64,000 bases of DNA from Paraphotobacterium marinum (lineage in GTDB: Bacteria > Pseudomonadota > Gammaproteobacteria > Enterobacterales > Vibrionaceae). How positions within the stretch are numbered: the first letter of the stretch is position 1; the number at the start of each line of letters is the position of its first letter. The translations under genes were made by a program, and so were the position numbers. The notes under the pieces were generated by a model that worked only from the letters and a program-made list of their open reading frames with translations, ran no database searches and was not told the DNA's origin. Below are positions 1 through 64,000 of the stretch, piece after piece. The DNA lies in NCBI RefSeq assembly GCF_002216855.1, contig NZ_CP022355.1:1282695-1346694 (forward strand). Direction: 5' to 3'.

Positions 1-2
1 GT

Positions 3-746
3 GTATTAATTTTCTTTTTGATGCTTTTTTATTATTTAATACAATTTGCAGTTACTTATATTATTTTAAATCTACATTACAATGATTTAGGTGCAGTTAT
101 TAATAAATTAGTTGTATCTTTACAATCTCCTAATGATAATCAAGAAACTAATTTAGTGCTATATCCTTTTATCATTGCATCGTTGGGTGGTAAAATTGTC
201 ACTGCTCCATTGTTGTTTGGTCTCAGCTTTATTTTTTTAAGACTAAATTTAAAACAAAAAATGCATTTTAAGGATATATTTAATGGTTTCTCATACCTGA
301 TGGTGTCTTTAACACTCGTTTTTTTTACATCACTAATAGAATCATTTTCACAAGTTATCCCTATCATAGGTTCTATCATAAATTTTTATTTGATGATGGT
401 CTTAAGCTTATCCATGTTTTTTCTAGTTACCTTTAAAATTTCACCCGTAGAAGCTATCAAATATTCTATAAAAGGTGTTAACACTAATTTTATGAAAGTT
501 TTTTCTATATACCTGATAAATATTTTAATTTGTATTGGTTTGTTTATTGTTTTCTCAATGGTAAGCTCGGCAAATTCTTATTTGTTTGCAATATTAGCCA
601 TATTATATTTTATCTTTACTGTTTCACTTTTTATTAGTAGTCAGAGTATAATATTCAAAGAGATCATCAATAATAACGATCCTCAAGAAACTGAAAACTC
701 GGTTCTTAATCAACATAATAAAAAGGATGATTTGTTTGATGCATAA
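3..746 (+). CDS. Multi-pass membrane protein, 5' end outside window
   Basis: The frame is open from the first bases of the window, so the gene starts upstream; the TTG/ATG pair at 18-23 is probably internal. The visible part is about 245 residues with five or six hydrophobic segments separated by short loops, then a polar Asn/Glu-rich tail of about 25 residues. An early Ala-Pro-Leu-Leu-Phe-Gly stretch and the helix pattern resemble integral membrane proteins of the BPSS1780/YciC type, but I do not recognise the family with certainty and propose no function. It ends at a strong hairpin shared with the convergent permease gene. Confidence 0.7.
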   Translation, partial: VLIFFLMLFYYLIQFAVTYIILNLHYNDLGAVINKLVVSLQSPNDNQETNLVLYPFIIASLGGKIVTAPLLFGLSFIFLRLNLKQKMHFKDIFNGFSYLMVSLTLVFFTSLIESFSQVIPIIGSIINFYLMMVLSLSMFFLVTFKISPVEAIKYSIKGVNTNFMKVFSIYLINILICIGLFIVFSMVSSANSYLFAILAILYFIFTVSLFISSQSIIFKEIINNNDPQETENSVLNQHNKKDDLFDA

Positions 747-788
747 ATAAAATACTCCATATTTATGATAAATATGGAGTATTTTATT
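746..788. terminator. Bidirectional hairpin terminator
   Basis: Perfect 20-bp inverted repeat (746-765 with 769-788) and a three-base loop. The arms begin and end in A/T-rich tracts (AATAAAATACTCC / GGAGTATTTTATT), so a U-rich tail forms on either strand. It lies between two convergent genes and probably ends both transcripts. Confidence 0.85.
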
Positions 789-805
789 GTTGTTTATGCG
801 TTTGA

Positions 806-2401
806 TTAATTACTTGTAATAGACTTTTTTAAGCTTTTCTGAAACGACAATACTAAGAACATTATCCCCAGTATCAAATAACCAACCGAAATTTGGTAAC
901 ACATTGACTTTTGGAGTGTGTCTAAATGCCATGGCAGATAAATTAGTCCATTCAAATCAACTGAATGTATTATACCGAAAAAAGAAAATATACTTAATAT
1001 AAAAAGATAAACGCTAGCAGTTTTAAGTTTTTTATCAATTAACTCTGCTACAAGACCACCCCAAAGCATCCCAGTTAATATATTTCCATTTATTAGCGCA
1101 TTTAAAACTAATGCATCTTTATAGATAGCACCACTTTGGGATGTTAAACCTGATAAATTTGTTCCTAATGCAAAAACCATCATACCAGCAATAACTAAAA
1201 CAGGTTTAATTGCGGATGGGAACATCGCAAAAGCAGATGCCACGTAATGTTTTCTTTTTACAGATGCAAAACCTTGAGCAGTAATTTCCATGCTAACAAA
1301 AATTAAAATTGGAGCAAAAATTGCGGAAGGTATTGCTTGTACTAAAAAAGAAATAACTCCAAAACTACCTAATGCAGCAATAATTACGGCTAGATAAAGA
1401 GTGTAACCAATTCTTGCGTCCATAGCTTTGTAAGCAGGTTGACCAGCATAAGCAGTTGTTTGTGTAATACTCCCAAAGAAAGCCCCTAATAAGGTAACAC
1501 AGCCGTCTAAAAATAGTATTTGCTTGGGTTTATATGGCGCACCGACTTCCATTGCGCTCACAGTTACATTTATATCTCCAATTATAACTAAAATTGCGTA
1601 AGGTATAATTGCTGGCAAATATTTATAAATAATATTAAAACCATTAAATAAATCTAGTGAAAAAGAAGGTAATAAAAAATTAAAGTCAGCTTTTGGAGCG
1701 ATATATTTTATGTCTAAAAGCCCTTGACTTCCTAAGAGTTGATATAAAAACGTGCATAAGATCACACCAATTAATAGACCCGGGAGTCTTTTGGGAAATG
1801 GCACTTTTGCTATTAAGGTGTATAAAACAAACCCTAGAGAAATGATTCCCAATAATGGTAGTTCAAAAACTTCTTTAAGAGCGAATATACCTATCATAAA
1901 GCCAATCCCTGCTAAAGAGCCTAGTAATCCAGACATAGGGACAATTCTTGTTACGTAATTTGCAACAGGTGATGCTAGAATTTTTAATGCTGCAATGATA
2001 AAAACGCCTGCCATACCGCCTTGCCAAGCCATTAAGCCAGCTTCGTGTGCATTTATTCCTGATGATTTTAGGGATAGAAATAAAGGACCTATAATTAAAG
2101 GTATGCCTAAACAAGTTGGTAAATCTAAACCATATGGCATTGCAGTAATCGACTCTAAGTTATTTTTTTGCGAAACTACTTTAGCTACGAATGTCATTAA
2201 TAAGTTACCAACTACGATTATCATTACAGTCGCTGGATAAATGTTCTTAAAAATTATATCTGACGGAAAAGAAAAGCTTAATAAAATACCGGTCAATAAC
2301 GAAAAGTTTGCTAGATTATCTGCTAAAAGCCCAAGAAAACCGTTTAAGTCACCGAAACTAAACAGCCCTGGTTTACCCATGGTATGGGGTGAAGTGTTCA
2401 T
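806..2401 (-). CDS. NCS2/AzgA-like xanthine/uracil permease family protein
   Basis: 531 residues with roughly 12-14 hydrophobic segments, the size expected of NCS2-type nucleobase permeases. The conserved middle (about residues 270-335) contains a Gly-Asp-Ile-Asn-Val stretch, then Leu-Asp-Gly-Cys and a Thr-Thr-Ala-Tyr-Ala-Gly-Gln-Pro-Ala-Tyr motif, comparable to the substrate-site region of the AzgA branch of purine transporters. The likely role is proton-coupled uptake of a purine or related compound across the inner membrane. The substrate cannot be read from the sequence. The gene stands alone on the minus strand, convergent with the upstream membrane protein and about 110 bases downstream of the next minus-strand gene. 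I saw no purine riboswitch in its leader. Confidence 0.7.
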   Translation of the reverse strand: MNTSPHTMGKPGLFSFGDLNGFLGLLADNLANFSLLTGILLSFSFPSDIIFKNIYPATVMIIVVGNLLMTFVAKVVSQKNNLESITAMPYGLDLPTCLGIPLIIGPLFLSLKSSGINAHEAGLMAWQGGMAGVFIIAALKILASPVANYVTRIVPMSGLLGSLAGIGFMIGIFALKEVFELPLLGIISLGFVLYTLIAKVPFPKRLPGLLIGVILCTFLYQLLGSQGLLDIKYIAPKADFNFLLPSFSLDLFNGFNIIYKYLPAIIPYAILVIIGDINVTVSAMEVGAPYKPKQILFLDGCVTLLGAFFGSITQTTAYAGQPAYKAMDARIGYTLYLAVIIAALGSFGVISFLVQAIPSAIFAPILIFVSMEITAQGFASVKRKHYVASAFAMFPSAIKPVLVIAGMMVFALGTNLSGLTSQSGAIYKDALVLNALINGNILTGMLWGGLVAELIDKKLKTASVYLFILSIFSFFGIIHSVDLNGLIYLPWHLDTLQKSMCYQISVGYLILGIMFLVLSFQKSLKKSITSN

Positions 2402-2509
2402 TTTAAAATCCTATTATGTGTGTTTTAAGGTTAATTTTAATTTTTGATTAGCTTTTAAAGATGAGTATTCTAAAGCTTTTTGAATAAAAATCAATCATTT
2501 CTCAAGGTA

Positions 2510-3907
2510 TCAAAAAGTAATTTCTTGAACATCGAGTATTTGATCTTTATTCATAATAATTTTCCATCGTTGAATTAAGTCATTATTATGATTATCAGAA
2601 ATTTTTGATATTAAATTAATCGTATACCTTTTATCTACATTATGTTTCACGACTTCATTTTGTTGTCTTGTGAAAACTATTTTTGTTCCTTTTTCCATGG
2701 AATTTGTAAGAAAATTCATATTTATATCGAATATTTCTCTACTTTTTTTGTACCCAATAAGGAAATTAGATGGAAAAATTTGCATAAGTCGTCGATATTT
2801 TATGATGGTTGACTCTTTTTGAGAGATACTTCTTTTTCTCATTTCTTTTATGCTAAAGGGTAGTGCATCATATTTGATAACCTCTAGCCATTCTAATTTT
2901 GTACCAAGTAAGTTCGATGAATTAGAATCATACAATAAAGTTTTCCAATTCGGCTTTCCTTTACGTATTAACTTTCTTAAATAGACATTGAGGTCTTCTT
3001 TTAAGACTTCTCTAAATGCATAAATCACAGAAATAACAAAAATAAGAAGAACTGTAATATTGTTAAAAAAATCTCTTGCTTCAATTAAAAAATATGATAC
3101 AAATAACATGATAATGGCAGTAGCAGAACCTTTCACAATTTTCTCCGTTCTTTTTCCAAGAGGAATAATTGTTTTATTGAGTGTGACAGGGTATTCAATT
3201 AATTTTCTTAAGAGTCTCATTTTATTTGAGATTCTATTAATATCGTTTTCACTTTCTGTTGAATTGTAATTATTAACTTTTCTATATTGAGATTCTGATT
3301 TACAAAGATCGAGTAGCATATCTTCTAAATCAAAAAAAATATCTTTATTTTGGATACATAGTATTAATTCAATAATCTTTTGCTCGGTCAGCCATGAAAT
3401 ATAATTATCAGTATTCTGATAGAACCTTAGAGCTTTATTTCTTTGAGGTTTATTTTTTCTAAATTGGGTTAAAAAATTATTAATAAGAGTCACCAGCCCC
3501 TGAACTTTATTAAGAAGTGAAATTGATTCACTGTCATCTTCGATGATGGAATCTTCGGTTTGACCAGAAGGAGATTTGATTAATTCAATTAAATCAGCAA
3601 CCTCTCTTTCTAGGGCTAAAGAATATTGATATGCATTTAGACTTAAATTAAGGCGATATTTTTCTATTGATTTTTGATCATTATATTCAATTGATCCAGT
3701 TAACTCTTTAATAGCATTGGATTCTTCAAAATATGTGTGTTTTGTATTTAGATAAGTATGGTATAATTCTTGTTCAGATAAATTTTGTGACGATAATTTT
3801 AAATCTAAAGGTATAAAAAAATATAACTCTAAATTTTGATAACTTATTTTGGATGATATATTTGTTATTTTAATGTTATTTCCGGGTCTTTTCTCTACCG
3901 TTAGCAT
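2510..3907 (-). CDS. Hypothetical protein with central membrane segments
   Basis: 465 residues, family not recognised. The N-terminal two thirds are polar and mostly helical, with an acidic Glu-Asp-Asp-Ser patch near residue 125. Two adjacent hydrophobic segments lie at about residues 265-300 (MLFVSYFLIEAR, then TVLLIFVISVIYAF) and form a membrane hairpin. A basic, soluble C-terminal part of about 160 residues follows, with several Arg/Lys-rich stretches. There is no signal peptide. The coding frame is intact, and codon use and AT content match the neighbours. The gene is transcribed towards the NCS2 permease with 108 bases between them. A 100-base AT-rich gap separates it from the divergent cvfB-like gene, so its promoter must lie there. 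Function unknown. Confidence 0.75.
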   Translation of the reverse strand: MLTVEKRPGNNIKITNISSKISYQNLELYFFIPLDLKLSSQNLSEQELYHTYLNTKHTYFEESNAIKELTGSIEYNDQKSIEKYRLNLSLNAYQYSLALEREVADLIELIKSPSGQTEDSIIEDDSESISLLNKVQGLVTLINNFLTQFRKNKPQRNKALRFYQNTDNYISWLTEQKIIELILCIQNKDIFFDLEDMLLDLCKSESQYRKVNNYNSTESENDINRISNKMRLLRKLIEYPVTLNKTIIPLGKRTEKIVKGSATAIIMLFVSYFLIEARDFFNNITVLLIFVISVIYAFREVLKEDLNVYLRKLIRKGKPNWKTLLYDSNSSNLLGTKLEWLEVIKYDALPFSIKEMRKRSISQKESTIIKYRRLMQIFPSNFLIGYKKSREIFDINMNFLTNSMEKGTKIVFTRQQNEVVKHNVDKRYTINLISKISDNHNNDLIQRWKIIMNKDQILDVQEITF

Positions 3908-4010
3908 TGTAAAATTTGATTTGAAGCAAGATTTATATCTATTGTAACAAATGTATTTAAAAATAAAAATACTACGATATTTAAAGTGTTAAAAAGGAAT
4001 CATATTTACG

Positions 4011-4847
4011 ATGTTAAAAATTGGTCAAGTTAATAAGCTAAAAGTAAAAAAAATTGTTGATTTTGGCGTATATTTGGAAGGAAATGATGAATACCCAAGT
4101 ATACTTCTTCCTATTAGCTCAATTAATGAAGATATTCAAATTAATGATTTTTTATCAGTTTTTTTATATTATGATTCAGATGACAGAATTGTTGCTTCTA
4201 CAAAAATAGCTAAGGCTCATGTTGGTGGTTTTTCTTTTTTAAAGGTAGTAGATGTCAATCGTATTGGAGCTTTTTTAGATTGGGGTCTAAGTAAAGATTT
4301 GTTATTACCATATTCTGAACAAAGAAAAAATTATCAAATTGGTGATTATGTTTTGGTTTATGTTTATATAAACAAAGCTAATCATAAAATTGTAGCAACG
4401 ACAAAATATAATAAATATCTTGATTTAAATAAACCACACTTTAAAATAGGCTCGGTAGTGAATCTAGTCGTGTCAGATATTACAGACTTAGGTTACAAGG
4501 TCATCGTTAATGACTCTTATACTGGGCTGATTTTTTCGAAAGATAAGACGTTAAATTTAAAAATTGGCCAGACGTGTGAAGGTTATGTAAAGCAAAATCG
4601 CTCAGATGGAAAGCTTGATATATCTCTTGATCCAGTAGGCGTTGAAAAAATGGAACTTGCCACTGATAAATTATTAACTTTATTAAAAGAAAATAATGGT
4701 TTGTTAAACTTATCAGATAAATCATCCCCACAGCAAATCAATAAGATTTTGAAAATGAGTAAAGCTACTTTTAAAAAAGCAATTGGACAACTTTATAAAC
4801 GGCGTTTAATTACTTTAGAAGATAATAAAATACAGTTACGAAAATAA
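4011..4847 (+). CDS. CvfB-like S1 RNA-binding protein
   Basis: 278 residues, the usual CvfB/YitL length. Tandem S1-type OB folds are visible: residues about 1-60 ([11 protein letters not shown]...FGVYL), 70-130 (GAFLDWG, a signature of the second S1 unit in this family) and 145-210. A winged-helix-like C-terminal domain follows (about 220-278, [19 protein letters not shown]). Family members bind RNA and influence gene expression; YitL/CvfB affects virulence-factor production in Gram-positives, and the gammaproteobacterial role is unclear. The start is the ATG after an AAAGGAAT ribosome-binding site. folE follows after 14 bases, so the two are probably co-transcribed. Confidence 0.85.
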
Positions 4848-4861
4848 AAAGGTTAATTTTC

Positions 4862-5518
4862 ATGATAAATTTTACAAAAGAAGCAATGAGAGTGAGAGAT
4901 GCTCTTATTGAAAAGGGTATTGAAACTCCACTTCAACAAAATGATTCGATGAGTTCTGAAAAGACCAAAAATAGTATCGAATATCATGTAAATGAAATTT
5001 TGAAATTATTGCAATTAGACCTGTCCGATGACAGTCTAAAAGATACACCCAAACGAATAGCAAAAATGTATGTTGAAGAAATCTTTTCGGGTTTGGATTA
5101 TAGTAATTTTCCCAAAATAACCCTAATTGATAACAAAATGAACTGTGATGAAATGGTAAGAGTCAATAAAATTTCATTGACAAGTACTTGTGAACATCAT
5201 TTTGTGGTTATCGATGGGTATGCAACCGTTGCCTATATTCCAAGAAAAAAAATTATAGGTTTGTCTAAAATTAACCGAGTCGTTCGTTTTTTTTCTCAAA
5301 GACCTCAAGTCCAAGAGAGGATGACTCAGCAAATTTTGGTTGCACTTCAAACTTTATTAGAAAGTGATGATGTGGCTGTTAAAATAGATGCTACCCATTA
5401 TTGCGTTAAATCTCGTGGTGTTCTGGATTCTACAAGCTCTACAACCACGACTGCCTTAGGTGGTATTTTTAAATCTAATGCAGCAACGCGATATGAGTTT
5501 TTAAATCAGTCTAATTAA
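4862..5518 (+). CDS. folE: GTP cyclohydrolase I
   Basis: Converts GTP to 7,8-dihydroneopterin triphosphate, the first step of folate (and queuosine) synthesis, in the cytoplasm. 218 residues. The zinc site is complete: Cys110 and His113 in TSTCEHHF and Cys181 in HYCVKSRG. The signature [12 protein letters not shown]...[12 protein letters not shown] follows at 133-158. An AAAAGG ribosome-binding site lies just before the ATG. The gene sits 14 bases behind the cvfB-like gene, and its stop overlaps the tail of the convergent TerC-family gene by 8 bases. Confidence 0.97.
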
Positions 5519-6416
5519 CTTTTTTATTATAGATTATTGACATAATTACAGCACTTGATAAAACAAAAACTATGACACCTAATGCGATTCCTGTAGGTAT
5601 CGCATACACTTTATGTAACATCATTTTTATGCCAATAAAAGAAAGAATAATTGCCAAGGCATGCCCTAAATACTTAAATTTATCTAACATATTTTCTAAA
5701 ACGAAATATAGTGAACGAAGTCCAAGTAATGCAAAAATATTCGTTGATAAAACTAAGAAAGGTTCAGGTGTAATAGCGAATATGGCAGGTATTGAGTCTA
5801 AAGCAAAAAATAAATCAGTAATAGCAATGACAGTAATGACAATCAACATAGGAGTGACTAGTCTTCCTGATTTATCTTTTATAAATAATTTAAAATCATG
5901 GTAGTTATTACTAACTCTAAAAAACTTCTTAATACATCTAACTGCTAGGTTGTTAGTATAATCTTTTTCTTCATCACCTTCATTCTTATAACTCTCTATC
6001 CAGAGTTTTATCCCTGTTATGATTAAAATGATTCCAAATATATATAAAATCCAGTCGAACTCTTGAATTAATTTTGCACCGATAAAAATTAAAACTGCCC
6101 TTAAAATTAAAGCACCTGCAATACCGATCATTAGTACGCGTGGTCTTAGTTCTTTTGGGACAGCAAATTGAGTAAATATCACTGCAAATGCAAACAAATT
6201 ATCTACACTCAAAGATTTTTCTAAAACAAAGCCAGTAAAAAAAGCAGTTCCTGCTTCTTTATTGTTGATAGAACTCATTGGTGAAATATCATTCCAAAAG
6301 AAATAAATAAATCCATTAAACAGTAAGGCTAACAAAATCCAGATAAGAGTCCAGCAAATTGCGTTTGAAAGAGTGATTTCTTTTTTTCTAGTTTGCCACA
6401 AATCTACCGAAAACAT
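5511..6416 (-). CDS. TerC/Alx family integral membrane protein
   Basis: 301 residues with about nine hydrophobic segments. The TerC hallmark [19 protein letters not shown] lies near residues 55-75, and a second acidic motif in [16 protein letters not shown] near 195-215; these acidic residues are the presumed metal-binding positions. TerC/Alx proteins export manganese or act in metal homeostasis linked to pH and tellurite resistance. In E. coli alx has a yybP-ykoY (Mn2+) riboswitch; I did not find that motif in the 370-base leader here. Start at ATG, with the gene's own promoter expected in the gap shared with hemB. Confidence 0.9.
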
Positions 6417-6787
6417 TATTATCGTAAGTAAAAAAGTGCTTCATAGCCATAAATGCTCATTGTTAAGCCTTAAAATATTCCATTCATATCATTGAATCTT
6501 ATTCTATTCGTCCAAATTCTAAAGTTCAATGAAAGCTTATTAATATTTAGCAAATTTTATGGTTTTTTCTCGAACATAGACCACTGAAATTTTATAAATT
6601 GTTCACAACTTTTTAGGTATTATGAAAAATTCACATAAACTTATAGTTATTTTTGGAATTTTTAAGACCATAGGGTTACAAAAACAACTTACTGTTTTTG
6701 TAATTCTATTTTTACGTTTTTTATCTTCTAGAATAAGCTATTTTCTTTTAAAATATACCTTACTTCATTAATTATAGGGCTAAAGTC
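6417..6787. other. Intergenic region between terC-like gene and hemB
   Basis: 371 AT-rich bases between divergent genes, so both promoters should be here. The only strong structure is the inverted repeat at 6676-6703. An AGGG ribosome-binding site lies 9-12 bases before the hemB ATG. No coding sequence or known riboswitch was seen. Confidence 0.6.
6676..6703. promoter_or_regulatory. Inverted repeat upstream of hemB
   Basis: Perfect 10-bp arms TTACAAAAAC / GTTTTTGTAA with an 8-base loop, about 85 bases before the hemB start. It could be a protein-binding palindrome or a weak AT-rich hairpin followed by a T-rich stretch. Which of these cannot be decided from sequence. Confidence 0.4.
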
Positions 6788-7750
6788 ATGCTTGGGATGA
6801 GAAGGTTGCGTACTTCTGAAAATATGAGAAAGATGGTAAGAGAAAACAGTTGGAGTCTTTCAGATTTAATTTATCCATTCTTTGTTGAAGAAAATATTTC
6901 TGAGAAAGTTGAAATTAAATCAATGCCAGGAATTTACAGAATTTCAGAGCGAGATATTGCAGATGAAATTAATGAACTTTTTGAGTTGGGTATTCGTTAT
7001 GTCATGCCTTTTGGTGTTTCTCATCATAAAGATTCAATAGGGAATGATTGTATGATAGAAGAGGGGCTACTTTATAGAATCATCAAAAAGATTAAAACCA
7101 TATGCCCTGAAATGATTGTTATTCCTGATGTTTGTTTTTGTGAGTATACATCACATGGACATTGTGGTGTATTAACGAAGGATGGGCTTGTAAATAATCA
7201 AGCAACTATCGAAAATCTAGCCAAACAAAGTATAGTTGCTGCTAGAGCTGGTGCTGATATATTAGCACCCTCTGCAATGATGGATTTCCAAATTAAAGAA
7301 ATAAGAAAAGCTTTAGATCAAGAGGGGTTTGATCATGTTGCTATTCTGGCTCATGCTATAAAATATGCATCATCATTTTATGGTCCATTCAGAAGCGCAG
7401 CTGGTTGTGATTTACAAGGAGACAGAAAAACCTATCAAATGGATTATGCCAATTCAAATGAAGCCATGAGAGAGGCTAAGCTAGATGAAATGGAAGGTGC
7501 TGATTTTTTAATGGTAAAACCTGGAACACCATATCTAGATGTTGTCCAACGTTTGAAACAACAAACATTATTACCAATTGCTAGTTATCAGGTAAGTGGT
7601 GAGTATAGTGCAATTAAATTTGCTTCAAAAGCAGGCGCATTAAATGAAAAAGATGTTGTTTTTGAGTCTATAATGGGATTTAAGCGAGCAGGAGCAAGCT
7701 TGATAGTGACTTATTTTGCAAAACAAATTGCGATTTGGTTAAAGGAATAA
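6788..7750 (+). CDS. hemB: Delta-aminolevulinic acid dehydratase (porphobilinogen synthase)
   Basis: Condenses two 5-aminolevulinate molecules to porphobilinogen in tetrapyrrole synthesis. 320 residues, full length. The cysteine-rich metal site is intact: Cys116, Cys118 and Cys126 in DVCFCEYTSHGHCG. Both active-site lysines are present: Lys192 (AHAIKYASSFYGPFRSA) and Lys244 (MVKPGTPYLD, Schiff-base lysine). This is the zinc-type enzyme as in E. coli. The nnrED reading frame follows within 22 bases of the stop, suggesting one transcript. Confidence 0.97.
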   Translation: MLGMRRLRTSENMRKMVRENSWSLSDLIYPFFVEENISEKVEIKSMPGIYRISERDIADEINELFELGIRYVMPFGVSHHKDSIGNDCMIEEGLLYRIIKKIKTICPEMIVIPDVCFCEYTSHGHCGVLTKDGLVNNQATIENLAKQSIVAARAGADILAPSAMMDFQIKEIRKALDQEGFDHVAILAHAIKYASSFYGPFRSAAGCDLQGDRKTYQMDYANSNEAMREAKLDEMEGADFLMVKPGTPYLDVVQRLKQQTLLPIASYQVSGEYSAIKFASKAGALNEKDVVFESIMGFKRAGASLIVTYFAKQIAIWLKE

Positions 7751-7772
7751 AATTTTATTGCAGGTTGGCCTA

Positions 7773-9229
7773 ATGAATGAATGTCTTTTTTCAAAAAGTC
7801 AAATTAGAGAATTTGAAGAATATTTATTTGAGCATGAGATTATTTCGAATGATAAGTTAAAAGAGAAAGCAGCAAAATCTTGTGAAAAATTTATTTTAAA
7901 GCATTTTAGTTCAAAAAAAAATGTAATTATTTTTGTTGGAAAAGGAATAAACGGTGAAGATGGAGTTCTTTTGTCAAGATTACTTCTAAATTCCCAAAAT
8001 AATTATAAAATAACCCTTTTTTTTATAGACAAGTTGTCAGAAAAATCTTATAAAAATAATCATGCAGATCTTGAAGTTTTTGATACTTGTGGCCAACTTG
8101 ATTTATCAGTATTTGACATTATTATTGATTGTATTTTTGGTATTGGACTGAATCGTTGTATTGATAAAAAATTAACAGAATTAATTATACAAATCAATCA
8201 ATCAAGTTTACCTATTATTTCTATTGATATGCCATCAGGCCTAAATGCTGATAATGGTTGTGTGATGGGATCTGCTGTAAAAGCTACACACACACTTACA
8301 TTTTTGGGTCTCAAGTTTGGTCAATTTACATTTCAAGGGCTAGAGTTTAGCGGTAAGGTTTCTCTTTTTGATTTTGGCTTGGGGCATTTGTTACATAAAT
8401 TTTGTAAGTCACCAAGCGCTCGGCTTTTATTACCCAAAATCATTAATGAACTGATTCCCTATAGACAGCAACACATGTACAAAAATATGAACGGCCACAC
8501 TCTAGTTATTGGTGGTGATACTGGCATGTTCGGTGCCTTAATATTAGCCGCACGCTCAGCTTTAATGATTGGATCGGGTCTTGTTACTGTTTTAACACGA
8601 AAAAAACATGCGTCCTTGGTTTCATTACATCAACCTGAGTTAATCTCTTATACTTTTACAAAAAAAGATTTTCTTTATTAGAACAACAAATTGATACTAT
8701 TGTTATTGGCCCAGGTTTAGGTAGAAACTCTTGGGGGACTAATGTTTGGAATGAAGTTAAAAAATCAAAAATAAAAAAAGTGATAGATGCTGATGCTTTG
8801 TACTTTCTATCAAAGGAAAATATGACAAAAGAAGATTGTATACTTACCCCTCACCTAATGGAAGCATCAAGACTTTTAAATATTCCAAAAATAGATATAC
8901 AACATAGTCCTATTGAATCTTTAAAAAAACTTACAAAAAAATATAATGCTAAAGTCGTTCTAAAAGGTGCCGGAAGTTTACTTGCTGATTCTAAAGAAAA
9001 TATTTATTGTACAGGCTTGTCTGAACCAGCAATGGCTTCAGCAGGATTTGGTGATGTGTTATCGGGTATTACTGGAGGATTAATCTCTCAAGGAATGGAC
9101 GCTGATGATGCGCTCAAGCTAGCTGTTTATTTACATGTTTTTATAAGCAAAAAAATTGTTAAGGAAAGTAACAAAAGAGTGTTGTTAGCATCCGATTTAT
9201 TGGTGGAGTTACAACGCAACATTTTTTGA
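7773..9229 (+). pseudogene. nnr: Bifunctional NAD(P)HX epimerase/dehydratase, one -1 frameshift
   Basis: Repairs hydrated NAD(P)H: the N-terminal YjeF_N epimerase (about residues 1-215) and C-terminal ribokinase-like ADP/ATP-dependent dehydratase (about 225-485). The first frame runs to a stop at 8679-8681. The rest continues in the -1 frame, without a break, to 9229 and carries PGLGRNSWG, the DADALYFLS strand and AGFGDVLSG with the catalytic Asp. The switch fits the A7 run at 8660-8666, which in the zero frame reads A_AAA_AAA. Adding one A restores a protein of about 485 residues, the normal size. The epimerase glycine loop reads GKGINGEDG where GNNGGDG is usual. Start chosen at ATG 7773 (AGG 8 bases upstream) over TTG 7758. 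It could be a pseudogene, a base-calling error or a gene rescued by slippage. Confidence 0.88.
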
Positions 9230-9291
9230 AGTTCATTCATTTACTTGTACGAGCGATCTTGTTATCACATCCAAAACCTCTTGTTTGTTTT

Positions 9292-10182
9292 TTAATCTTT
9301 TACCTTTTCAAATAATTCTTGTGCTTCATTGTATTGATGTCTTAAATAAGTTAACCATTGTTTAGCTCGATTTGAAAAATAAAGCCCTTTGTCCTTTTCA
9401 ATTGGAAAAGACGCATATTCAATTAGCAAATTAATTACTTGATTCCATGCAATGATAGGTTCATTAAACTTGATAGTATTTGCTAAGTTAGGTAATTGAA
9501 ATGCACCACGGCATAACATTAAGGTATGTGTTTGAGACGTTTCAAAACAATTGACAGCATCCTTTTTATTCCAAACTTCACCATTTGCAATCAGGGGAAT
9601 ATCCGTCCAACTTTTGGCCTGAGCTATTTTGCTCCAATCGATATTTTCTGGCTTGTATCCATCTTTTTTAGTTCTAGCATGTATAGTGATCGAGTCTACT
9701 TTTGCATTATCAAGGGCAAAAATAAGATCCTTGAATCTATCATGGCTATCCCAGCCAAGCCTTATTTTTGCGCTAATATGATGATCCGGATGATCTTTTT
9801 TAACTTTATTTGTTATCTTATAAACTGTTTCTGGCTCTTTAAGAAGAATAGCTCCTCCTTTATTTTTATTAACAGTTTTGGCTGGGCACCCAAAATTCAG
9901 ATCGACTCCTTTAGAGCCAAGCTCAATAGCTCTGGCAGCATTTTCTGAAAGCCAGTTTTCATCATTACCTAAAAGTTGAATACGTATGGGAGTTTTATTT
10001 ATAAAGTTATCATGATTTAATAACTCTGGTGCGGTTCTATAAAATACTTTTTTAGGAAGCAATTGATCTACAACTCTGACAAATTCCGTAATACATAAGT
10101 CATAGCGATTGATGCTTGTTAAAATGCTGCGTAATCCATAGTCGAGTACTCCTTCCATTGGACCTAAAATTATTTTATGCAT
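9292..10182 (-). CDS. dusC: tRNA-dihydrouridine(16) synthase
   Basis: FMN-dependent reductase that makes dihydrouridine at U16 of tRNA. About 296 residues from the ATG at 10182; an upstream TTG at 10194 is less likely. The N-terminal motif LGPMEGVLDYG, the DLCITEFVRVVDQLLP stretch and the catalytic-cysteine loop VDLNFGCPAKTVNKNKGG match the DusC subfamily, not DusA or DusB. The C-terminal helical RNA-binding part (LYFSNRAKQWLTYLRHQY) is also typical of DusC. It is convergent with nnrED across a gap of about 60 bases. Confidence 0.95.
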   Translation of the reverse strand: MHKIILGPMEGVLDYGLRSILTSINRYDLCITEFVRVVDQLLPKKVFYRTAPELLNHDNFINKTPIRIQLLGNDENWLSENAARAIELGSKGVDLNFGCPAKTVNKNKGGAILLKEPETVYKITNKVKKDHPDHHISAKIRLGWDSHDRFKDLIFALDNAKVDSITIHARTKKDGYKPENIDWSKIAQAKSWTDIPLIANGEVWNKKDAVNCFETSQTHTLMLCRGAFQLPNLANTIKFNEPIIAWNQVINLLIEYASFPIEKDKGLYFSNRAKQWLTYLRHQYNEAQELFEKVKD

Positions 10183-10567
10183 AGGTTTAAACAATATTTT
10201 TTATGAAAAGCGAAGATTAATACTATAGATTTAAATTGTCAAATAATTTTATAAGTGAAAATATAAAAAAATTAGTGTCATTTTAATGTCAAAAAAGACT
10301 AACAGAAGTGAAATATAGTTTTGAAAATTTAATGGTGTATCTTTTATTTATTATTTTGTAGGATTGTCAATGTTGTGTTTGTGTTTGACCATGTTTTTTA
10401 TGAATTGAAATGTGGTCTTTTTTAAACTTTTGTTTAAAAAAAAGTGCGCCATCCTAGCGCACAAAAATATAAATATAAAAATGAAAAAAATATAATTAGT
10501 TTTAACTCATTACATTTCGTAAATAATAATAGCTTAAGTAACCTTAATACAAACTTAATAACAAGAG
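10183..10567. other. Intergenic region between dusC and MFS gene
   Basis: About 385 AT-rich bases between divergent genes, so it should hold both promoters. The only clear element is a minus-strand terminator-like hairpin at 10436-10462, described separately. No coding sequence seen. Confidence 0.55.
10436..10462 (-). terminator. Orphan minus-strand intrinsic terminator
   Basis: GC-rich 6-bp stem GTGCGC (10444-10449) / GCGCAC (10457-10462) with a 7-base loop. Read on the minus strand it is followed by eight T residues (A8 at 10436-10443). No annotated minus-strand gene lies upstream of it, so it may end a short unannotated RNA starting within 10463-10560, or stop antisense transcription. Confidence 0.6.
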
Positions 10568-11905
10568 ATGTTTTGTTTAATTTTTAACTTTTTCATATTA
10601 GATTTGAAATTATCTTTTTTTTTTAGTAACTTTGTCTCTTTTAATAATATGGACTTGATCATGAGACAGGTACCGCAAGCAAAAATCATATTTCCCTTTT
10701 TTTTTATCATTATAATTGATGTAATGAGCACAAATATTTCAATGCCTGTATTATCATATGCAGTTGCAAACTCAAAGTTTAATCTTTTTGGTTCTTATAA
10801 TGACTACCAAAGACATATGATCTTTGGCCTTTTATTAGCAATTTTGCCTTTTTGTAATGTCCTTGGAACTTTAACACTGGGGTACTTATCAGATATTTAT
10901 GGAAGAAAAAAACTTCTGATTATTAGTATTATAGGAACAACTGTCAGTTTATTAATTTTTATACTGAGCTTCAAGTTTAAAAGCTTGGTGCTTTTAATTG
11001 TTGCTAATATTGTTGTTGGAGTTACAGCTGGAAGCTTTTCAATTGCTCAAGCTGCAATGGCTGACATTAGTGTTAATTCAAATAGGGCTAAAAACATAAG
11101 TATTATAGCATTAGGTTTAACACTGGGGTTTGTTATTAGTTCCTTTATAGGAGGGGTATTTGCAGACAACGCCCTTTCAAAAAGCTTTAATGCATTAACG
11201 CCTTTATATGTTGCATTAAGTTTGTCCTTTATTAGTATGCTTGTTGCTATATTCTTCTTGAAAGAAACTTTCCCAAAAGAGAGAAGGGATGTTTTTAGGA
11301 ATAGAAATCGTAAAAAGTTTGTTGTAAATTTTGAGTTAAAAAAAATAAAATTGAATTTAGTCATTTTATGTCTTATCTTTTTTTTCATGGAGTTAAGCTG
11401 GGGAATTTATTTTCGGTCGATCGCCCTAACTTTAAATCAATACTTTAGTAAATCTCTTAGTTATTCCGGATATTTTGTTTCATATGTTGGCATTATAATG
11501 TCTATTGGATTATTTTGGGGTGTAAAAATTCTGGCTCGCAAAAAACTACTTCATAAAAATTTAGCTTTATATTTATTAGTTGGTTCTAGTTTTATGTTAA
11601 TAGCATATTTTACAAAAAGTATAACAGTTCAATGGATGTTAGGATTTGTTGTAGCATTAATAGTTGCGTTTTCATATACGTCTTTATTAACTCAGATCTC
11701 ACAAAATGTTTCTGAACAAAAGCAAGGGAGCTTTATGGGGATTGCAGATGGATTACTATCACTGGCCTTTATGATTGGCGGTGTTATCATTGGTAAGATA
11801 ACTATTACAGATGCACTTAAACCACAACTTTTTAGTGGTCTTTTTTTCGGATTGACATTATTGCTTCTTATACTTTTCAAAGTATTCATAAAAAAGAGTA
11901 GGTAA
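10568..11905 (+). CDS. MFS transporter, drug-efflux type
   Basis: Up to 445 residues; the start is uncertain, since ATGs at 10649 or 10661 would remove a hydrophobic phenylalanine-rich leader and leave the usual 12-helix layout of about 415 residues. The MFS motif A is clear in the loop between helices 2 and 3 (LGYLSDIYGRKKLLI). Helix 5 has an antiporter-like stretch (LGLTLGFVISSFIGGVFAD). It resembles the tetracycline/multidrug-efflux branch (TCR/Tet), but the substrate is unknown. The P1-peptidase gene begins 5 bases after its stop and the RibD-like deaminase 4 bases after that, so the three form one operon. A link between transported compound and the two enzymes is possible but unproven. 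Confidence 0.85.
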   Translation: MFCLIFNFFILDLKLSFFFSNFVSFNNMDLIMRQVPQAKIIFPFFFIIIIDVMSTNISMPVLSYAVANSKFNLFGSYNDYQRHMIFGLLLAILPFCNVLGTLTLGYLSDIYGRKKLLIISIIGTTVSLLIFILSFKFKSLVLLIVANIVVGVTAGSFSIAQAAMADISVNSNRAKNISIIALGLTLGFVISSFIGGVFADNALSKSFNALTPLYVALSLSFISMLVAIFFLKETFPKERRDVFRNRNRKKFVVNFELKKIKLNLVILCLIFFFMELSWGIYFRSIALTLNQYFSKSLSYSGYFVSYVGIIMSIGLFWGVKILARKKLLHKNLALYLLVGSSFMLIAYFTKSITVQWMLGFVVALIVAFSYTSLLTQISQNVSEQKQGSFMGIADGLLSLAFMIGGVIIGKITITDALKPQLFSGLFFGLTLLLLILFKVFIKKSR

Positions 11906-11910
11906 TTGTA

Positions 11911-12807
11911 ATGAATTTAAATGGATTAAAGATTGGTCATGCTCAAGATTATAATATAAAAACAGGTGTGACAGTGTTTTTACTCGATAAACCATCTAAT
12001 TGTAGTTATTTAGTTTGTGGAAGTGCCCCAGCTTTAAGAGATGTTTCTACATTAGACTTAGATACATTTGTTTCAAAAATTGATGCGCTTTTGTTTTCTG
12101 GTGGAAGTGCTTATGGATTGGGAGCTACAAATGGAGTTATGTCTTGGCTAGAAGAGCATCATAAAGGACTTGATACAAATTATAGGCTAGTACCTATAGT
12201 ACCAACTGCTGCTATTTATGATTTCAATTATGGGTTAGCAGTTGAGCCGAATGCAGATATGGCTTACGAAGCATGTAACAATGCTATTGGAAATAATTAC
12301 AAGCAGGGTAATATTGGTGCCGGCACTGGAGCTTGCGTTGGGAAAACAACCTCGTATGAATCCACTAATTCAGGTATAGGAATGAACCAAGTGGAGTTTG
12401 ATGGTATAAAAATAGTATCTGTTGCAGTTGTAAACTCAATTGGAGATATTTACAAAAACGGACAAATTATTGCAGGCGCCAAAGACAAAAATAATGTTTT
12501 TATAAACATGGAAGAATCACTTTTTAGTAAAGGAGTGTCTTTTAATTTAGAAAAAAACAAGAATACGGTTCTTGTAGCTAATTTTATTTCATGTGAATTA
12601 TCAAACCATGAATTAGCTATGATTTCTAAAATGTCAGTTTCAGGTATAAGTCGAGCAATAAAGCCAAGTATGACAATGTATGATGGAGATGTGATTTTTT
12701 CAATAAGTATGGGAAATTCTATAGATAATAGTATTGATTTAATGAAAATCGGCTCTGCGTGTGCAACAAATATTGAAATTGCAATACAAAATGCAGTTAA
12801 GGAGTAA
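11911..12807 (+). CDS. P1 (DmpA/S58) family peptidase
   Basis: 298 residues with the fold signature of the DmpA/ornithine-acetyltransferase superfamily: LKIGHAQD at the N-terminus, FSGGSAYGLGATNGVM near residue 65, and GNIGAGTGACVGK near residues 132-144, before a SerThrAsnSerGlyIleGly segment where self-cleavage occurs in relatives. Family members are autoprocessed N-terminal-nucleophile hydrolases that cut N-terminal residues or small amides. No signal peptide, so cytoplasmic. It is the middle gene of a tightly packed operon with the MFS exporter and a RibD-type deaminase. Natural substrate unknown. Confidence 0.88.
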   Translation: MNLNGLKIGHAQDYNIKTGVTVFLLDKPSNCSYLVCGSAPALRDVSTLDLDTFVSKIDALLFSGGSAYGLGATNGVMSWLEEHHKGLDTNYRLVPIVPTAAIYDFNYGLAVEPNADMAYEACNNAIGNNYKQGNIGAGTGACVGKTTSYESTNSGIGMNQVEFDGIKIVSVAVVNSIGDIYKNGQIIAGAKDKNNVFINMEESLFSKGVSFNLEKNKNTVLVANFISCELSNHELAMISKMSVSGISRAIKPSMTMYDGDVIFSISMGNSIDNSIDLMKIGSACATNIEIAIQNAVKE

Positions 12808-12811
12808 ATAA

Positions 12812-13252
12812 ATGAATAATCTTGACAGTTTTTTTATGGAAACTGCGCTGGAACATTCTAAAAAAAGCTTACCGGATTGTGAACCAAATCCCCCAGTAGG
12901 CTGCGTTATTGTTCTTGATAATAAAATTATTGCTAAAGGGTTTACCCAAAAGCCTGGACAGGCGCATGCAGAAGTAAATGCACTTGAAGAAATAAAAGAT
13001 AAGACTATTTTAGAGCAAGCAACTATTTATGTAACTCTGGAACCTTGTTCTTTCCAAGGAAGAACACCTTCGTGTGCAAAAACTTTATCAAAATTAAGAC
13101 CAAAAGAAGTTGTAGTCGGTATGATCGACCCTGACAGTAGAAATAATGGAAAAGGTATTAAGATTTTAAATGATGCAGGTATTCCAACAAGGGTTGGAAT
13201 ACTAGAAAACAAAATAAGAAACTTTATTAGCCCATTTCTTAATAAATCATAG
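12812..13252 (+). CDS. RibD-like deaminase, stand-alone domain
   Basis: 146 residues of cytidine-deaminase fold matching the deaminase half of RibD: NPPVGCVIV, zinc motif HAEVNAL (His and catalytic Glu), then TLEPCSFQGRTPSCAK with the two cysteine ligands. RibD normally carries a C-terminal reductase of about 200 residues; here the protein stops after the deaminase. The following DNA belongs to a convergent gene, so this is a real single-domain protein, not a frameshift remnant. It may be the pyrimidine deaminase of riboflavin synthesis, with the reductase elsewhere, or a paralogue with another substrate. Its place behind an exporter and a peptidase favours the second reading. Confidence 0.88.
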   Translation: MNNLDSFFMETALEHSKKSLPDCEPNPPVGCVIVLDNKIIAKGFTQKPGQAHAEVNALEEIKDKTILEQATIYVTLEPCSFQGRTPSCAKTLSKLRPKEVVVGMIDPDSRNNGKGIKILNDAGIPTRVGILENKIRNFISPFLNKS

Positions 13253-13261
13253 TGACTAATT

Positions 13262-13756
13262 TTATTTTGTTACATCAACTAGATAGTCATTTTCGAGCCA
13301 GTTTCGACCTAGTAATAATTTATATTCCAAATTTTTTCTATTTCGAAGGTTGATTTGGATACTTTTTATTTTCTTTCCAAGTTTAATTTTGAGTCTAATA
13401 GCATACCTTCTCTCAACACCTTGGGCATTTTTGATTTTACTAACTTTAATAATTTCTCCCGTGTAACTTTGTTCCTGTCCTAAATTATTTTGAGTGGTAA
13501 ATGAAATAGATTTACCTAAATCGTTTTTCATGTTTTTTCCATGACTTTTACCACCCTCTACTTTAATATTGTATGCATTGATGGACGATGTTTTTGCACC
13601 AGTATCAACTCTAGATTTAAATTTCAACCCTAGTTCAATAACACCAACTTTGACAATAGGGCCTACGATATCTTTATCCATGCATTTTTCCTGTGCAAAT
13701 AAAGTAACTGGGATCGAAAGAAGAACTAATAAAGCAATAAATCTTATACTTTTCAT
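13262..13756 (-). CDS. Periplasmic RimB-like retropepsin-type aspartic protease
   Basis: 164 residues with a signal peptide of about 21 residues (Met-Lys-Ser, hydrophobic core, Leu-Phe-Ala-Gln cleavage region). The mature part matches the family long called 'ATP-dependent zinc protease' (DUF785/RimB-like): GPIVKVGVIELG, then RVDTGAKTSSI with the aspartic-protease DTGA triad, and LLLGRNWLENDYLVDV near the end. Relatives are retropepsin-like peptidases, some linked to RimK-type peptide ligases; no rimK is visible here. It is convergent with the deaminase gene. Confidence 0.85.
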   Translation of the reverse strand: MKSIRFIALLVLLSIPVTLFAQEKCMDKDIVGPIVKVGVIELGLKFKSRVDTGAKTSSINAYNIKVEGGKSHGKNMKNDLGKSISFTTQNNLGQEQSYTGEIIKVSKIKNAQGVERRYAIRLKIKLGKKIKSIQINLRNRKNLEYKLLLGRNWLENDYLVDVTK

Positions 13757-13831
13757 TGTAAATTGTTTATATTATTAAATAATTTGATTTTAGCATATAT
13801 ATTTTTTGGAATTGTTAAATTCTCTCAAAAA

Positions 13832-14731
13832 ATGCACTACCAATTAAAGGGTCTAATTTTGAAAAAGATGTTCTTGGATAATATTATTAATGACAATCAA
13901 GTTATTATTAAAAAGTTTGATAGCTTCAACCAAAAATTTAAAGAAGATATTAAGCTATCAAAAGATATTGGTATTTTTTCAATCATCGACACTGAAACCA
14001 CGGGACTAGATATTGATAATGATGAAATCATTGAAATTGCTATAAGACAATGGTATTACGATCGTATTGAGCATAAATTATTAAAGCCATTAGATTATTA
14101 TGCTTCTCTAAATCAACCATCACACAATGTGATAACACCAGAAATTACTGAAATTACTGGAATTAAAGCTGAAGATGTGGATGGAAAAAAAATTGATTGG
14201 GGTATTGTTAAGGAGATGATGGCTCAATCAGACTTTATTCTCGCACATAATGCTAGTTTTGATAGACCAATGATTGAAAATGTTACTGATTTATCTGAGA
14301 CTTCTCAAAATAAAATATGGGTATGTTCCCTAAAGCAGGTCAATTGGTTGGATCTTGGGTTTTTATCGTCTAAACAAGAATTATTATGCTTGTTTCATGG
14401 CTTTTATTATGATGGTCATAGAGCTTTAACTGATATTGATGCTTTAGGACATCTTCTTTTTGTAGGTGGATACTTAAAAAATATACTCGCAGATATAAAA
14501 ACAAAGTATGTTAAAGTTGAGTGTCTAAAAGCACCTTTTGAAAGTAAGGATATGTTAAAAAAAATGACTTTTTATTGGGATCCAGACAAGAGATGTTGGT
14601 CAAAATATGTTAAAGAAAATGAATTAGATGAAATGATGACATTTTTAACTGATAAGGTTTATTATCCAGCTAAATCAAGTGCTAAAGTTACCAAAATAGA
14701 TATCCGAGATAGATTTAAAAAACATTTTTGA
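13832..14731 (+). CDS. DEDDh 3'-5' exonuclease, DnaQ-like
   Basis: About 300 residues. The Exo I motif IIDTETTGL lies about 60-70 residues from the chosen start. Exo II appears as LAHNASFDRPMIE (about 145-157) and Exo III as GHRALTDIDALGHLL with the His-x4-Asp pattern (about 208-222), so all DEDDh residues are present. Similar stand-alone proteins are annotated as polymerase III epsilon-like exonucleases. A C-terminal part with WDPDKRCWSKYV resembles a small domain found in bacterial exonucleases of this type. The start is uncertain: ATG 13832 is used, ATG 13868 is equally possible, and the frame is open back to TTG 13763. The SprT-like gene follows after 28 bases. Confidence 0.85.
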   Translation: MHYQLKGLILKKMFLDNIINDNQVIIKKFDSFNQKFKEDIKLSKDIGIFSIIDTETTGLDIDNDEIIEIAIRQWYYDRIEHKLLKPLDYYASLNQPSHNVITPEITEITGIKAEDVDGKKIDWGIVKEMMAQSDFILAHNASFDRPMIENVTDLSETSQNKIWVCSLKQVNWLDLGFLSSKQELLCLFHGFYYDGHRALTDIDALGHLLFVGGYLKNILADIKTKYVKVECLKAPFESKDMLKKMTFYWDPDKRCWSKYVKENELDEMMTFLTDKVYYPAKSSAKVTKIDIRDRFKKHF

Positions 14732-14759
14732 ATGTATTCATTTTATAAGTACACATTTT

Positions 14760-15314
14760 ATGCCAACAAATGTAAGTAATAATGATACGATGGAAAAGTT
14801 TCATCAAGAATGTATTCTTCTTGAAACTTTTATGGTTGATATTATAAATGAAATAAAAGTTAAGGTATGTATTTTCTTCCCAAATTTTACCAAGGATATT
14901 AATTCGTTAAATTACCGTTTTAATTCAAGAATGAGAACGACAGCAGGTAGAGCTTATTTTAAACAAAATCTCATAGAATTAAATTTGAGATTATTTTTAA
15001 ATTTATCTGATTTAGAAAAAAAAGAAGTTGTTATTCATGAAATAAGTCACTTAATTTCATTTCAATATTTTCATCATACTGCACATGGAAAACCTTTTAG
15101 GGAAGTATTAAAAAAATTGGGAGCTAAAAACTTAAGCGCATTTCATTCCTACAATGTCCAACACCTTAAGAATAAAACTAAGTTATTTAAGTATTCCTGT
15201 GGTTGTGTCAGTTCTGAAAACAATACTATAGGCAAAATAAGATATAATCGAATTAAGAAAGGTTACAAATATCGTTGTAAAAAATGTAATTTTATTATTA
15301 AATTAATAAAATAG
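14760..15314 (+). CDS. SprT-like zinc metalloprotease domain protein
   Basis: 184 residues. The zinc-protease motif HEISH is at residues 93-97, with a third candidate ligand in HGKPF near residue 109, as in SprT/SprTN. A C-terminal zinc-ribbon follows (YSCGCV, then YRCKKCNF). Eukaryotic SprTN cuts DNA-protein crosslinks; bacterial SprT proteins are little studied. Its closeness to the upstream exonuclease suggests a shared transcript and possibly a DNA-repair theme, which is inference. Confidence 0.85.
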   Translation: MPTNVSNNDTMEKFHQECILLETFMVDIINEIKVKVCIFFPNFTKDINSLNYRFNSRMRTTAGRAYFKQNLIELNLRLFLNLSDLEKKEVVIHEISHLISFQYFHHTAHGKPFREVLKKLGAKNLSAFHSYNVQHLKNKTKLFKYSCGCVSSENNTIGKIRYNRIKKGYKYRCKKCNFIIKLIK

Positions 15315-15516
15315 ATTTTTAAAAAAATTATGTAATTTAATGTGCCGAATTTCAGCAAACTCTTTGTACTAGAATTTAAAATTTAATGAGTTGATTACTT
15401 TGCTGTTATTATAACAATAACTTCAGTTTTAATTTAGTAAATTTTACACATTAATGCATTCTTAAATACCAACCTGTACAAATTAAATTTTATAATAGAG
15501 AGGAAAAAAATCTTTA

Positions 15517-16437
15517 ATGAATACTCTAGCTTTAGAAATAGAAAATGTTACAAAAATATACGGACATAATTTTAAAGCATTAAACAACTTGTCGTTAAAA
15601 ATTAATCAGGGTGATTTTTTTGCTTTACTAGGGCCAAATGGTGCAGGCAAATCAACCACCATAAACATTATATCCTCTTTAACTGAGAAAACCTCAGGTA
15701 CAGTTAAAATTATGGGTTATGATTTAGAAAAAGAGACCGAAATAGCAAAAAAACAAATTGGCTTAGTTCCTCAGGAGTTTAATTTTAATCAATATGAAAA
15801 AATTATTGATATTGTTGTGCAGCAAGCAGGTTATTTTGGTGTTCCTAGAAGTGAAGCTTTAATAAGGGCAGAAAAATATCTTAAAAAGCTAGATTTATGG
15901 GATAAAAGAAAGGAGCCATCACGGAATTTGTCTGGTGGAATGAAGCGGAGATTAATGATTGCTAGAGCGTTAATGCATGAGCCTAAACTTTTAATCTTAG
16001 ATGAGCCAACCGCTGGTGTCGATATAGAATTAAGAAGAGAGATGTGGGATTTCCTTAAAGAGATTAACAAGCTTGGAGTTACGATAATTTTAACGACCCA
16101 TTATCTCGAAGAAGCAGAGTTATTATGTAAAAATATTGGCATTATTGAAAGTGGTATTCTTATTAAAAATACTTCAATGAGAAACTTGTTAAACCAACTT
16201 GATGAAGAAACATTTTTGTTTGATACTGCGCCATTTGAAAAAGAGTTAAGTTTTACAGATGTACTTTCGTATAAAAAAATTGACGATGATTTGATAGAAA
16301 TTACAATTAATAAAAATAAATCCTTAAACAATATCTTTAGTCAACTAATTGAGCAGGGCGTTCTTATAAAATCGATGAGAAATAAAGCGAATCGCTTAGA
16401 AGAACTATTTATTAAAATAATTAAAAAATCATCATAG
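15517..16437 (+). CDS. yadG: ABC transporter ATP-binding protein, YadG type
   Basis: 306 residues (E. coli YadG has 308). Walker A GPNGAGKST near residue 40, signature LSGGMKRRL near 137, Walker B LLILDEPTAGVD near 158, H-loop TTHYLEEAE near 190. Energises an ABC-2 type exporter at the inner membrane with YadH, encoded 17 bases downstream. Substrate unknown. The leader of about 200 bases is AT-rich; GAGAGGAAAAA precedes the ATG as ribosome-binding site. Confidence 0.93.
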   Translation: MNTLALEIENVTKIYGHNFKALNNLSLKINQGDFFALLGPNGAGKSTTINIISSLTEKTSGTVKIMGYDLEKETEIAKKQIGLVPQEFNFNQYEKIIDIVVQQAGYFGVPRSEALIRAEKYLKKLDLWDKRKEPSRNLSGGMKRRLMIARALMHEPKLLILDEPTAGVDIELRREMWDFLKEINKLGVTIILTTHYLEEAELLCKNIGIIESGILIKNTSMRNLLNQLDEETFLFDTAPFEKELSFTDVLSYKKIDDDLIEITINKNKSLNNIFSQLIEQGVLIKSMRNKANRLEELFIKIIKKSS

Positions 16438-16454
16438 GCGAGGGAGCAATTTTT

Positions 16455-17225
16455 ATGAATCCATTATATTGGGTAGCGTTTAAAACGATAGTAAGAAAAG
16501 AATACATTCGTTATATGAGGATATGGGGACAAACCTTGATTCCCCCAGTAATGAATACAGCATTATACATAATTATATTTGGACATTTTTTGGGCAATAA
16601 AATTGGTACAATGGCTGGGGTCCCATATCTTGAATACTTAATACCGGGGATGATTATAAGTACTATCATTAATAATTCTTATTCTAATGTGGTTTCTTCT
16701 TTTTACAGCTCAAAAAGTCAAAAAGTAGTTGAGGAATTATTGGTTTCTCCAATTCCAAGTTACATTATAGTTTGGGGATATGTGATGGGAGGAGTTAGTC
16801 GTTCCATATTAGTAGCTTTATTAATTGGAATGATGACAACTATATTTGTTCCCATTCATATATATAATGTAGTGGTGTTAATAAGTGTAACAATTCTTAC
16901 ATCCTTAATTTTTTCATTAGGTGGTCTAATAAACGCCGTATATGCAAAAACATATGATCATGTTTCTTTTATACCCAACTTTATCCTAACTCCATTAAAT
17001 TATGTTGGTGGTGTTTTTTATTCTATAACCATATTACCTCCATTTTGGAGTTATTTATCTCATTTTAATCCTATAGTGTATATGGTTAATGCTTTTAGAT
17101 ATGGATTTATTGGAAAAACAGATGTAAGTTTAACTATATCATACTTCGTGCTCATCTCTTTGTCTGTAATTCTTTATATAGTAGCTTGCCAACTTATTAA
17201 AAGGGGTATTGGGTTAAAGACATAA
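16455..17225 (+). CDS. yadH: ABC-2 type permease, YadH type
   Basis: 256 residues, the same length as E. coli YadH. Six hydrophobic segments. Conserved ABC-2 features include PVMNTALYIIIFGHFLG near residues 33-50, a VPYLEYLIPGMI stretch and, near the C-terminus, FNPIVYMVNAFRYGFIG. Membrane partner of the preceding ATPase. A GGCGAGGGAGC ribosome-binding site lies upstream. The transcript ends at the hairpin 17248-17277. Confidence 0.93.
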   Translation: MNPLYWVAFKTIVRKEYIRYMRIWGQTLIPPVMNTALYIIIFGHFLGNKIGTMAGVPYLEYLIPGMIISTIINNSYSNVVSSFYSSKSQKVVEELLVSPIPSYIIVWGYVMGGVSRSILVALLIGMMTTIFVPIHIYNVVVLISVTILTSLIFSLGGLINAVYAKTYDHVSFIPNFILTPLNYVGGVFYSITILPPFWSYLSHFNPIVYMVNAFRYGFIGKTDVSLTISYFVLISLSVILYIVACQLIKRGIGLKT

Positions 17226-17247
17226 ACCACCTTTTATTATTATATTT

Positions 17248-17277
17248 CGTCCCATTGAAATAATGGGACGACTTTTT
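17248..17277 (+). terminator. Intrinsic terminator after yadGH
   Basis: Perfect 9-bp stem CGTCCCATT / AATGGGACG with a 5-base loop (17248-17270), followed by ACTTTTT. It lies 23 bases after the yadH stop. Confidence 0.9.
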
Positions 17278-17546
17278 AATATTTATGAAATCAAGAAATT
17301 TATCACTTATATCTTCTAATTAGCTAGAATTAGCCAATTTTATATGATTAATGACTTGTGTTAAGCACAAAGCAGGTTCGTTTAACACAATAAACTTTTA
17401 AAGAAAAAAAATAATCCTATAATCTAATGATTAGCTTAAATCAATAAAAGAATTAGGCTAATCATTTATACTATGATCTATTTTGAAAAGACGTATGGTC
17501 TTTATTAATATTTCATTTTGTCCTTATTTCTATAAATTATTATAGG
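17278..17546. other. Structured intergenic region
   Basis: Gene-free stretch between the yadGH terminator and the next plus-strand terminator. It contains two clean inverted repeats: TTGTGTTAA/TTAACACAA (17356-17364, 17382-17390) and AATGATTAGC/GCTAATCATT (17426-17435, 17457-17466). No coding sequence seen. It could hold a small RNA. Confidence 0.5.
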
Positions 17547-17578
17547 CTCTCGTTTTTGCTTTAAAACGAGAGATTTTT
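17547..17578 (+). terminator. Plus-strand intrinsic terminator without assigned gene
   Basis: 10-bp stem CTCTCGTTTT / AAAACGAGAG with a 6-base loop (17547-17572), followed by ATTTTT. The T tract is on the plus strand, although the adjacent gene is on the minus strand. It may also stop the minus-strand HAD transcript less efficiently. Confidence 0.7.
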
Positions 17579-18239
17579 ATAATTTCCATGTTTTAACAAG
17601 CCAATTTTTACTTTTTGAGTATTTTAATAATTGTTGGTTTGGGTTTACAGCTACTGCATGTTTTGCAAAGTTGAGTAATGGAATATCATTTGCTGAATCA
17701 CTGTAAGCAACAGAATTATGATAATTTATACATTGATTTTCTAACCAATGTTTTAGCCTTATGACTTTTCCTTCTTTATAACTTGGTGTTCCTAATATTT
17801 TTCCAGTAAATTTATGATTAATAGTTTCAACTTGTATTCCAATGGATTCAGAAATATCCAAATATTCCGCAATCTTTTTTACAATATGCTCTCCTGTAGC
17901 CGATATGATCATAATTTTGTGGCCATTCTCTTTGTGTTTTTTGATGCAATCAATTGCATCAGGATAAAAAATTTTAATAATTTTCGTCGATATGAATTCA
18001 TTTAAGAGTGCATCAACTTTTTTTGTGTCTAGGGAAATTAATGGGTGTAAGGTTTTTTCCATATATTTATAAATATTTAATTCACCCCTGTAGTAGTCTT
18101 CCATCAAAGATTGTTCAACATCTTGAAGTGACTTTGGAGCAATTTCTTTTTCTATTAGGAATTCATTCCAAAGTGATGATGAGTCACCACAGATCAAAGT
18201 TTCATCCAAATCAAATATAGCTAAGGTATTATTTTCCAT
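17577..18239 (-). CDS. HAD-IB family phosphatase (SerB-like)
   Basis: About 220 residues from the ATG at 18239; the TTG at 18251 is less likely. The HAD motifs are complete: motif I FDLDETLICGDSS with the nucleophile Asp, motif II IISATGEH, motif III Lys in SYKEGKVIRL and motif IV YSDSANDIPLL. The cap-1 region (about 25-95) is helical, as in the subfamily IB phosphatases (SerB, CicA/YfhB-like). Likely a cytoplasmic phosphomonoesterase; substrate not evident. Confidence 0.9.
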   Translation of the reverse strand: MENNTLAIFDLDETLICGDSSSLWNEFLIEKEIAPKSLQDVEQSLMEDYYRGELNIYKYMEKTLHPLISLDTKKVDALLNEFISTKIIKIFYPDAIDCIKKHKENGHKIMIISATGEHIVKKIAEYLDISESIGIQVETINHKFTGKILGTPSYKEGKVIRLKHWLENQCINYHNSVAYSDSANDIPLLNFAKHAVAVNPNQQLLKYSKSKNWLVKTWKL

Positions 18240-18251
18240 AAAAAAACTCAA

Positions 18252-18618
18252 AAATTTTATTTTAAAAAAAAAATGTTACAATTTTATTAAGTTTCATTGA
18301 CTATATAATTAACCATAAATAATTTAATTAAGCATTCCGTTATTTGAATACTGTCTAATATATTCTTAGGAACTAAAAACTAGTCTTTATATTTTTTAGA
18401 ATTAAATGCTTATAGGATTGATGCTTTATATCATGTAGGGCTAATCTTCTGTAGGAACTTATTATGTGTATCTATGTTATACAGGATTCATCCAACAAAT
18501 ACTAAAAAGAAATATTATTACTTTAGGTTAATATTAAAAAAAAATGGACCTTTTAAAACTTCACAAAAGAATCCATTCTTATTTATGTATGATTTTTTTG
18601 AAATAAAAAGCCTTATAT
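18252..18618. other. Intergenic region
   Basis: 367 AT-rich bases between two minus-strand genes. It should hold the HAD gene's promoter and the 3' end of the glutaredoxin-like transcript. No coding region, tRNA or strong terminator was seen; only short weak repeats around 18543-18580. Confidence 0.5.
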
Positions 18619-18984
18619 TTAAAAATATTCTTTTTCTAAGTATTTGATTATATCATTAGATTCATATAACCATTTATCACTATTTTCTTTAGTGATTCGT
18701 AAGCAAGGAACTTTTCTTTTCCCACCTAAATTAATTAAATCAGTTTCAGATGATGTGCCTGGCTTTACTTCAACAATTTCAATGTTTAAATTTAATCTTT
18801 TGATTTGTCGTCTAACTTTGACGCAAAATGGACAGGATTTAAACTGATAAAGTTTTAAATTTTTTGTGGCATTGTCAACTACCTCTTGTTCTTCAGTCGA
18901 TCGATTAATAGAGCTTGGTGTAAATACTTTATCCAAAAAAAGTATAATTGCTCCTAGTAATTTTCTTATGACTTTAATGAACAT
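18619..18984 (-). CDS. Glutaredoxin/GST-N domain protein with N-terminal hydrophobic segment
   Basis: 121 residues. A short hydrophobic or amphipathic N-terminus (residues 3-20) is followed by a linker and a thioredoxin-fold domain with the redox motif Cys51-Pro-Phe-Cys54 and the cis-proline region KVPCLRI. The C-terminal WLYESNDIIKYLEKEYF matches the glutathione-binding edge of glutaredoxins and GST N-terminal domains. Likely a membrane-anchored glutaredoxin-like thiol oxidoreductase. It stands alone, with AT-rich gaps of more than 350 bases on both sides. Confidence 0.88.
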   Translation of the reverse strand: MFIKVIRKLLGAIILFLDKVFTPSSINRSTEEQEVVDNATKNLKLYQFKSCPFCVKVRRQIKRLNLNIEIVEVKPGTSSETDLINLGGKRKVPCLRITKENSDKWLYESNDIIKYLEKEYF

Positions 18985-19537
18985 GTCATTTGCTCTCCAT
19001 GTATTACTTACTTATTGTAAGTATAATTTTTGATATAAATCCATAATTTAAATTTTTCATTGAGTATTAAAAAATAAACGAAAAATTTTTGAAAAAAGTT
19101 AATTTCATGTGACTAATAAACTTTTGCCAATAAATTAAATTTAACATTTTTCTTAATAACTTTTCTACTATTTTTATTCTTTTTGCTTGATATTTTCATT
19201 AAATTGATTAACTCTGTTGATTAAAGTGTTACGTAAAAATCCTGTACTTTTTCCATAAGTTTTATCTATACATAAACTATTTAATTTATTATTTTATTTA
19301 TATAGAAAAATTATTAGAAAAATTGAACAAGCGATTCTCAAATTAATTTTTAAATATTGGCACATATTTAGTCCTTCATGTAACCGCTTAAATTCTTTAA
19401 TTTATACCTAATAAATAATTTTCCAAGCTCAATCAATTTGATATTATTAGATCTTTAAAGTTGTTAGTGTTAAATCATATAATAAAATAAAAATTTTTAT
19501 ATGTAATTCATTCAAAAATCAATTTGGAAAACAATTC
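18985..19537. other. Long AT-rich intergenic region
   Basis: 553 bases between divergent genes. A 7-bp hairpin TACTTAC/GTAAGTA lies at 19005-19023, just upstream of the glutaredoxin-like gene. Otherwise only A/T-rich sequence with frequent stops in all frames. No RNA gene recognised. Confidence 0.5.
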
Positions 19538-20257
19538 GTGATTAAAATTAATGATTATTTTCATCTCTACAAAGAGGCAAAATTAAATTCAACGAAACCT
19601 TTTAAAGCGAGAGGTTCGAAAATAACTAGATGTCATCGTTGCTTTTTAAAAGATAGTTTGTGTATTTGTGAATATAGAAAGACTCTTGAAACTAATGCAA
19701 ATTTTTTAATTTTAATGCATTCAAACGAAATTCTTAAACCGAGTAATACAGGTAAGCTGATTGTAGACCTTTTTCCTAAGACAAAATGTTTTAAGTGGGA
19801 TAGAAAAAAACCTGGAACAGAATTATTAAACGAGTTAAATAATGATAAAATACGACCAGTAATTATTTTTCCAAATCAATATTTATCTGAACCTAATAGA
19901 GAGATTGACTCATCTGAAATTCAATCTTTAAATTATGAAAAGTTTCTTTTTATAATTTTAGATGGCAGTTGGTATGAAGCACGTAAAATGTTTAGAAGTA
20001 GTGAATATTTAAAAAAATTTCCAGTGCTTTCACTTAACTCAATCCATATTTCTGAATATCGGCTTAGAAGCTCTGATAATAAAACGCACCTTTCAACAGC
20101 TGAAGTAGCAGCTAATATTCTTAAGGAGTTTGGTGAGGGGAGCAATGCAAAAAAACTATTTCAGTGGTTTGAGCTTTTTAACTCACATTACATGAATGGA
20201 AAAAAAAACATAGATACAAAGAATGATCATTTAATTTCCAAAATTTTAACTAATTAA
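19538..20257 (+). CDS. tapT: tRNA-uridine aminocarboxypropyltransferase (DTW domain)
   Basis: Adds a 3-amino-3-carboxypropyl group from SAM to U47 of tRNA (acp3U47). 239 residues starting at GTG. Cysteine motif RCHRCFLKDSLCICEY near residues 28-45, MHSNEILKPSNTGKL near 65-80 and the DTW core as DGSWYEARKMF near 147-157, where Ser replaces the usual Thr of DxTW. The C-terminal LSTAEVAA stretch is also characteristic. Its stop shares the palindrome TTAA with the stop of the convergent DUF721-like gene. Confidence 0.9.
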   Translation: MIKINDYFHLYKEAKLNSTKPFKARGSKITRCHRCFLKDSLCICEYRKTLETNANFLILMHSNEILKPSNTGKLIVDLFPKTKCFKWDRKKPGTELLNELNNDKIRPVIIFPNQYLSEPNREIDSSEIQSLNYEKFLFIILDGSWYEARKMFRSSEYLKKFPVLSLNSIHISEYRLRSSDNKTHLSTAEVAANILKEFGEGSNAKKLFQWFELFNSHYMNGKKNIDTKNDHLISKILTN

Positions 20258-20715
20258 AGTTTAACTAATTGTTTAGAAATTTTCTGTAAAGATTTTTTCA
20301 TTTTAGGTGATAAATTATCATTTGATAATAAGTATTGAATGGATTCAAGGCCATTTGAGTTTTTGTTTAATTTCTTATAATTGTTAGCTTGATGTATTTG
20401 TGTCTTTTCAAATAGTAATGGGCTTACTTTAGATTCTATATTGATTAAATGAGGATCTAAAGTTTCTCTTAACTTTGACACTAATGAACTTTTTAAAAAA
20501 TTAAAATACATTTGTGTCGGAGCCGAAAGTACATGAATTTTCAAAATTTTGTGATTATAACTTACTACTTTGATCTTATTATATATTTCTGGTTGAAGTT
20601 CTTTTTCTAATGCAGATTCAATAAGACTGTTTTTTTTTGATAATTGGATCGCTTTCATAAATAGAGCATTTTTTAATGCAATATTATCTAACTTCTGTAT
20701 ATTAGACTTAATCAT
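20254..20715 (-). CDS. DUF721/DciA-like protein
   Basis: 153 residues. The central part (about 50-95; KILKIHVLSAPTQMYFNFLK followed by SSLVSKLRETLDPHLINIE) has the beta-strand plus 'S-A-x-Q-hydrophobic' pattern of DUF721. This family includes DciA, the ancestral loader of the DnaB helicase. The N-terminal helix and Lys-rich C-terminus fit gammaproteobacterial DUF721 proteins. The assignment rests on pattern recognition only. It is divergent from the charged hypothetical gene with about 45 bases between starts, and convergent with tapT. Confidence 0.55.
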   Translation of the reverse strand: MIKSNIQKLDNIALKNALFMKAIQLSKKNSLIESALEKELQPEIYNKIKVVSYNHKILKIHVLSAPTQMYFNFLKSSLVSKLRETLDPHLINIESKVSPLLFEKTQIHQANNYKKLNKNSNGLESIQYLLSNDNLSPKMKKSLQKISKQLVKL

Positions 20716-20761
20716 AAACTTCCGTGCAACTTATACATGCTAAAACTTGAGAGCAGTTATA

Positions 20762-21424
20762 ATGAATACTAAAAATAAATATCTAAAAAATAATAAGCCG
20801 AAAATGATATTTAATCAATCTTTTAGAGAGCAATCGGACAATTTTAGTAATCCGCAAACAAGAGCATCTTCAGCATCACCTCAAAAAAAAACACATCAAA
20901 CCAATAATATAGGTGCTAATAACAATCAAAATAATCCTAAAAAAAATACTGCCTATTCTATCCATCATGATGTAGAAGAGAAGTTTGATGAATTAATACA
21001 AAATGTCATAGAAATAGCATCATCAAACTATGAAACTGAATTTGGTAGAAGGGCAATTATAAAAGCTAATATTAAGAAGTTCATCCGTGAAAATTTTTAT
21101 TTGAAGAGAAATGTAACAAACTCCTATGATATTAACCCAGTTAATATTGAAAAAAAATATGACATATTAAATAAAAATTTTGAAGATCATCAAGAACTAA
21201 TGAGTCAAACAGTAAAATCTGAAAAACCCTTTAGTGAGCATTTATTAAATATTAAAAAGAAAAAAAAAGAATATAAAGAATTTATAGAAAAAAACGGACA
21301 AGTCCCAGATAATTTTAGAGTGAAAGATAAGTCAGATGATTTAATTAAAAAAGAAAAAGTTCGTAAAAATAAATTACCTGATATTTTTGAAGATTTAAAA
21401 AAAACATTACTTGGTAAAAATTAA
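20762..21424 (+). CDS. Hypothetical highly charged, low-complexity protein
   Basis: About 220 residues, not recognised. The N-terminal 80 residues are Asn/Lys/Gln/Ser-rich and probably disordered. The middle (about 80-120; DVEEKFDELIQNVIEIASSNYETEF) looks like amphipathic helix, and the C-terminal half is strongly basic with Lys runs. No membrane segment or signal peptide. The start is ATG 20762, with a GAGAG ribosome-binding site 9 bases upstream, rather than TTG 20747. Composition suggests a nucleic-acid- or ribosome-associated protein, but this is only an inference. Confidence 0.7.
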   Translation: MNTKNKYLKNNKPKMIFNQSFREQSDNFSNPQTRASSASPQKKTHQTNNIGANNNQNNPKKNTAYSIHHDVEEKFDELIQNVIEIASSNYETEFGRRAIIKANIKKFIRENFYLKRNVTNSYDINPVNIEKKYDILNKNFEDHQELMSQTVKSEKPFSEHLLNIKKKKKEYKEFIEKNGQVPDNFRVKDKSDDLIKKEKVRKNKLPDIFEDLKKTLLGKN

Positions 21425-21502
21425 TTACTTAATTAAGTTTATATTGCTAAGTAAAGGTTCTTATGATACTGGGATTTCACTAAAAAAAGGAATACTAAAA
21501 AA

Positions 21503-22418
21503 ATGTATATTGGGATAGACGTAGGTGGAACTAACGTTGTATGTTCTTTTTTGATAAAAATTTTGTACCTTTAAAGTCGGTTAAATACAAAACTCCGATT
21601 GATTTATATAGTGATTTTTGACAAAAATAGTAAGTAGTGTAGAGCAATTAGAGAATACTTTTAATCTAGTTGATTCCATTGGCATTGCTTTACCTGGATT
21701 CCACAAAAATGAGGTTATTCACTGTGCGAATATCCCATCTATAAATCAAAAGAAATTAATTTGTGACTTAGAAAATTTGCTTAAAAAAAAAATATTTTTT
21801 GATAATGATGCAAATTGTTTCTCTTTATCTGAAAGCACTTTATTGAAAAAGAGTGAAAATGAAACACAAGAACACATTTCTCTTGGAATAACAATCGGGA
21901 CAGGAATAGGAATTGGAATAATTATTGACAATAAAATCATTCATGGACGTAATAAAATATGTAGTGAGTTTGCACACCAGTCCATCCCAATTGATGCCTT
22001 TGAAATTTTAGGAAATAAGCTACCAAAATTTAAATGTGGTTGTGGCAAATACAATTGTATTGAGACTTTTGTCTCTGGAACAGGTCTTTCAAATTTATAT
22101 TATGAAGAAGTAAATAAAAGATTTGAAGCTTCAGATATTTACAGACTCAGTCTTGAAAAAGACACAAATGCACAAAAAGTAATGGAACAATACATAGAGC
22201 TATTATGTATATGTTTGTCTAATTTAATATTAACTTTGGATCCCGACGAAATTATAGTTGGCGGGGGAGTTTCTAATATGAATGGAATTTTGGAAGCATT
22301 AGTTAATAATATACCAAATTATCTTCTAAATAATATGGAGATGCCAAAAATCAAAAAAGCTATTTTTGAAAATAGCGGGAGTAGAGGAGCTGCTTTGTTG
22401 TGCGTTCAGGGTAAATAA
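21503..22418 (+). pseudogene. ROK family sugar kinase (Mak/NagK-like), two frameshifts
   Basis: An AAGGA ribosome-binding site and ATG 21503 open with MYIGIDVGGTNVVCSF, the ROK ATP-binding start. The frame breaks at the T6 run 21547-21552, continues one frame back (DKNFVPLKSVKYKTPIDLYSDF), and breaks again at the T5 run 21615-21619. The last frame gives the rest: GIALPG, DNDANCF, GTGIGIGIII, the zinc motif KCGCGKYNCIETFVSGTGL and IIVGGGVS. One added T at each run restores a normal protein of about 305 residues. The ETFVSGTGL signature is closest in my recollection to fructokinase/mannokinase Mak. Either a decaying gene or two base-calling errors. Confidence 0.85.
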
Positions 22419-23256
22419 TTGTTATGCACTATAAGAATGAAGCATTGAAAAAGTGTAAAGGATAAAATTGGGGACTATTTTTTTAAATATCTGTTTTAAA
22501 TGGCTTACTTCTCACTGTTTAGGGAGCTAAATATAGTTGTGATGATGGTTTTAAATTCAAACTAGCAAGGTATTGTGATATAAAACCATTGGCAGAGCTT
22601 AGTAATGCGATTATATATACAGTAAATGAAGGTTCTTACCATCAAGTTTCTTAATGGCATGCCAGTTTTCGAGCTGGCATCCTGGTTCATTTAAAAGTAC
22701 TAACAAAGAACGGACTAAAAAGCGACTAATTTCAATGCCTAACTAATATCAAAATGATGAAAGTAATGACCAAAATCTCAAATTATATTTTGTTTTTATA
22801 AATATTTTAATGCACTATAACTTTATATGTTGTAAAAGATATTACAAGGTAATTAGACATAAATATCAATTTTATTTTGCTAGCGAGCGATACATTTACA
22901 ATTTTAAAAAAATGTAAAGTAACTTAGATCAAATATATAATGTAAAATACTGTAATATAATAGTTTTTTGAATTCAATTAGTCGATTTGACATTATTCAA
23001 TGAATCATAACCATAACTTTTTGTATACAAATAAAATTACAAACCATTATAATTCAGTCTGAAAAGAGAATAGTGCAATTAATAAGTGTATCTTGCTTCA
23101 ATACCTTTTGGTGGTTCTTTTATTAATTAATTTTCTTATAAATATAAAAAAATGAATTGTTTAAATCATTGATTGCTCAACACACTTCACTCTCTTACTG
23201 ATTTCTTATGCATTTTTAACTAGAAAGACATAGTTTAACTTAATCAATTTCCAAAA
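22419..23256. other. Long gene-free region
   Basis: About 840 bases with no convincing gene. A 43-codon open stretch (22523-22654) begins right after a stop and lacks a start codon; it may be the 3' remnant of a decayed gene. A 7-bp stem ATGCCAG/CTGGCAT (22659-22665, 22674-22680) directly follows it and could be its old terminator. The remaining 570 bases to phnE are AT-rich without clear structure. Confidence 0.5.
22659..22680 (+). terminator. Stem-loop, possible old terminator
   Basis: ATGCCAG/CTGGCAT with an 8-base loop directly after the stop of the 43-codon remnant. No long T tract follows, so termination is uncertain. Confidence 0.35.
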
Positions 23257-24138
23257 TCATATATTTGATTTATATAAGGGAATATCATTTCCTGTTATAT
23301 ATTTATTTCTTAAAAAAGAAGATACTTTATCCATCAACATAACAACAAGTACCAACAAAATGGTAATGAATCCTACAACGCCCCAATTCCAAAGCCTCAT
23401 ACTTTCAGAATATACTAAACCAACTCCGCCTGCACCAACAAAACCAAGAACAGCAGCACTTCTAATATTGGATTCTATCTCATAAAGAGAAAAGGATAAA
23501 AACTGAGGAAAAGATTGTGTAAAAATGGCAAATCTGTTTTTTTGTATTGATGATGCACCAAGTCCATCTAATCCCTTGCTTGGTTTTTTATCTAAAGAAT
23601 CGTGGTGATCAGCAAAAAGTCTTCCAAGAAAGCCCACATCAGCAATAAAAATTGCTAAAACTCCGGCAAAAGGGCCCATGCCAACCGCTCTTACAAAGAT
23701 TAATCCCCATACTGCAATATCAACTGCTCTAAATATATCGAATAACCTTCTTATAAATAAATTAAGAGGTTTCATCCAAATGCTTTTGTTGAGTGTTCTA
23801 GCTGCTAAAAAGGACAACAAAATTGCAACAAGCGATCCCATTGTTGTAGCTGTAATAACAATAGCAATTGTAATCAAAACTTGACCAATATAATATTTAA
23901 AGGGCCAATGAAAAAAATCTTTCCAATAAAACATATAAGTAATAAAAGTAAAAAAATCTTTTAGCCCATGGAATGCTTTATTCATATCAGGACCATATTG
24001 TTTAAAAAAGACGTAATAATAAGCGATTAATATTATTGAGCCACAAAAAATCTTAATTAAATAATTAGTATATTTTTTTTTCACGGTGTCTAACATAATC
24101 TTTTTATCTTGATCAACTTTAAAATTATTTGGTTTCAT
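23257..24138 (-). CDS. phnE: Phosphonate ABC transporter permease (second PhnE)
   Basis: 293 residues with about six membrane segments. The permease EAA-type loop is visible near residues 190-235 (GLGASSIQKNRFAIFTQSFP) followed by SAAVLGFVGAGGVG, diagnostic of PhnE. It forms the membrane channel of the PhnCDE phosphonate importer together with the adjacent paralogue. Its ATG overlaps the stop of the upstream permease gene by one base (TAATG), so translation is coupled. It is the last gene of the minus-strand transport operon; no clear terminator follows. Confidence 0.92.
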   Translation of the reverse strand: MKPNNFKVDQDKKIMLDTVKKKYTNYLIKIFCGSIILIAYYYVFFKQYGPDMNKAFHGLKDFFTFITYMFYWKDFFHWPFKYYIGQVLITIAIVITATTMGSLVAILLSFLAARTLNKSIWMKPLNLFIRRLFDIFRAVDIAVWGLIFVRAVGMGPFAGVLAIFIADVGFLGRLFADHHDSLDKKPSKGLDGLGASSIQKNRFAIFTQSFPQFLSFSLYEIESNIRSAAVLGFVGAGGVGLVYSESMRLWNWGVVGFITILLVLVVMLMDKVSSFLRNKYITGNDIPLYKSNI

Positions 24139-25016
24139 TATCCTTTTTGCCCTTCTAAAACATATTTGAGAATTTTTGATGAAATGATATCTATTAAAAT
24201 AACCACAGAAATAATAAGCAAAATTGTCATACTTACCTGATCATAATGATTTAACTTAATATTTGTCATTAATTCTTGACCAATTCCACCTGCACCTACT
24301 AACCCAAGAACTGTTGATTGTCTAAACGAAATTTCAAATCTCATAAAAGACAGAGCAATGATGTTGGGTTTTATTTGAGGCCAAACTCCAAATCTAAGAA
24401 ATTGTAGTTTATTTGCACCACAAGATTTTAATCCTTGAACTGGTTTTAAAGAGATTGACTCAATAACCTCGTAGTTAAGCTTGGTATTACAACCTATTGA
24501 ATGAAGGGTGAGTGCTAAAAAACCTGGGATAACTCCAATACCGAATGCCATAACAAACATGATTGCCCATGCAAATTCTGGCATTGTTCTTAAAAAAGCG
24601 ACTGTAAATAAAATGGGCATTCTTATATATGCTGGGGTATCTGTATTCTTAGCGGCAAAGAATGAAATGAAAATAGCTAAAAAACATCCGATTATCGATG
24701 CTGATAAAGCCATATTTATAGTATCCCATAGAAGAGGAATTTGAATATTGAGTCTATATCCCCAATAGGCTAATGAGCCTTTTACTAAATGACCATTAAT
24801 TTTTCCAACCAATAAATCGTTAAAATGTAAAGTTGGAAGTGTCATATAAATGTAGTCAAAAAAATTAGGTAGTCTTTCAATGAGAGTTGTAATACTAAAT
24901 TCAGTAAAACTTGACGAATAGAAATATAAAGATAAAACAAAAATAGTAAACAATATATTATCTCTTTTTTGTTTTCTTTTAATTCCTAAATAATATTGAT
25001 TAAATTCTTTGTTCAA
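24138..25016 (-). CDS. phnE: Phosphonate ABC transporter permease (first PhnE)
   Basis: 292 residues, six membrane segments. EAA loop near residues 195-225 (LKSCGANKLQFLRFGVWPQ), then RQSTVLGLVGAGGIGQEL, typical of PhnE. The start is TTG, fixed by an AGGAG ribosome-binding site 8 bases upstream. Paralogue of the following permease; such two-permease phnCDE1E2 operons are common in marine bacteria. A hairpin separates it from phnD. Confidence 0.92.
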   Translation of the reverse strand: MNKEFNQYYLGIKRKQKRDNILFTIFVLSLYFYSSSFTEFSITTLIERLPNFFDYIYMTLPTLHFNDLLVGKINGHLVKGSLAYWGYRLNIQIPLLWDTINMALSASIIGCFLAIFISFFAAKNTDTPAYIRMPILFTVAFLRTMPEFAWAIMFVMAFGIGVIPGFLALTLHSIGCNTKLNYEVIESISLKPVQGLKSCGANKLQFLRFGVWPQIKPNIIALSFMRFEISFRQSTVLGLVGAGGIGQELMTNIKLNHYDQVSMTILLIISVVILIDIISSKILKYVLEGQKG

Positions 25017-25028
25017 GATATATCTCCT

Positions 25029-25053
25029 AAAAAGCCCTGTTAAACAGGGCTTT
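25029..25053 (-). terminator. Intercistronic hairpin between phnD and phnE
   Basis: 9-bp stem AAAGCCCTG/CAGGGCTTT (25031-25039, 25045-25053) with a 5-base loop and a short T stretch on the minus strand. It is placed to end part of the transcripts after phnD or protect the phnCD mRNA, giving more binding protein than permease. Confidence 0.65.
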
Positions 25054-25073
25054 AAATATTAATTATATGCTCA

Positions 25074-26009
25074 TTAACTTCGATTGTTATCGTTTAGAGT
25101 TTTTCTTAAATTAATAATAGCTTGGTAGTCTTTTAGAGAAGTATTTGCAAGATGTAATTGACCACCTAACGCTTTTTCCATACAAGGATGGTCTTCTTTA
25201 TCAAGTTTATGTAAAGCCGCAATTACTTTTTTCTTAAAATCTTCAGGTAAGTTTTTTCTGATGGTAATTGGCCCATTTGGTATTAAATCAGATTTCCATA
25301 TCACTCTAATCTTTTTCATTAAATCAGGATGTCCAGCTGAAACAAACTCAGTAAACTCACCAGAAGTATATCCTTTAGATCTATCTCCAACTAATGAACT
25401 CCATGTTACAGCTCCATCAAATTGTCCATTTAATACACCGACTAAATCTTGTTCATGACCACCTGAAAAAGTCACACTTGAAAAAGTATTGTTAAATTTA
25501 TTATCCATATTGCCGCCAAACATTTTTGAAAACTGATATTGAGGCACTAAATAACCAGAGGTCGAATCTGGATCTGCAAAACCAAATGCTTTACCTTTGA
25601 GATCTTTCAATGTTTTATAAGGACTATCAGATTTGACTACAACAACTGAGTAGTATCCTTTTGAATTATCAGTATCATCTTGAGGGATGGCTACCAATTG
25701 AACAGCATTAGGATCTTGGGTATAAACCGATGCAAAAGCTGAGGCAGATCCATTTAATACTAAATCTATTGTTCCACCTAATTGCCCTTGTATAACCCCT
25801 GCATAGTCAGAGGAGTTTCTTAATTTTGTATCAACATTTAATTCTTTATCAAGAAAATTTTTCACGCACATGTTGTCGCCAATTTGTTGAGTAGCAGATT
25901 CTCCTCCTAAAATTCCAATATTTAATGTCTTGGGAGTATTACTCGCAACTGCATTACTTGATATTATAATTCCAGCTAAGATGGTTGATATTTTAATTAT
26001 TTTTTTCAT
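25074..26009 (-). CDS. phnD: Phosphonate-binding periplasmic protein
   Basis: 311 residues with a signal peptide (Met-Lys-Lys, hydrophobic core, Ala-Val-Ala-Ser cleavage region near residue 22). The mature part matches PhnD: LNIGILGGESATQQI, NSSDYAGVIQGQLGGTIDLV, and FADPDSTSGYLVPQ, the conserved phosph(on)ate-binding DxxSTSGxxxP segment. Captures phosphonates in the periplasm and hands them to the PhnE permeases. It follows phnC after 35 bases in the same operon. Confidence 0.95.
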   Translation of the reverse strand: MKKIIKISTILAGIIISSNAVASNTPKTLNIGILGGESATQQIGDNMCVKNFLDKELNVDTKLRNSSDYAGVIQGQLGGTIDLVLNGSASAFASVYTQDPNAVQLVAIPQDDTDNSKGYYSVVVVKSDSPYKTLKDLKGKAFGFADPDSTSGYLVPQYQFSKMFGGNMDNKFNNTFSSVTFSGGHEQDLVGVLNGQFDGAVTWSSLVGDRSKGYTSGEFTEFVSAGHPDLMKKIRVIWKSDLIPNGPITIRKNLPEDFKKKVIAALHKLDKEDHPCMEKALGGQLHLANTSLKDYQAIINLRKTLNDNNRS

Positions 26010-26044
26010 GTTTAATATTTCCCTGTTTAAATTTTAAGGTTGGA

Positions 26045-26887
26045 TTATAGAGTTGTTTCATCATTGTAAATATTATCCAAGTCATTACTTGTGAGGTTAT
26101 TTGGTGAACCGTCAAAAACGACTGATCCTTGACTAAGTCCTATTACTCTAGTGCAATATTGTTTGACCAATTCTATAGAATGAAGGTTGACAATTACTGA
26201 GATACCTTTATGACTAACTTTAGTAAGTGCATCCATAATTTTATGTGTATTTTTTGGGTCTAGGGATGCAACAGGTTCATCGGCTAAAAGAATATCTGGT
26301 TCTTGCATTAAAGCTCTGCATATTGCGACTCTTTGTTGTTGACCACCTGATAAGTTTTCTGCTCTCTGGAGGGCATGAGGTAAGATTTTTAACCAATCTA
26401 ATAACTCTATTGCTTTTTCTTTATCTTTGTTTTTAAATATTTTGAACAAAGTTTTAAAATTGGATTCGTAGCCTAATCTTCCCATCAATACATTTGTTAT
26501 AACATCAAGGCGTGGAACTAGACAAAAATCTTGATAGATAGTACCGCAACATCTTTTCCAAGATCTTATGTTTTTTGAATTATATTTTGTAATATCTTGA
26601 ACTGATCCATTATTTTGGTGATGAAGAATGCTTCCTGAATTAGTTTTTTTTGAACCATTGATACAATGAAGAAGAGTTGATTTCCCTGCACCTGATTTGC
26701 CAATGATACCAATTAACTCTCCAGATTTTATTTCTAAAGAAACCTTATTTAATACATTTCTGCTTGAATTATAAGATTTTGTTAGTTCTGAAATGGTTAA
26801 AATAGTTTTCCTTGAATTTTTAATAACTCTAGGTTTGAAAGAGTGGTTAAATGTTTCATTCACTTTTAAAGACATTGTAGAACTCAT
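26045..26887 (-). CDS. phnC: Phosphonate ABC transporter ATP-binding protein
   Basis: About 280 residues from ATG 26887, chosen because GAGAGGA lies 8 bases upstream; a TTG at 26902 overlaps that site. An N-terminal extension of about 30 residues precedes the ATPase. Walker A GKSGAGKSTLLHC, signature LSGGQQQRV, Walker B ILLADEPVASLDP and the conserved Gln-loop region TIYQDFCLVPRL of the PhnC group. First gene of the transport operon, with a Pho-box-like site about 67 bases upstream of its start. Confidence 0.95.
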   Translation of the reverse strand: MSSTMSLKVNETFNHSFKPRVIKNSRKTILTISELTKSYNSSRNVLNKVSLEIKSGELIGIIGKSGAGKSTLLHCINGSKKTNSGSILHHQNNGSVQDITKYNSKNIRSWKRCCGTIYQDFCLVPRLDVITNVLMGRLGYESNFKTLFKIFKNKDKEKAIELLDWLKILPHALQRAENLSGGQQQRVAICRALMQEPDILLADEPVASLDPKNTHKIMDALTKVSHKGISVIVNLHSIELVKQYCTRVIGLSQGSVVFDGSPNNLTSNDLDNIYNDETTL

Positions 26888-27229
26888 TTTTTTTCCTCTC
26901 AATTTGTTTCTAAATATTTAAAACAAATTTTGTTACAGAAAAAAGAAAAAATCATGACAGGTTAGTGACACTTTTTTAAAAGTTTAATGAATGAATGAAA
27001 ACTTTTAAATATTAAACTTTTATTAACATAAGGTGTAGACAAGTTAAGTTTAATATAAAAATTTTTACATAAAAATCATAGTGTTAAATGTATAAAAATA
27101 TAAGCTTGTCTATTTTATTCATTAAAATGTCACTTTTTTTAAATTAATTTGTAATATTTTGGATATAAATTTTCACAGGTAAGGGTTTCGTTTAAATATT
27201 TTTTAATTTTAGTAAGGATCATTTATCTA
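26888..27229. promoter_or_regulatory. Divergent phnC / phnF promoter region
   Basis: About 340 bases separating the two arms of the phosphonate island, so both promoters and any PhnF operators should lie here. It is AT-rich. It contains one good Pho-box-like element in phnC orientation (26954-26971) and a weak TGTCA half-site on the plus strand near 27127-27133. AAGGATC about 11 bases before the phnF ATG is the likely ribosome-binding site. Confidence 0.6.
26954..26971 (-). promoter_or_regulatory. Pho-box-like PhoB site upstream of phnC
   Basis: On the minus strand the 18 bases read GTGTCAC, spacer TAAC, CTGTCAT. The PhoB consensus is two CTGTCAT repeats with a 4-base spacer; here the second repeat is exact, the first has five of seven, and the spacer is right. 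This fits phosphate-starvation control of the phn genes. Confidence 0.65.
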
Positions 27230-27925
27230 ATGTTTATTTATCAAAATATTGCAAAACAATTAAAGATGAATATTGATGAAAATCTTTATAAAAATGGTTT
27301 TTTACCATCTGAAACTGACTTAGCAAATCATTTTAAAATTAATAGAAATACCTTACGAAAAGCACTTAACGAATTGGTAAAAGCAGGACTTATCGAAAAA
27401 AAACAAGGTAAAGCTACCTTGATTATAGATAAAAACAACACTTACTTATTAAGTGGATGTTCACACTATACCAAAAACTTCAAAAAAAGTGGCATATATC
27501 CAAGAACAAAAGTTTTGTTTTGTAAAAAGATTAGCCCGAGTTTGAATGTATCATCTTACTTTGAACAAAATTATAAATATTTAATACATATAAAAACTTT
27601 GAGGATAATTCATAATGAGCCGAGGTCTCTCATTGATCACTATTTACCTTTTACAGATCGATATGAAGAAATAAAGCATTTTAAAACAGGTTCCTTACAT
27701 TATTTCTTACAAAATCACTTAGGTATTAAGCTCACAAGAAAAAAAACAACTATAAGTGCTTTAATGCCTTCTGCTATTGATAAACAGCACTTAAATCTAA
27801 AAAGTAATATTCCTGTAACATTAGTTAAAACTGAAAACAAAATCAATAATGAAGAAGGTTTTCTTGGTGAAATTTCATTTTCCAGAACGCGTTCTGATCT
27901 TGTCCAAATTACTGTGGAGCATTAG
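27230..27925 (+). CDS. phnF: GntR/HutC family regulator of phosphonate genes
   Basis: 231 residues. N-terminal winged helix-turn-helix (about 5-70) with LPSETDLANHFKINRNTLRKALNELVKAGLIEKKQGK, typical GntR, then a UTRA ligand-binding domain (about 85-230). First gene of the C-P lyase operon; the phnG ATG follows its stop with no gap. PhnF proteins are thought to repress phn genes; ligand and operator are not visible here. Confidence 0.93.
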   Translation: MFIYQNIAKQLKMNIDENLYKNGFLPSETDLANHFKINRNTLRKALNELVKAGLIEKKQGKATLIIDKNNTYLLSGCSHYTKNFKKSGIYPRTKVLFCKKISPSLNVSSYFEQNYKYLIHIKTLRIIHNEPRSLIDHYLPFTDRYEEIKHFKTGSLHYFLQNHLGIKLTRKKTTISALMPSAIDKQHLNLKSNIPVTLVKTENKINNEEGFLGEISFSRTRSDLVQITVEH

Positions 27926-28372
27926 ATGGATAATAATAAAGATAGAAAAGAGTGGATTTCTGCATTGTCGCATGCAGACTTTGATTCATTAGAAAAAATG
28001 TGGGAAGACCTATCAATAGATATCTCATATACATTTATTAAAAAGCCTGAAATAGGATTAACACAAATTCAAGGAAGAATGGGTTCAACAGGTGACCCTT
28101 TTAATATTGGTGATACAACAACAACAAAATGCATTGTTGAATTAAACTCTGGTGATATAGGTTATTCTTTTTTGATTGGTAGAAATAAAAAGCACGCCAT
28201 TATTGCAGCTGTATTAGATGGACTCCTCCAAAATAATGATTATCACGTTTTTATCAATTCACAAATAATCCAACCTCTTAAACAAAAAAGAATAGAAAAA
28301 ATTTCGAAAATAAAAAATGAAACAGCAGCTAGTAAAGTTGATTTTTTTACAATGGTGCGTGGTGACAGCTAA
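27926..28372 (+). CDS. phnG: C-P lyase core subunit PhnG
   Basis: 148 residues, normal size. Matches PhnG: IQGRMGSTGDPFNIGDTTTTKCIVEL near residues 50-75 and GYSFLIGRNKKHAIIAAVLDGLLQ near 80-103. Part of the cytoplasmic PhnGHIJ core complex; with PhnI, H and L it attaches phosphonate to ribose of ATP, releasing adenine. Directly adjoins phnF; phnH follows after 11 bases. Confidence 0.95.
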   Translation: MDNNKDRKEWISALSHADFDSLEKMWEDLSIDISYTFIKKPEIGLTQIQGRMGSTGDPFNIGDTTTTKCIVELNSGDIGYSFLIGRNKKHAIIAAVLDGLLQNNDYHVFINSQIIQPLKQKRIEKISKIKNETAASKVDFFTMVRGDS

Positions 28373-28383
28373 ATAAAGGTTAT

Positions 28384-28998
28384 ATGATGAAAAAAATTTT
28401 AAAATCATTTGATGATGAAATACATAATAGTCAGGATTGTTTTAGAAAAATTCTTAAAGCAATGTCTGAACCTGGCACTAAAGTAAAGCTTAATTATATT
28501 AAAGGATTTGGGAAATCAGCAGCAGCTTCCACACAAATATTACTGACTTTATCAGATCATATGACAAGTATATGGTTTTCAGAATATTTTAAAAAAGACA
28601 CTGATTTAACGAATAATATTTCATTTTACACAAATTCAAAGATTGTAAATAATTCAAAATATTCAACTTTTGCTCTTATTGATGGTTCAGAGGAGCAATA
28701 CTTTGAAGGAACATTACCATTTAGCGTAGGTTCTTTAGAATATCCAGACCAAAATACTACAGTTATTGTTGAGGTATCATCCTTTTCCCATGGGGACAGT
28801 TATTTTCTAAAGGGACCTGGTATCCAATCAACAAAACCGTTAACTATATCTGGACTTCCTAAGTCATTGAGCTCTTATTTAATCAATAGAAAAAATGAGG
28901 ATATATTTCCGATGGGTATAGATTTTGTTTTTGTATGTGATGAAGAAGTTATTGCTATTCCAAGAACAACTTTAATGGAGAGAAACACATGTATGTAG
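28384..28998 (+). CDS. phnH: C-P lyase core subunit PhnH
   Basis: 204 residues. Family features: HNSQDCFRKILKAMSEPGT near the N-terminus, then LLTLSDHMTSIWF and LPFSVGSLEYPDQNTTVIVEV, with GPGIQSTKPLTISGLP at about 140-158. Forms the PhnGHI(J) complex. Its last codons overlap the phnI start by 10 bases, suggesting coupled translation. Confidence 0.94.
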   Translation: MMKKILKSFDDEIHNSQDCFRKILKAMSEPGTKVKLNYIKGFGKSAAASTQILLTLSDHMTSIWFSEYFKKDTDLTNNISFYTNSKIVNNSKYSTFALIDGSEEQYFEGTLPFSVGSLEYPDQNTTVIVEVSSFSHGDSYFLKGPGIQSTKPLTISGLPKSLSSYLINRKNEDIFPMGIDFVFVCDEEVIAIPRTTLMERNTCM

Positions 28999-30103
28999 CA
29001 GTGAAGGGAGGAGAAAAAGCAATTGAATCCGCTCATGAATTACAAAATAAAAAAGAAGAGGTCCGTTAGCTACTCCTGAATTATCAGTAAAACAGATACA
29101 ATACCAATTAAGTGGATCGGTTGATCGAGTTATGACAGAAGGTGGTATATATGACCCTGAATTGGCTGCATTATCGATCAAACAAGCATCAGGAGATTTA
29201 GTCGAAGCAATATTTTTATTGAGAGCATACAGAACAACCCTTCCTAGATTCGTTACTTCAAAACCACTAGAAACAAATAAAATGGTTATTCAAAGAAGAA
29301 TTTCTGCAATATATAAGGATATTCCTGGTGGTCAAGTTTTGGGTCCAACTTATGATTATACTCATAGATTGCTTGATTTTTCCTTGTTGGCTGAAGGTTC
29401 AGATAATGAGGAAAAAACTAATAAAAAAGAAGAAAATCCATCTTTTTCAGAGGAAGACAATTATTCTCAAGTAACTTCAATGCTAGAAGAGGAAAATTTG
29501 TTAGTAATGGAAAAAAATACTGACTGTATTGCTTCAGATTTAACTATGAATCCAATTAGCTTTCCATGCGACAGATCAGCTAAATTACAGCAATTAGTCA
29601 GAGGCGATGAAGGTTTTCTTCTTGGTATGGGGTATTCCACTCAAAGAGGTTATGGAGATAATCATCCTTTTGTTGGGGAAATACGAATTGGAAATGTTTC
29701 TGTATCTGTTTTTTCAGAAGAATTAGGGTTTGAAATAGAGGTTGGGGAAATTGAAATATCAGAGTGTCAATTAATTAATGGCTTTACTGGAGATAAGAAT
29801 CAAAGAGCCAAATTAACTCGTGGTTATGGCCTGGCTTATGGTCATAATGAAAGAAAAACAATTTCAATTGCATTAGTTGATCGAGCTTTACAATCAAAAG
29901 AGTACAACGAAGCCGTTGAAAGCCCTGCGCAAGATGAAGAGTTTGTTTTATCTCATGCAGATAATGTTGAAGCCTCAGGCTTCCTTTCTCACCTTAAACT
30001 TCCGCATTATGTTGACTTCCAAGCAGACATAAATCTGCTCAGACAAATGCAAAAGGATTTTGATAATAATCAACAAAGTATTGAGAGAAAATCTAATGAC
30101 TAA
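28989..30103 (+). pseudogene. phnI: C-P lyase core subunit PhnI, one -1 frameshift
   Basis: PhnI releases adenine from ATP and transfers phosphonate to ribose-5-triphosphate. ATG 28989 opens MYVAVKGGEKAIESAHELQ, the family N-terminus, but the frame stops at 29067-29069. The -1 frame continues without a break: PLATPELSVKQIQYQL, DRVMTEGGIYDPELAAL and so on to 30103. The switch fits the A6 run 29049-29054; one more A gives KKRRGPLATPEL, the expected Arg-Arg-Gly turn, and a normal protein of about 371 residues. All other phn genes are intact, which argues for a sequencing artefact, a recent lesion or slippage rather than old decay. Its 3' end overlaps phnJ by 8 bases. Confidence 0.9.
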
Positions 30104-30998
30104 TTACAGCCTTACAGATAATAATCTTGAGCACATAGACAATGCTATGTCATATAATTTTGGGTATTTGGATGAACAAACTAAACGTATGATAAGACGT
30201 TCCATTTTAAAAGCAGTTTCAATTCCAGGATATCAAGTACCTTTTGCTGGTAGAGAAATGCCAATGCCATATGGCTGGGGAACAGGTGGTGTTCAATTAT
30301 CAGCTGCTATTTTAGGTACTAAAGATGTTTTAAAAGTCATCGATCAAGGTTCAGATGATACAACTAATGCTGTATCAATCAGAAATTTTTTTAAAAAAGT
30401 TTCTGGTATTGAAACTACAGAAGATACGGGTAAAGCAACAATCATTCAAACCAGGCATCGAATTCCAGAAGAACAATTAAATGAAAATCAGATTATTGTG
30501 TATCAAGTTCCAATTCCTGAGCCGATGCGCTTTATGGAAGCAAGGGAAACTGAAACTAGAAAAATGCATGCTCTGGAAGAATATGGCGTAATGCACGTCA
30601 AACTGTATGAGGATATTTCTAAATTTGGCACTATTTCAACAGCTTATAGATATCCTGTTTTAGTGAATAATAGGTATTTAATGGATCCATCACCAATTCC
30701 AAAGTTTGATAATCCAAAGATGGACAACATGAGTGCTTTACAATTATTTGGAGCAGGAAGAGAGAAACGGATTTATGCTATACCGCCCTTTACGAAGGTT
30801 AAAAGTTTAGATTTTGAAGATTATCCTTTTGAAATTCAAAAGTGGGATGAGAAGTGCAGTATATGTGGTTCTATTCATTCTTACCTTGATGAAGTTGTTA
30901 TGGATGACGAAGGAACAAGAATGTTCGTATGCTCAGATACAAATTATTGTAAAAAGCAATTGGAATTAAATCAAAATACAACGTTGGATAAAGCATGA
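30096..30998 (+). CDS. phnJ: C-P lyase radical-SAM subunit
   Basis: Cleaves the carbon-phosphorus bond of ribose-1-phosphonate-5-phosphate, giving alkane and the cyclic 1,2-phosphate. 300 residues from ATG 30096, inside the phnI 3' end; an upstream in-frame start at 30060 is unlikely. Four cysteines at 254, 257, 279 and 285 (EKCSICGS ... FVCSDTNYCKK) have exactly the E. coli PhnJ spacing (3, 22, 6) that holds the 4Fe-4S cluster. The phnK ATG overlaps its stop by 4 bases. Confidence 0.97.
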   Translation: MTNYSLTDNNLEHIDNAMSYNFGYLDEQTKRMIRRSILKAVSIPGYQVPFAGREMPMPYGWGTGGVQLSAAILGTKDVLKVIDQGSDDTTNAVSIRNFFKKVSGIETTEDTGKATIIQTRHRIPEEQLNENQIIVYQVPIPEPMRFMEARETETRKMHALEEYGVMHVKLYEDISKFGTISTAYRYPVLVNNRYLMDPSPIPKFDNPKMDNMSALQLFGAGREKRIYAIPPFTKVKSLDFEDYPFEIQKWDEKCSICGSIHSYLDEVVMDDEGTRMFVCSDTNYCKKQLELNQNTTLDKA

Positions 30999-31783
30999 GT
31001 AAAGAAGAACAACCATTACTAAAGGTCAGAAATTTAACTAAACTATTTGCAATAAATAAAGGCTTTCAAAATATTAATTTAGAAATTTATCCAGGAGAAG
31101 TTTTAGGAATAGTTGGCGAATCTGGTTCAGGAAAAAGTACTCTTTTAAAATCATTATCAGGAAGACAAGAGCCTGACAGTGGAAAAATTCATTACAATAT
31201 GTCATCAAATAATCAAGAAATGCTTGATTTATATAATGCAGATGAAAGTTTACGAAGAAAATTAATAAGAACAGAATGGGGTATTGTGCATCAACACCCA
31301 TTAGACGGGTTAAGACCTAGGGTATCGGCTGGAGGTAATATAGGCGAAAGACTCATGGCTTTAAATGAAAATAATTATAGTAAAATTAGATCTGAAGCAA
31401 TTAATTGGTTAGAAAGTGTTGAAATACCACAAGACAGAATAGATGATTTACCCATTATTTTTTCTGGCGGAATGCAACAACGTCTTCAAATAGCAAGAAA
31501 TTTAGTCACAAAGCCTAAATTGATTTTTATGGATGAGCCAACTGGTGGGTTAGATGTTTCAGTTCAAGCTAAGTTATTAGACTTATTGAGAAATCTTGTT
31601 ATTGAACTAGGCCTTTCTGTTGTCATTGTAACACATGATTTAGCCGTAGCGAGATTGTTAGCTCACAGACTTATTGTGATGAAACAAAGCAAAATTGTGG
31701 AAACTGGGTTAACCGATCAAGTTTTGGATGATCCACAACATCCTTACACACAACTTTTAGTATCTTCTGTTCTGCAAAATTAA
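30995..31783 (+). CDS. phnK: C-P lyase ABC-type ATPase PhnK
   Basis: 262 residues, ABC ATPase resembling the oligopeptide-transport group: Walker [14 protein letters not shown], signature [15 protein letters not shown], Walker [14 protein letters not shown]-loop VTHD, and a C-terminal [14 protein letters not shown] tail. Despite its fold it docks on the PhnGHIJ core in E. coli and is not a transporter part. It overlaps phnJ by 4 bases; phnL follows after 10. Confidence 0.95.
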
Positions 31784-31793
31784 GGCCGTTAAA

Positions 31794-32489
31794 ATGAATT
31801 CAATGATTAAAGTACATAATGTATGTAAAAAATTTATTCTGCATAATCAAAGTGGTATTGAAATTGACGTTTTAAACCAAGCAAGTTTTGCAGCAAACAA
31901 AGGAGAATGTATTGTTCTTAATGGTCAGTCAGGTTCAGGAAAATCAACACTTTTAAGAGCACTATACGGCAACTACTTAGTTGATAAGGGAAGTATAGAA
32001 GTTTGTCATGATAAAGAATGGTTTGATATTACAAAACTATCAAACAGAGAAATGTTAATGGTAAGAAAAAATATTATTGGTTGGGTTAGCCAATTTCTAA
32101 GAGTTATCCCGAGAATAAGTACATTAGATGTCGTTATGTTACCAATGTTAGAATTAGGTGGCTCCAAAGAAGTAGCTTTGAAGAAAGCTAAAAATTTACT
32201 TACTCGTTTAAATGTACCATCCCACCTTTGGAATTTAGCTCCTTCAACTTTTTCTGGTGGAGAACAACAAAGAGTCAATATAGCCAGAGGTTTTATCATT
32301 GATTATCCAATCCTTTTATTAGATGAGCCTACTGCATCACTTGATTCAAAGAATAGCGAGGTCGTAGTTGATTTAATTAATGAAGCGAAACAAAGAGGCT
32401 CATGTGTTATTGGAATTTTCCATGATGAAGAAATAAGAAAAAAAGTAGCTGATTGTTATTATGATATGAAACCAATCAATAATTTATAA
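31794..32489 (+). CDS. phnL: C-P lyase ABC-type ATPase PhnL
   Basis: 231 residues. Walker [16 protein letters not shown]-loop region [15 protein letters not shown] typical of PhnL, signature [14 protein letters not shown], Walker [14 protein letters not shown]-loop FHDEE. Works with PhnGHI in forming the ribose-phosphonate intermediate. Spaced 16 bases before phnM. Confidence 0.95.
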
Positions 32490-32505
32490 TAAAAGGACTT
32501 AAGAT

Positions 32506-33642
32506 ATGATTATTACTAATATTAAATTAATATTAAAAGATGAAATTATAAATGGTTCTATTGAGATAGAAGATGGGAAAATTAAAAATTTTTCTAATAC
32601 AACTTGCCATTTACCTTCAGCAATTGATGGAGGTGGGGCTTGGTTGATGCCTGGTTTAGTAGAGTTACATACAGATAATCTAGACAAATATTTTACACCA
32701 AGACCAAAGGTTAATTGGCCTCCTTTTTCAGCTATGAAAACCCATGATTATCAGTTGGCTTCAGCTGGCATCACAACTGTTTTAGATGCGGTAGCACTTG
32801 GAGATTGGCGAGATGGCGGGACAAGACAACAAAATATGTCTCAAATGATAAACACTATTACAGATAGTCAAAAAAATGGTATGAACAGAGTCGATCATTA
32901 TCTTCATTTAAGATGCGAATTACCTCATGAGAGTACAGTTCCTGATTTAGTAAAATATATTGATAATGATAACCTAAAATTGGTTTCTTTTATGGATCAT
33001 TCTCCTGGACAAAGACAATTTCAAGATATTAATAAATATAGAACTTATTATATGGGAAAATATAATTTTAATAGAGAAGAAATGGTGGACTATGAGCAAG
33101 ATCAAGTAAAACTTTCAAAGAAATGGTCAAGAAAAAATAGATTACATATCGCTCAACTGTGTCTTGAACGAATGATTTCTATGGCTAGTCATGATGATGC
33201 AACTCAAGAACATGTTCAAGAGTCACATCAATTATCTATGAATATAGCAGAATTTCCTACAACAATAGAGGCAGCAAAGCTTTCTCATGAATTAGGATTA
33301 AAGGTGCTCATGGGATCTCCTAATGTTGTTAGGGGTGGGTCTCATTCAGGTAATGTCGCAGCGCATGAATTAGCTCGTTTAGGCTATTTAGATATTTTAT
33401 CTTCTGATTATTATCCAATGAGTTTATTGGAATCAATTTTTTGTTTAACAAATGATAATAGAAATACTTTAAAATTACATGAAGCCGTTCGATTAGCTAC
33501 ATATAACCCTGCTAGGGCTTTAAATTTATTTGATAGAGGAGAAATCCAAGAAGGGAAACTTGCTGATTTGATTTTAGTTAAAGAAATTAATGGGCAAATT
33601 CTTATTGATAGAGTCTTTAAATCTGGCAAGGTTATATTTTAA
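32506..33642 (+). CDS. phnM: Ribose-1-phosphonate 5-triphosphate diphosphatase
   Basis: Amidohydrolase-fold enzyme that removes pyrophosphate from the ribose-phosphonate triphosphate before PhnJ acts. 378 residues. Metal-binding start MPGLVELHTDNLDKYFTPRP near residues 45-65; further conserved stretches are MDHSPGQRQFQD, SHDDATQEHV and GSPNVVRGGSHSGN. The phnN ATG follows its stop immediately. Confidence 0.96.
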   Translation: MIITNIKLILKDEIINGSIEIEDGKIKNFSNTTCHLPSAIDGGGAWLMPGLVELHTDNLDKYFTPRPKVNWPPFSAMKTHDYQLASAGITTVLDAVALGDWRDGGTRQQNMSQMINTITDSQKNGMNRVDHYLHLRCELPHESTVPDLVKYIDNDNLKLVSFMDHSPGQRQFQDINKYRTYYMGKYNFNREEMVDYEQDQVKLSKKWSRKNRLHIAQLCLERMISMASHDDATQEHVQESHQLSMNIAEFPTTIEAAKLSHELGLKVLMGSPNVVRGGSHSGNVAAHELARLGYLDILSSDYYPMSLLESIFCLTNDNRNTLKLHEAVRLATYNPARALNLFDRGEIQEGKLADLILVKEINGQILIDRVFKSGKVIF

Positions 33643-34191
33643 ATGAAAAAAATATTTTATTTTATGGGTGCATCAGGCTCTGGTAAAGATAGTATTATAA
33701 ATGCTATCAAGCGTCAAAACATAGAAAATCTGATGGTAGCCCATCGATATATTACAAGAAAGCCTGATTTAAGTGGAGAAAATCATGTTTACTTAACCAA
33801 TCATGAATTTAATACAAGATTGAAAAATAATTTATTTTCGATGTATTGGTCTGCTAACAACTATAAGTATGCTCTTGGTAAGGAAATAGAACATTGGCTC
33901 GATTCATCTTTTCACGTCTTAATCAATGGTTCTCGAGCATATTTGGGCAATGCTCAAAATCAATTTGGAGCTTCTTTGATTCCAATATCTATAAATGTCG
34001 ATCCTAACGTTTTAAAAGAAAGACTTTATTTGAGGGGAAGAGAATCACCTGAGGAAATAAATATGAGAATTAAACGATCGGAAGAGTTTAATCTAAATAA
34101 TAATGCTGATTATATTATTTCAAATAATGGAAGTATCGAAAGCAGCGTAGCTCAATTTAATGAGATATATAACATTTTTAATAATCAATAA
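33643..34191 (+). CDS. phnN: Ribose 1,5-bisphosphate phosphokinase
   Basis: Phosphorylates ribose 1,5-bisphosphate to PRPP, returning the C-P lyase sugar to nucleotide synthesis. 182 residues with guanylate-kinase-like fold: P-loop MGASGSGKDSII at residues 8-19, then RYITRKP, SMYWSANNYKYALG and a lid-like RLYLRGRESPEEI. Directly adjoins phnM; phnP starts 9 bases later. Confidence 0.94.
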   Translation: MKKIFYFMGASGSGKDSIINAIKRQNIENLMVAHRYITRKPDLSGENHVYLTNHEFNTRLKNNLFSMYWSANNYKYALGKEIEHWLDSSFHVLINGSRAYLGNAQNQFGASLIPISINVDPNVLKERLYLRGRESPEEINMRIKRSEEFNLNNNADYIISNNGSIESSVAQFNEIYNIFNNQ

Positions 34192-34200
34192 GGGGCTTTT

Positions 34201-34968
34201 ATGGCAACTTTTAAACTTCTAGGAACTGGAAATGCTGCGATGTGTCCTGTTTATGGTTGTGAATGCAAAGCTTGCAGTCGTGCATTAGAGGATCGTCATT
34301 ATAGAAGAAATAAAACATCTGCATGCCTAACTAGTAATGGTAAAAACTTGTTAATTGATGCAAATCATCATAATTTAATGGATATTTTTAGTAAAGGCGA
34401 TATTGATAGTATATTATTGACTCATTACCATATGGATCATGTCCAATCTTTATTTGATTTGAGATGGAGTGTCCACAATACAATTAATGTCTATGGACCT
34501 CCGGATATCAAAGGTTGTGATGATTTATTTAAACATCCAGGAATATTAAATTTTGATAATTTTTTAGAAGAATATAAGCCATTTTATTGGGAAGGTATTA
34601 AGATAACGCCATTGCCAATGATACACTCTAAAATTACTTATGGATATTTGTTTGATTCTGGTAAAAAAAAATTAGCCTATCTAACAGACACTCTTAACTT
34701 ACCGACAAAAGTTATATCTTTTATTAAACAAAATAAAATTGATTTTATGATATTAGATTGTAACTTTCCTCCTGCAGTTAACCAGCCTAGAAATCATAAT
34801 AATATAGATATTGCTATAGATTTGGATAATAAATGTAATCCTAAATTATTTGGTATTACACATATCAGTCATCAGTTAGATTGTTGGTTAATGGATGAAC
34901 AAAATTACTATACAAACAAAAGAAGATTCGTAGCATACGATGAGCAGGAGTTCTTTTTAAATGATTAA
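34201..34968 (+). CDS. phnP: 5-phosphoribosyl 1,2-cyclic phosphate phosphodiesterase
   Basis: Opens the cyclic phosphate left by PhnJ to ribose 1,5-bisphosphate, the PhnN substrate. 255 residues of metallo-beta-lactamase fold. The extra zinc site is visible as CPVYGCECKACSRA (about 15-28); the catalytic motif THYHMDHVQS lies near residue 75, with later ligands in YLTDTLN, LDCNF and THISHQLD. An AGGGG ribosome-binding site precedes it. The end overlaps the hexapeptide-transferase gene by 8 bases. Confidence 0.95.
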   Translation: MATFKLLGTGNAAMCPVYGCECKACSRALEDRHYRRNKTSACLTSNGKNLLIDANHHNLMDIFSKGDIDSILLTHYHMDHVQSLFDLRWSVHNTINVYGPPDIKGCDDLFKHPGILNFDNFLEEYKPFYWEGIKITPLPMIHSKITYGYLFDSGKKKLAYLTDTLNLPTKVISFIKQNKIDFMILDCNFPPAVNQPRNHNNIDIAIDLDNKCNPKLFGITHISHQLDCWLMDEQNYYTNKRRFVAYDEQEFFLND

Positions 34969-35590
34969 GAAAAAATTAATGAAAGACAAATTACATTTGG
35001 GAGTAAATACAAAATTATCTAACTTTAATCATGGTATATATAATAAAGTAGGTTCTAATTGTATATTGACAGATGTTCAGCTAGGTGATTACTCCTACAT
35101 AGAGCCAGGATGTGATATAATGTATACCAATATCGGTAAATTTACCTCAATAGCATCCAATGTAAGAATAAATCCTAGTAATCACCCTTGGTGGAGACCA
35201 ACGCTACACCACTTTTCATATAGACCTGGGGAATATGGTTTTGATAATGATGTTAATGCTTTAGACGATGAGATTTTTGAATGGCGTAAACAAGAATCTG
35301 TTACTATAGGTCATGACGTATGGATAGGTCATGGAGCAATTATAATGCCTGGAGTTACAGTTGGTAACGGTGCAATTATAGGATCTGGCAGCATAGTGAC
35401 TAAAGATATCAAAGCTTGGTCAATATATGTAGGTAATCCAGCAAAATTTTTAAGAAGTAGATTTGATGATAAGCTTTCAGAACAATTTGAAAAATTAAAA
35501 TGGTGGGATTGGCCAGAAAAAAAATTACGAGAAAATCATGAAATGTTTAGAAAAGATGCCAAATCATTTTTAGATGATTTTATTGAATAA
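34961..35590 (+). CDS. Hexapeptide-repeat acetyltransferase of phosphonate operons
   Basis: 209 residues of left-handed beta-helix. Hexapeptide-type turns appear from residue 30 to 75 (LTDVQLGDYSYIEPGCDIM, IGKFTSIASNVRI) and 110-150 (TIGHDVWIGHGAIIMPG, VTVGNGAIIGSGSIV), with the HPWWRPTLHHFSYR loop between them. This matches the transferase family repeatedly found in phn operons (TIGR03308-type). It may acylate a phosphonate such as aminomethylphosphonate, the role of PhnO elsewhere; no phnO is present here. It probably starts at an ATG within the first ten codons and ends the operon. Confidence 0.85.
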   Translation: MIKKKLMKDKLHLGVNTKLSNFNHGIYNKVGSNCILTDVQLGDYSYIEPGCDIMYTNIGKFTSIASNVRINPSNHPWWRPTLHHFSYRPGEYGFDNDVNALDDEIFEWRKQESVTIGHDVWIGHGAIIMPGVTVGNGAIIGSGSIVTKDIKAWSIYVGNPAKFLRSRFDDKLSEQFEKLKWWDWPEKKLRENHEMFRKDAKSFLDDFIE

Positions 35591-35619
35591 CATTTAATAT
35601 TTTTTATGTAAACTATATC

Positions 35620-35660
35620 TTAAGTTAGTAATCATTTTATTTAATTAATTACTAACTTAA
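35620..35660. terminator. Bidirectional hairpin after phn operon
   Basis: Perfect 13-bp arms TTAAGTTAGTAAT / ATTACTAACTTAA (35620-35632, 35648-35660) with a 15-base loop. It lies between the convergent phn operon and the Gly-His-Asn repeat gene. No long T tract follows, but position and symmetry suggest a terminator for both. Confidence 0.65.
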
Positions 35661-35678
35661 TAAATTTGGTTTCTACAT

Positions 35679-36089
35679 TTATTGTCCATTGTGTCCATTG
35701 TGTCCATTGTGTCCATTGTGTCCATTGTGTCCATTGTGTCCATTGTGTCCGTTGTGTTTAATATATTTTTGCCAGTCATTTTTATGGCGCTGTTCTCTTC
35801 TATATTGTTTATAGTGTTCGTTATTATGCTTCCAATCATTTTGATGTCTTTGCCAGTTATCCTTATGATCTCTATGCTTTATAGTAATATTTGAGTTTGC
35901 TAAACCTTCTGCAATGTCTTGAGCAACAAGATCACTATCATCATTATTTAGATCCTCAGAGATATTTGCTACCATACCAACTAACGCCCCAGCGTTTTCA
36001 ATTTTGATGGTATCGGCATTTGTTACAAAAGGAAAACTTAAAATTAACAACGATAAAGTTATAGTTGAAAAAATAATATTTAATCTCAT
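35679..36089 (-). CDS. Secreted His/Asn-rich protein with Gly-His-Asn tandem repeat
   Basis: 136 residues from ATG 36089 (AAGAGG 9 bases upstream). A signal peptide (residues 1-25, ending Thr-Asn-Ala-Asp) is followed by a short conserved-looking domain (about 26-65, acidic, with GALVGMVANISEDL), a His/Asp/Lys/Arg-rich segment (KHRDHKDNWQRHQNDWKH), and a C-terminal run of Gly-His-Asn triplets ending Gly-Gln. The composition suggests periplasmic metal binding, but no family is recognised. The repeat is made of identical 9-base units, so copy-number changes keep the frame. Confidence 0.75.
   Translation of the reverse strand: MRLNIIFSTITLSLLILSFPFVTNADTIKIENAGALVGMVANISEDLNNDDSDLVAQDIAEGLANSNITIKHRDHKDNWQRHQNDWKHNNEHYKQYRREQRHKNDWQKYIKHNGHNGHNGHNGHNGHNGHNGHNGQ
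35681..35750. repeat. Tandem 9-bp repeat coding Gly-His-Asn
   Basis: One partial ATTGTCC followed by seven identical ATTGTGTCC units on the plus strand (GGACACAAT on the coding strand), with a degenerate unit next. Perfect identity suggests recent slippage expansion. It is in frame in the host gene. Confidence 0.95.
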
Positions 36090-36315
36090 ATTTATTAACC
36101 TCTTAATTTTTTGAGTCATGTTATTTTTGAATAAATCAAATTAAATTAATATTGAATTGTGATTAAAAGGTGCTTTTTGGGATTACTGGTATATTTATTA
36201 ATTAATATTATGAGATTAATTAAATGTTTTGGAAGTTTTATTATGTGAAATTATCCCAGTTTTCGTCCCAGATAGTGGCAGAATTTATAATTTGAATGGC
36301 TTTTAAATACTAGCC

Positions 36316-36346
36316 CACAATAATATCTTTTGGCTATATTATTGTG
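36316..36346. terminator. Hairpin downstream of ovoA
   Basis: Perfect 11-bp arms CACAATAATAT / ATATTATTGTG with a 9-base loop, about 40 bases after the ovoA stop. No clear T tract follows on the minus strand; it may be a weak terminator or mRNA-end structure. Confidence 0.45.
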
Positions 36347-36387
36347 AGTTATGGATTGAAATTTTTAATTGTATTTAATTAATTTTG

Positions 36388-38481
36388 CTAAATTTCTGTT
36401 TTTTTTTTCCAAATTGTTACTTCAGTATATGAATGCTGAAATTTGTTGCTAGTTTCTCTTATAACAAAAGGAATTTTTTCAGGTTCTTTAATTAAAATGA
36501 AATGATGTTGTAATAAATTTTTAATTTCAAAAAAAGAAGAAACTTGTTCACCATATTCATTAGTGTAACCACCCAACCAATCTTTCTTATCAGTAAAATC
36601 CTCAAGCCAGGTATATGGAGAAGCTAAAACTAAAATCCCATCTTCATTTAAGTGATTATGTATCGATGTCAAAAATTGCTTAGGTTTTTTTAGTCTATCT
36701 ATTAAATTACAAGCTAAAATTAAATCAAAAGATTTTATTTTTTCAGGTAAATTACATGCGTCAGCTTGAATAAAGCTTATATCTTTCTTAGTTGCACTAT
36801 GCTCAAAAGCAACTTCTTGCGATTCAGTTAACAGGCCTTCTTTTACTAATTGATATTTTATGCTACTTCTCTCAAGGATATTGTATGCAGTTTGAATAAA
36901 GCGGGCTGAGAAATCGATACCTGTTACATTTTTAAAAGATTTTGATAACTCAAAACAAGATCTACCTACAGAACATCCAATATCTAGTGCAGTATTAAAA
37001 TTAATAGCATTATCTTTACAAATATCAGAAATTTTTAGCATCAAATTAGGTGTTTCAAAGTATGATGGTCCATAGTGAAAATGAATATATTGAGATACCG
37101 ATGTGTCAGTTTCATATATATTTTCTGATTTTTGCTCTGCATAGTCTGATTGAACATATTTAAAACCAGCGTGCTGATAAAAATGCTCTCTAAAAGCATA
37201 ACGAGAAAATTTCATAATTTCATTACCTGTTGAAATAAAAGAACCTCCTTTCATTATTTTATGTCTATTGTCAAAAGTAGGAACTGAAAAATCATCATAC
37301 ATAGGGTGAGTTTTGAAGCCATCATAACCCGATATATTTGTTTCAGTCCATTGCCAAACATTTCCCACAAGATCGAATATTTCACCAAAAGAAAATTTAT
37401 CTACGGGGCAGGGAGATGCATAGAAGTTGATGTTGTAATTAGCTGGGTGATTCAATAATTGTTGTTCTGAAAAGTTTTCTCTTATTAGGTACCACTCTGT
37501 TTCATAAGGTAATCTAATTTTTTTATTTTCTTTTATTGATTTCCAGTTACAGAAAGCTTTTGCTTCTAAGTAATTAACCTCCACCGGCCAGCTCCAGGGC
37601 ATAGGAATAACCTTATTAATAACTCTTAAAAAGTACTCGTCATTTTTGTGCAGCCAAAAAACTGGAAGGTTGATGTTTTGATTTTTTTTCCACTTTACTC
37701 CATCATCAGACCAAAAATTATCGTTAGTATATCCTTGATCATTTATAAACTCTAAAAACTCACCATTGGAAACAGAGAATTTACTAATTTTAAAATCTTG
37801 AACAGTTTTACTTTCTTGTCCATATTCATTGTCCCATCCATAGAAATCTTCATTTATGTCTTTGCCAAGAGATAAAGTACGTCCCTTAAAACTAACAAAT
37901 TTATTTTTTGGAAATTGTTTTGAGATTAAGTTACAAGTTTTCCATCGTTCACTTTCACTTTTCAAATGCTTTAACTTTAAATGCCGAATTAAAACAGATG
38001 ATGTTTCTAAATGAATACGCTCATGTTCAATACCCATTAAAATAACCCACCATGGAGACTGTTGATGAATTGTATCGGTTAATTCCAGTTTATCTATCAA
38101 CTTGAGTACAGTTTCAAATACTTGTTTTCTATAAATTCTAACGTCTTTAGCTGACGGCCAGTCAAACTTTGTTTTGTTTATGTCGTCCCATGACATTTCA
38201 TCAACACCAACCGCAAAAAGACTTTCAAAATTGTCATTTATGCGTCGATCAATTAATCCACTTAGCATAAATTTATTAATATAAAAAACAGCAGTATGAC
38301 CGTAATAAAAAATTAAAGGATGTCTTAATTTGTCAGGTTGTTGAAAAAAAGTTTCATCATTGTCTAAAAGAGAGAATAAACTTTCATAAAGTTCGAATGA
38401 ATTAATAAAATAATTTCGTATTTCATCTTTTTTATTATTTGATTCTTGTGTATTTAAAGAGGGCGTGACTAATGATTTCAT
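36388..38481 (-). CDS. ovoA: 5-histidylcysteine sulfoxide synthase / mercaptohistidine methyltransferase
   Basis: Makes the thiol-histidine antioxidant ovothiol: oxygen-dependent joining of cysteine to histidine C5, then N-methylation. 697 residues, full length. N-terminal DinB-like part with the iron motif H153-x3-H157-x-E159 (EHERIHLE) and a further His at 62 (YYGHTAV). Central formylglycine-enzyme-like domain (about 215-450; FDLVGNVWQWTETNISGYDGF, MKGGSFISTG). C-terminal SAM methyltransferase (about 470-697) with ALDIGCSVGRSCFELS and ILACNLIDRL. The fused methyltransferase separates OvoA from EgtB. The PLP lyase OvoB is not in this window. Confidence 0.95.
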   Translation of the reverse strand: MKSLVTPSLNTQESNNKKDEIRNYFINSFELYESLFSLLDNDETFFQQPDKLRHPLIFYYGHTAVFYINKFMLSGLIDRRINDNFESLFAVGVDEMSWDDINKTKFDWPSAKDVRIYRKQVFETVLKLIDKLELTDTIHQQSPWWVILMGIEHERIHLETSSVLIRHLKLKHLKSESERWKTCNLISKQFPKNKFVSFKGRTLSLGKDINEDFYGWDNEYGQESKTVQDFKISKFSVSNGEFLEFINDQGYTNDNFWSDDGVKWKKNQNINLPVFWLHKNDEYFLRVINKVIPMPWSWPVEVNYLEAKAFCNWKSIKENKKIRLPYETEWYLIRENFSEQQLLNHPANYNINFYASPCPVDKFSFGEIFDLVGNVWQWTETNISGYDGFKTHPMYDDFSVPTFDNRHKIMKGGSFISTGNEIMKFSRYAFREHFYQHAGFKYVQSDYAEQKSENIYETDTSVSQYIHFHYGPSYFETPNLMLKISDICKDNAINFNTALDIGCSVGRSCFELSKSFKNVTGIDFSARFIQTAYNILERSSIKYQLVKEGLLTESQEVAFEHSATKKDISFIQADACNLPEKIKSFDLILACNLIDRLKKPKQFLTSIHNHLNEDGILVLASPYTWLEDFTDKKDWLGGYTNEYGEQVSSFFEIKNLLQHHFILIKEPEKIPFVIRETSNKFQHSYTEVTIWKKKTEI

Positions 38482-38559
38482 AGCTAATTGATTCCTTTCA
38501 ATGTATGATATTAATTTTTATATTTTATAATATTTTATAATATTTTGATTTGTCAGATG

Positions 38560-39207
38560 TCACTCTTTTTGAAATTGTTGTATGTTTTCTTTTTTACCTA
38601 AATATTTTGGTTGAGTGTTCATTATAAACAAATCTATAAATGCTTTAACTCTTGCAAAGACTTCTCTAATATATAGTTTAATCAAACTCTTACCCTTAGG
38701 AGACGAGACACCATAACATATAGCGTCTATGTGGTTGTGTTGGGCAATGAAAACAGATCTTGCGCAGTGCCATTTTTGGGTAATAATTACATATTTGTTA
38801 AGCTGAAATACTTTTTTGGAACGAACAATCGAATCTAAAGTTCGAAAACCTGCATAATCAAGAAAAATGATCTTTTTTGGTATTCCTATTTTTTCCAAAT
38901 ATTTTTGCATAAATTTGGGCTCATTATATTTTTTTGTTGAATTTTTGCCACTAACAAGGAAGTAATTAACTTTTTTGTCTTTATATAATTTATAAGCACC
39001 TTCCATTCGTTTTACAAAATATGGATTTGGATTACTTGTTTTCCCTGGTCCATTGCCAAGAATAAGAGCGAATTCAGATTTTGGTATATGACTTGTATCA
39101 GTATAAATTCTATTTGCTGTAACTGAAATGATAATAAAGTTAAGTATAACAATACTCATTATTATAATAATCAGTATTGTTAAACAAAGGTAAAATAATT
39201 TTTTCAA
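38560..39207 (-). CDS. sanA: SanA-like DUF218 membrane-anchored protein
   Basis: 215 residues. One N-terminal membrane anchor (residues 4-30), then a DUF218 domain: ALILGNGPGKTSNPNPYFVKRMEGA, FLVSGKNS, LDYAGFRTLDSIVRSKKVF and IITQKWHCARSVFIAQ. The C-terminal NTQPKYLGKKE matches the SanA branch. SanA affects envelope permeability (vancomycin resistance at high temperature in E. coli); biochemical activity unknown. It ends about 80 bases upstream of ovoA in the same direction. Confidence 0.88.
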   Translation of the reverse strand: MKKLFYLCLTILIIIIMSIVILNFIIISVTANRIYTDTSHIPKSEFALILGNGPGKTSNPNPYFVKRMEGAYKLYKDKKVNYFLVSGKNSTKKYNEPKFMQKYLEKIGIPKKIIFLDYAGFRTLDSIVRSKKVFQLNKYVIITQKWHCARSVFIAQHNHIDAICYGVSSPKGKSLIKLYIREVFARVKAFIDLFIMNTQPKYLGKKENIQQFQKE

Positions 39208-39273
39208 GGTAAACTGCTATTTTTTTATTTATCTTAACTTTAAATAAAAAAAAATTAAAGTATTAAATTATCA

Positions 39274-40962
39274 TTAAAAAGATGTTCTGCGGTACTCTCT
39301 ATAGTTTGGTTCCCAAAAGTTTTCTTCTATTTTTTCTTTAATACGTTCATCAGTGTTCAATGGAGCAAGGTTTTGTTCGATAGCTTTTTTGGCAACTTTA
39401 AAGGCAATATATTTAGAGACCTCTTGAATATCTTGAAGGGGTGGCAAAAGTGATCCATGGCCATTGACAGCTAAAGGAGAACAATCAGAAAGAGCTTCAC
39501 TTGCTTCTAAAAACATTTCGTCAGTTACTCGGGATGCATTTACCGAAATGACGCCAAGTCCAACACCAGGAAATATGTAACTATTGTTACATTGTGCAAT
39601 TGCATAAGACTTATCTTTGTACAAAACTGGCATAAAAGGTGACCCTGTAGCAACAAGAGCGTTACCCTCTGTCCATTCAATAATATCTGATGGTGTTGCT
39701 TCAACACGACTGGTTGGATTAGATAGTGGGAAAATAATAGGACGCTTACAATTAGAATACATAGATTGAATCACTTCTTTTGTAAAAAGCCCACTCACCC
39801 CAGAAACACCGATCAAAATAGTTGGTTTTGCATGTTTAATAACATCAAGTAATGAAATATCATGACCTTTACCCCATTTTTCAACTCTACTTTGGTCTTG
39901 TGCTAATTTCTCTTGAAAATCTAACAAGTTCGGCATCTTGTTTGTCAAAAGACCAAATCTATCTATCATAAAAACATTTGAGCGGGCTTCTTTTTGAGAT
40001 AACCCTTCCTTAACCATATGCGAAACGATAGCTTCAGCTATACCACATCCCGCTGAGCCACTACCTACAAAAACAACCCGCTGTTCTGATATTTTTGTGT
40101 TAGATGATTTACATGCGGCAAGAAGAGAGCCTAAAGCAACGGAAGCTGTACCTTGTATATCATCATTAAAGCAACGATAATCATGTTTATATTTTTTGAG
40201 AATAGGGTTCGAGTTCTTGAGCGCAAAATCTTCAAATTGAATAAGAGCATCTGGCCATCTTCTTTTTATTGATTGCATAAATTTATCAATAAATTCATCA
40301 TATTCTTTCCCTGTGATACGATTATGTTTCCAACCCATATAAAGTGGATCATCAATAAGCGTCTGGTTGTTTGTCCCTACATCTATGATGATTGGAAGAG
40401 TGTAAGCTGGACTAATGCCTCCACAGGCAGTATATAGAGATAATTTTCCAATAGGAATACCCATGCCTCCAATCCCTTGATCACCAAGACCTAATATACG
40501 CTCACCATCAGTTACGACCACTACTTTTACATCTCTAATAGAAGCATTGTTTAAAATATCATCAATTCTATCTTTATTATCATAAGACAAAAAAATACCT
40601 CGACCACGACGATAAATCTCTGAAAACTTTTCACAAGCAGCACCAACTGTGGGTGTGTATATTAAAGGCATGATTTCATCAATATGATTATTTACTAATC
40701 TATAAAAAAGAGTTTCATTTGTATCTTGGATATTTCTTAAATAGATATGTTTTTCCATATCATCGTGAAAAGATTTTAACTGCATATAAGAACGTTTTTC
40801 TTGTTCCTCAATCGTCTCAATTCTTTCTGGTAAAAGGCCTTCAAGATTAAAATACATTCTTTCATTTTTACTAAATGCTAATCCTTTATTTAAAAGTGGA
40901 GTCCCTAGCAAAGCGGGCCCACCAAGAGGAATATATAGAGGTCTTTTTGTTTTATTGTCCAT
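39274..40962 (-). CDS. maeA: NAD-dependent malic enzyme
   Basis: Decarboxylates malate to pyruvate with reduction of NAD+. 562 residues (E. coli MaeA 565). Signatures: [18 protein letters not shown] at the start, [20 protein letters not shown] near 100, [22 protein letters not shown] near 150, [19 protein letters not shown] near 258 and the NAD-binding [17 protein letters not shown] near 290. Cytoplasmic. Single gene, divergent from the dedA-like gene about 180 bases away. Confidence 0.97.
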
Positions 40963-41141
40963 ATTTTGCTCAGTATATAATTAATAGTTTATTATTTTGC
41001 ATCATATATTAATATTTTTTTTGAGCAAAGGGTATCTAAATAATTTAAGATTTCATATTTTGTGATTTAAACATAGATTGATAAGGTTATTGAAAGTTTT
41101 GAATTTATACTTATAATAGTTTTTTTTTTAAAGGATTTTTT

Positions 41142-41762
41142 ATGTCTTCGATCCATTCCTTAATTGAAGCAGCAGGCCCGTTTGTCAATGAATATGGATA
41201 CTTGGCTGTTGCAGTAGCTGTTTTTGCCGAAGGTTTTGCAATCCCACTTCCTGGCACAACTGTATTAGTTACAGCTTCTATTATAGCTGCATCAACAACA
41301 CAACTTTCATTACCGATTGTTTTGGTTATTGCTTTCATTGCAGCTATTTTGGGCAATACAATAGGATATTACATTGGAATATACTTTAAAAATTTTCTAA
41401 TTTCCAAAAACCTAATAAAGGATAAAAAATTAGATAAATTACATAATTTATTATCAAAATATGGAATTATAGCTATTATTATTTCAAGATTTATTGAGGG
41501 ATTAAAGCAAACAATTAATATTGGATGTGGTGTAGCTAATATGTCAAAAGTCAAATATCAAACTGGTAACATAACTGCAGTATCTTTGTGGGTTATCGTT
41601 TTTGGATTATTTCCTTCATTTGTTACTAAGGAATCTAAAGTCCTCCTAACCTTTTATAATAACCATCAAGCTTTTACTTTATTTAGCTTATTCATTGTTT
41701 TGACTTTATTGATATTCATCGTGTATAAAATTAAGAAGAAAAATGCCAATAAACCCAAATAA
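41142..41762 (+). CDS. DedA family membrane protein
   Basis: 206 residues with about five hydrophobic segments, including re-entrant-type helices. The first conserved block is VFAEGFAIPLPGTTVLVTAS; the second is IISRFIEGLKQTINIGCGVANM, where the usual proline and arginine of the family's FxRxxPxxR motif are not present. DedA/VTT-fold proteins include lipid-carrier flippases (undecaprenyl phosphate, phosphatidylethanolamine). The altered second block suggests a divergent subgroup. AAGGA precedes the ATG; the 3' end overlaps hrpA by 20 bases. Confidence 0.88.
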   Translation: MSSIHSLIEAAGPFVNEYGYLAVAVAVFAEGFAIPLPGTTVLVTASIIAASTTQLSLPIVLVIAFIAAILGNTIGYYIGIYFKNFLISKNLIKDKKLDKLHNLLSKYGIIAIIISRFIEGLKQTINIGCGVANMSKVKYQTGNITAVSLWVIVFGLFPSFVTKESKVLLTFYNNHQAFTLFSLFIVLTLLIFIVYKIKKKNANKPK

Positions 41763-44700
41763 TATAGAATTTTATAAGAAACAAATAATTGATTGTGAAT
41801 TAAAAGATCAACATAGATTGTTAAAACAAGTATCAATTGCGCTTAGAAATAACGATTTCAAAAAGCTTGACTTGATTCAACATAGCATTAATGAATCATT
41901 AAAGTGTGTATCTGAAAGAAAGTTACACAAGCCGACTATAAAATATCCTGAAATTTTACCGATATCTGAAAAAATTAATGAATTAAAAAAATTAATAGAT
42001 AAAAATCAAGTCTTAATTGTCGCAGGAGAAACAGGATCTGGAAAGACAACTCAACTACCAAAGATTTTTTTGGAGCTCGGATACGGGAATAAGGGTTTAA
42101 TTGGTCACACACAACCAAGAAGACTAGCAGCAAGGACTGTATCTAAAAGATTAGCAGAAGAGCTGCATACGGAACTTGGAGAATTAGTTGGATATAAAGT
42201 TCGTTTCCATGATTCTATATCCAGAAAAACAAAGCTAAAATTGATGACTGATGGCATTTTACTCTCTGAGATAGAACATGATAAATTTTTAAATCAATAT
42301 GAGGTTTTGATTATTGATGAAGCTCATGAAAGAAGTCTTAATATTGATTTTATACTTGGATTTTTGAAGAAGTTAGTTCATAAAAGAAAAGATTTAAAAA
42401 TATTAATCACATCAGCAACAATTGATTTAGATAGATTTTCCAAACATTTTAATAACGCACCTATTATTAGGGTATCAGGTAAAACCTTTCCAGTTGAGGT
42501 TCGTTATTTAACTCAAGATCAAGAATTAAACTTTGATGAATATCAAGCCTTATCATTTGCAATCGATCAGCTAGATCAAGAAGAATTGGGTGACATTTTG
42601 ATTTTTCTGACTGGAGAGAGAGAGATAAGAGATTTTAGCCGTTACTTACAAAAGCAGGATTTATTCAACACGGATATTCTTCCATTATACTCAAGACTAT
42701 CTAACACTGAACAAAATAAAATTTTTAATATTAGCAAACAAACAAAACGTAGAATTATTTTAGCCACAAATGTGGCTGAAACTTCTTTAACTGTTCCAGG
42801 TATTAAATATGTTATAGATTTTGGTACAGCAAGAGTAAGCCGTTATAGTTATAGAACTAAAGTTCAAAGGTTACCAATTGAAAAAATATCAAAAGCAAGT
42901 GCCAATCAAAGAAAAGGGCGTTGTGGAAGAACATCACCGGGTATTTGTTATAGGTTATATTCTGAAGAAGATTTTAATCATAGAATCGAATACACAGAAC
43001 CTGAAATTTTACGAACAAATCTAGCCTCCGTTATTCTTAAATTACTATCTATTAAAGTAGATTCCATCCAAGAATTTCCTTTTATTGATAAACCTGATAC
43101 AAAATATATAAATGATGGTTTTAAGTTGTTAGATGATATAGGAGCGATTTATTCGAATAAAAAAACTATCGGCTTGACTAAAGTTGGGAAGGTTTTAGGT
43201 AAATTTCCAATTGATCCTAAAATGTCAAAGATGATTATTGAAGCAAATCATTTTGGAGTCATGAAAGAAATATTAATAATTGTTTCTTTTCTTTCAATCC
43301 AAGACCCAAGAGAATTTCCAAATGATAAAAAACAGTTAGTTAAAAAGGCTCACGAACAATTTTTTGATAAAAACTCAGACTTTTTATCGATTTTAAATCT
43401 TTGGTTTTTTCTTGATAAAAATAAAAAAGACTTGTCAGGTAATCAATTCAAAAAACTCTGTCAAAAATATTATTTAAACTATTTAAGAGTTAGGGAGTGG
43501 CAGGATTTAGTTTTTCAATTAATGCAATTAGCACGTAACTTAAAATATAAGATTAATGACTTACCTGAAGAATACGCATATGATTTGATTCATAAATCAA
43601 TTTTATCTGGATTAATAACAAATATTGGGTTTTATAATACTGAACAAAGAAATTATAGAGGTACAAGAAATGCTCAATTTTTTGTTTTTCCTACCTCAAA
43701 TCTATTTCATAAATCGCCTAAATGGATTCTTAGTTCAGAATTGGTAGAAACATCAAAACTTTGGGCTAGAAATAATGCAAAAATTCAGCCTACATGGGTT
43801 GAAGAAGTTAATCCTAAAATTTTAAAAAGAACCTACAGCGAACCACATTGGTCAAAAAAACGAGCTAATGTAATGGCTTATGAAAAATCAACCTTATATG
43901 GCCTACCTATCATTGAAAAAAAATTAGTCAATTACGATAAAATTGATCCAATAATTTCAAAAGAAATTTTTATTAGGCATGCATTAATTTATGGAGAATG
44001 GTTAGCACATTATGATTTTATTGAAAAAAACAAACATCTTATTAGTAATATTCAAAATTTAGAAAACAAAGTGAGAAAAAGAGATATATTAGTCGAGGAA
44101 GATGACTTATTTCACTTTTTCGATGAAAGAATTCCAGATTTTGTAACTTCAAAAAATCATTTCGATGTTTGGTGGAAAAAGCAAAGGCTTAAAAATCCGA
44201 ATCTATTGAATTACGAATTTAATAAACTAAAAAAAAGAAATACCGAAGAAATCACTCTGAACGATTACCCTGATAATTGGATTTATGGTGGATATAATTT
44301 GAAACTAGAGTATGATTTTCAGCCCGGAAATTCTGAATGTGATGGTGTTTCAATACTTATTCCAAAAATCTTATTTACTCAAATAAAAGACGCCAAATTT
44401 GAATGGTTTATTCCGGCTTATCGAAAAGAGTTGATTACATCATTAATAAAAGCATTACCTAAAAACATAAGAAAAAACTTTGTTCCTGCCCCTAATTACG
44501 CAGAAGCTTTTTTAAATGCGGCACCTGACTTAAAAAACAATTTGACTGTCGAGCTTTCTCTTAAGCTGAGGAAAATGACTGGATTCAAAGTTGAACAAGA
44601 AGATTGGAACTTTGACTTGGTTCCTGATCACTTAAAGTTTAACTTTAAAATAATTGATGAGAACAATCATATTTTAGAAAATGATAGAAACTTTGAAGCC

Positions 44701-45618
44701 TTAAGAAAAAAGTTTTTGAAAAATGCGCCTAAACGTGAAGATAAAAAAGAAAATAAAATAGAAAAAAAATTCACATATTGGGGTTTTGGTTCTGTGAAAG
44801 AGGTTTTAACCCAAAAAAAAATGGGTTATGAAATTAAAGTTTATCCAGGAATTAAAGATAATTTTGATTCTGTAATATTCCAAAATTTTGAGAGCTGTGA
44901 ACAAAGGGATTTTGAGAGAGCAAGAGCAATCACAAGGTTATGCTTTTTAAATATTAAATCGCCAATCAATTATTTGCATGAAAAGCTATCAAATTCCACA
45001 AAATTAGCGATGTATTATAATAAATTTGGAAATGTATCGAATCTTTTAAATGATTGTATTTTTAATGCATTAGGGGTTATTTTAAAAAATAATAACGTTC
45101 CTAACAATAAAGTTGAATTTGATAATTTATTAAATGATTGTAAAGAAAATATAAATGAGACTACTCGTGATGTTATTACTTTAGTCGAAAACATTCTTAT
45201 GTTGAATCATCAAATTAATAAGAGTATTAAGGGGAAACTGGATTTAAATTTAGCATTAAGTTATACAGATATTAATCAACAGTTATCCGAGATTATTTTT
45301 AAAGGTTTTGTTAAGGATACTTCATACGAGAAATTATGTGATTACCCAAGATATTTAAATGCTATACAACGAAGGTTGGAAAAACTTCCGTCTGATCCAT
45401 TTAAAGATAGAAGTTTTTCTCTCATGCTCCAAAATTTAGATTCAATGTATAAAAGTGCTTTATCAAAATATAATTTTACTTATGAAGTCCCCCCTGAAAT
45501 CAAAGATATTAAATGGGACTTACAGGAACTTCGGGTGAGTTTGTTTGCTCAAATACTGGGAACAAAATACCCCATATCAGAAAAAAGAATCAAAAAAAAG
45601 TTACAAGATTTACTCTAG
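41743..45618 (+). CDS. hrpA: ATP-dependent RNA helicase HrpA
   Basis: 1291 residues (E. coli HrpA about 1300). DEAH-box motor at 60-430: GETGSGKTTQLPK, TQPRRLAARTV, DEAHERSLNIDF, TSATIDLDRF, NVAETSLTVPGI and QRKGRCGRTSPG. Winged-helix/ratchet and OB regions follow, then the long HrpA-specific C-terminal part with DUF3418. HrpA resolves stalled ribosomes on mRNA in E. coli. Its start lies inside the dedA-like gene, after AAGAAG. Its stop shares CTAG with the stop of the convergent cdd. Confidence 0.97.
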   Translation: MPINPNNIEFYKKQIIDCELKDQHRLLKQVSIALRNNDFKKLDLIQHSINESLKCVSERKLHKPTIKYPEILPISEKINELKKLIDKNQVLIVAGETGSGKTTQLPKIFLELGYGNKGLIGHTQPRRLAARTVSKRLAEELHTELGELVGYKVRFHDSISRKTKLKLMTDGILLSEIEHDKFLNQYEVLIIDEAHERSLNIDFILGFLKKLVHKRKDLKILITSATIDLDRFSKHFNNAPIIRVSGKTFPVEVRYLTQDQELNFDEYQALSFAIDQLDQEELGDILIFLTGEREIRDFSRYLQKQDLFNTDILPLYSRLSNTEQNKIFNISKQTKRRIILATNVAETSLTVPGIKYVIDFGTARVSRYSYRTKVQRLPIEKISKASANQRKGRCGRTSPGICYRLYSEEDFNHRIEYTEPEILRTNLASVILKLLSIKVDSIQEFPFIDKPDTKYINDGFKLLDDIGAIYSNKKTIGLTKVGKVLGKFPIDPKMSKMIIEANHFGVMKEILIIVSFLSIQDPREFPNDKKQLVKKAHEQFFDKNSDFLSILNLWFFLDKNKKDLSGNQFKKLCQKYYLNYLRVREWQDLVFQLMQLARNLKYKINDLPEEYAYDLIHKSILSGLITNIGFYNTEQRNYRGTRNAQFFVFPTSNLFHKSPKWILSSELVETSKLWARNNAKIQPTWVEEVNPKILKRTYSEPHWSKKRANVMAYEKSTLYGLPIIEKKLVNYDKIDPIISKEIFIRHALIYGEWLAHYDFIEKNKHLISNIQNLENKVRKRDILVEEDDLFHFFDERIPDFVTSKNHFDVWWKKQRLKNPNLLNYEFNKLKKRNTEEITLNDYPDNWIYGGYNLKLEYDFQPGNSECDGVSILIPKILFTQIKDAKFEWFIPAYRKELITSLIKALPKNIRKNFVPAPNYAEAFLNAAPDLKNNLTVELSLKLRKMTGFKVEQEDWNFDLVPDHLKFNFKIIDENNHILENDRNFEALRKKFLKNAPKREDKKENKIEKKFTYWGFGSVKEVLTQKKMGYEIKVYPGIKDNFDSVIFQNFESCEQRDFERARAITRLCFLNIKSPINYLHEKLSNSTKLAMYYNKFGNVSNLLNDCIFNALGVILKNNNVPNNKVEFDNLLNDCKENINETTRDVITLVENILMLNHQINKSIKGKLDLNLALSYTDINQQLSEIIFKGFVKDTSYEKLCDYPRYLNAIQRRLEKLPSDPFKDRSFSLMLQNLDSMYKSALSKYNFTYEVPPEIKDIKWDLQELRVSLFAQILGTKYPISEKRIKKKLQDLL

Positions 45619-46481
45619 TTTTTGGCTTCGATTCTTTCAAATGAAATGTTAGGATTAATGGCATTAAGTATTAATTTATAATATGAATAATACTCTGTTG
45701 TGCTATTATTTATATTTATATAACAAACTTCATTAATTTCGTTGAATTGATGATTAGATATCATAATGATACATAATGCAGAATGAAGGGCTGATAAAGT
45801 TGGATTGTAAGCACAATTTTCAATTTGAATTCCGTAATAAATTTTGCCTGAATTAAGCCTAATGGAGATGCCATGATGACTGTTAGAGTAGGGGCAATAA
45901 GCTAAATTCAAAGACTTTAATGCTTTAAGATGAAGTTCATTTTGAGACTCTTTTAGTAACTCAAAATTTAATCTTTCTCGCGGTAGTAAGCTTTTATAAA
46001 TGTTTAAATCCTTTGGCCCAAAAGGTGATGGAAGTAAATCCTCGAAAGATTGTTTATTTCCATTTACTATTATTTCTATATTATTACTTAATTGAATCTC
46101 ATTTATAAATTGACGACAGTGACCACATGGAGCGTGTGTAACAAAAAGTTTACTAATATTTTTTTCATTATGAAAACAGGCTGTGTTGATGGCACATTGT
46201 TCAGCATGTACAGTACTATTTAAAGGGGCGCCTTTTATCTCTAAATTACATCCAAAATAAAGATTACCATTTGAAGAGACGACTAAAGCACTTACAGGAA
46301 ACTTGGATATGGGGGTATGGGATAGTTTTGATACTATTTCTAGGAGATTTATACAGAATTGATTGAGAGAAATATTGTTAGATTCAATAAAATTGGCATA
46401 TAGATTTTTGGCTAGTTTTCCATTTTGTGCTTGCCGAAAAATATTGAGATAGTTTTCAAGCGGTTCTCTTTGTAATATCAT
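45615..46481 (-). CDS. cdd: Cytidine deaminase
   Basis: Deaminates cytidine and deoxycytidine to uridines (pyrimidine salvage). 288 residues, the long E. coli-type dimeric form: N-terminal catalytic domain with VHAEQCAINTAC (His and Glu) and APCGHCRQF (zinc cysteines), followed by a second, degenerate deaminase-like domain (about 165-288; LNLAYCPYSNSHHGISI). Third gene of the rsmF / sbcB-like / cdd run, 10 bases behind the sbcB-like stop. Confidence 0.96.
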   Translation of the reverse strand: MILQREPLENYLNIFRQAQNGKLAKNLYANFIESNNISLNQFCINLLEIVSKLSHTPISKFPVSALVVSSNGNLYFGCNLEIKGAPLNSTVHAEQCAINTACFHNEKNISKLFVTHAPCGHCRQFINEIQLSNNIEIIVNGNKQSFEDLLPSPFGPKDLNIYKSLLPRERLNFELLKESQNELHLKALKSLNLAYCPYSNSHHGISIRLNSGKIYYGIQIENCAYNPTLSALHSALCIIMISNHQFNEINEVCYININNSTTEYYSYYKLILNAINPNISFERIEAKN

Positions 46482-46491
46482 CTAAATATCC

Positions 46492-47742
46492 TCACATAAA
46501 TTTTTGGAGTAATTGAAGAATTTTTTTGTCATAACTAAAAACCTCAAAAGCTTTTTTTAATGCTAGCTCAAAATCTTCGCGATAATTATTTTTTAATTTA
46601 TGAATGTAATCAAACCATTCTTGTTGTTCTTGATGATTTAAGTAAAAGTTATAATTTCTTCCTCTGAATTTAAAGTACATTTTTTCTAACTTGGAGTTGG
46701 TTTTACTAATTTTTTTAGGAGTATTTTCATGATCCGATCTTGATAAGCTTAGGTAAAGTTGCTTTTCAGTTTCTAATTTCTCTCTATCCATTTGAAGCAG
46801 CTCTATGTATTTATTAATGATAATTTCAAACTTTTCCTTATTTTTATTGATAAATAACAAATTACTTTTTAAAACCTCATCATCGTATAAAATACTAACT
46901 TGAGGAAACTTTTTAATAATACTTAAATGAGTGTACATGTTAGCAAAATAGTCTTTGTCTAAGAATAGACTGTTAGCAATATTATTAAAGTCAAGAAGAG
47001 AGTCAGAAATATTCAAAAAGCAGTAGTTCGTTTTATTTATTTTTTTTATTGGCAAAAATATTGGGCTTTTATTATTGTTAATGTTTTTGTGACTTAAATT
47101 AAGAAAAAGATTATTTTTAAAATTGCTGCTCTTTATATCTTCAGATTTATTTACAGTATAATAATTGAAAACTTTTTCATTTTTTTGCTTGAGCCATTTG
47201 GCTATTTCAATTATTTTAGAAGAAGTATTGTGTTTAGTACTATTATCAACTTCTTGATAGTTTGTGTATTTTACAAAAAGCTCCCATTGTTTTTCGATAT
47301 CATCTGAGGTTTCCATTTGAATAATATTAAGAAACCTATACACACTTAAAATACTCAAAATATCTACAAATTTGCACTGTTTTGAGGGAAAATCAAGTGG
47401 AAGAAAATTTCGAAAAATTATGTTTCTTATATTTTTTGAAAAATTTGCACAGTTAAACCCAAAAATTATAATGTCTTTTGTAAATAGTTTGTTAATAAGA
47501 AAAGATGCCGCCTGATATTCTGATACATTACCAGAAAAAGGATCTATTTTGTTAGAGATACAGTGAAATAGTTCAAAAAACGTATCTTCATGAGGGTGAA
47601 CATTTATTATTTGAATTTTCCCTTTTTTTATTAAATTAGGGTCAGTTTCTTGTAAAACTAATTTAGCTAAATGATCATGTGTATTAGGACCATAACAATG
47701 TAATTCAATAAAAAACAAAGAATAATGTGGTAGTGGTGCCAT
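46492..47742 (-). CDS. Exonuclease I (SbcB) homologue lacking catalytic acids
   Basis: 416 residues, collinear with E. coli SbcB as I recall it, especially the C-terminus: LEKMYFKFRGRNYNFYL.HQEQQEWFDYI corresponds to the SbcB ending around IEKLLFNYRARNF..EQQRWLEH. Other matches: IIIFGFNCANF...IRNIIFRNF (SbcB ILGYNNVRF...TRNIFYRNF) and KIIEIAKWLKQKNEKVFNYY. The nuclease acids are gone: the first-motif DYETFG reads ELHCYG (residues 13-18), the second-motif Asp is replaced in NFSKN, and the last HDxxxD reads HNTSSK. It should therefore be nuclease-inactive, or the assignment is wrong. ATG overlaps the rsmF stop (TAATG). Confidence 0.65.
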   Translation of the reverse strand: MAPLPHYSLFFIELHCYGPNTHDHLAKLVLQETDPNLIKKGKIQIINVHPHEDTFFELFHCISNKIDPFSGNVSEYQAASFLINKLFTKDIIIFGFNCANFSKNIRNIIFRNFLPLDFPSKQCKFVDILSILSVYRFLNIIQMETSDDIEKQWELFVKYTNYQEVDNSTKHNTSSKIIEIAKWLKQKNEKVFNYYTVNKSEDIKSSNFKNNLFLNLSHKNINNNKSPIFLPIKKINKTNYCFLNISDSLLDFNNIANSLFLDKDYFANMYTHLSIIKKFPQVSILYDDEVLKSNLLFINKNKEKFEIIINKYIELLQMDREKLETEKQLYLSLSRSDHENTPKKISKTNSKLEKMYFKFRGRNYNFYLNHQEQQEWFDYIHKLKNNYREDFELALKKAFEVFSYDKKILQLLQKFM

Positions 47743-49193
47743 TAATAAATCAACCCTGGATCTTTTACTAAATATCTTGGGATATTATTTTTAATTTGGT
47801 TTTTCTTGAAAATTTTTCCATATCCTACGCAAATATCTTGGTAAAATAAAACTAAAAACGGATATATGCTTTCTGTACTTTTTATATTAATGTTTTTTCC
47901 TTCAAACCATTGAATTACTTCATCTTTATTCAAAATATATCTATTTTCAGGTCTTATTGAATCAAAACTAAAACTGTTAACTAATGATTCGTGCTCCCAT
48001 TTAAAACTATTCTTAATTGTTTTTGCAAGTGAAGTTCCAAATCTATTAAATCTCATTATTTTAAAAATATTTTCATTTTCACATTCAGGAAAAAGCCACA
48101 ATTGATCATTATTTTTCCAGATATTTTTCATTAAATTCCCACAATAACCAAAATTTTTTTCTAATTCGTTATGGACTTTCAAAATATCTATTTGGCTTAA
48201 TTTAGTATATGGAAAGTTTGGCCTGTTCGGTGATATTAAATTTGGGGTTGTATTGTTTTTTTTAAAGATGTTTTTTTTAGTAAACTTGGCAATAAAAAAC
48301 CCCTCAGAGTCGTAAGTGTGTGGGAATACATGTAAAAAACCTTCTTTTGTAGTTGATTTATGCGCTCCATCAAATAGTTTATCTAAAGGAATACTTTCAA
48401 CTTCTTCATTGTAGGTTTCTTTTAAATATTGACAAACTTTTTGGTTTTCATACAAGTTCAAAGTACATGTTGAATAGACCAAGCTTCCCCCAGGTTTAAG
48501 AGCATCAAAAGCACTTTGGATTAATTTTTTTTGTATTTCCATATATTCCAGGATCGTTGATAAATTCCAATTACTCAATGCATTATTATCTTTTCGAGAA
48601 ACCCCTTCACCTGTACAGGGTGCATCAAGCAAAATAGAGTCAAATGTTTCTGGTGAAAATTTACCAAATTTGATTGCATCATGATGAGAAATTATAACAT
48701 TTTTTAAACCACAACGTCTGACATTTGTTGTTAAAGCTTTAATTCTTGAAGATGAAAGCTCATTTGCAATGATTAAAGAGCTTTCATCGTAAATTTCACC
48801 AATTTGAGTTGTCTTTGAGCCCGGGGCGGCTGCCATATCTAAAACAACGCCACTTTTTTTATTTTGAAATGAAAGTGCTACCGGAGGAAGCATGGAACTT
48901 GCTTCTTGTATGTAGATTAAACCAAGAATATGTTCAATAGAGTTTCCAAGGTTATATTCCTTAGGGAGAGTGACCCAAAATCCATTCTCTGTCCATGGGA
49001 TTGGTTCTAATATCCAATTGTTCTGATTTGCTATTACTTTAAATTCAGGGACTTTAATTTTTAACGTATTTACTCGTATACTTAGTCTTAATTTTTTTTT
49101 GTGATATTTCAAAAACTCTTCATAACTATCTTCATTTGGAAGAATTTTTTTTATGTAATCGTAGAAGCAGGTGTTGAAGTTTTCATTTTTCAT
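47742..49193 (-). CDS. rsmF: 16S rRNA (m5C1407) methyltransferase
   Basis: 483 residues. NOL1/NOP2/Sun-type SAM methyltransferase: VLDMAAAPGSKTTQIG near residue 115, DAPCTGEGVSRKD (first cysteine motif) near 190, and YSTCTLNLYENQ (catalytic cysteine) near 240. The C-terminal third (about 330-483) matches the PUA-like extension of RsmF/YebU, not RsmB. Next to the divergent msrC-proQ-prc group, a neighbourhood shared with E. coli. Confidence 0.95.
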   Translation of the reverse strand: MKNENFNTCFYDYIKKILPNEDSYEEFLKYHKKKLRLSIRVNTLKIKVPEFKVIANQNNWILEPIPWTENGFWVTLPKEYNLGNSIEHILGLIYIQEASSMLPPVALSFQNKKSGVVLDMAAAPGSKTTQIGEIYDESSLIIANELSSSRIKALTTNVRRCGLKNVIISHHDAIKFGKFSPETFDSILLDAPCTGEGVSRKDNNALSNWNLSTILEYMEIQKKLIQSAFDALKPGGSLVYSTCTLNLYENQKVCQYLKETYNEEVESIPLDKLFDGAHKSTTKEGFLHVFPHTYDSEGFFIAKFTKKNIFKKNNTTPNLISPNRPNFPYTKLSQIDILKVHNELEKNFGYCGNLMKNIWKNNDQLWLFPECENENIFKIMRFNRFGTSLAKTIKNSFKWEHESLVNSFSFDSIRPENRYILNKDEVIQWFEGKNINIKSTESIYPFLVLFYQDICVGYGKIFKKNQIKNNIPRYLVKDPGLIY

Positions 49194-49273
49194 TTATAAA
49201 TGAACGCCAATTTAAATTTACATCCAAAAAAAAATTAATTATATTATTATTTTTTATCTATTACTACATAATT

Positions 49274-49732
49274 ATGGCTGATTATAAATTAATTACACAA
49301 AAAATTGACACCTATACTTCCTCTGAAAAAGACTTATATGCTAATCTATCAAACATAGCTGCTATTTTGTATGAAAACATACATGATATCAATTGGTTGG
49401 GATTTTATGTGTGTCAGGCTGAAGATTTGGTATTAGGGCCTTTTCAAGGAAAAGCTGCAGTAAGCAGAATAAAAATACCAAATGGTGTTTGTGGAATGGC
49501 GGCTCATTCAAAAAAAACTATTTTAGTGGATGATGTTGTGAACTTTGAAGGTCACATAACATGTGATTGTTTGAGTAAATCTGAAATTGTCATACCTTTT
49601 TTAGTGGATAATGAATGTGTTGCAGTATTGGATATTGATAGCCCACTACTTGCCAGATTCACTGCACAAGATAAATATGAATTAGAAAAAATAGTTTCTA
49701 AACTTGAAAAACAATTAAAGTTTATTCATTAA
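49274..49732 (+). CDS. msrC: Free methionine-(R)-sulfoxide reductase, GAF domain
   Basis: 152 residues forming one GAF domain, the fRMsr/YebR family: INWLGFYV, LGPFQGKAA, GVCGMAA, FEGHITCD, SEIVIPF and AVLDIDSPLLARFT. Reduces free Met-R-sulfoxide. Of the three cysteines usual in the family, Cys73 (GVCG) and catalytic Cys97 (HITCD) are present; the first, in GKxAC, is replaced by Val-Ser at 63-64, and an extra Cys99 follows the catalytic one. The disulfide relay may differ. Upstream of proQ as in E. coli. Confidence 0.9.
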   Translation: MADYKLITQKIDTYTSSEKDLYANLSNIAAILYENIHDINWLGFYVCQAEDLVLGPFQGKAAVSRIKIPNGVCGMAAHSKKTILVDDVVNFEGHITCDCLSKSEIVIPFLVDNECVAVLDIDSPLLARFTAQDKYELEKIVSKLEKQLKFIH

Positions 49733-49809
49733 TACTGGAAATTATTAATCTTAGTCTTATAATAGCATCACTTAATATAATGAATTCAATTGTACAATTT
49801 AGGTTAAAT

Positions 49810-50454
49810 ATGGAAGATTCACAAAAACTTTCAAGTGCGAAAGAGACTCTACAATATATGATGGAGTTATTTCCTCAATGTTTTATAAAAGAAGGTGAAG
49901 CAAAGCCCTTAAAAATTGGTATTTTTCAAGATTTATCAGAACGTTTAGCTGACGATCCTAAAATTAGTAAAACATTACTGAGAAGTGCATTAAGACAATA
50001 TACTTCAGCGTGGAGATATTTGCATGGTGTTAAATCAGGTCAAGAGCGTGTTGATTTAGACGGAAATAATGTTGGGCCCGTAGAACAACAGCATATTGAA
50101 CACGCCACTAAAACTTTAGAAGAAAGCAAAGCAAAATTTAATGCTAGGAAAAAGGAATTACAGAAGGAAAGAGCCGCTCAAGAAAACAATAAAAAGCCTG
50201 ATAATAAAAGTAGTATTAATCCTAAATTTAAGAAAAAGACATATACTTCTAAAAAGCGTAATAAAAACGCAACTAAAGTTGAGGAAACATCTAAACTTAG
50301 TATTAATGATGTTCTTGTTGATAAAAAAGTAAATGTAAATTTAGGACAGGGCAATGTTCCTGCCACTGTATTAGAAGTTCATAAAAATGATATAAAAGTA
50401 CGTTTAAGCAACGGCCTTATAATGAATGTGAAGGCTGAACATATATTTGCTTAA
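49810..50454 (+). CDS. proQ: RNA chaperone ProQ
   Basis: 214 residues from ATG 49810 (AGG 9 bases upstream), which matches the E. coli N-terminus better than 49780. FinO-like RNA-binding domain at about 1-115 (PLKIGIFQDLSERL, LRSALRQYTSAWRYLHGV, RVDLDGN). Lys-rich flexible linker at about 115-170. C-terminal Tudor-like domain (DVLVDKKVNVNLGQGNVPATVLEV...LIMNVKAEHIFA). Binds structured sRNAs and mRNA 3' ends. prc follows directly. Confidence 0.96.
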   Translation: MEDSQKLSSAKETLQYMMELFPQCFIKEGEAKPLKIGIFQDLSERLADDPKISKTLLRSALRQYTSAWRYLHGVKSGQERVDLDGNNVGPVEQQHIEHATKTLEESKAKFNARKKELQKERAAQENNKKPDNKSSINPKFKKKTYTSKKRNKNATKVEETSKLSINDVLVDKKVNVNLGQGNVPATVLEVHKNDIKVRLSNGLIMNVKAEHIFA

Positions 50455-50484
50455 TTGAAGTTTTTAAATGTCATTTTTGGAGCT

Positions 50485-52517
50485 ATGGAGATTTTCTTTA
50501 AGATGACTATTCAAAGACTTCTTGTCTATATTGTGTTTTTTTTAATTCCTTTTCATTTAGTTGGAAAGGAATTAACCCCGATTCAAAAAAATTATTCTCT
50601 CCCTAAATTACACCCTGAGAAAGTTCATACCGTTTCTTCAAAAAGAATAACCTCAAGATTATTAAACGATCATTTTAAGAAGATCAATTTAAATGACAGT
50701 TTTTCAAATAAAATTTTAGAAAATTATCTCGAAATACTTGATTTCAATAAAAACACTTTAACTGAAGTAGATGTTAAAAATATCAAATTTAAGTGGGGAA
50801 ATAAACTTGATGAGCAATTAAAAGTAGGTCAGACACAAGCTGCTTATGATATTTTTAACAAAGTATTAGAGTTAAAGTACCAAAGATATGAATATGCAAA
50901 ATCTTTGCTAAACAAAAAAATGAATTTTTATGAAAACGATTATATTATCCTTGATAGGCATAAACTGGATTGGAGTAAAAATAAACAAGAATTAGATGAT
51001 TTATGGCTTAAAAAAGTAAAATTTGATGAATTAAATTTAATACTGTCTAATGAACCTGATGATAATATAAAAAAACCTTAGCTGACAGGTATTCAAATGT
51101 TCTATTAAGGTTGAGACAAACTAATAATGAAGATGTGTTTCAGGTTTATATGAATGCTTTTGCTCGACAAATAGATCCCCATACTAGTTATTTATCTCCA
51201 CGAGCAGCAGAGCAATTCCAATCAGAGATGAGTTTATCATTAGAAGGTATTGGTGCAGTTTTACAACAGGAAGGTGATGATACAATAATAAAATCTCTTG
51301 TCAAAGGTGGTCCTGCCGAAAAAACCCAAAAGATTTTCGATGGTGATCGGATTATTGGTGTTTCAGATAATAATGGAGAAATTAAAGATGTTATTGGTTG
51401 GCGATTAGACGATATAGTTTCTCTAATTAAAGGTCCTAAAGGAACAAAAGTCACCTTAAAAATTTATAGAACAAACAACAAAAAAAATTACATTGTAACA
51501 GTCGTTAGGGATAAAATTAAATTAGAAGATCGAAAGGCAAAACTTGAAATAAAAACAATCAATAATGCAAAAATTGGAGTGATTGAGATTCCTAGCTTTT
51601 ATGTGGGGCTAACTGCTGATGTCAAAGAGTTATTGAGATCTTCGGAAGCAAATAATTTATCAGGTTTAGTTATAGATTTACGTAATAATGGTGGAGGCGC
51701 ACTCTCAGAGGCAACCACGTTATCTGGGTTATTCATTCCATCAGGGCCCATTGTTCAAATAAAAGATAATTTCGGAAACGTGAAAATTAAAAGGGATAGA
51801 GATATAACAATGTACTATGGAGGTCCTTTATCTGTCCTTATTAATAGGTACAGTGCCTCTGCTTCTGAAATTTTTGCTGCAGTAATACAAGATTATAGTC
51901 GAGGCATAATTATTGGAACACAATCGTATGGTAAAGGAACTGTTCAACAACATCGTCCATTAAATCATATGTATGATTTTTATGATGACTCTCTAGGTTA
52001 TATCCAATATACTATTCAAAAATTTTATAGAGTTAATGGCGGTAGCACGCAAAATAAAGGTGTTATTCCTGATATAAAGTTTCCTAGTATGGTAGATCCT
52101 CTCTTAGTTGGTGAAAGTGTTGAAAAAAACTCATTAAAATGGGACAGTATTGAGCCTGCCGTATATCAAAAAACTTCAAATTTTAAATTATCAGAATTAC
52201 CAAGCATTTACTCGAAGCATATTAAGAGAGTTAAAAATAATGACGAGTATAACTATCTAATTTTAAAAATTAAAGATAGTAAAGAATACTCCAAAAAGAA
52301 CAAAGTATCTTTAAATATCAATGTGAGGAAAGCAGAAAATAAAAAGGATGATGCTGATCGCTTGAAAAGAATTAATGCTAGGCAAAAAAAGCAAAATTTA
52401 AAAATATTTGAATCAATCGATGATATTCCAAAAGACTATCAGGAGCCAGATGTTCTGCTCGATGAGGCTGTTAATATCACTTATGATTTAGCCAGCCTAA
52501 ATGAACATAATAATTAA
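50485..52517 (+). pseudogene. prc: Tail-specific protease Prc, one -1 frameshift
   Basis: Periplasmic C-terminal processing protease. An N-terminal signal segment starts at ATG 50485 or 50503 (GGAG nearby). The first frame ends at 51079-51081 with the usual Prc N-terminal helical domain; the -1 frame continues KTLADRYSNVLLRLRQTNNEDVF and carries the PDZ domain, GPKGTKV, the Ser-Lys dyad regions YSASASEIFAA and GTQSYGKGTVQQ, and the C-terminal DDIPKDYQEPDVLLDEAVNI block, all closely matching E. coli Prc. The switch lies in the A7 run 51069-51075, phased A_AAA_AAA. One extra A gives a protein of about 678 residues, the normal size. Its end shares TTAA with pncB. Confidence 0.92.
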
Positions 52518-53692
52518 TCAATATTGAATGTTTTCTTTATTTCTTTTAAAAATTCTCTATCTGGACAGACAGACTTTACTGGTTCATCAGAAATTTTTGC
52601 TACAGGCCTATTTTGAAAAGTTTCTAATTTAATTACTATATTTGCAGGCTCAACATCAGGAATATCACAAGTTAATGAAGTGCCAATTCCAAAAATAACA
52701 TTTATAAAATCCGAGAATTCTTCATGCAAAGATTGTGCTTTTTTAAATGTTAATGAGTCAGAAAAAACTAAAGTCTTTTCTTTACAGTTAATCCCCAATT
52801 TTGAATAATGAGATATGATTTTACTAGCCCAAACAAAAGGATCACCACTATCATGTCTTACGCCATCATATTGATTAGCTAGATCGTAATCAAAATCTTT
52901 AAGAAAACTTTTCAAATTAATCGTATCTGTAAGGGCTATTTTAAGGTTTTGAGGATATTCTAACGTCCATTTATTTAAAGCCAACACTTGGAAGTCAGAA
53001 AGTTTTTTACTTATTTGTTGGTGCGCCTGGAACCATTCATGTGCTTGTGTGCCAACGGGGTTTAATGAGAATTTTTTTGCTAAAGCAACATTAGATGTTG
53101 AATTAAAGTTGGGAAAATGACTTTTAAGGGTTTTTATAATTTTTTCATGAACACTTTTAGAGAACCTTCTCCGAGTACCAAAGTCAACTAAATTAAATAT
53201 GGAAGAATGATTTGAAGACTCCTTTAAATTTTTTATTTTTTTTTCAAGGTAATCACCAGCGTCTTCGGATCTTATAAATGGGTATAAATATTTATTCCTT
53301 AGTTCAGATATGATAGCTAAGAGCGGAACTTCCCATAGTATCAAATCTAACCAGTTCCCATTATAAGTTAACTCTAGTTGATTGTTTTTAGTGGTTAATG
53401 AAATATCTGCAGGTTTGAATTTAAATTTTCTAAGGTAGTTAAGAAAATCATCTTGATAAAATCCAAGAGACTTTAGGTAATCTTCCTCTGTTGAAGTTAA
53501 GCTAATATTAGACATAAAATTGATTTGTTTTTTTATATCGTTAATTAAAAAAGATAGATCTTCATTTTTATTTCTACAAATCAGTTTAGCTTTCATCTTC
53601 TTTGCAGGATATTGGTGAAAAACTGCTTGTTGCATGTGAAATTTATAAATATCATTATCTAACATCGAGGTAATTATAGGCTGAATACTCAT
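52514..53692 (-). CDS. pncB: Nicotinate phosphoribosyltransferase
   Basis: Makes nicotinate mononucleotide from nicotinate and PRPP for NAD salvage. 392 residues. Substrate region DNDIYKFHMQQAVFHQYP at residues 12-29, NLVDFGTRRRFS near 165, and the phospho-His loop NPVGTQAHEWFQAHQ near 210, with YDGVRHDSGDP near 270. Convergent with prc, sharing the palindromic stop TTAA. Confidence 0.96.
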   Translation of the reverse strand: MSIQPIITSMLDNDIYKFHMQQAVFHQYPAKKMKAKLICRNKNEDLSFLINDIKKQINFMSNISLTSTEEDYLKSLGFYQDDFLNYLRKFKFKPADISLTTKNNQLELTYNGNWLDLILWEVPLLAIISELRNKYLYPFIRSEDAGDYLEKKIKNLKESSNHSSIFNLVDFGTRRRFSKSVHEKIIKTLKSHFPNFNSTSNVALAKKFSLNPVGTQAHEWFQAHQQISKKLSDFQVLALNKWTLEYPQNLKIALTDTINLKSFLKDFDYDLANQYDGVRHDSGDPFVWASKIISHYSKLGINCKEKTLVFSDSLTFKKAQSLHEEFSDFINVIFGIGTSLTCDIPDVEPANIVIKLETFQNRPVAKISDEPVKSVCPDREFLKEIKKTFNID

Positions 53693-53847
53693 TTAGCTTG
53701 GTCTTGAACATTGTCTTAAAAATTAGTATAAATGATACTTTATTTAATAAATAACTTAAATGAAATTTTTTGCAATCTAACTTTATGGATGTTATTTATA
53801 CTCAGAAATATATGTAAATTTTCAATTTAACTAGGATATCCTCACAA

Positions 53848-56463
53848 ATGAATAAAGAACATAACGTTAAATATAGAAAAGATTATTCGCCGTCTGAATT
53901 TCTTGTGGAAACTATTAAATTAGACTTTGAAATACAAGAATGTAGAACTAAGGTAATTAATGAATCAAAGTATTATTTAAACCCTTTGAATACCTGCCGA
54001 AGTAAAAACAACTCCATTTTTCTTGATGGTGAAGATTTGGAGTTTTCTGTACTTGAAATCAACAACAAAAAATGGAATGACTACCAGCTAACAAGTTCAG
54101 GCATAGTTATAAATAATGTACCTGAACAATTTGTTCTAAAAATCATTAACTATATTAATCCTAAAGAAAACACTTCATTGTCAGGGTTATATTTCTCTGA
54201 AGGATATTTCTGTACACAATGCGAAGCTGAGGGTTTTAGACGAATAACCTACTTTTTGGATAGACCTGATGTTTTGTCAAAATTTACAACAACAATTAGG
54301 ACTAATTCTCATGAACTTCCTTTTTTATTGAGTAATGGTAATAAAATTGGAGAAGGGATTGATGATAAAGGTATGAGATGGTGTACTTGGGAAGACCCAT
54401 TTCCAAAGCCTTCATATTTATTCGCACTTGTAGCTGGAGATTTTGATTTATTATCAGATAAATTCATAACCAAAAGTGGAAGAGAAATAACTCTAGAGTT
54501 GTATGTTGATAAGGGTAAATTAAATCGCTCTAAATTTGCAATGGAATCATTGAAAAAAGCTATGAAGTGGGATGAAGAACGGTTTAATTTAGAATATGAT
54601 CTAGATATATATATGATTGTGGCAGTAGACTTTTTTAATATGGGAGCAATGGAAAATAAAGGCTTGAATGTTTTTAATTCAAAAGTTGTCTTGGCAGACC
54701 AAAAAACAGCTACTGATAACGATTATCATCAAATTGAAAGAGTGATTGGTCATGAGTATTTTCATAATTGGAGTGGAAATAGGGTAACTTGCCGAGACTG
54801 GTTTCAACTTAGCCTCAAAGAGGGATTCACGGTATTTAGAGATCAAGAATTTTCATCAGATTTAAATAATAGGGATTTAGAAAGAATACGAAATGTACGT
54901 TCATTAAAAGCAGGACAGTTTTTAGAGGACTTAAGTCCTATGTCTCATCCTATACGACCAGAAAAAGTAATGGAAATGAATAACTTTTATACTCGAACTG
55001 TCTATGATAAGGGTAGTGAGGTTATAAGAATGCTACATACTTTATTAGGTGAAGATCTTTTTCAAAAGGGAGTAAAGTTGTATTTTGATTTATTTGATGG
55101 ACAAGCTGTGACTTGTGATGACTTTGTGCAGGCAATGGAGAGAGCTTCAGGCAAAGACCTCAATCAATTCAGGTTATGGTATAGTCAATCAGGAACACCC
55201 ATTGTAAGTATAAATACCGAATATAGAGACAGTTCAAAAGAATTTATTGTTAAACTAAGTCAAAACACTAACCCTACTAATGATCAAAAAACTAAAAAAA
55301 ATTTACATATACCACTTAAATTTGGATTATTAAGCAGTAAGGGGGGTGTTATTGATTTAACAAACCAGAAAATAGACAATGGATTAATAGAATTATCGCA
55401 AAGTGAACAGACTGTTATTTTTAGTAACCTTGAAGAAAAACCTATCTTATCGATTTTGAGAGACTTTTCTGCTCCAGTATATTTAAACTATGATTACAGC
55501 GACTGTGAATTATGTACTTTATTAAAATATGATCCAAATAAATTTTCTAAGTGGAATGCTGGACAGTTATTGTTGCAAAAATATTTAAAGAAAAATATCT
55601 CTCTCAGAGAAAATGGTGATAATATTCTCATACCAAATGATGTGATTTCCGCATTTGATCACTTATTTAATGAGTCAGATCTTTCTCCAGCCATTTTAGG
55701 TGAAATCTTTTCATTTCCATCTTTTTCAGAAATTACATCATGGTATGAAGTTATTGACGTTGAGCTCATACATTCAGTTTTAAATGATATGATTCTTATC
55801 TTTGCTAATAAGTTCCATACTCACTTTTTAAAAATTTACAATGTAAATCAGAGCCTCGGACAAAATAGTTCAGAAATAAGGTTTCTATCATCAGTGGCTT
55901 TGAAATATATTTCATTAGTTAAAAGTGATGATTGCCTAGCACTTGATTATTTCAAACGTGCAAAAAATATGACGGAAAAAATGTCAGCTCTAACAGCTCT
56001 TAATTATAGTCCTTACTTTATGGATGATTATGCTAGTTGTATGGAATCTTTCAAACAAGAGTGGAATAAAGACGGGTTAGTTATGGATAAATGGTTCTTT
56101 TTATCTGCCAAAAAAGATGATGCAAATATTATAGATAAATTGAACTTTATAATGGAAAATGAAGAGTCGTTTGATATAACCAATCCAAATAGAGTTAGAA
56201 GTTTAATCGGTGGGTTTATCGACAATACATCTCAATTTCATAAAATTGATGGTAGTGGCTATAAATTTTTAACCAGTATGATTGTTAAAATTGATTCTAT
56301 TAATCCACAGGTGGCGTCAAGACTTATTGATCCACTTCTTTCATTTAAAAAATATAAATCTGAAAGAGGCGTCATTATGAAAGCATGTCTCAATGAAATT
56401 TTACAATTGGATTCATTATCGAAAGATTTGTTTGAAAAAGTACAGAATGCTCTTGGTGCTTAG
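53848..56463 (+). CDS. pepN: Aminopeptidase N
   Basis: Zinc aminopeptidase of family M1 that degrades peptides in the cytoplasm. 871 residues (E. coli PepN 870). Exopeptidase motif GAMENKGLN near residue 268, zinc motif HEYFHNWSGN near 300 with the second Glu in LKEGFTVFRDQEF, and the catalytic Tyr region NFYTRTVYDKGSEVIRM near 382. AGGATATCC precedes the ATG. Followed by a hairpin terminator. Confidence 0.97.
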   Translation: MNKEHNVKYRKDYSPSEFLVETIKLDFEIQECRTKVINESKYYLNPLNTCRSKNNSIFLDGEDLEFSVLEINNKKWNDYQLTSSGIVINNVPEQFVLKIINYINPKENTSLSGLYFSEGYFCTQCEAEGFRRITYFLDRPDVLSKFTTTIRTNSHELPFLLSNGNKIGEGIDDKGMRWCTWEDPFPKPSYLFALVAGDFDLLSDKFITKSGREITLELYVDKGKLNRSKFAMESLKKAMKWDEERFNLEYDLDIYMIVAVDFFNMGAMENKGLNVFNSKVVLADQKTATDNDYHQIERVIGHEYFHNWSGNRVTCRDWFQLSLKEGFTVFRDQEFSSDLNNRDLERIRNVRSLKAGQFLEDLSPMSHPIRPEKVMEMNNFYTRTVYDKGSEVIRMLHTLLGEDLFQKGVKLYFDLFDGQAVTCDDFVQAMERASGKDLNQFRLWYSQSGTPIVSINTEYRDSSKEFIVKLSQNTNPTNDQKTKKNLHIPLKFGLLSSKGGVIDLTNQKIDNGLIELSQSEQTVIFSNLEEKPILSILRDFSAPVYLNYDYSDCELCTLLKYDPNKFSKWNAGQLLLQKYLKKNISLRENGDNILIPNDVISAFDHLFNESDLSPAILGEIFSFPSFSEITSWYEVIDVELIHSVLNDMILIFANKFHTHFLKIYNVNQSLGQNSSEIRFLSSVALKYISLVKSDDCLALDYFKRAKNMTEKMSALTALNYSPYFMDDYASCMESFKQEWNKDGLVMDKWFFLSAKKDDANIIDKLNFIMENEESFDITNPNRVRSLIGGFIDNTSQFHKIDGSGYKFLTSMIVKIDSINPQVASRLIDPLLSFKKYKSERGVIMKACLNEILQLDSLSKDLFEKVQNALGA

Positions 56464-56489
56464 AAACTTTGTATAAAATTTAACTAATT

Positions 56490-56523
56490 AAAAAAGTCTT
56501 TTTAATGAAAAGGCTTTTTTTTT
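56490..56523 (+). terminator. Intrinsic terminator after pepN
   Basis: Stem of 13 pairs including one G-T wobble (AAAAAAGTCTTTT / AAAAGGCTTTTTT), 5-base loop, and a long T tract (56515-56523). 27 bases after the pepN stop. Confidence 0.85.
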
Positions 56524-56599
56524 ACTTCTATCACAAAATTAACCCAATCAATTCTTTATAGTAGCATCAATTATTTGCTGATAAATAAGGTTTTATTTT

Positions 56600-56630
56600 T
56601 GTAACACAAATTCATGAAATTTATGTTACA
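56600..56630. promoter_or_regulatory. Palindromic operator-like site upstream of gdh2
   Basis: Near-palindrome of 31 bases with perfect outer arms TGTAACA / TGTTACA and inner AAATT / AATTT matches, about 50 bases before the gdh2 start. Looks like a dimeric regulator site; the regulator is unknown. Confidence 0.45.
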
Positions 56631-56681
56631 TTATCAGTATTAAGTCGATTAATAGTAAATTATCTATGGGTAACAAAAAAT

Positions 56682-59600
56682 ATGACTGTTTTAGATGCGT
56701 TTGTTCCGGTTGTTTTAAACAAAGTTTATAAACTTATTGAAGATAAAATAGAAAATCCAAGAAAAAAAATTATAAAAGTATTTGCTCAAAACTTGCTTGA
56801 GCAACTATCAGAAGATGATCTTAGAGTTAAAAATGAATATGATCTTTACGGTTCTATTTTAAGTTTGTGGCACCATATAGAGGAAGATAAAGATGACTCG
56901 ATATCAGTTAAAGTTTTCAATCCTTCTGTAAATAAACATGGTTGGAAAAGTCCTCACACTATTGTTGAAATAGTATGTCCAGATAGAAAGTTTTTAGTTG
57001 AATCGATAAACATTACATTAAATAGACTTAAAATGAGCAACCATCTCATGATGCATGGTCCTTACAATATTGAAAGAGATAAACATGACGAAATAATAGG
57101 TGCATGTGGTGATAAGGGAAGCTTAACTACAGTATTTCATATTGAAGTTGACAGACTAGAAAGTGAGAAAGAACTTAAAAAATTATATCTAGAAATTAAA
57201 CATGTTTTGAAAGATGTAAATTGTATTGTTTCTGACTGGAATCGTATGATTGATAAATTAAATCTTGTCGCTCGGTCGATCCCATCAGATGCTGATATAC
57301 ATGGATCACGAGAGATCAAAGAGTTTTTGGATTGGGTTGCTAATGATAACTTTACGTTAATGGGTTATCATTCTTTCGATATAATTAAAGTTGATGGAGA
57401 TATAGAGTTACATCCATCTAAAGAAAAAGGGCTTGGTATATTAAGCCGTCAAAATATGTTAAGAAGTATTAAATTATCGGAGCTTCCTGCTTCTGCTCTC
57501 GATGAAGCCAGAAAGTCTAAGCTTTTGATTTTAACAAAAGCAAATCAAAAATCTCACATTCATCGACCTGCATATTTTGATTATATTGGAATTAAACGTT
57601 TTAATAATAAGGGTGAGGTAATTGGAGAGCATCGATTCATTGGCTTATATGGTGCTAATACTTATCATCAAACAGCTCTTTCCATACCTCTTATTAGAGA
57701 TAAGGTAGAGAGAATTTTAAAGTCAAGTAAATATCCTGAGAACTCACATTCTTGGAAATCATTACTAAATATTTTAGAGTCCTATCCTAGAGATGAGTTA
57801 ATACAAGCAACAGAAGATGAAATGCTTCGTGTTGGTCTTGGTGTAGTTCAAATGCAAGACAGAGACTTGTTGAGACTTTTTGTGAGAAGAGACCCCTTTG
57901 GAAGGTTTTTTTCGTGTATTATTTATATCAGAAAAGAAAGATATAACACAGATTTCAGAAATTTAACACAAGATTTATTTTCTCAATACTTTAATTCAAC
58001 TCAAGATATAGAGTTCTCAGTTACTTTCACTGAAGGAGCTTTTGCAAGAACACACTTTATAGTAAGAGTTGAAGATAATAATTTCAATATAAATACAAAA
58101 CTTTTAGAGCACAATTTAATGGAAATAGCATCAGCATGGGAAGATCGACTTCATGAATCATTAGTATCACACTTTGGAGAGACAACAGGTATACCTTTAT
58201 CGAAAAAGTATATTAAGTCATTTCAGCGTTCTTATAAAGAGGCCTCTATGCCAGGAGCTGCACTTGCAGATATACAACAATTAGAAGCTTTAGATGAAAA
58301 TAATCCTTTAGGAATGCTTTTCTATACACCTCAAGAAGAATCTTCAAATTCTAACTTTGTAAAACTGAAACTTTTTCATAAAAATGAACAAATTTATTTA
58401 TCTGATGTCATGCCTATGTTGGAGAACTTAGGATTACGAGTGATTGGTGAAGCTCCTCATGAGGTTATGCGAGCTGATGGAGAGGTTTTTTGGATATTAG
58501 ATTTTTCAATGCTTCACACAGGTTGTTCAGGTAATCAATTAAAAAGTTCAAAAGACCGATTTCAAGAAGCACTATATGATATTTGGTATGGTAAATTAGA
58601 AAATGATGGTTTTAATAAATTGGTATTATGTGCAGGATTGTCAGGAAGGCAAGTAACCATAATTAGAGCATTGGCTAGGTATATGCGACAAATTTCTTTT
58701 CCATTTAGTTTGAGATATATGGAAAGAACTCTCTCCAATTATCCTAAATTGACTCAGTTATTCATAAAAATATTTGATGGACGTTTTAATCCAAATGGAA
58801 GTTTAGAGCAGAGTGATCTTCATAAATTATATGAACAATTTGAACAACAACTCGAGGAAGTAGAAAGTCTGGATGATGATAGAATTTTTAGAAGATATAT
58901 CGAAGTTATAAAAGCAGTCAAGAGAACTAACTTTTATCAAACTGATGCAAACCATGCTCATAAAGAAGGGCTATCCTTTAAAATAAAGTCAACAGAAATC
59001 ACAGATATACCTCAACCAGCACCGCTTTTTGAAATTTATGTTTATTCTCCAGATATTGAAGGTGTACATTTGAGAGGTGGAAAAATCGCTCGCGGCGGAT
59101 TAAGATGGTCTGATCGACAAGAGGACTTTAGAACTGAAGTATTGGGTCTTGTTAAGGCGCAACAAGTTAAAAATTCAGTTATTGTACCAGTTGGGGCAAA
59201 AGGTGGTTTCATTTGTAAGAAACAAGGCCAACTGAGCACTCGATTGGAAATTCTTAATGAAGCAAAACGCTGTTATTCTATTTTTATTCGTTCATTACTT
59301 GACATAACAGATAATATTATTAATAACAAATTAGTACCGCCTAAAGATGTTGTAAGACATGATGATGATGATTCTTATCTTGTAGTTGCCGCAGACAAAG
59401 GGACAGCAACTTTTTCTGACATAGCTAACTCTATTTCAGCTGAATACAATTTTTGGTTAGGTGATGCTTTTGCTTCTGGTGGGTCTAATGGTTATGATCA
59501 TAAAAAAATGGGCATTACTGCAAAAGGTGCATGGGAGTCGGTAAAAAGACACTTTAGAGAAATAAATGTCGACTGCCAAAACCAAACATTTACTTGTATT

Positions 59601-61523
59601 GGAATTGGCGATATGGCAGGGGATGTGTTTGGTAATGGGATGCTCTTGTCAAAATATATAAAACTTAAGGCGGCCTTCAACCATTTACATATTTTTATAG
59701 ATCCAAATCCTGACCATGAAGTTTCATGGGGTGAGAGAAATCGGTTATTTCAAATGAATCAATCTTCTTGGGAAGATTATGATAATAAATTAATATCCAA
59801 AGGCGGTGGCGTCTTTTCACGAAAGGCAAAATCTATTAAACTTAATAAGGAAATAAAAAAGCTTCTTAATACAGAGAGTGACAGCATTACACCAAACGAA
59901 TTAATTAAATTAATTTTGAAAATGAATGTTGATTTATTATGGAACGGTGGGATTGGTACTTATGTTAAGTCATCCTTAGAATCGGATGCCTCGGTTGGTG
60001 ATAGAGCTAATGATGCATTAAGAATTAATGGTAATGAACTCAATTGTAAAATTGTAGGAGAGGGTGGTAACTTAGGTCTTACTCAATTAGCTAGAATTGA
60101 ATATGCTAAAAAAGGTGGTCGAGTAAATACTGATTTTATTGATAATGTTGGGGGTGTTGATACCTCTGATAACGAAGTAAACATAAAAGTACTTCTCAAC
60201 TCATTGATACTTAATCAAGATCTTACTTTTAAGCAAAGAAACTCCTTGTTAGTTGATATGGAAGAACAAGTATTAGATATTGTCATCAATGATTCTTATA
60301 CACAAAGTGAGTCTATATCAGTGACTGAGTATCAGGGAACAAAGCTTATTAAAGAGCAGATAAGATTCATACAAAGATTAGAGAGAGAAGGGAAACTTAA
60401 TCGTGCTTTAGAGTATTTACCTGATGATGAATCACTTGAGGAAAGAAATAAGCTTGGCCAAAAATTAACTCGACCAGAGATTGCTGTTCTAATTGCATAC
60501 GGTAAGATGATTCTAAAAGAAGAATTAACAACCAACGAAATTTTTGAAAACAACTTTTTGTCTAATCTATTGATTTCATATTTCCCCACTCAAATTAGTA
60601 AAAACTATAAAAAAGAAATATTGTGCCACCCATTAAAGAAAGAAATTATTGCGACCTGTTTAGCTAATGAAGTTTGTAATGAAATGGGTTTCAATTTCGT
60701 CACTCGTATGCAAGATGAAACAGGAGCAACATTTTCTGAAATTGTATGTGCCTATATCACAACACGCGAAATATTCAATTTTAAAGAAACTTTTGAGGAA
60801 ATTAGAAAGTTAGATAATCAAGTTTCTGCAAATACTCAATATAAAATGCTTAAGTTGTCAAGAAGAATGCTTCGAAGAACAAGCCGTTGGTTTTTAAGAA
60901 ATACCACCCGAAAATTTGATATTAAGAAGCAAATAGACTTCTATAAACCAGTTTATGATGACTTACTAAACAACTTAGATAACTATCTAGTGAAAGATGA
61001 GATAATTGAGCATAATGAAATGGCTGAGTCTTTCCATCGAGAAGGTGTTCCTATTAAACTTGCTCAAAAAATATCGAGATTAACCAGTATGTACTCTGTT
61101 CTTGATTTAGCTCAAATTTCGCAAGAATTGAAGGTTGATATCAGTTTGGCATCAAAAGTATATTTTGTGTTAGGTGCTCATTTATCTTTACATTGGTTTT
61201 TAAATCAAATTGTTAGCCAACCAGTTAAAAATCATTGGCAAGCAATGGCTAGAACTTCATTTCGTGAAGATTTAGATTGGCAACAAAGACAATTGACTGT
61301 AGGGGTTATTGAAATGATGCCAAAAGAACAAAGTATTCAAGATGCAATAGATGCATGGATACAAGTTAATTCTTCAGCCGTCAATAGATGGAATAGTGTT
61401 TTAACCGAATTTAAATTTGGGACAGTCCATGAGTTTGCTAAATTTTCTGTCGCACTAAGAGAGTTAATGTTATTGAGTTTAAATTGTAAAAATATAAACC
61501 CACTAAATTGTTTGAGGAAATAA
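56682..61523 (+). CDS. gdhB: NAD-specific glutamate dehydrogenase, large type
   Basis: 1613 residues, the 180-kDa bacterial GDH class. It oxidises glutamate to 2-oxoglutarate and ammonium, mainly in amino-acid catabolism. N-terminal 700 residues contain ACT-like regulatory repeats. The catalytic core lies at about 770-1200: GGKIARGGLRWSDRQEDFRTEV, VPVGAKGGFICKK with the catalytic lysine, VAADKGTATFSDIAN, and the NAD-binding part IGDMAGDVFGNGML and KIVGEGGNLGLTQLARIEYA. A helical C-terminal domain ends the protein. A palindromic operator-like site lies upstream; pyrD follows after 1 base. Confidence 0.97.
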   Translation: MTVLDAFVPVVLNKVYKLIEDKIENPRKKIIKVFAQNLLEQLSEDDLRVKNEYDLYGSILSLWHHIEEDKDDSISVKVFNPSVNKHGWKSPHTIVEIVCPDRKFLVESINITLNRLKMSNHLMMHGPYNIERDKHDEIIGACGDKGSLTTVFHIEVDRLESEKELKKLYLEIKHVLKDVNCIVSDWNRMIDKLNLVARSIPSDADIHGSREIKEFLDWVANDNFTLMGYHSFDIIKVDGDIELHPSKEKGLGILSRQNMLRSIKLSELPASALDEARKSKLLILTKANQKSHIHRPAYFDYIGIKRFNNKGEVIGEHRFIGLYGANTYHQTALSIPLIRDKVERILKSSKYPENSHSWKSLLNILESYPRDELIQATEDEMLRVGLGVVQMQDRDLLRLFVRRDPFGRFFSCIIYIRKERYNTDFRNLTQDLFSQYFNSTQDIEFSVTFTEGAFARTHFIVRVEDNNFNINTKLLEHNLMEIASAWEDRLHESLVSHFGETTGIPLSKKYIKSFQRSYKEASMPGAALADIQQLEALDENNPLGMLFYTPQEESSNSNFVKLKLFHKNEQIYLSDVMPMLENLGLRVIGEAPHEVMRADGEVFWILDFSMLHTGCSGNQLKSSKDRFQEALYDIWYGKLENDGFNKLVLCAGLSGRQVTIIRALARYMRQISFPFSLRYMERTLSNYPKLTQLFIKIFDGRFNPNGSLEQSDLHKLYEQFEQQLEEVESLDDDRIFRRYIEVIKAVKRTNFYQTDANHAHKEGLSFKIKSTEITDIPQPAPLFEIYVYSPDIEGVHLRGGKIARGGLRWSDRQEDFRTEVLGLVKAQQVKNSVIVPVGAKGGFICKKQGQLSTRLEILNEAKRCYSIFIRSLLDITDNIINNKLVPPKDVVRHDDDDSYLVVAADKGTATFSDIANSISAEYNFWLGDAFASGGSNGYDHKKMGITAKGAWESVKRHFREINVDCQNQTFTCIGIGDMAGDVFGNGMLLSKYIKLKAAFNHLHIFIDPNPDHEVSWGERNRLFQMNQSSWEDYDNKLISKGGGVFSRKAKSIKLNKEIKKLLNTESDSITPNELIKLILKMNVDLLWNGGIGTYVKSSLESDASVGDRANDALRINGNELNCKIVGEGGNLGLTQLARIEYAKKGGRVNTDFIDNVGGVDTSDNEVNIKVLLNSLILNQDLTFKQRNSLLVDMEEQVLDIVINDSYTQSESISVTEYQGTKLIKEQIRFIQRLEREGKLNRALEYLPDDESLEERNKLGQKLTRPEIAVLIAYGKMILKEELTTNEIFENNFLSNLLISYFPTQISKNYKKEILCHPLKKEIIATCLANEVCNEMGFNFVTRMQDETGATFSEIVCAYITTREIFNFKETFEEIRKLDNQVSANTQYKMLKLSRRMLRRTSRWFLRNTTRKFDIKKQIDFYKPVYDDLLNNLDNYLVKDEIIEHNEMAESFHREGVPIKLAQKISRLTSMYSVLDLAQISQELKVDISLASKVYFVLGAHLSLHWFLNQIVSQPVKNHWQAMARTSFREDLDWQQRQLTVGVIEMMPKEQSIQDAIDAWIQVNSSAVNRWNSVLTEFKFGTVHEFAKFSVALRELMLLSLNCKNINPLNCLRK

Positions 61524-61524
61524 G

Positions 61525-62535
61525 ATGTTTTATCCAGTAATAAAAAATATTGCTTTCAATTTTGATCCTGAAAGAATACATGATTTAACAATATCAAGTC
61601 TTTCAAAAATTGGAAGTGGACCTTTATCATTTCTTATTTCTCAACATATACCAGAGCATGCTGTAGAGGTAATGGGTCTTAAATTTAAAAACCCCATTGG
61701 ACTCGCTGCTGGTCTTGATAAGAACGGAGAGTGTATTGATGCTTTTTCAAAAATGGGTTTTGGTTTTCTTGAGGTTGGTACTGTAACACCAAAAGCCCAA
61801 CCTGGAAATCCAAAACCAAGATTGTTTCGAATTAAAGATGCGGAAGCAATAATAAACCGTATGGGATTTAATAATAAAGGAGTGGATAATTTAATCGCTA
61901 ATGTTATTAAATCAAATTATGACGGGATCCTAGGTATTAATATAGGTAAAAACAAGGATACTCCTCTAGAAAAGGGTAAAGACGATTACATTTCTTGTTT
62001 GAAGAAAGTTTATGATTATGCAAGTTATGTCACTGTCAATATTTCTTCTCCAAACACCCCTAATTTAAGAGATTTGCAATATGGACAGGCATTTGATGAT
62101 TTGATTGAGTCTCTCAAAATGGAACAAATGAATCTTAACGAAGAATCTGGAAAATACGTTCCACTTGTAATTAAAATTGCACCAGATGTAAATGAGGATT
62201 ATATTTCGTCAATTTCAAAAGTTTTGATCAAAAACAAGGTAGATGGTGTAATTGCAACAAATACGACTATAGACAAGTCACTTATTGAAGGTTTAGATTT
62301 TTCTAATGAAGAGGGTGGGTTGAGCGGAAGACCTCTATTAGACAAAAGTAACAAAATTATTTCAAGATTTTATATGGAATTGAAGGATGAAATTCCAATA
62401 ATTGGTGTTGGTGGTATTGATGGTTCCGTTTCTGCGAAACAAAAAATTCAATCAGGAGCGAAATTAGTTCAATTATATTCATCTTTTATTTACCAGGGAC
62501 CTTCAGTTTTGAAATCAGTAATAAAAGCTTTTTAA
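61525..62535 (+). CDS. pyrD: Dihydroorotate dehydrogenase (quinone), class 2
   Basis: Oxidises dihydroorotate to orotate in pyrimidine synthesis, passing electrons to quinone at the inner membrane. 336 residues. N-terminal helical membrane-associating part (1-40), FMN barrel with FKNPIGLAAGLDKNGE, VGTVTPKAQPGNPKPRLFR and NRMGFNNKG, and the catalytic-Ser loop NISSPNTPNLRDLQ. IGVGGIDGSVSAKQKIQSGAKLVQLYSSF near the end binds FMN phosphate. GAGG ribosome-binding site; follows gdh2 by one base. Confidence 0.97.
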   Translation: MFYPVIKNIAFNFDPERIHDLTISSLSKIGSGPLSFLISQHIPEHAVEVMGLKFKNPIGLAAGLDKNGECIDAFSKMGFGFLEVGTVTPKAQPGNPKPRLFRIKDAEAIINRMGFNNKGVDNLIANVIKSNYDGILGINIGKNKDTPLEKGKDDYISCLKKVYDYASYVTVNISSPNTPNLRDLQYGQAFDDLIESLKMEQMNLNEESGKYVPLVIKIAPDVNEDYISSISKVLIKNKVDGVIATNTTIDKSLIEGLDFSNEEGGLSGRPLLDKSNKIISRFYMELKDEIPIIGVGGIDGSVSAKQKIQSGAKLVQLYSSFIYQGPSVLKSVIKAF

Positions 62536-62601
62536 GTTTCCTCTTTTAATTTTTTTAAAAAACACTATAGTATCTCCATGATTGTAAAGAAGTGGAATAC
62601 T

Positions 62602-63141
62602 ATGGATAAGCCTCAGATTGATTGGAGTTGGAGCTTTAGAGATGAATTGAAATCACTAGTGCTCTTAAGCTCTGATAAAAGAGAATTTAAATTAAACTTA
62701 TGTGAAAAAAATATAGGTCATTTATCTTTTGTAAATAGACAGTTTACGGTTGATGACGCTTCAAATTTTGATGAGTTTCATGATGCTATTTCTTGTTTTG
62801 AATATACAGATGATATTAAGTTTCATATTATTTTGCATGCAATAGCATGTAAAAACTTTCAAAAGCCCATGATGCCTAAAAGTTGGTTTTTTAAAGAGCA
62901 AGATCAGCCTTTGAGTCCACAAAATGCAGAAATTGTTACACTCACGTGTTTAGCAGGTGATACCTCAAGATTTTTAGTGATAGACTCTTCTGAGTCAGCT
63001 TCTTTATTGCTGTTAATCGAGCAAAAAGGCATACACTTAAATTCCAATAAAAGGTTGGAGTTCTGTGAATGTATTAAAGTAATGAATAATAGATTGAGGC
63101 TATTTATAAAAGAACCTAAAATAATGGATTTGGTTGGTTGA
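62602..63141 (+). CDS. zapC: Cell-division protein ZapC
   Basis: Stabilises FtsZ filament bundles at the division ring. 179 residues from ATG 62602 (GTGGA about 7 bases upstream), against 180 in E. coli; ATG 62578 would add eight residues that do not match. Family features: WSWSFRDELKSLVL near the start, KPMMPKSWFF in the middle, then LVIDSSESASLLLLIEQ and ECIKVMNNRLRLFI at the end. Its place between pyrD and rlmL is the usual one. Confidence 0.92.
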   Translation: MDKPQIDWSWSFRDELKSLVLLSSDKREFKLNLCEKNIGHLSFVNRQFTVDDASNFDEFHDAISCFEYTDDIKFHIILHAIACKNFQKPMMPKSWFFKEQDQPLSPQNAEIVTLTCLAGDTSRFLVIDSSESASLLLLIEQKGIHLNSNKRLEFCECIKVMNNRLRLFIKEPKIMDLVG

Positions 63142-63172
63142 TAGTACAATGAAATAATACTAATTAAGCGGG

Positions 63173-63225
63173 AAAAACCAACAAAAATCGTGATCCATGT
63201 CACGTTTTTTGTTGGTTTTTTTTTC
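63173..63225 (+). terminator. Strong intrinsic terminator after zapC
   Basis: Long hairpin: outer AAAAACCAACAAAAA / TTTTTGTTGGTTTTT, inner CGTGA/TCACG (63189-63193, 63200-63204), followed by a T tract to 63224. Ends the gdh2-pyrD-zapC transcript. Confidence 0.9.
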
Positions 63226-63284
63226 AAAGATAGTCTAATTTTTTAATTTTTTAATAATTTTTTCAATAAAAAATTCCTGCTTTT

Positions 63285-63323
63285 AAACAAGGTGTTAGTC
63301 ACAGACTAACATCTTGTTTGTTT
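63285..63323 (+). terminator. Second hairpin between zapC and rlmL
   Basis: 16-pair stem (AAACAAGGTGTTAGTC / GACTAACATCTTGTTT, one G-T pair) with a 3-base loop, followed by GTTTT. It lies 60 bases after the first terminator and may be a back-up or end a separate short RNA. Confidence 0.65.
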
Positions 63324-63431
63324 TCATATTGCTCAAATTTTATTTGTTTACTATAGGAAACAATTTAATTTAATATTGTTATAAGTCTTTTTGATATATA
63401 ATTAATGAAATTTTTTTGGGGTTTTATAATT

Positions 63432-64000
63432 ATGCAAAAATATATTGCAATAGTTGCACATGGTCTAGAACAGCTAGTTTTTGATGAAATAAAGATTCTC
63501 GGTGGACAGAGTATAAATATTGTTTTTGCTGGTGTAACTTTTGAAGCAGAAAATAGTATAGCTTATGAGTTATGCCTATCTAGCAAATTTGCTTCTAGAA
63601 TTGTACAAATTTTAGCAGTAGGGACAGTAAAAAATGATAAAGACTTATATGATTTATCCTATTCGTTATCATGGGAAAAATATTTGATAGTAGAAACTCC
63701 TTTGTAATTGATTTTAAGGGCACAAACAAATCAATAAATAACAGTTATTATGGTGCGTTGAAGTTAAAGGATAGTATTGCTGACAGGTTTTTAAACATAC
63801 AAAATGAACCTATAAACGTTGATAAAGAAAACCCTGACTTTAGAATCCATGCTAGATTAATCAAAAATGAAGTGACCATTGGGTTTGATTTGTGTGGCGA
63901 ACCGCTTCATCAGAGGGGGTATCGTTCAGAAAGTGGGATTGCTCCTCTAAGAGAAACACATGCAGCTGCTTTAATTGAGAAGTCAAAATGGGATGTAGAA
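63432..64000 (+). pseudogene. rlmL: 23S rRNA methyltransferase RlmL, frameshifted and cut by window end
   Basis: Bifunctional m2G2445/m7G2069 methyltransferase of 23S rRNA (also called RlmKL). ATG 63432 opens MQKYIAIVAHGLEQLVFDEI, the THUMP-domain start of RlmL; an alternative start is at 63405. The frame stops at 63705-63707, while the -1 frame carries the expected continuation: FVIDFKG, YYGALKLKDSIADRF, VTIGFDLCGEPLHQRGYR and GIAPLRETHAAALI. The switch fits the A5 run 63676-63680, where one extra A gives WEKIFDSRNSFVIDF. The catalytic domains lie beyond the window. Position after zapC is conserved. Probably functional if the break is an artefact. Confidence 0.85.

Follow-up and report, generated by a model that had tools for sequence, protein, structure and literature searches.

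An orphan, secreted-looking His-rich protein with a pure Gly-His-Asn repeat in Paraphotobacterium marinum, a possible metal ligand

The window analyzed here, a stretch of 64,000 nucleotides from chromosome I of Paraphotobacterium marinum NSCS20N07D, carries on its minus strand one open frame of 136 aa (ATG at 36089-36087, stop at 35681-35679), which encodes a His-rich protein ending in a Gly-His-Asn array. For this gene, the open frame, the array, the His content, and the coding signal were observed directly. Our preferred explanation, to which we assign a probability of roughly 0.4, is that the gene is restricted to the P. marinum lineage and that its product would be exported by Sec and bind borderline divalent metals (Zn, Ni, Co or Cu(II)) with low affinity and high capacity, any benefit from the repeat number being presumed. 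According to the genome report, the strain has two chromosomes of 1,426,504 and 1,161,949 bases and a plasmid of 5,539 bases, 2,593,992 in total, and was assembled from 131,203 PacBio RSII reads of a 10-kb library (PMC5649133).

An alternative in-frame ATG lies 30 bases upstream and would give a longer ORF (35679-36119, 146 aa); the start at 36089 was preferred because a Shine-Dalgarno-like AGAGG stands 9 bases ahead of it. The protein begins with MRLN and a hydrophobic core running to TNA, continues through DTIKIE, an acidic stretch, a His/Trp/Asn/Gln-rich segment and KHN, and ends with (Gly-His-Asn)7 and Gly-Gln before the stop. At the local base composition, the probability that the 113 non-repeat codons stay open is ~8e-5. 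Codon usage was trained on 31 long ORFs of the window and scored on these 113 codons, yielding a log-likelihood of +13.7 in the gene's own frame; the remaining five frames scored between -8 and -18, and none of 2000 base shuffles matched the gene's value. Since codon usage and open-frame length both support coding, the gene is probably real. A promoter scan of 35400-36600 returned 13 sites, compared with 8.5 (sd 3.2) in shuffles, and was uninformative for this gene. The features of the locus are listed in Table 1.

Table 1. Positions in the window of the His-rich gene, its parts, and the flanking inverted repeats
Feature	Position	Strand	Basis
Orphan secreted-looking His-rich CDS, 136 aa	35679..36089	-	open frame, codon usage, upstream AGAGG
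Signal peptide region (putative), residues 1-25, MRLNIIFSTITLSLLILSFPFVTNA; proposed cut before DTIKIE	36015..36089	-	translation by eye
Acidic, low-confidence stretch, residues 26-71	35877..36014	-	translation; pLDDT about 41-50
His/Trp/Asn-rich segment, residues 72-114; a single helix is predicted for most of it (76-114)	35748..35876	-	AlphaFold2 single-sequence model
Seven identical GGACACAAT units, (Gly-His-Asn)7	35688..35750	-	sequence and TRF
Inverted repeat, 23-nt arms, 83% complementary; between the His-rich gene and the convergent phosphonate genes	35615..35665	.	
Inverted repeat, 16-nt arms, 88% complementary; between ovoA and the His-rich gene	36311..36351	.	

The earlier note on this DNA had reported an in-frame 9-bp array of pure Gly-His-Asn, and this was confirmed. 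The frame contains exactly seven GGACACAAT units in succession. Ahead of them lies an incomplete unit, ACACAAC, in which one base differs, and after them come GGACAA and the stop codon. TRF reported 8.3 copies with 98% matches and a score of 143, the next-best score among the 16 rows for the 64 kb window being 54. Identity of the seven units extends to synonymous positions, which points to a probably young array produced by recent duplication. Variation in its copy number is plausible.

The N-terminus, judged by eye, resembles a Sec signal sequence. The mature chain of 111 residues contains 14 His, one Met, and no Cys, and the 88 residues before the array hold 7 His together with Asp, Asn, and Trp. 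Among the 58 window ORFs of at least 100 aa (overlaps dropped), the protein ranked first in His content, at 9.6% for the 146-aa form against 4.7% for the next ORF and a mean of 2.1%. On these grounds the earlier description of a His-rich, secreted-looking product holds. Within the His/Trp/Asn-rich segment, W79, W86, and Y93 are spaced by seven residues, and H88 and H92 form an HX3H pair. The AlphaFold2 single-sequence model is of low confidence overall (mean pLDDT 55.9, pTM 0.30), with block means of 76-86 over residues 81-110; it predicts the helix fairly confidently and leaves the Gly-His-Asn tail as a floppy, unstructured extension. Comparison of the model with the PDB by Foldseek gave three matches, the best at E 5.9. 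A PDB sequence search returned seven rows at E up to 1; the best of them (E 0.003), to an engineered fusion protein, was ascribed to low complexity.

The start of the gene lies 298 bases past the end of the ovoA frame, with which it is co-oriented, while the phosphonate genes run convergently towards it. Its adjacent genes are ovoA and a phosphonate acetyltransferase gene, with phnP next. NCBIfam models for OvoA (ovothiol synthase), PhnP, and the phosphonate acetyltransferase were matched above their cut-offs and SanA below its cut-off; among the neighbors tested in this way there was no metal-homeostasis gene. The inverted repeat on the phosphonate side is a possible shared terminator, and the one on the ovoA side may separate transcription of the His-rich gene from that of ovoA; a terminator scan reported neither. 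No Rfam match was obtained for 35500-36500 at E up to 0.1. The best Zur-like site upstream agreed with an E. coli consensus at 14 of 22 positions, which 99 of 300 random stretches equaled. The upstream regions of the genome's own znuA genes reached only 15 of 22, and this consensus may not fit P. marinum. Fur-, NikR-, and CpxR-like sites, also scored against consensus sequences, were at background upstream of the gene (equaled by 211, 217, and 169 of 300 random stretches, respectively). Elsewhere in the genome there are two genes of the FUR family, and two binding proteins of ZnuA type are also encoded.

The neighboring phosphonate gene run, of the C-P lyase type, occupies 29132-35590 of the window and ends with phnP and the phosphonate hexapeptide acetyltransferase gene, both of which matched NCBIfam family models. 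The names of the others are provisional: the frame 29132-30103 is presumably PhnI, with no NCBIfam match at E up to 1e-10, and the frames 30995-32489, standing within the run, we take to be ABC-ATPase-like.

Relatives were sought with the 113-aa non-repeat part, which matched 94 of 329 Vibrionaceae genomes, its own included, at E up to 1. The best match outside its own genome (E 7.1e-4, 31% over query residues 11-101; L008 in G132) spans most of a 121-aa frame with a signal-like start. Together with the overlapping frames after it, this frame looks like a broken gene for what we assume to be a phosphate-binding protein, and the match was attributed to chance and signal-sequence likeness. Two other matches (L009 and L013), inspected for ORFs of at least 60 aa, contained no secreted His-rich frame. 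The 146-aa protein, compared with 61 genomes including its own, was found in its own genome only, where a protein search up to E 10 returned itself and one match at E 7.98. The plasmid and phage collections gave no match. A short-peptide scan, built on octapeptide patterns that reach close relatives only and that distant ones outside the Vibrionaceae could escape, picked up six viral contigs and 72 stretches of genome_contigs, none of which was confirmed. No genome of the same genus was among those listed for comparison.

The repeat itself was searched as a (GHN)3 DNA pattern, which occurred among 296 Vibrionaceae in the P. marinum genome only, and elsewhere in 107 stretches of genome_contigs and seven viral contigs. 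In 73 of these 114 loci the repeat lay in a frame open for at least 100 codons, and six had at least seven triplets. A filter for an M start, a hydrophobic stretch, and a length of at most 300 aa left four loci, with no more than three triplets in a row; by eye, none shared the layout of the His-rich protein, and they were rejected. With tblastn, the non-repeat part gave nothing below E 2 against the 114 loci. Because Gly-His-Asn triplets are scattered over many phyla in unrelated frames, the triplet defines no family. A looser HxxH pattern, present in 134 of 150 genomes and often apparently in other reading frames, was dropped as uninformative. Our literature search on Gly-His repeat proteins found none. 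The author of the earlier note did not know the family, which is borne out by the lack of any Pfam or NCBIfam match above cut-off and of any confirmed relative. That note had also proposed a homologue search, and it counted against its reading an empty result together with a lack of transcription, or a repeat number produced by faulty assembly; no homologue was found in the collections searched. The sequence comparisons are best read as indicating a protein restricted to the P. marinum lineage; the lack of homologues on which to measure selection weighs against the metal-ligand reading.

Binding of zinc, copper or nickel, as the earlier note suggested, agrees with the composition; neither a family match, nor a regulator-like site above background, nor a metal-related neighbor added to it. 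The Pfam scan at E up to 1 matched only Collagen and Tri-helical, both below cut-off, and no metal-binding family, and the NCBIfam scan likewise gave no metal-binding family above cut-off. The domain of the ZrgA family, whose Pfam name we take to be DUF2796, was not matched in the Pfam scan at E up to 1, and no transporter gene, such as the ABC transporter genes that accompany ZrgA, was seen directly beside the His-rich gene. Hpn and Hpn-like of Helicobacter, described as nickel-binding, are likewise small and His-rich; Hpn-like is cytoplasmic and has a His/Gln composition. The window protein differs from them in its signal-like sequence and its Gly-His-Asn repeats. The parallel with the best documentation, also from the Vibrionaceae, is the periplasmic ZrgA of V. 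cholerae, whose disordered, His-rich loop contributes zinc sites in vitro, most of them of low affinity (PMC9820375). This loop is reported to be dispensable in vivo (PMC9820375), so being His-rich need not mean being functional. The fold of ZrgA is ferredoxin-like, and its gene is part of a transporter operon (PMC9820375), whereas the window protein is unrelated and without a Pfam match above cut-off.

Given that the mature chain contains 14 His and one Met but no Cys, the natural guess is that it binds Zn, Ni, Co or Cu(II) weakly. Sec would carry the product into the periplasm or beyond. Its helix would offer a few His sites, namely the HX3H pair 88/92, His 82, and His 102, with His 72 and 75 just ahead, and the flexible (Gly-His-Asn)n tail would add evenly spaced His side chains. 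Slippage could change the number of triplets up or down without loss of the frame. Trace metals are scarce in pelagic waters. If metal is bound, the protein would be a compact example, from a pelagic bacterium, of binding capacity governed naturally by a 9-bp repeat that is prone to slippage yet keeps the frame; if not, it would be one more taxonomically restricted, low-complexity secreted protein. The observation is confirmed and its interpretation partly supported, leaving an orphan of familiar kind and a modest curiosity.

Other explanations were weighed against metal binding. The protein could be a young orphan secreted protein whose tail arose simply by slippage and does little or nothing, its richness in His being incidental. 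The identity of the units at synonymous positions, which points to recent duplication, the lack of a confirmed relative, and the occurrence of Gly-His-Asn triplets elsewhere in unrelated frames and tails all fit this account; nevertheless, the 7 His in the 88 residues beyond the array and a codon usage like that of an established gene speak against it, and we consider it somewhat unlikely. That the repeat number or the frame is an assembly artefact is barely conceivable: only one assembly of one strain is at hand, but it was built from long reads (PMC5649133), the array is only 75 bp, which PacBio RSII reads should span, and the coding frame is unbroken. We also give little credence to a pH-responsive or surface-sticking envelope or surface protein that does not handle metals. 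The computed net charge does shift from -2.3 at pH 8.1 to +12.7 at pH 5, but this would be true of any His-rich protein, and the sole adhesin-type match was SclA, at 16.4 bits against a cut-off of 400. The weak match to this collagen-like SclA (E 0.0056), together with that of the tail to Pfam Collagen (E 0.0095, 16.1 bits), could suggest a collagen-like Gly-X-Y triple helix. However, both fall below their cut-offs (400 and 27.2 bits), and there are only about eight triplets, none with Pro, making such a helix highly implausible.

His-rich composition recurs in this genome, which speaks for the metal-ligand reading: a cluster on chromosome II (745135-746721; L005 6136-7722) consists of four consecutive small ORFs that are likewise His-rich and secreted-looking. 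The last and largest, of 188 aa, carries a 9-bp unit encoding GGH (~13 copies) and a 12-bp unit encoding GGHN (14.5 copies). The window protein might be a far-diverged relative of this cluster with one common envelope role. Both the 188-aa member and the window protein have a signal-like sequence, a His/Trp segment, and a Gly-His tandem array. Their array DNAs match at 79% and 76% identity (E 5.3e-10 and 4.2e-8), as those of any two Gly-His arrays would. The best alignment with the cluster, RDHKDNWQRHQNDWKHNNEHY in the window protein and RHHNDHWRHHHDDWRWHHRHH in the His/Trp segment of the 188-aa member, scored 69, a value reached 2 times in 2000 when the entire non-repeat part of the mature chain was shuffled. 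When only the His/Trp segment was shuffled, however, 84 of 2000 did so, and shared composition therefore appears to explain most of the likeness. Moreover, the scores with the other three cluster proteins were equaled by 402, 81, and 35 of 2000 shuffles, the own-genome protein search up to E 10 did not return the cluster, the units differ (GGH and GGHN in the cluster), and no alignment went clearly beyond composition. We thus regard such a relationship as improbable, and as more doubtful still the bolder idea that P. marinum evolved its own set of exported Gly-His repeat proteins, small ones comprising the window gene and the cluster, as envelope metal sponges whose capacity the repeat number would tune and which might stand in for systems that disappeared as the genome shrank.

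Within the cluster, a protein search with the third ORF found the first and fourth, and against 100 genomes (own included) it gave one further weak match, with internal stops (G015, E 2.9e-4). The first ORF weakly matched the NCBIfam model Sap1 at E 6.9e-4 (19.7 bits, cut-off 125), a name that the literature search traced to work on Burkholderia. Upstream of the cluster (L002 1-130) there is a perfect match to a CpxR consensus, GTAAA-N5-GTAAA, which none of 300 random window stretches equaled. It came from one of 28 consensus-by-region tests, and neither of the other two upstream stretches examined for the cluster had such a site; it hints at envelope-stress control of the cluster. On the minus strand at L005 3809-4821, two overlapping frames resemble two parts of a broken arsenite-efflux-type gene, which we take to be ACR3. 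Dense repeats matching the HxxH pattern were also seen on the minus strand of chromosome II at 301-1915; our guess is that they probably represent alternative reading frames of a large repeat protein rich in Asp.
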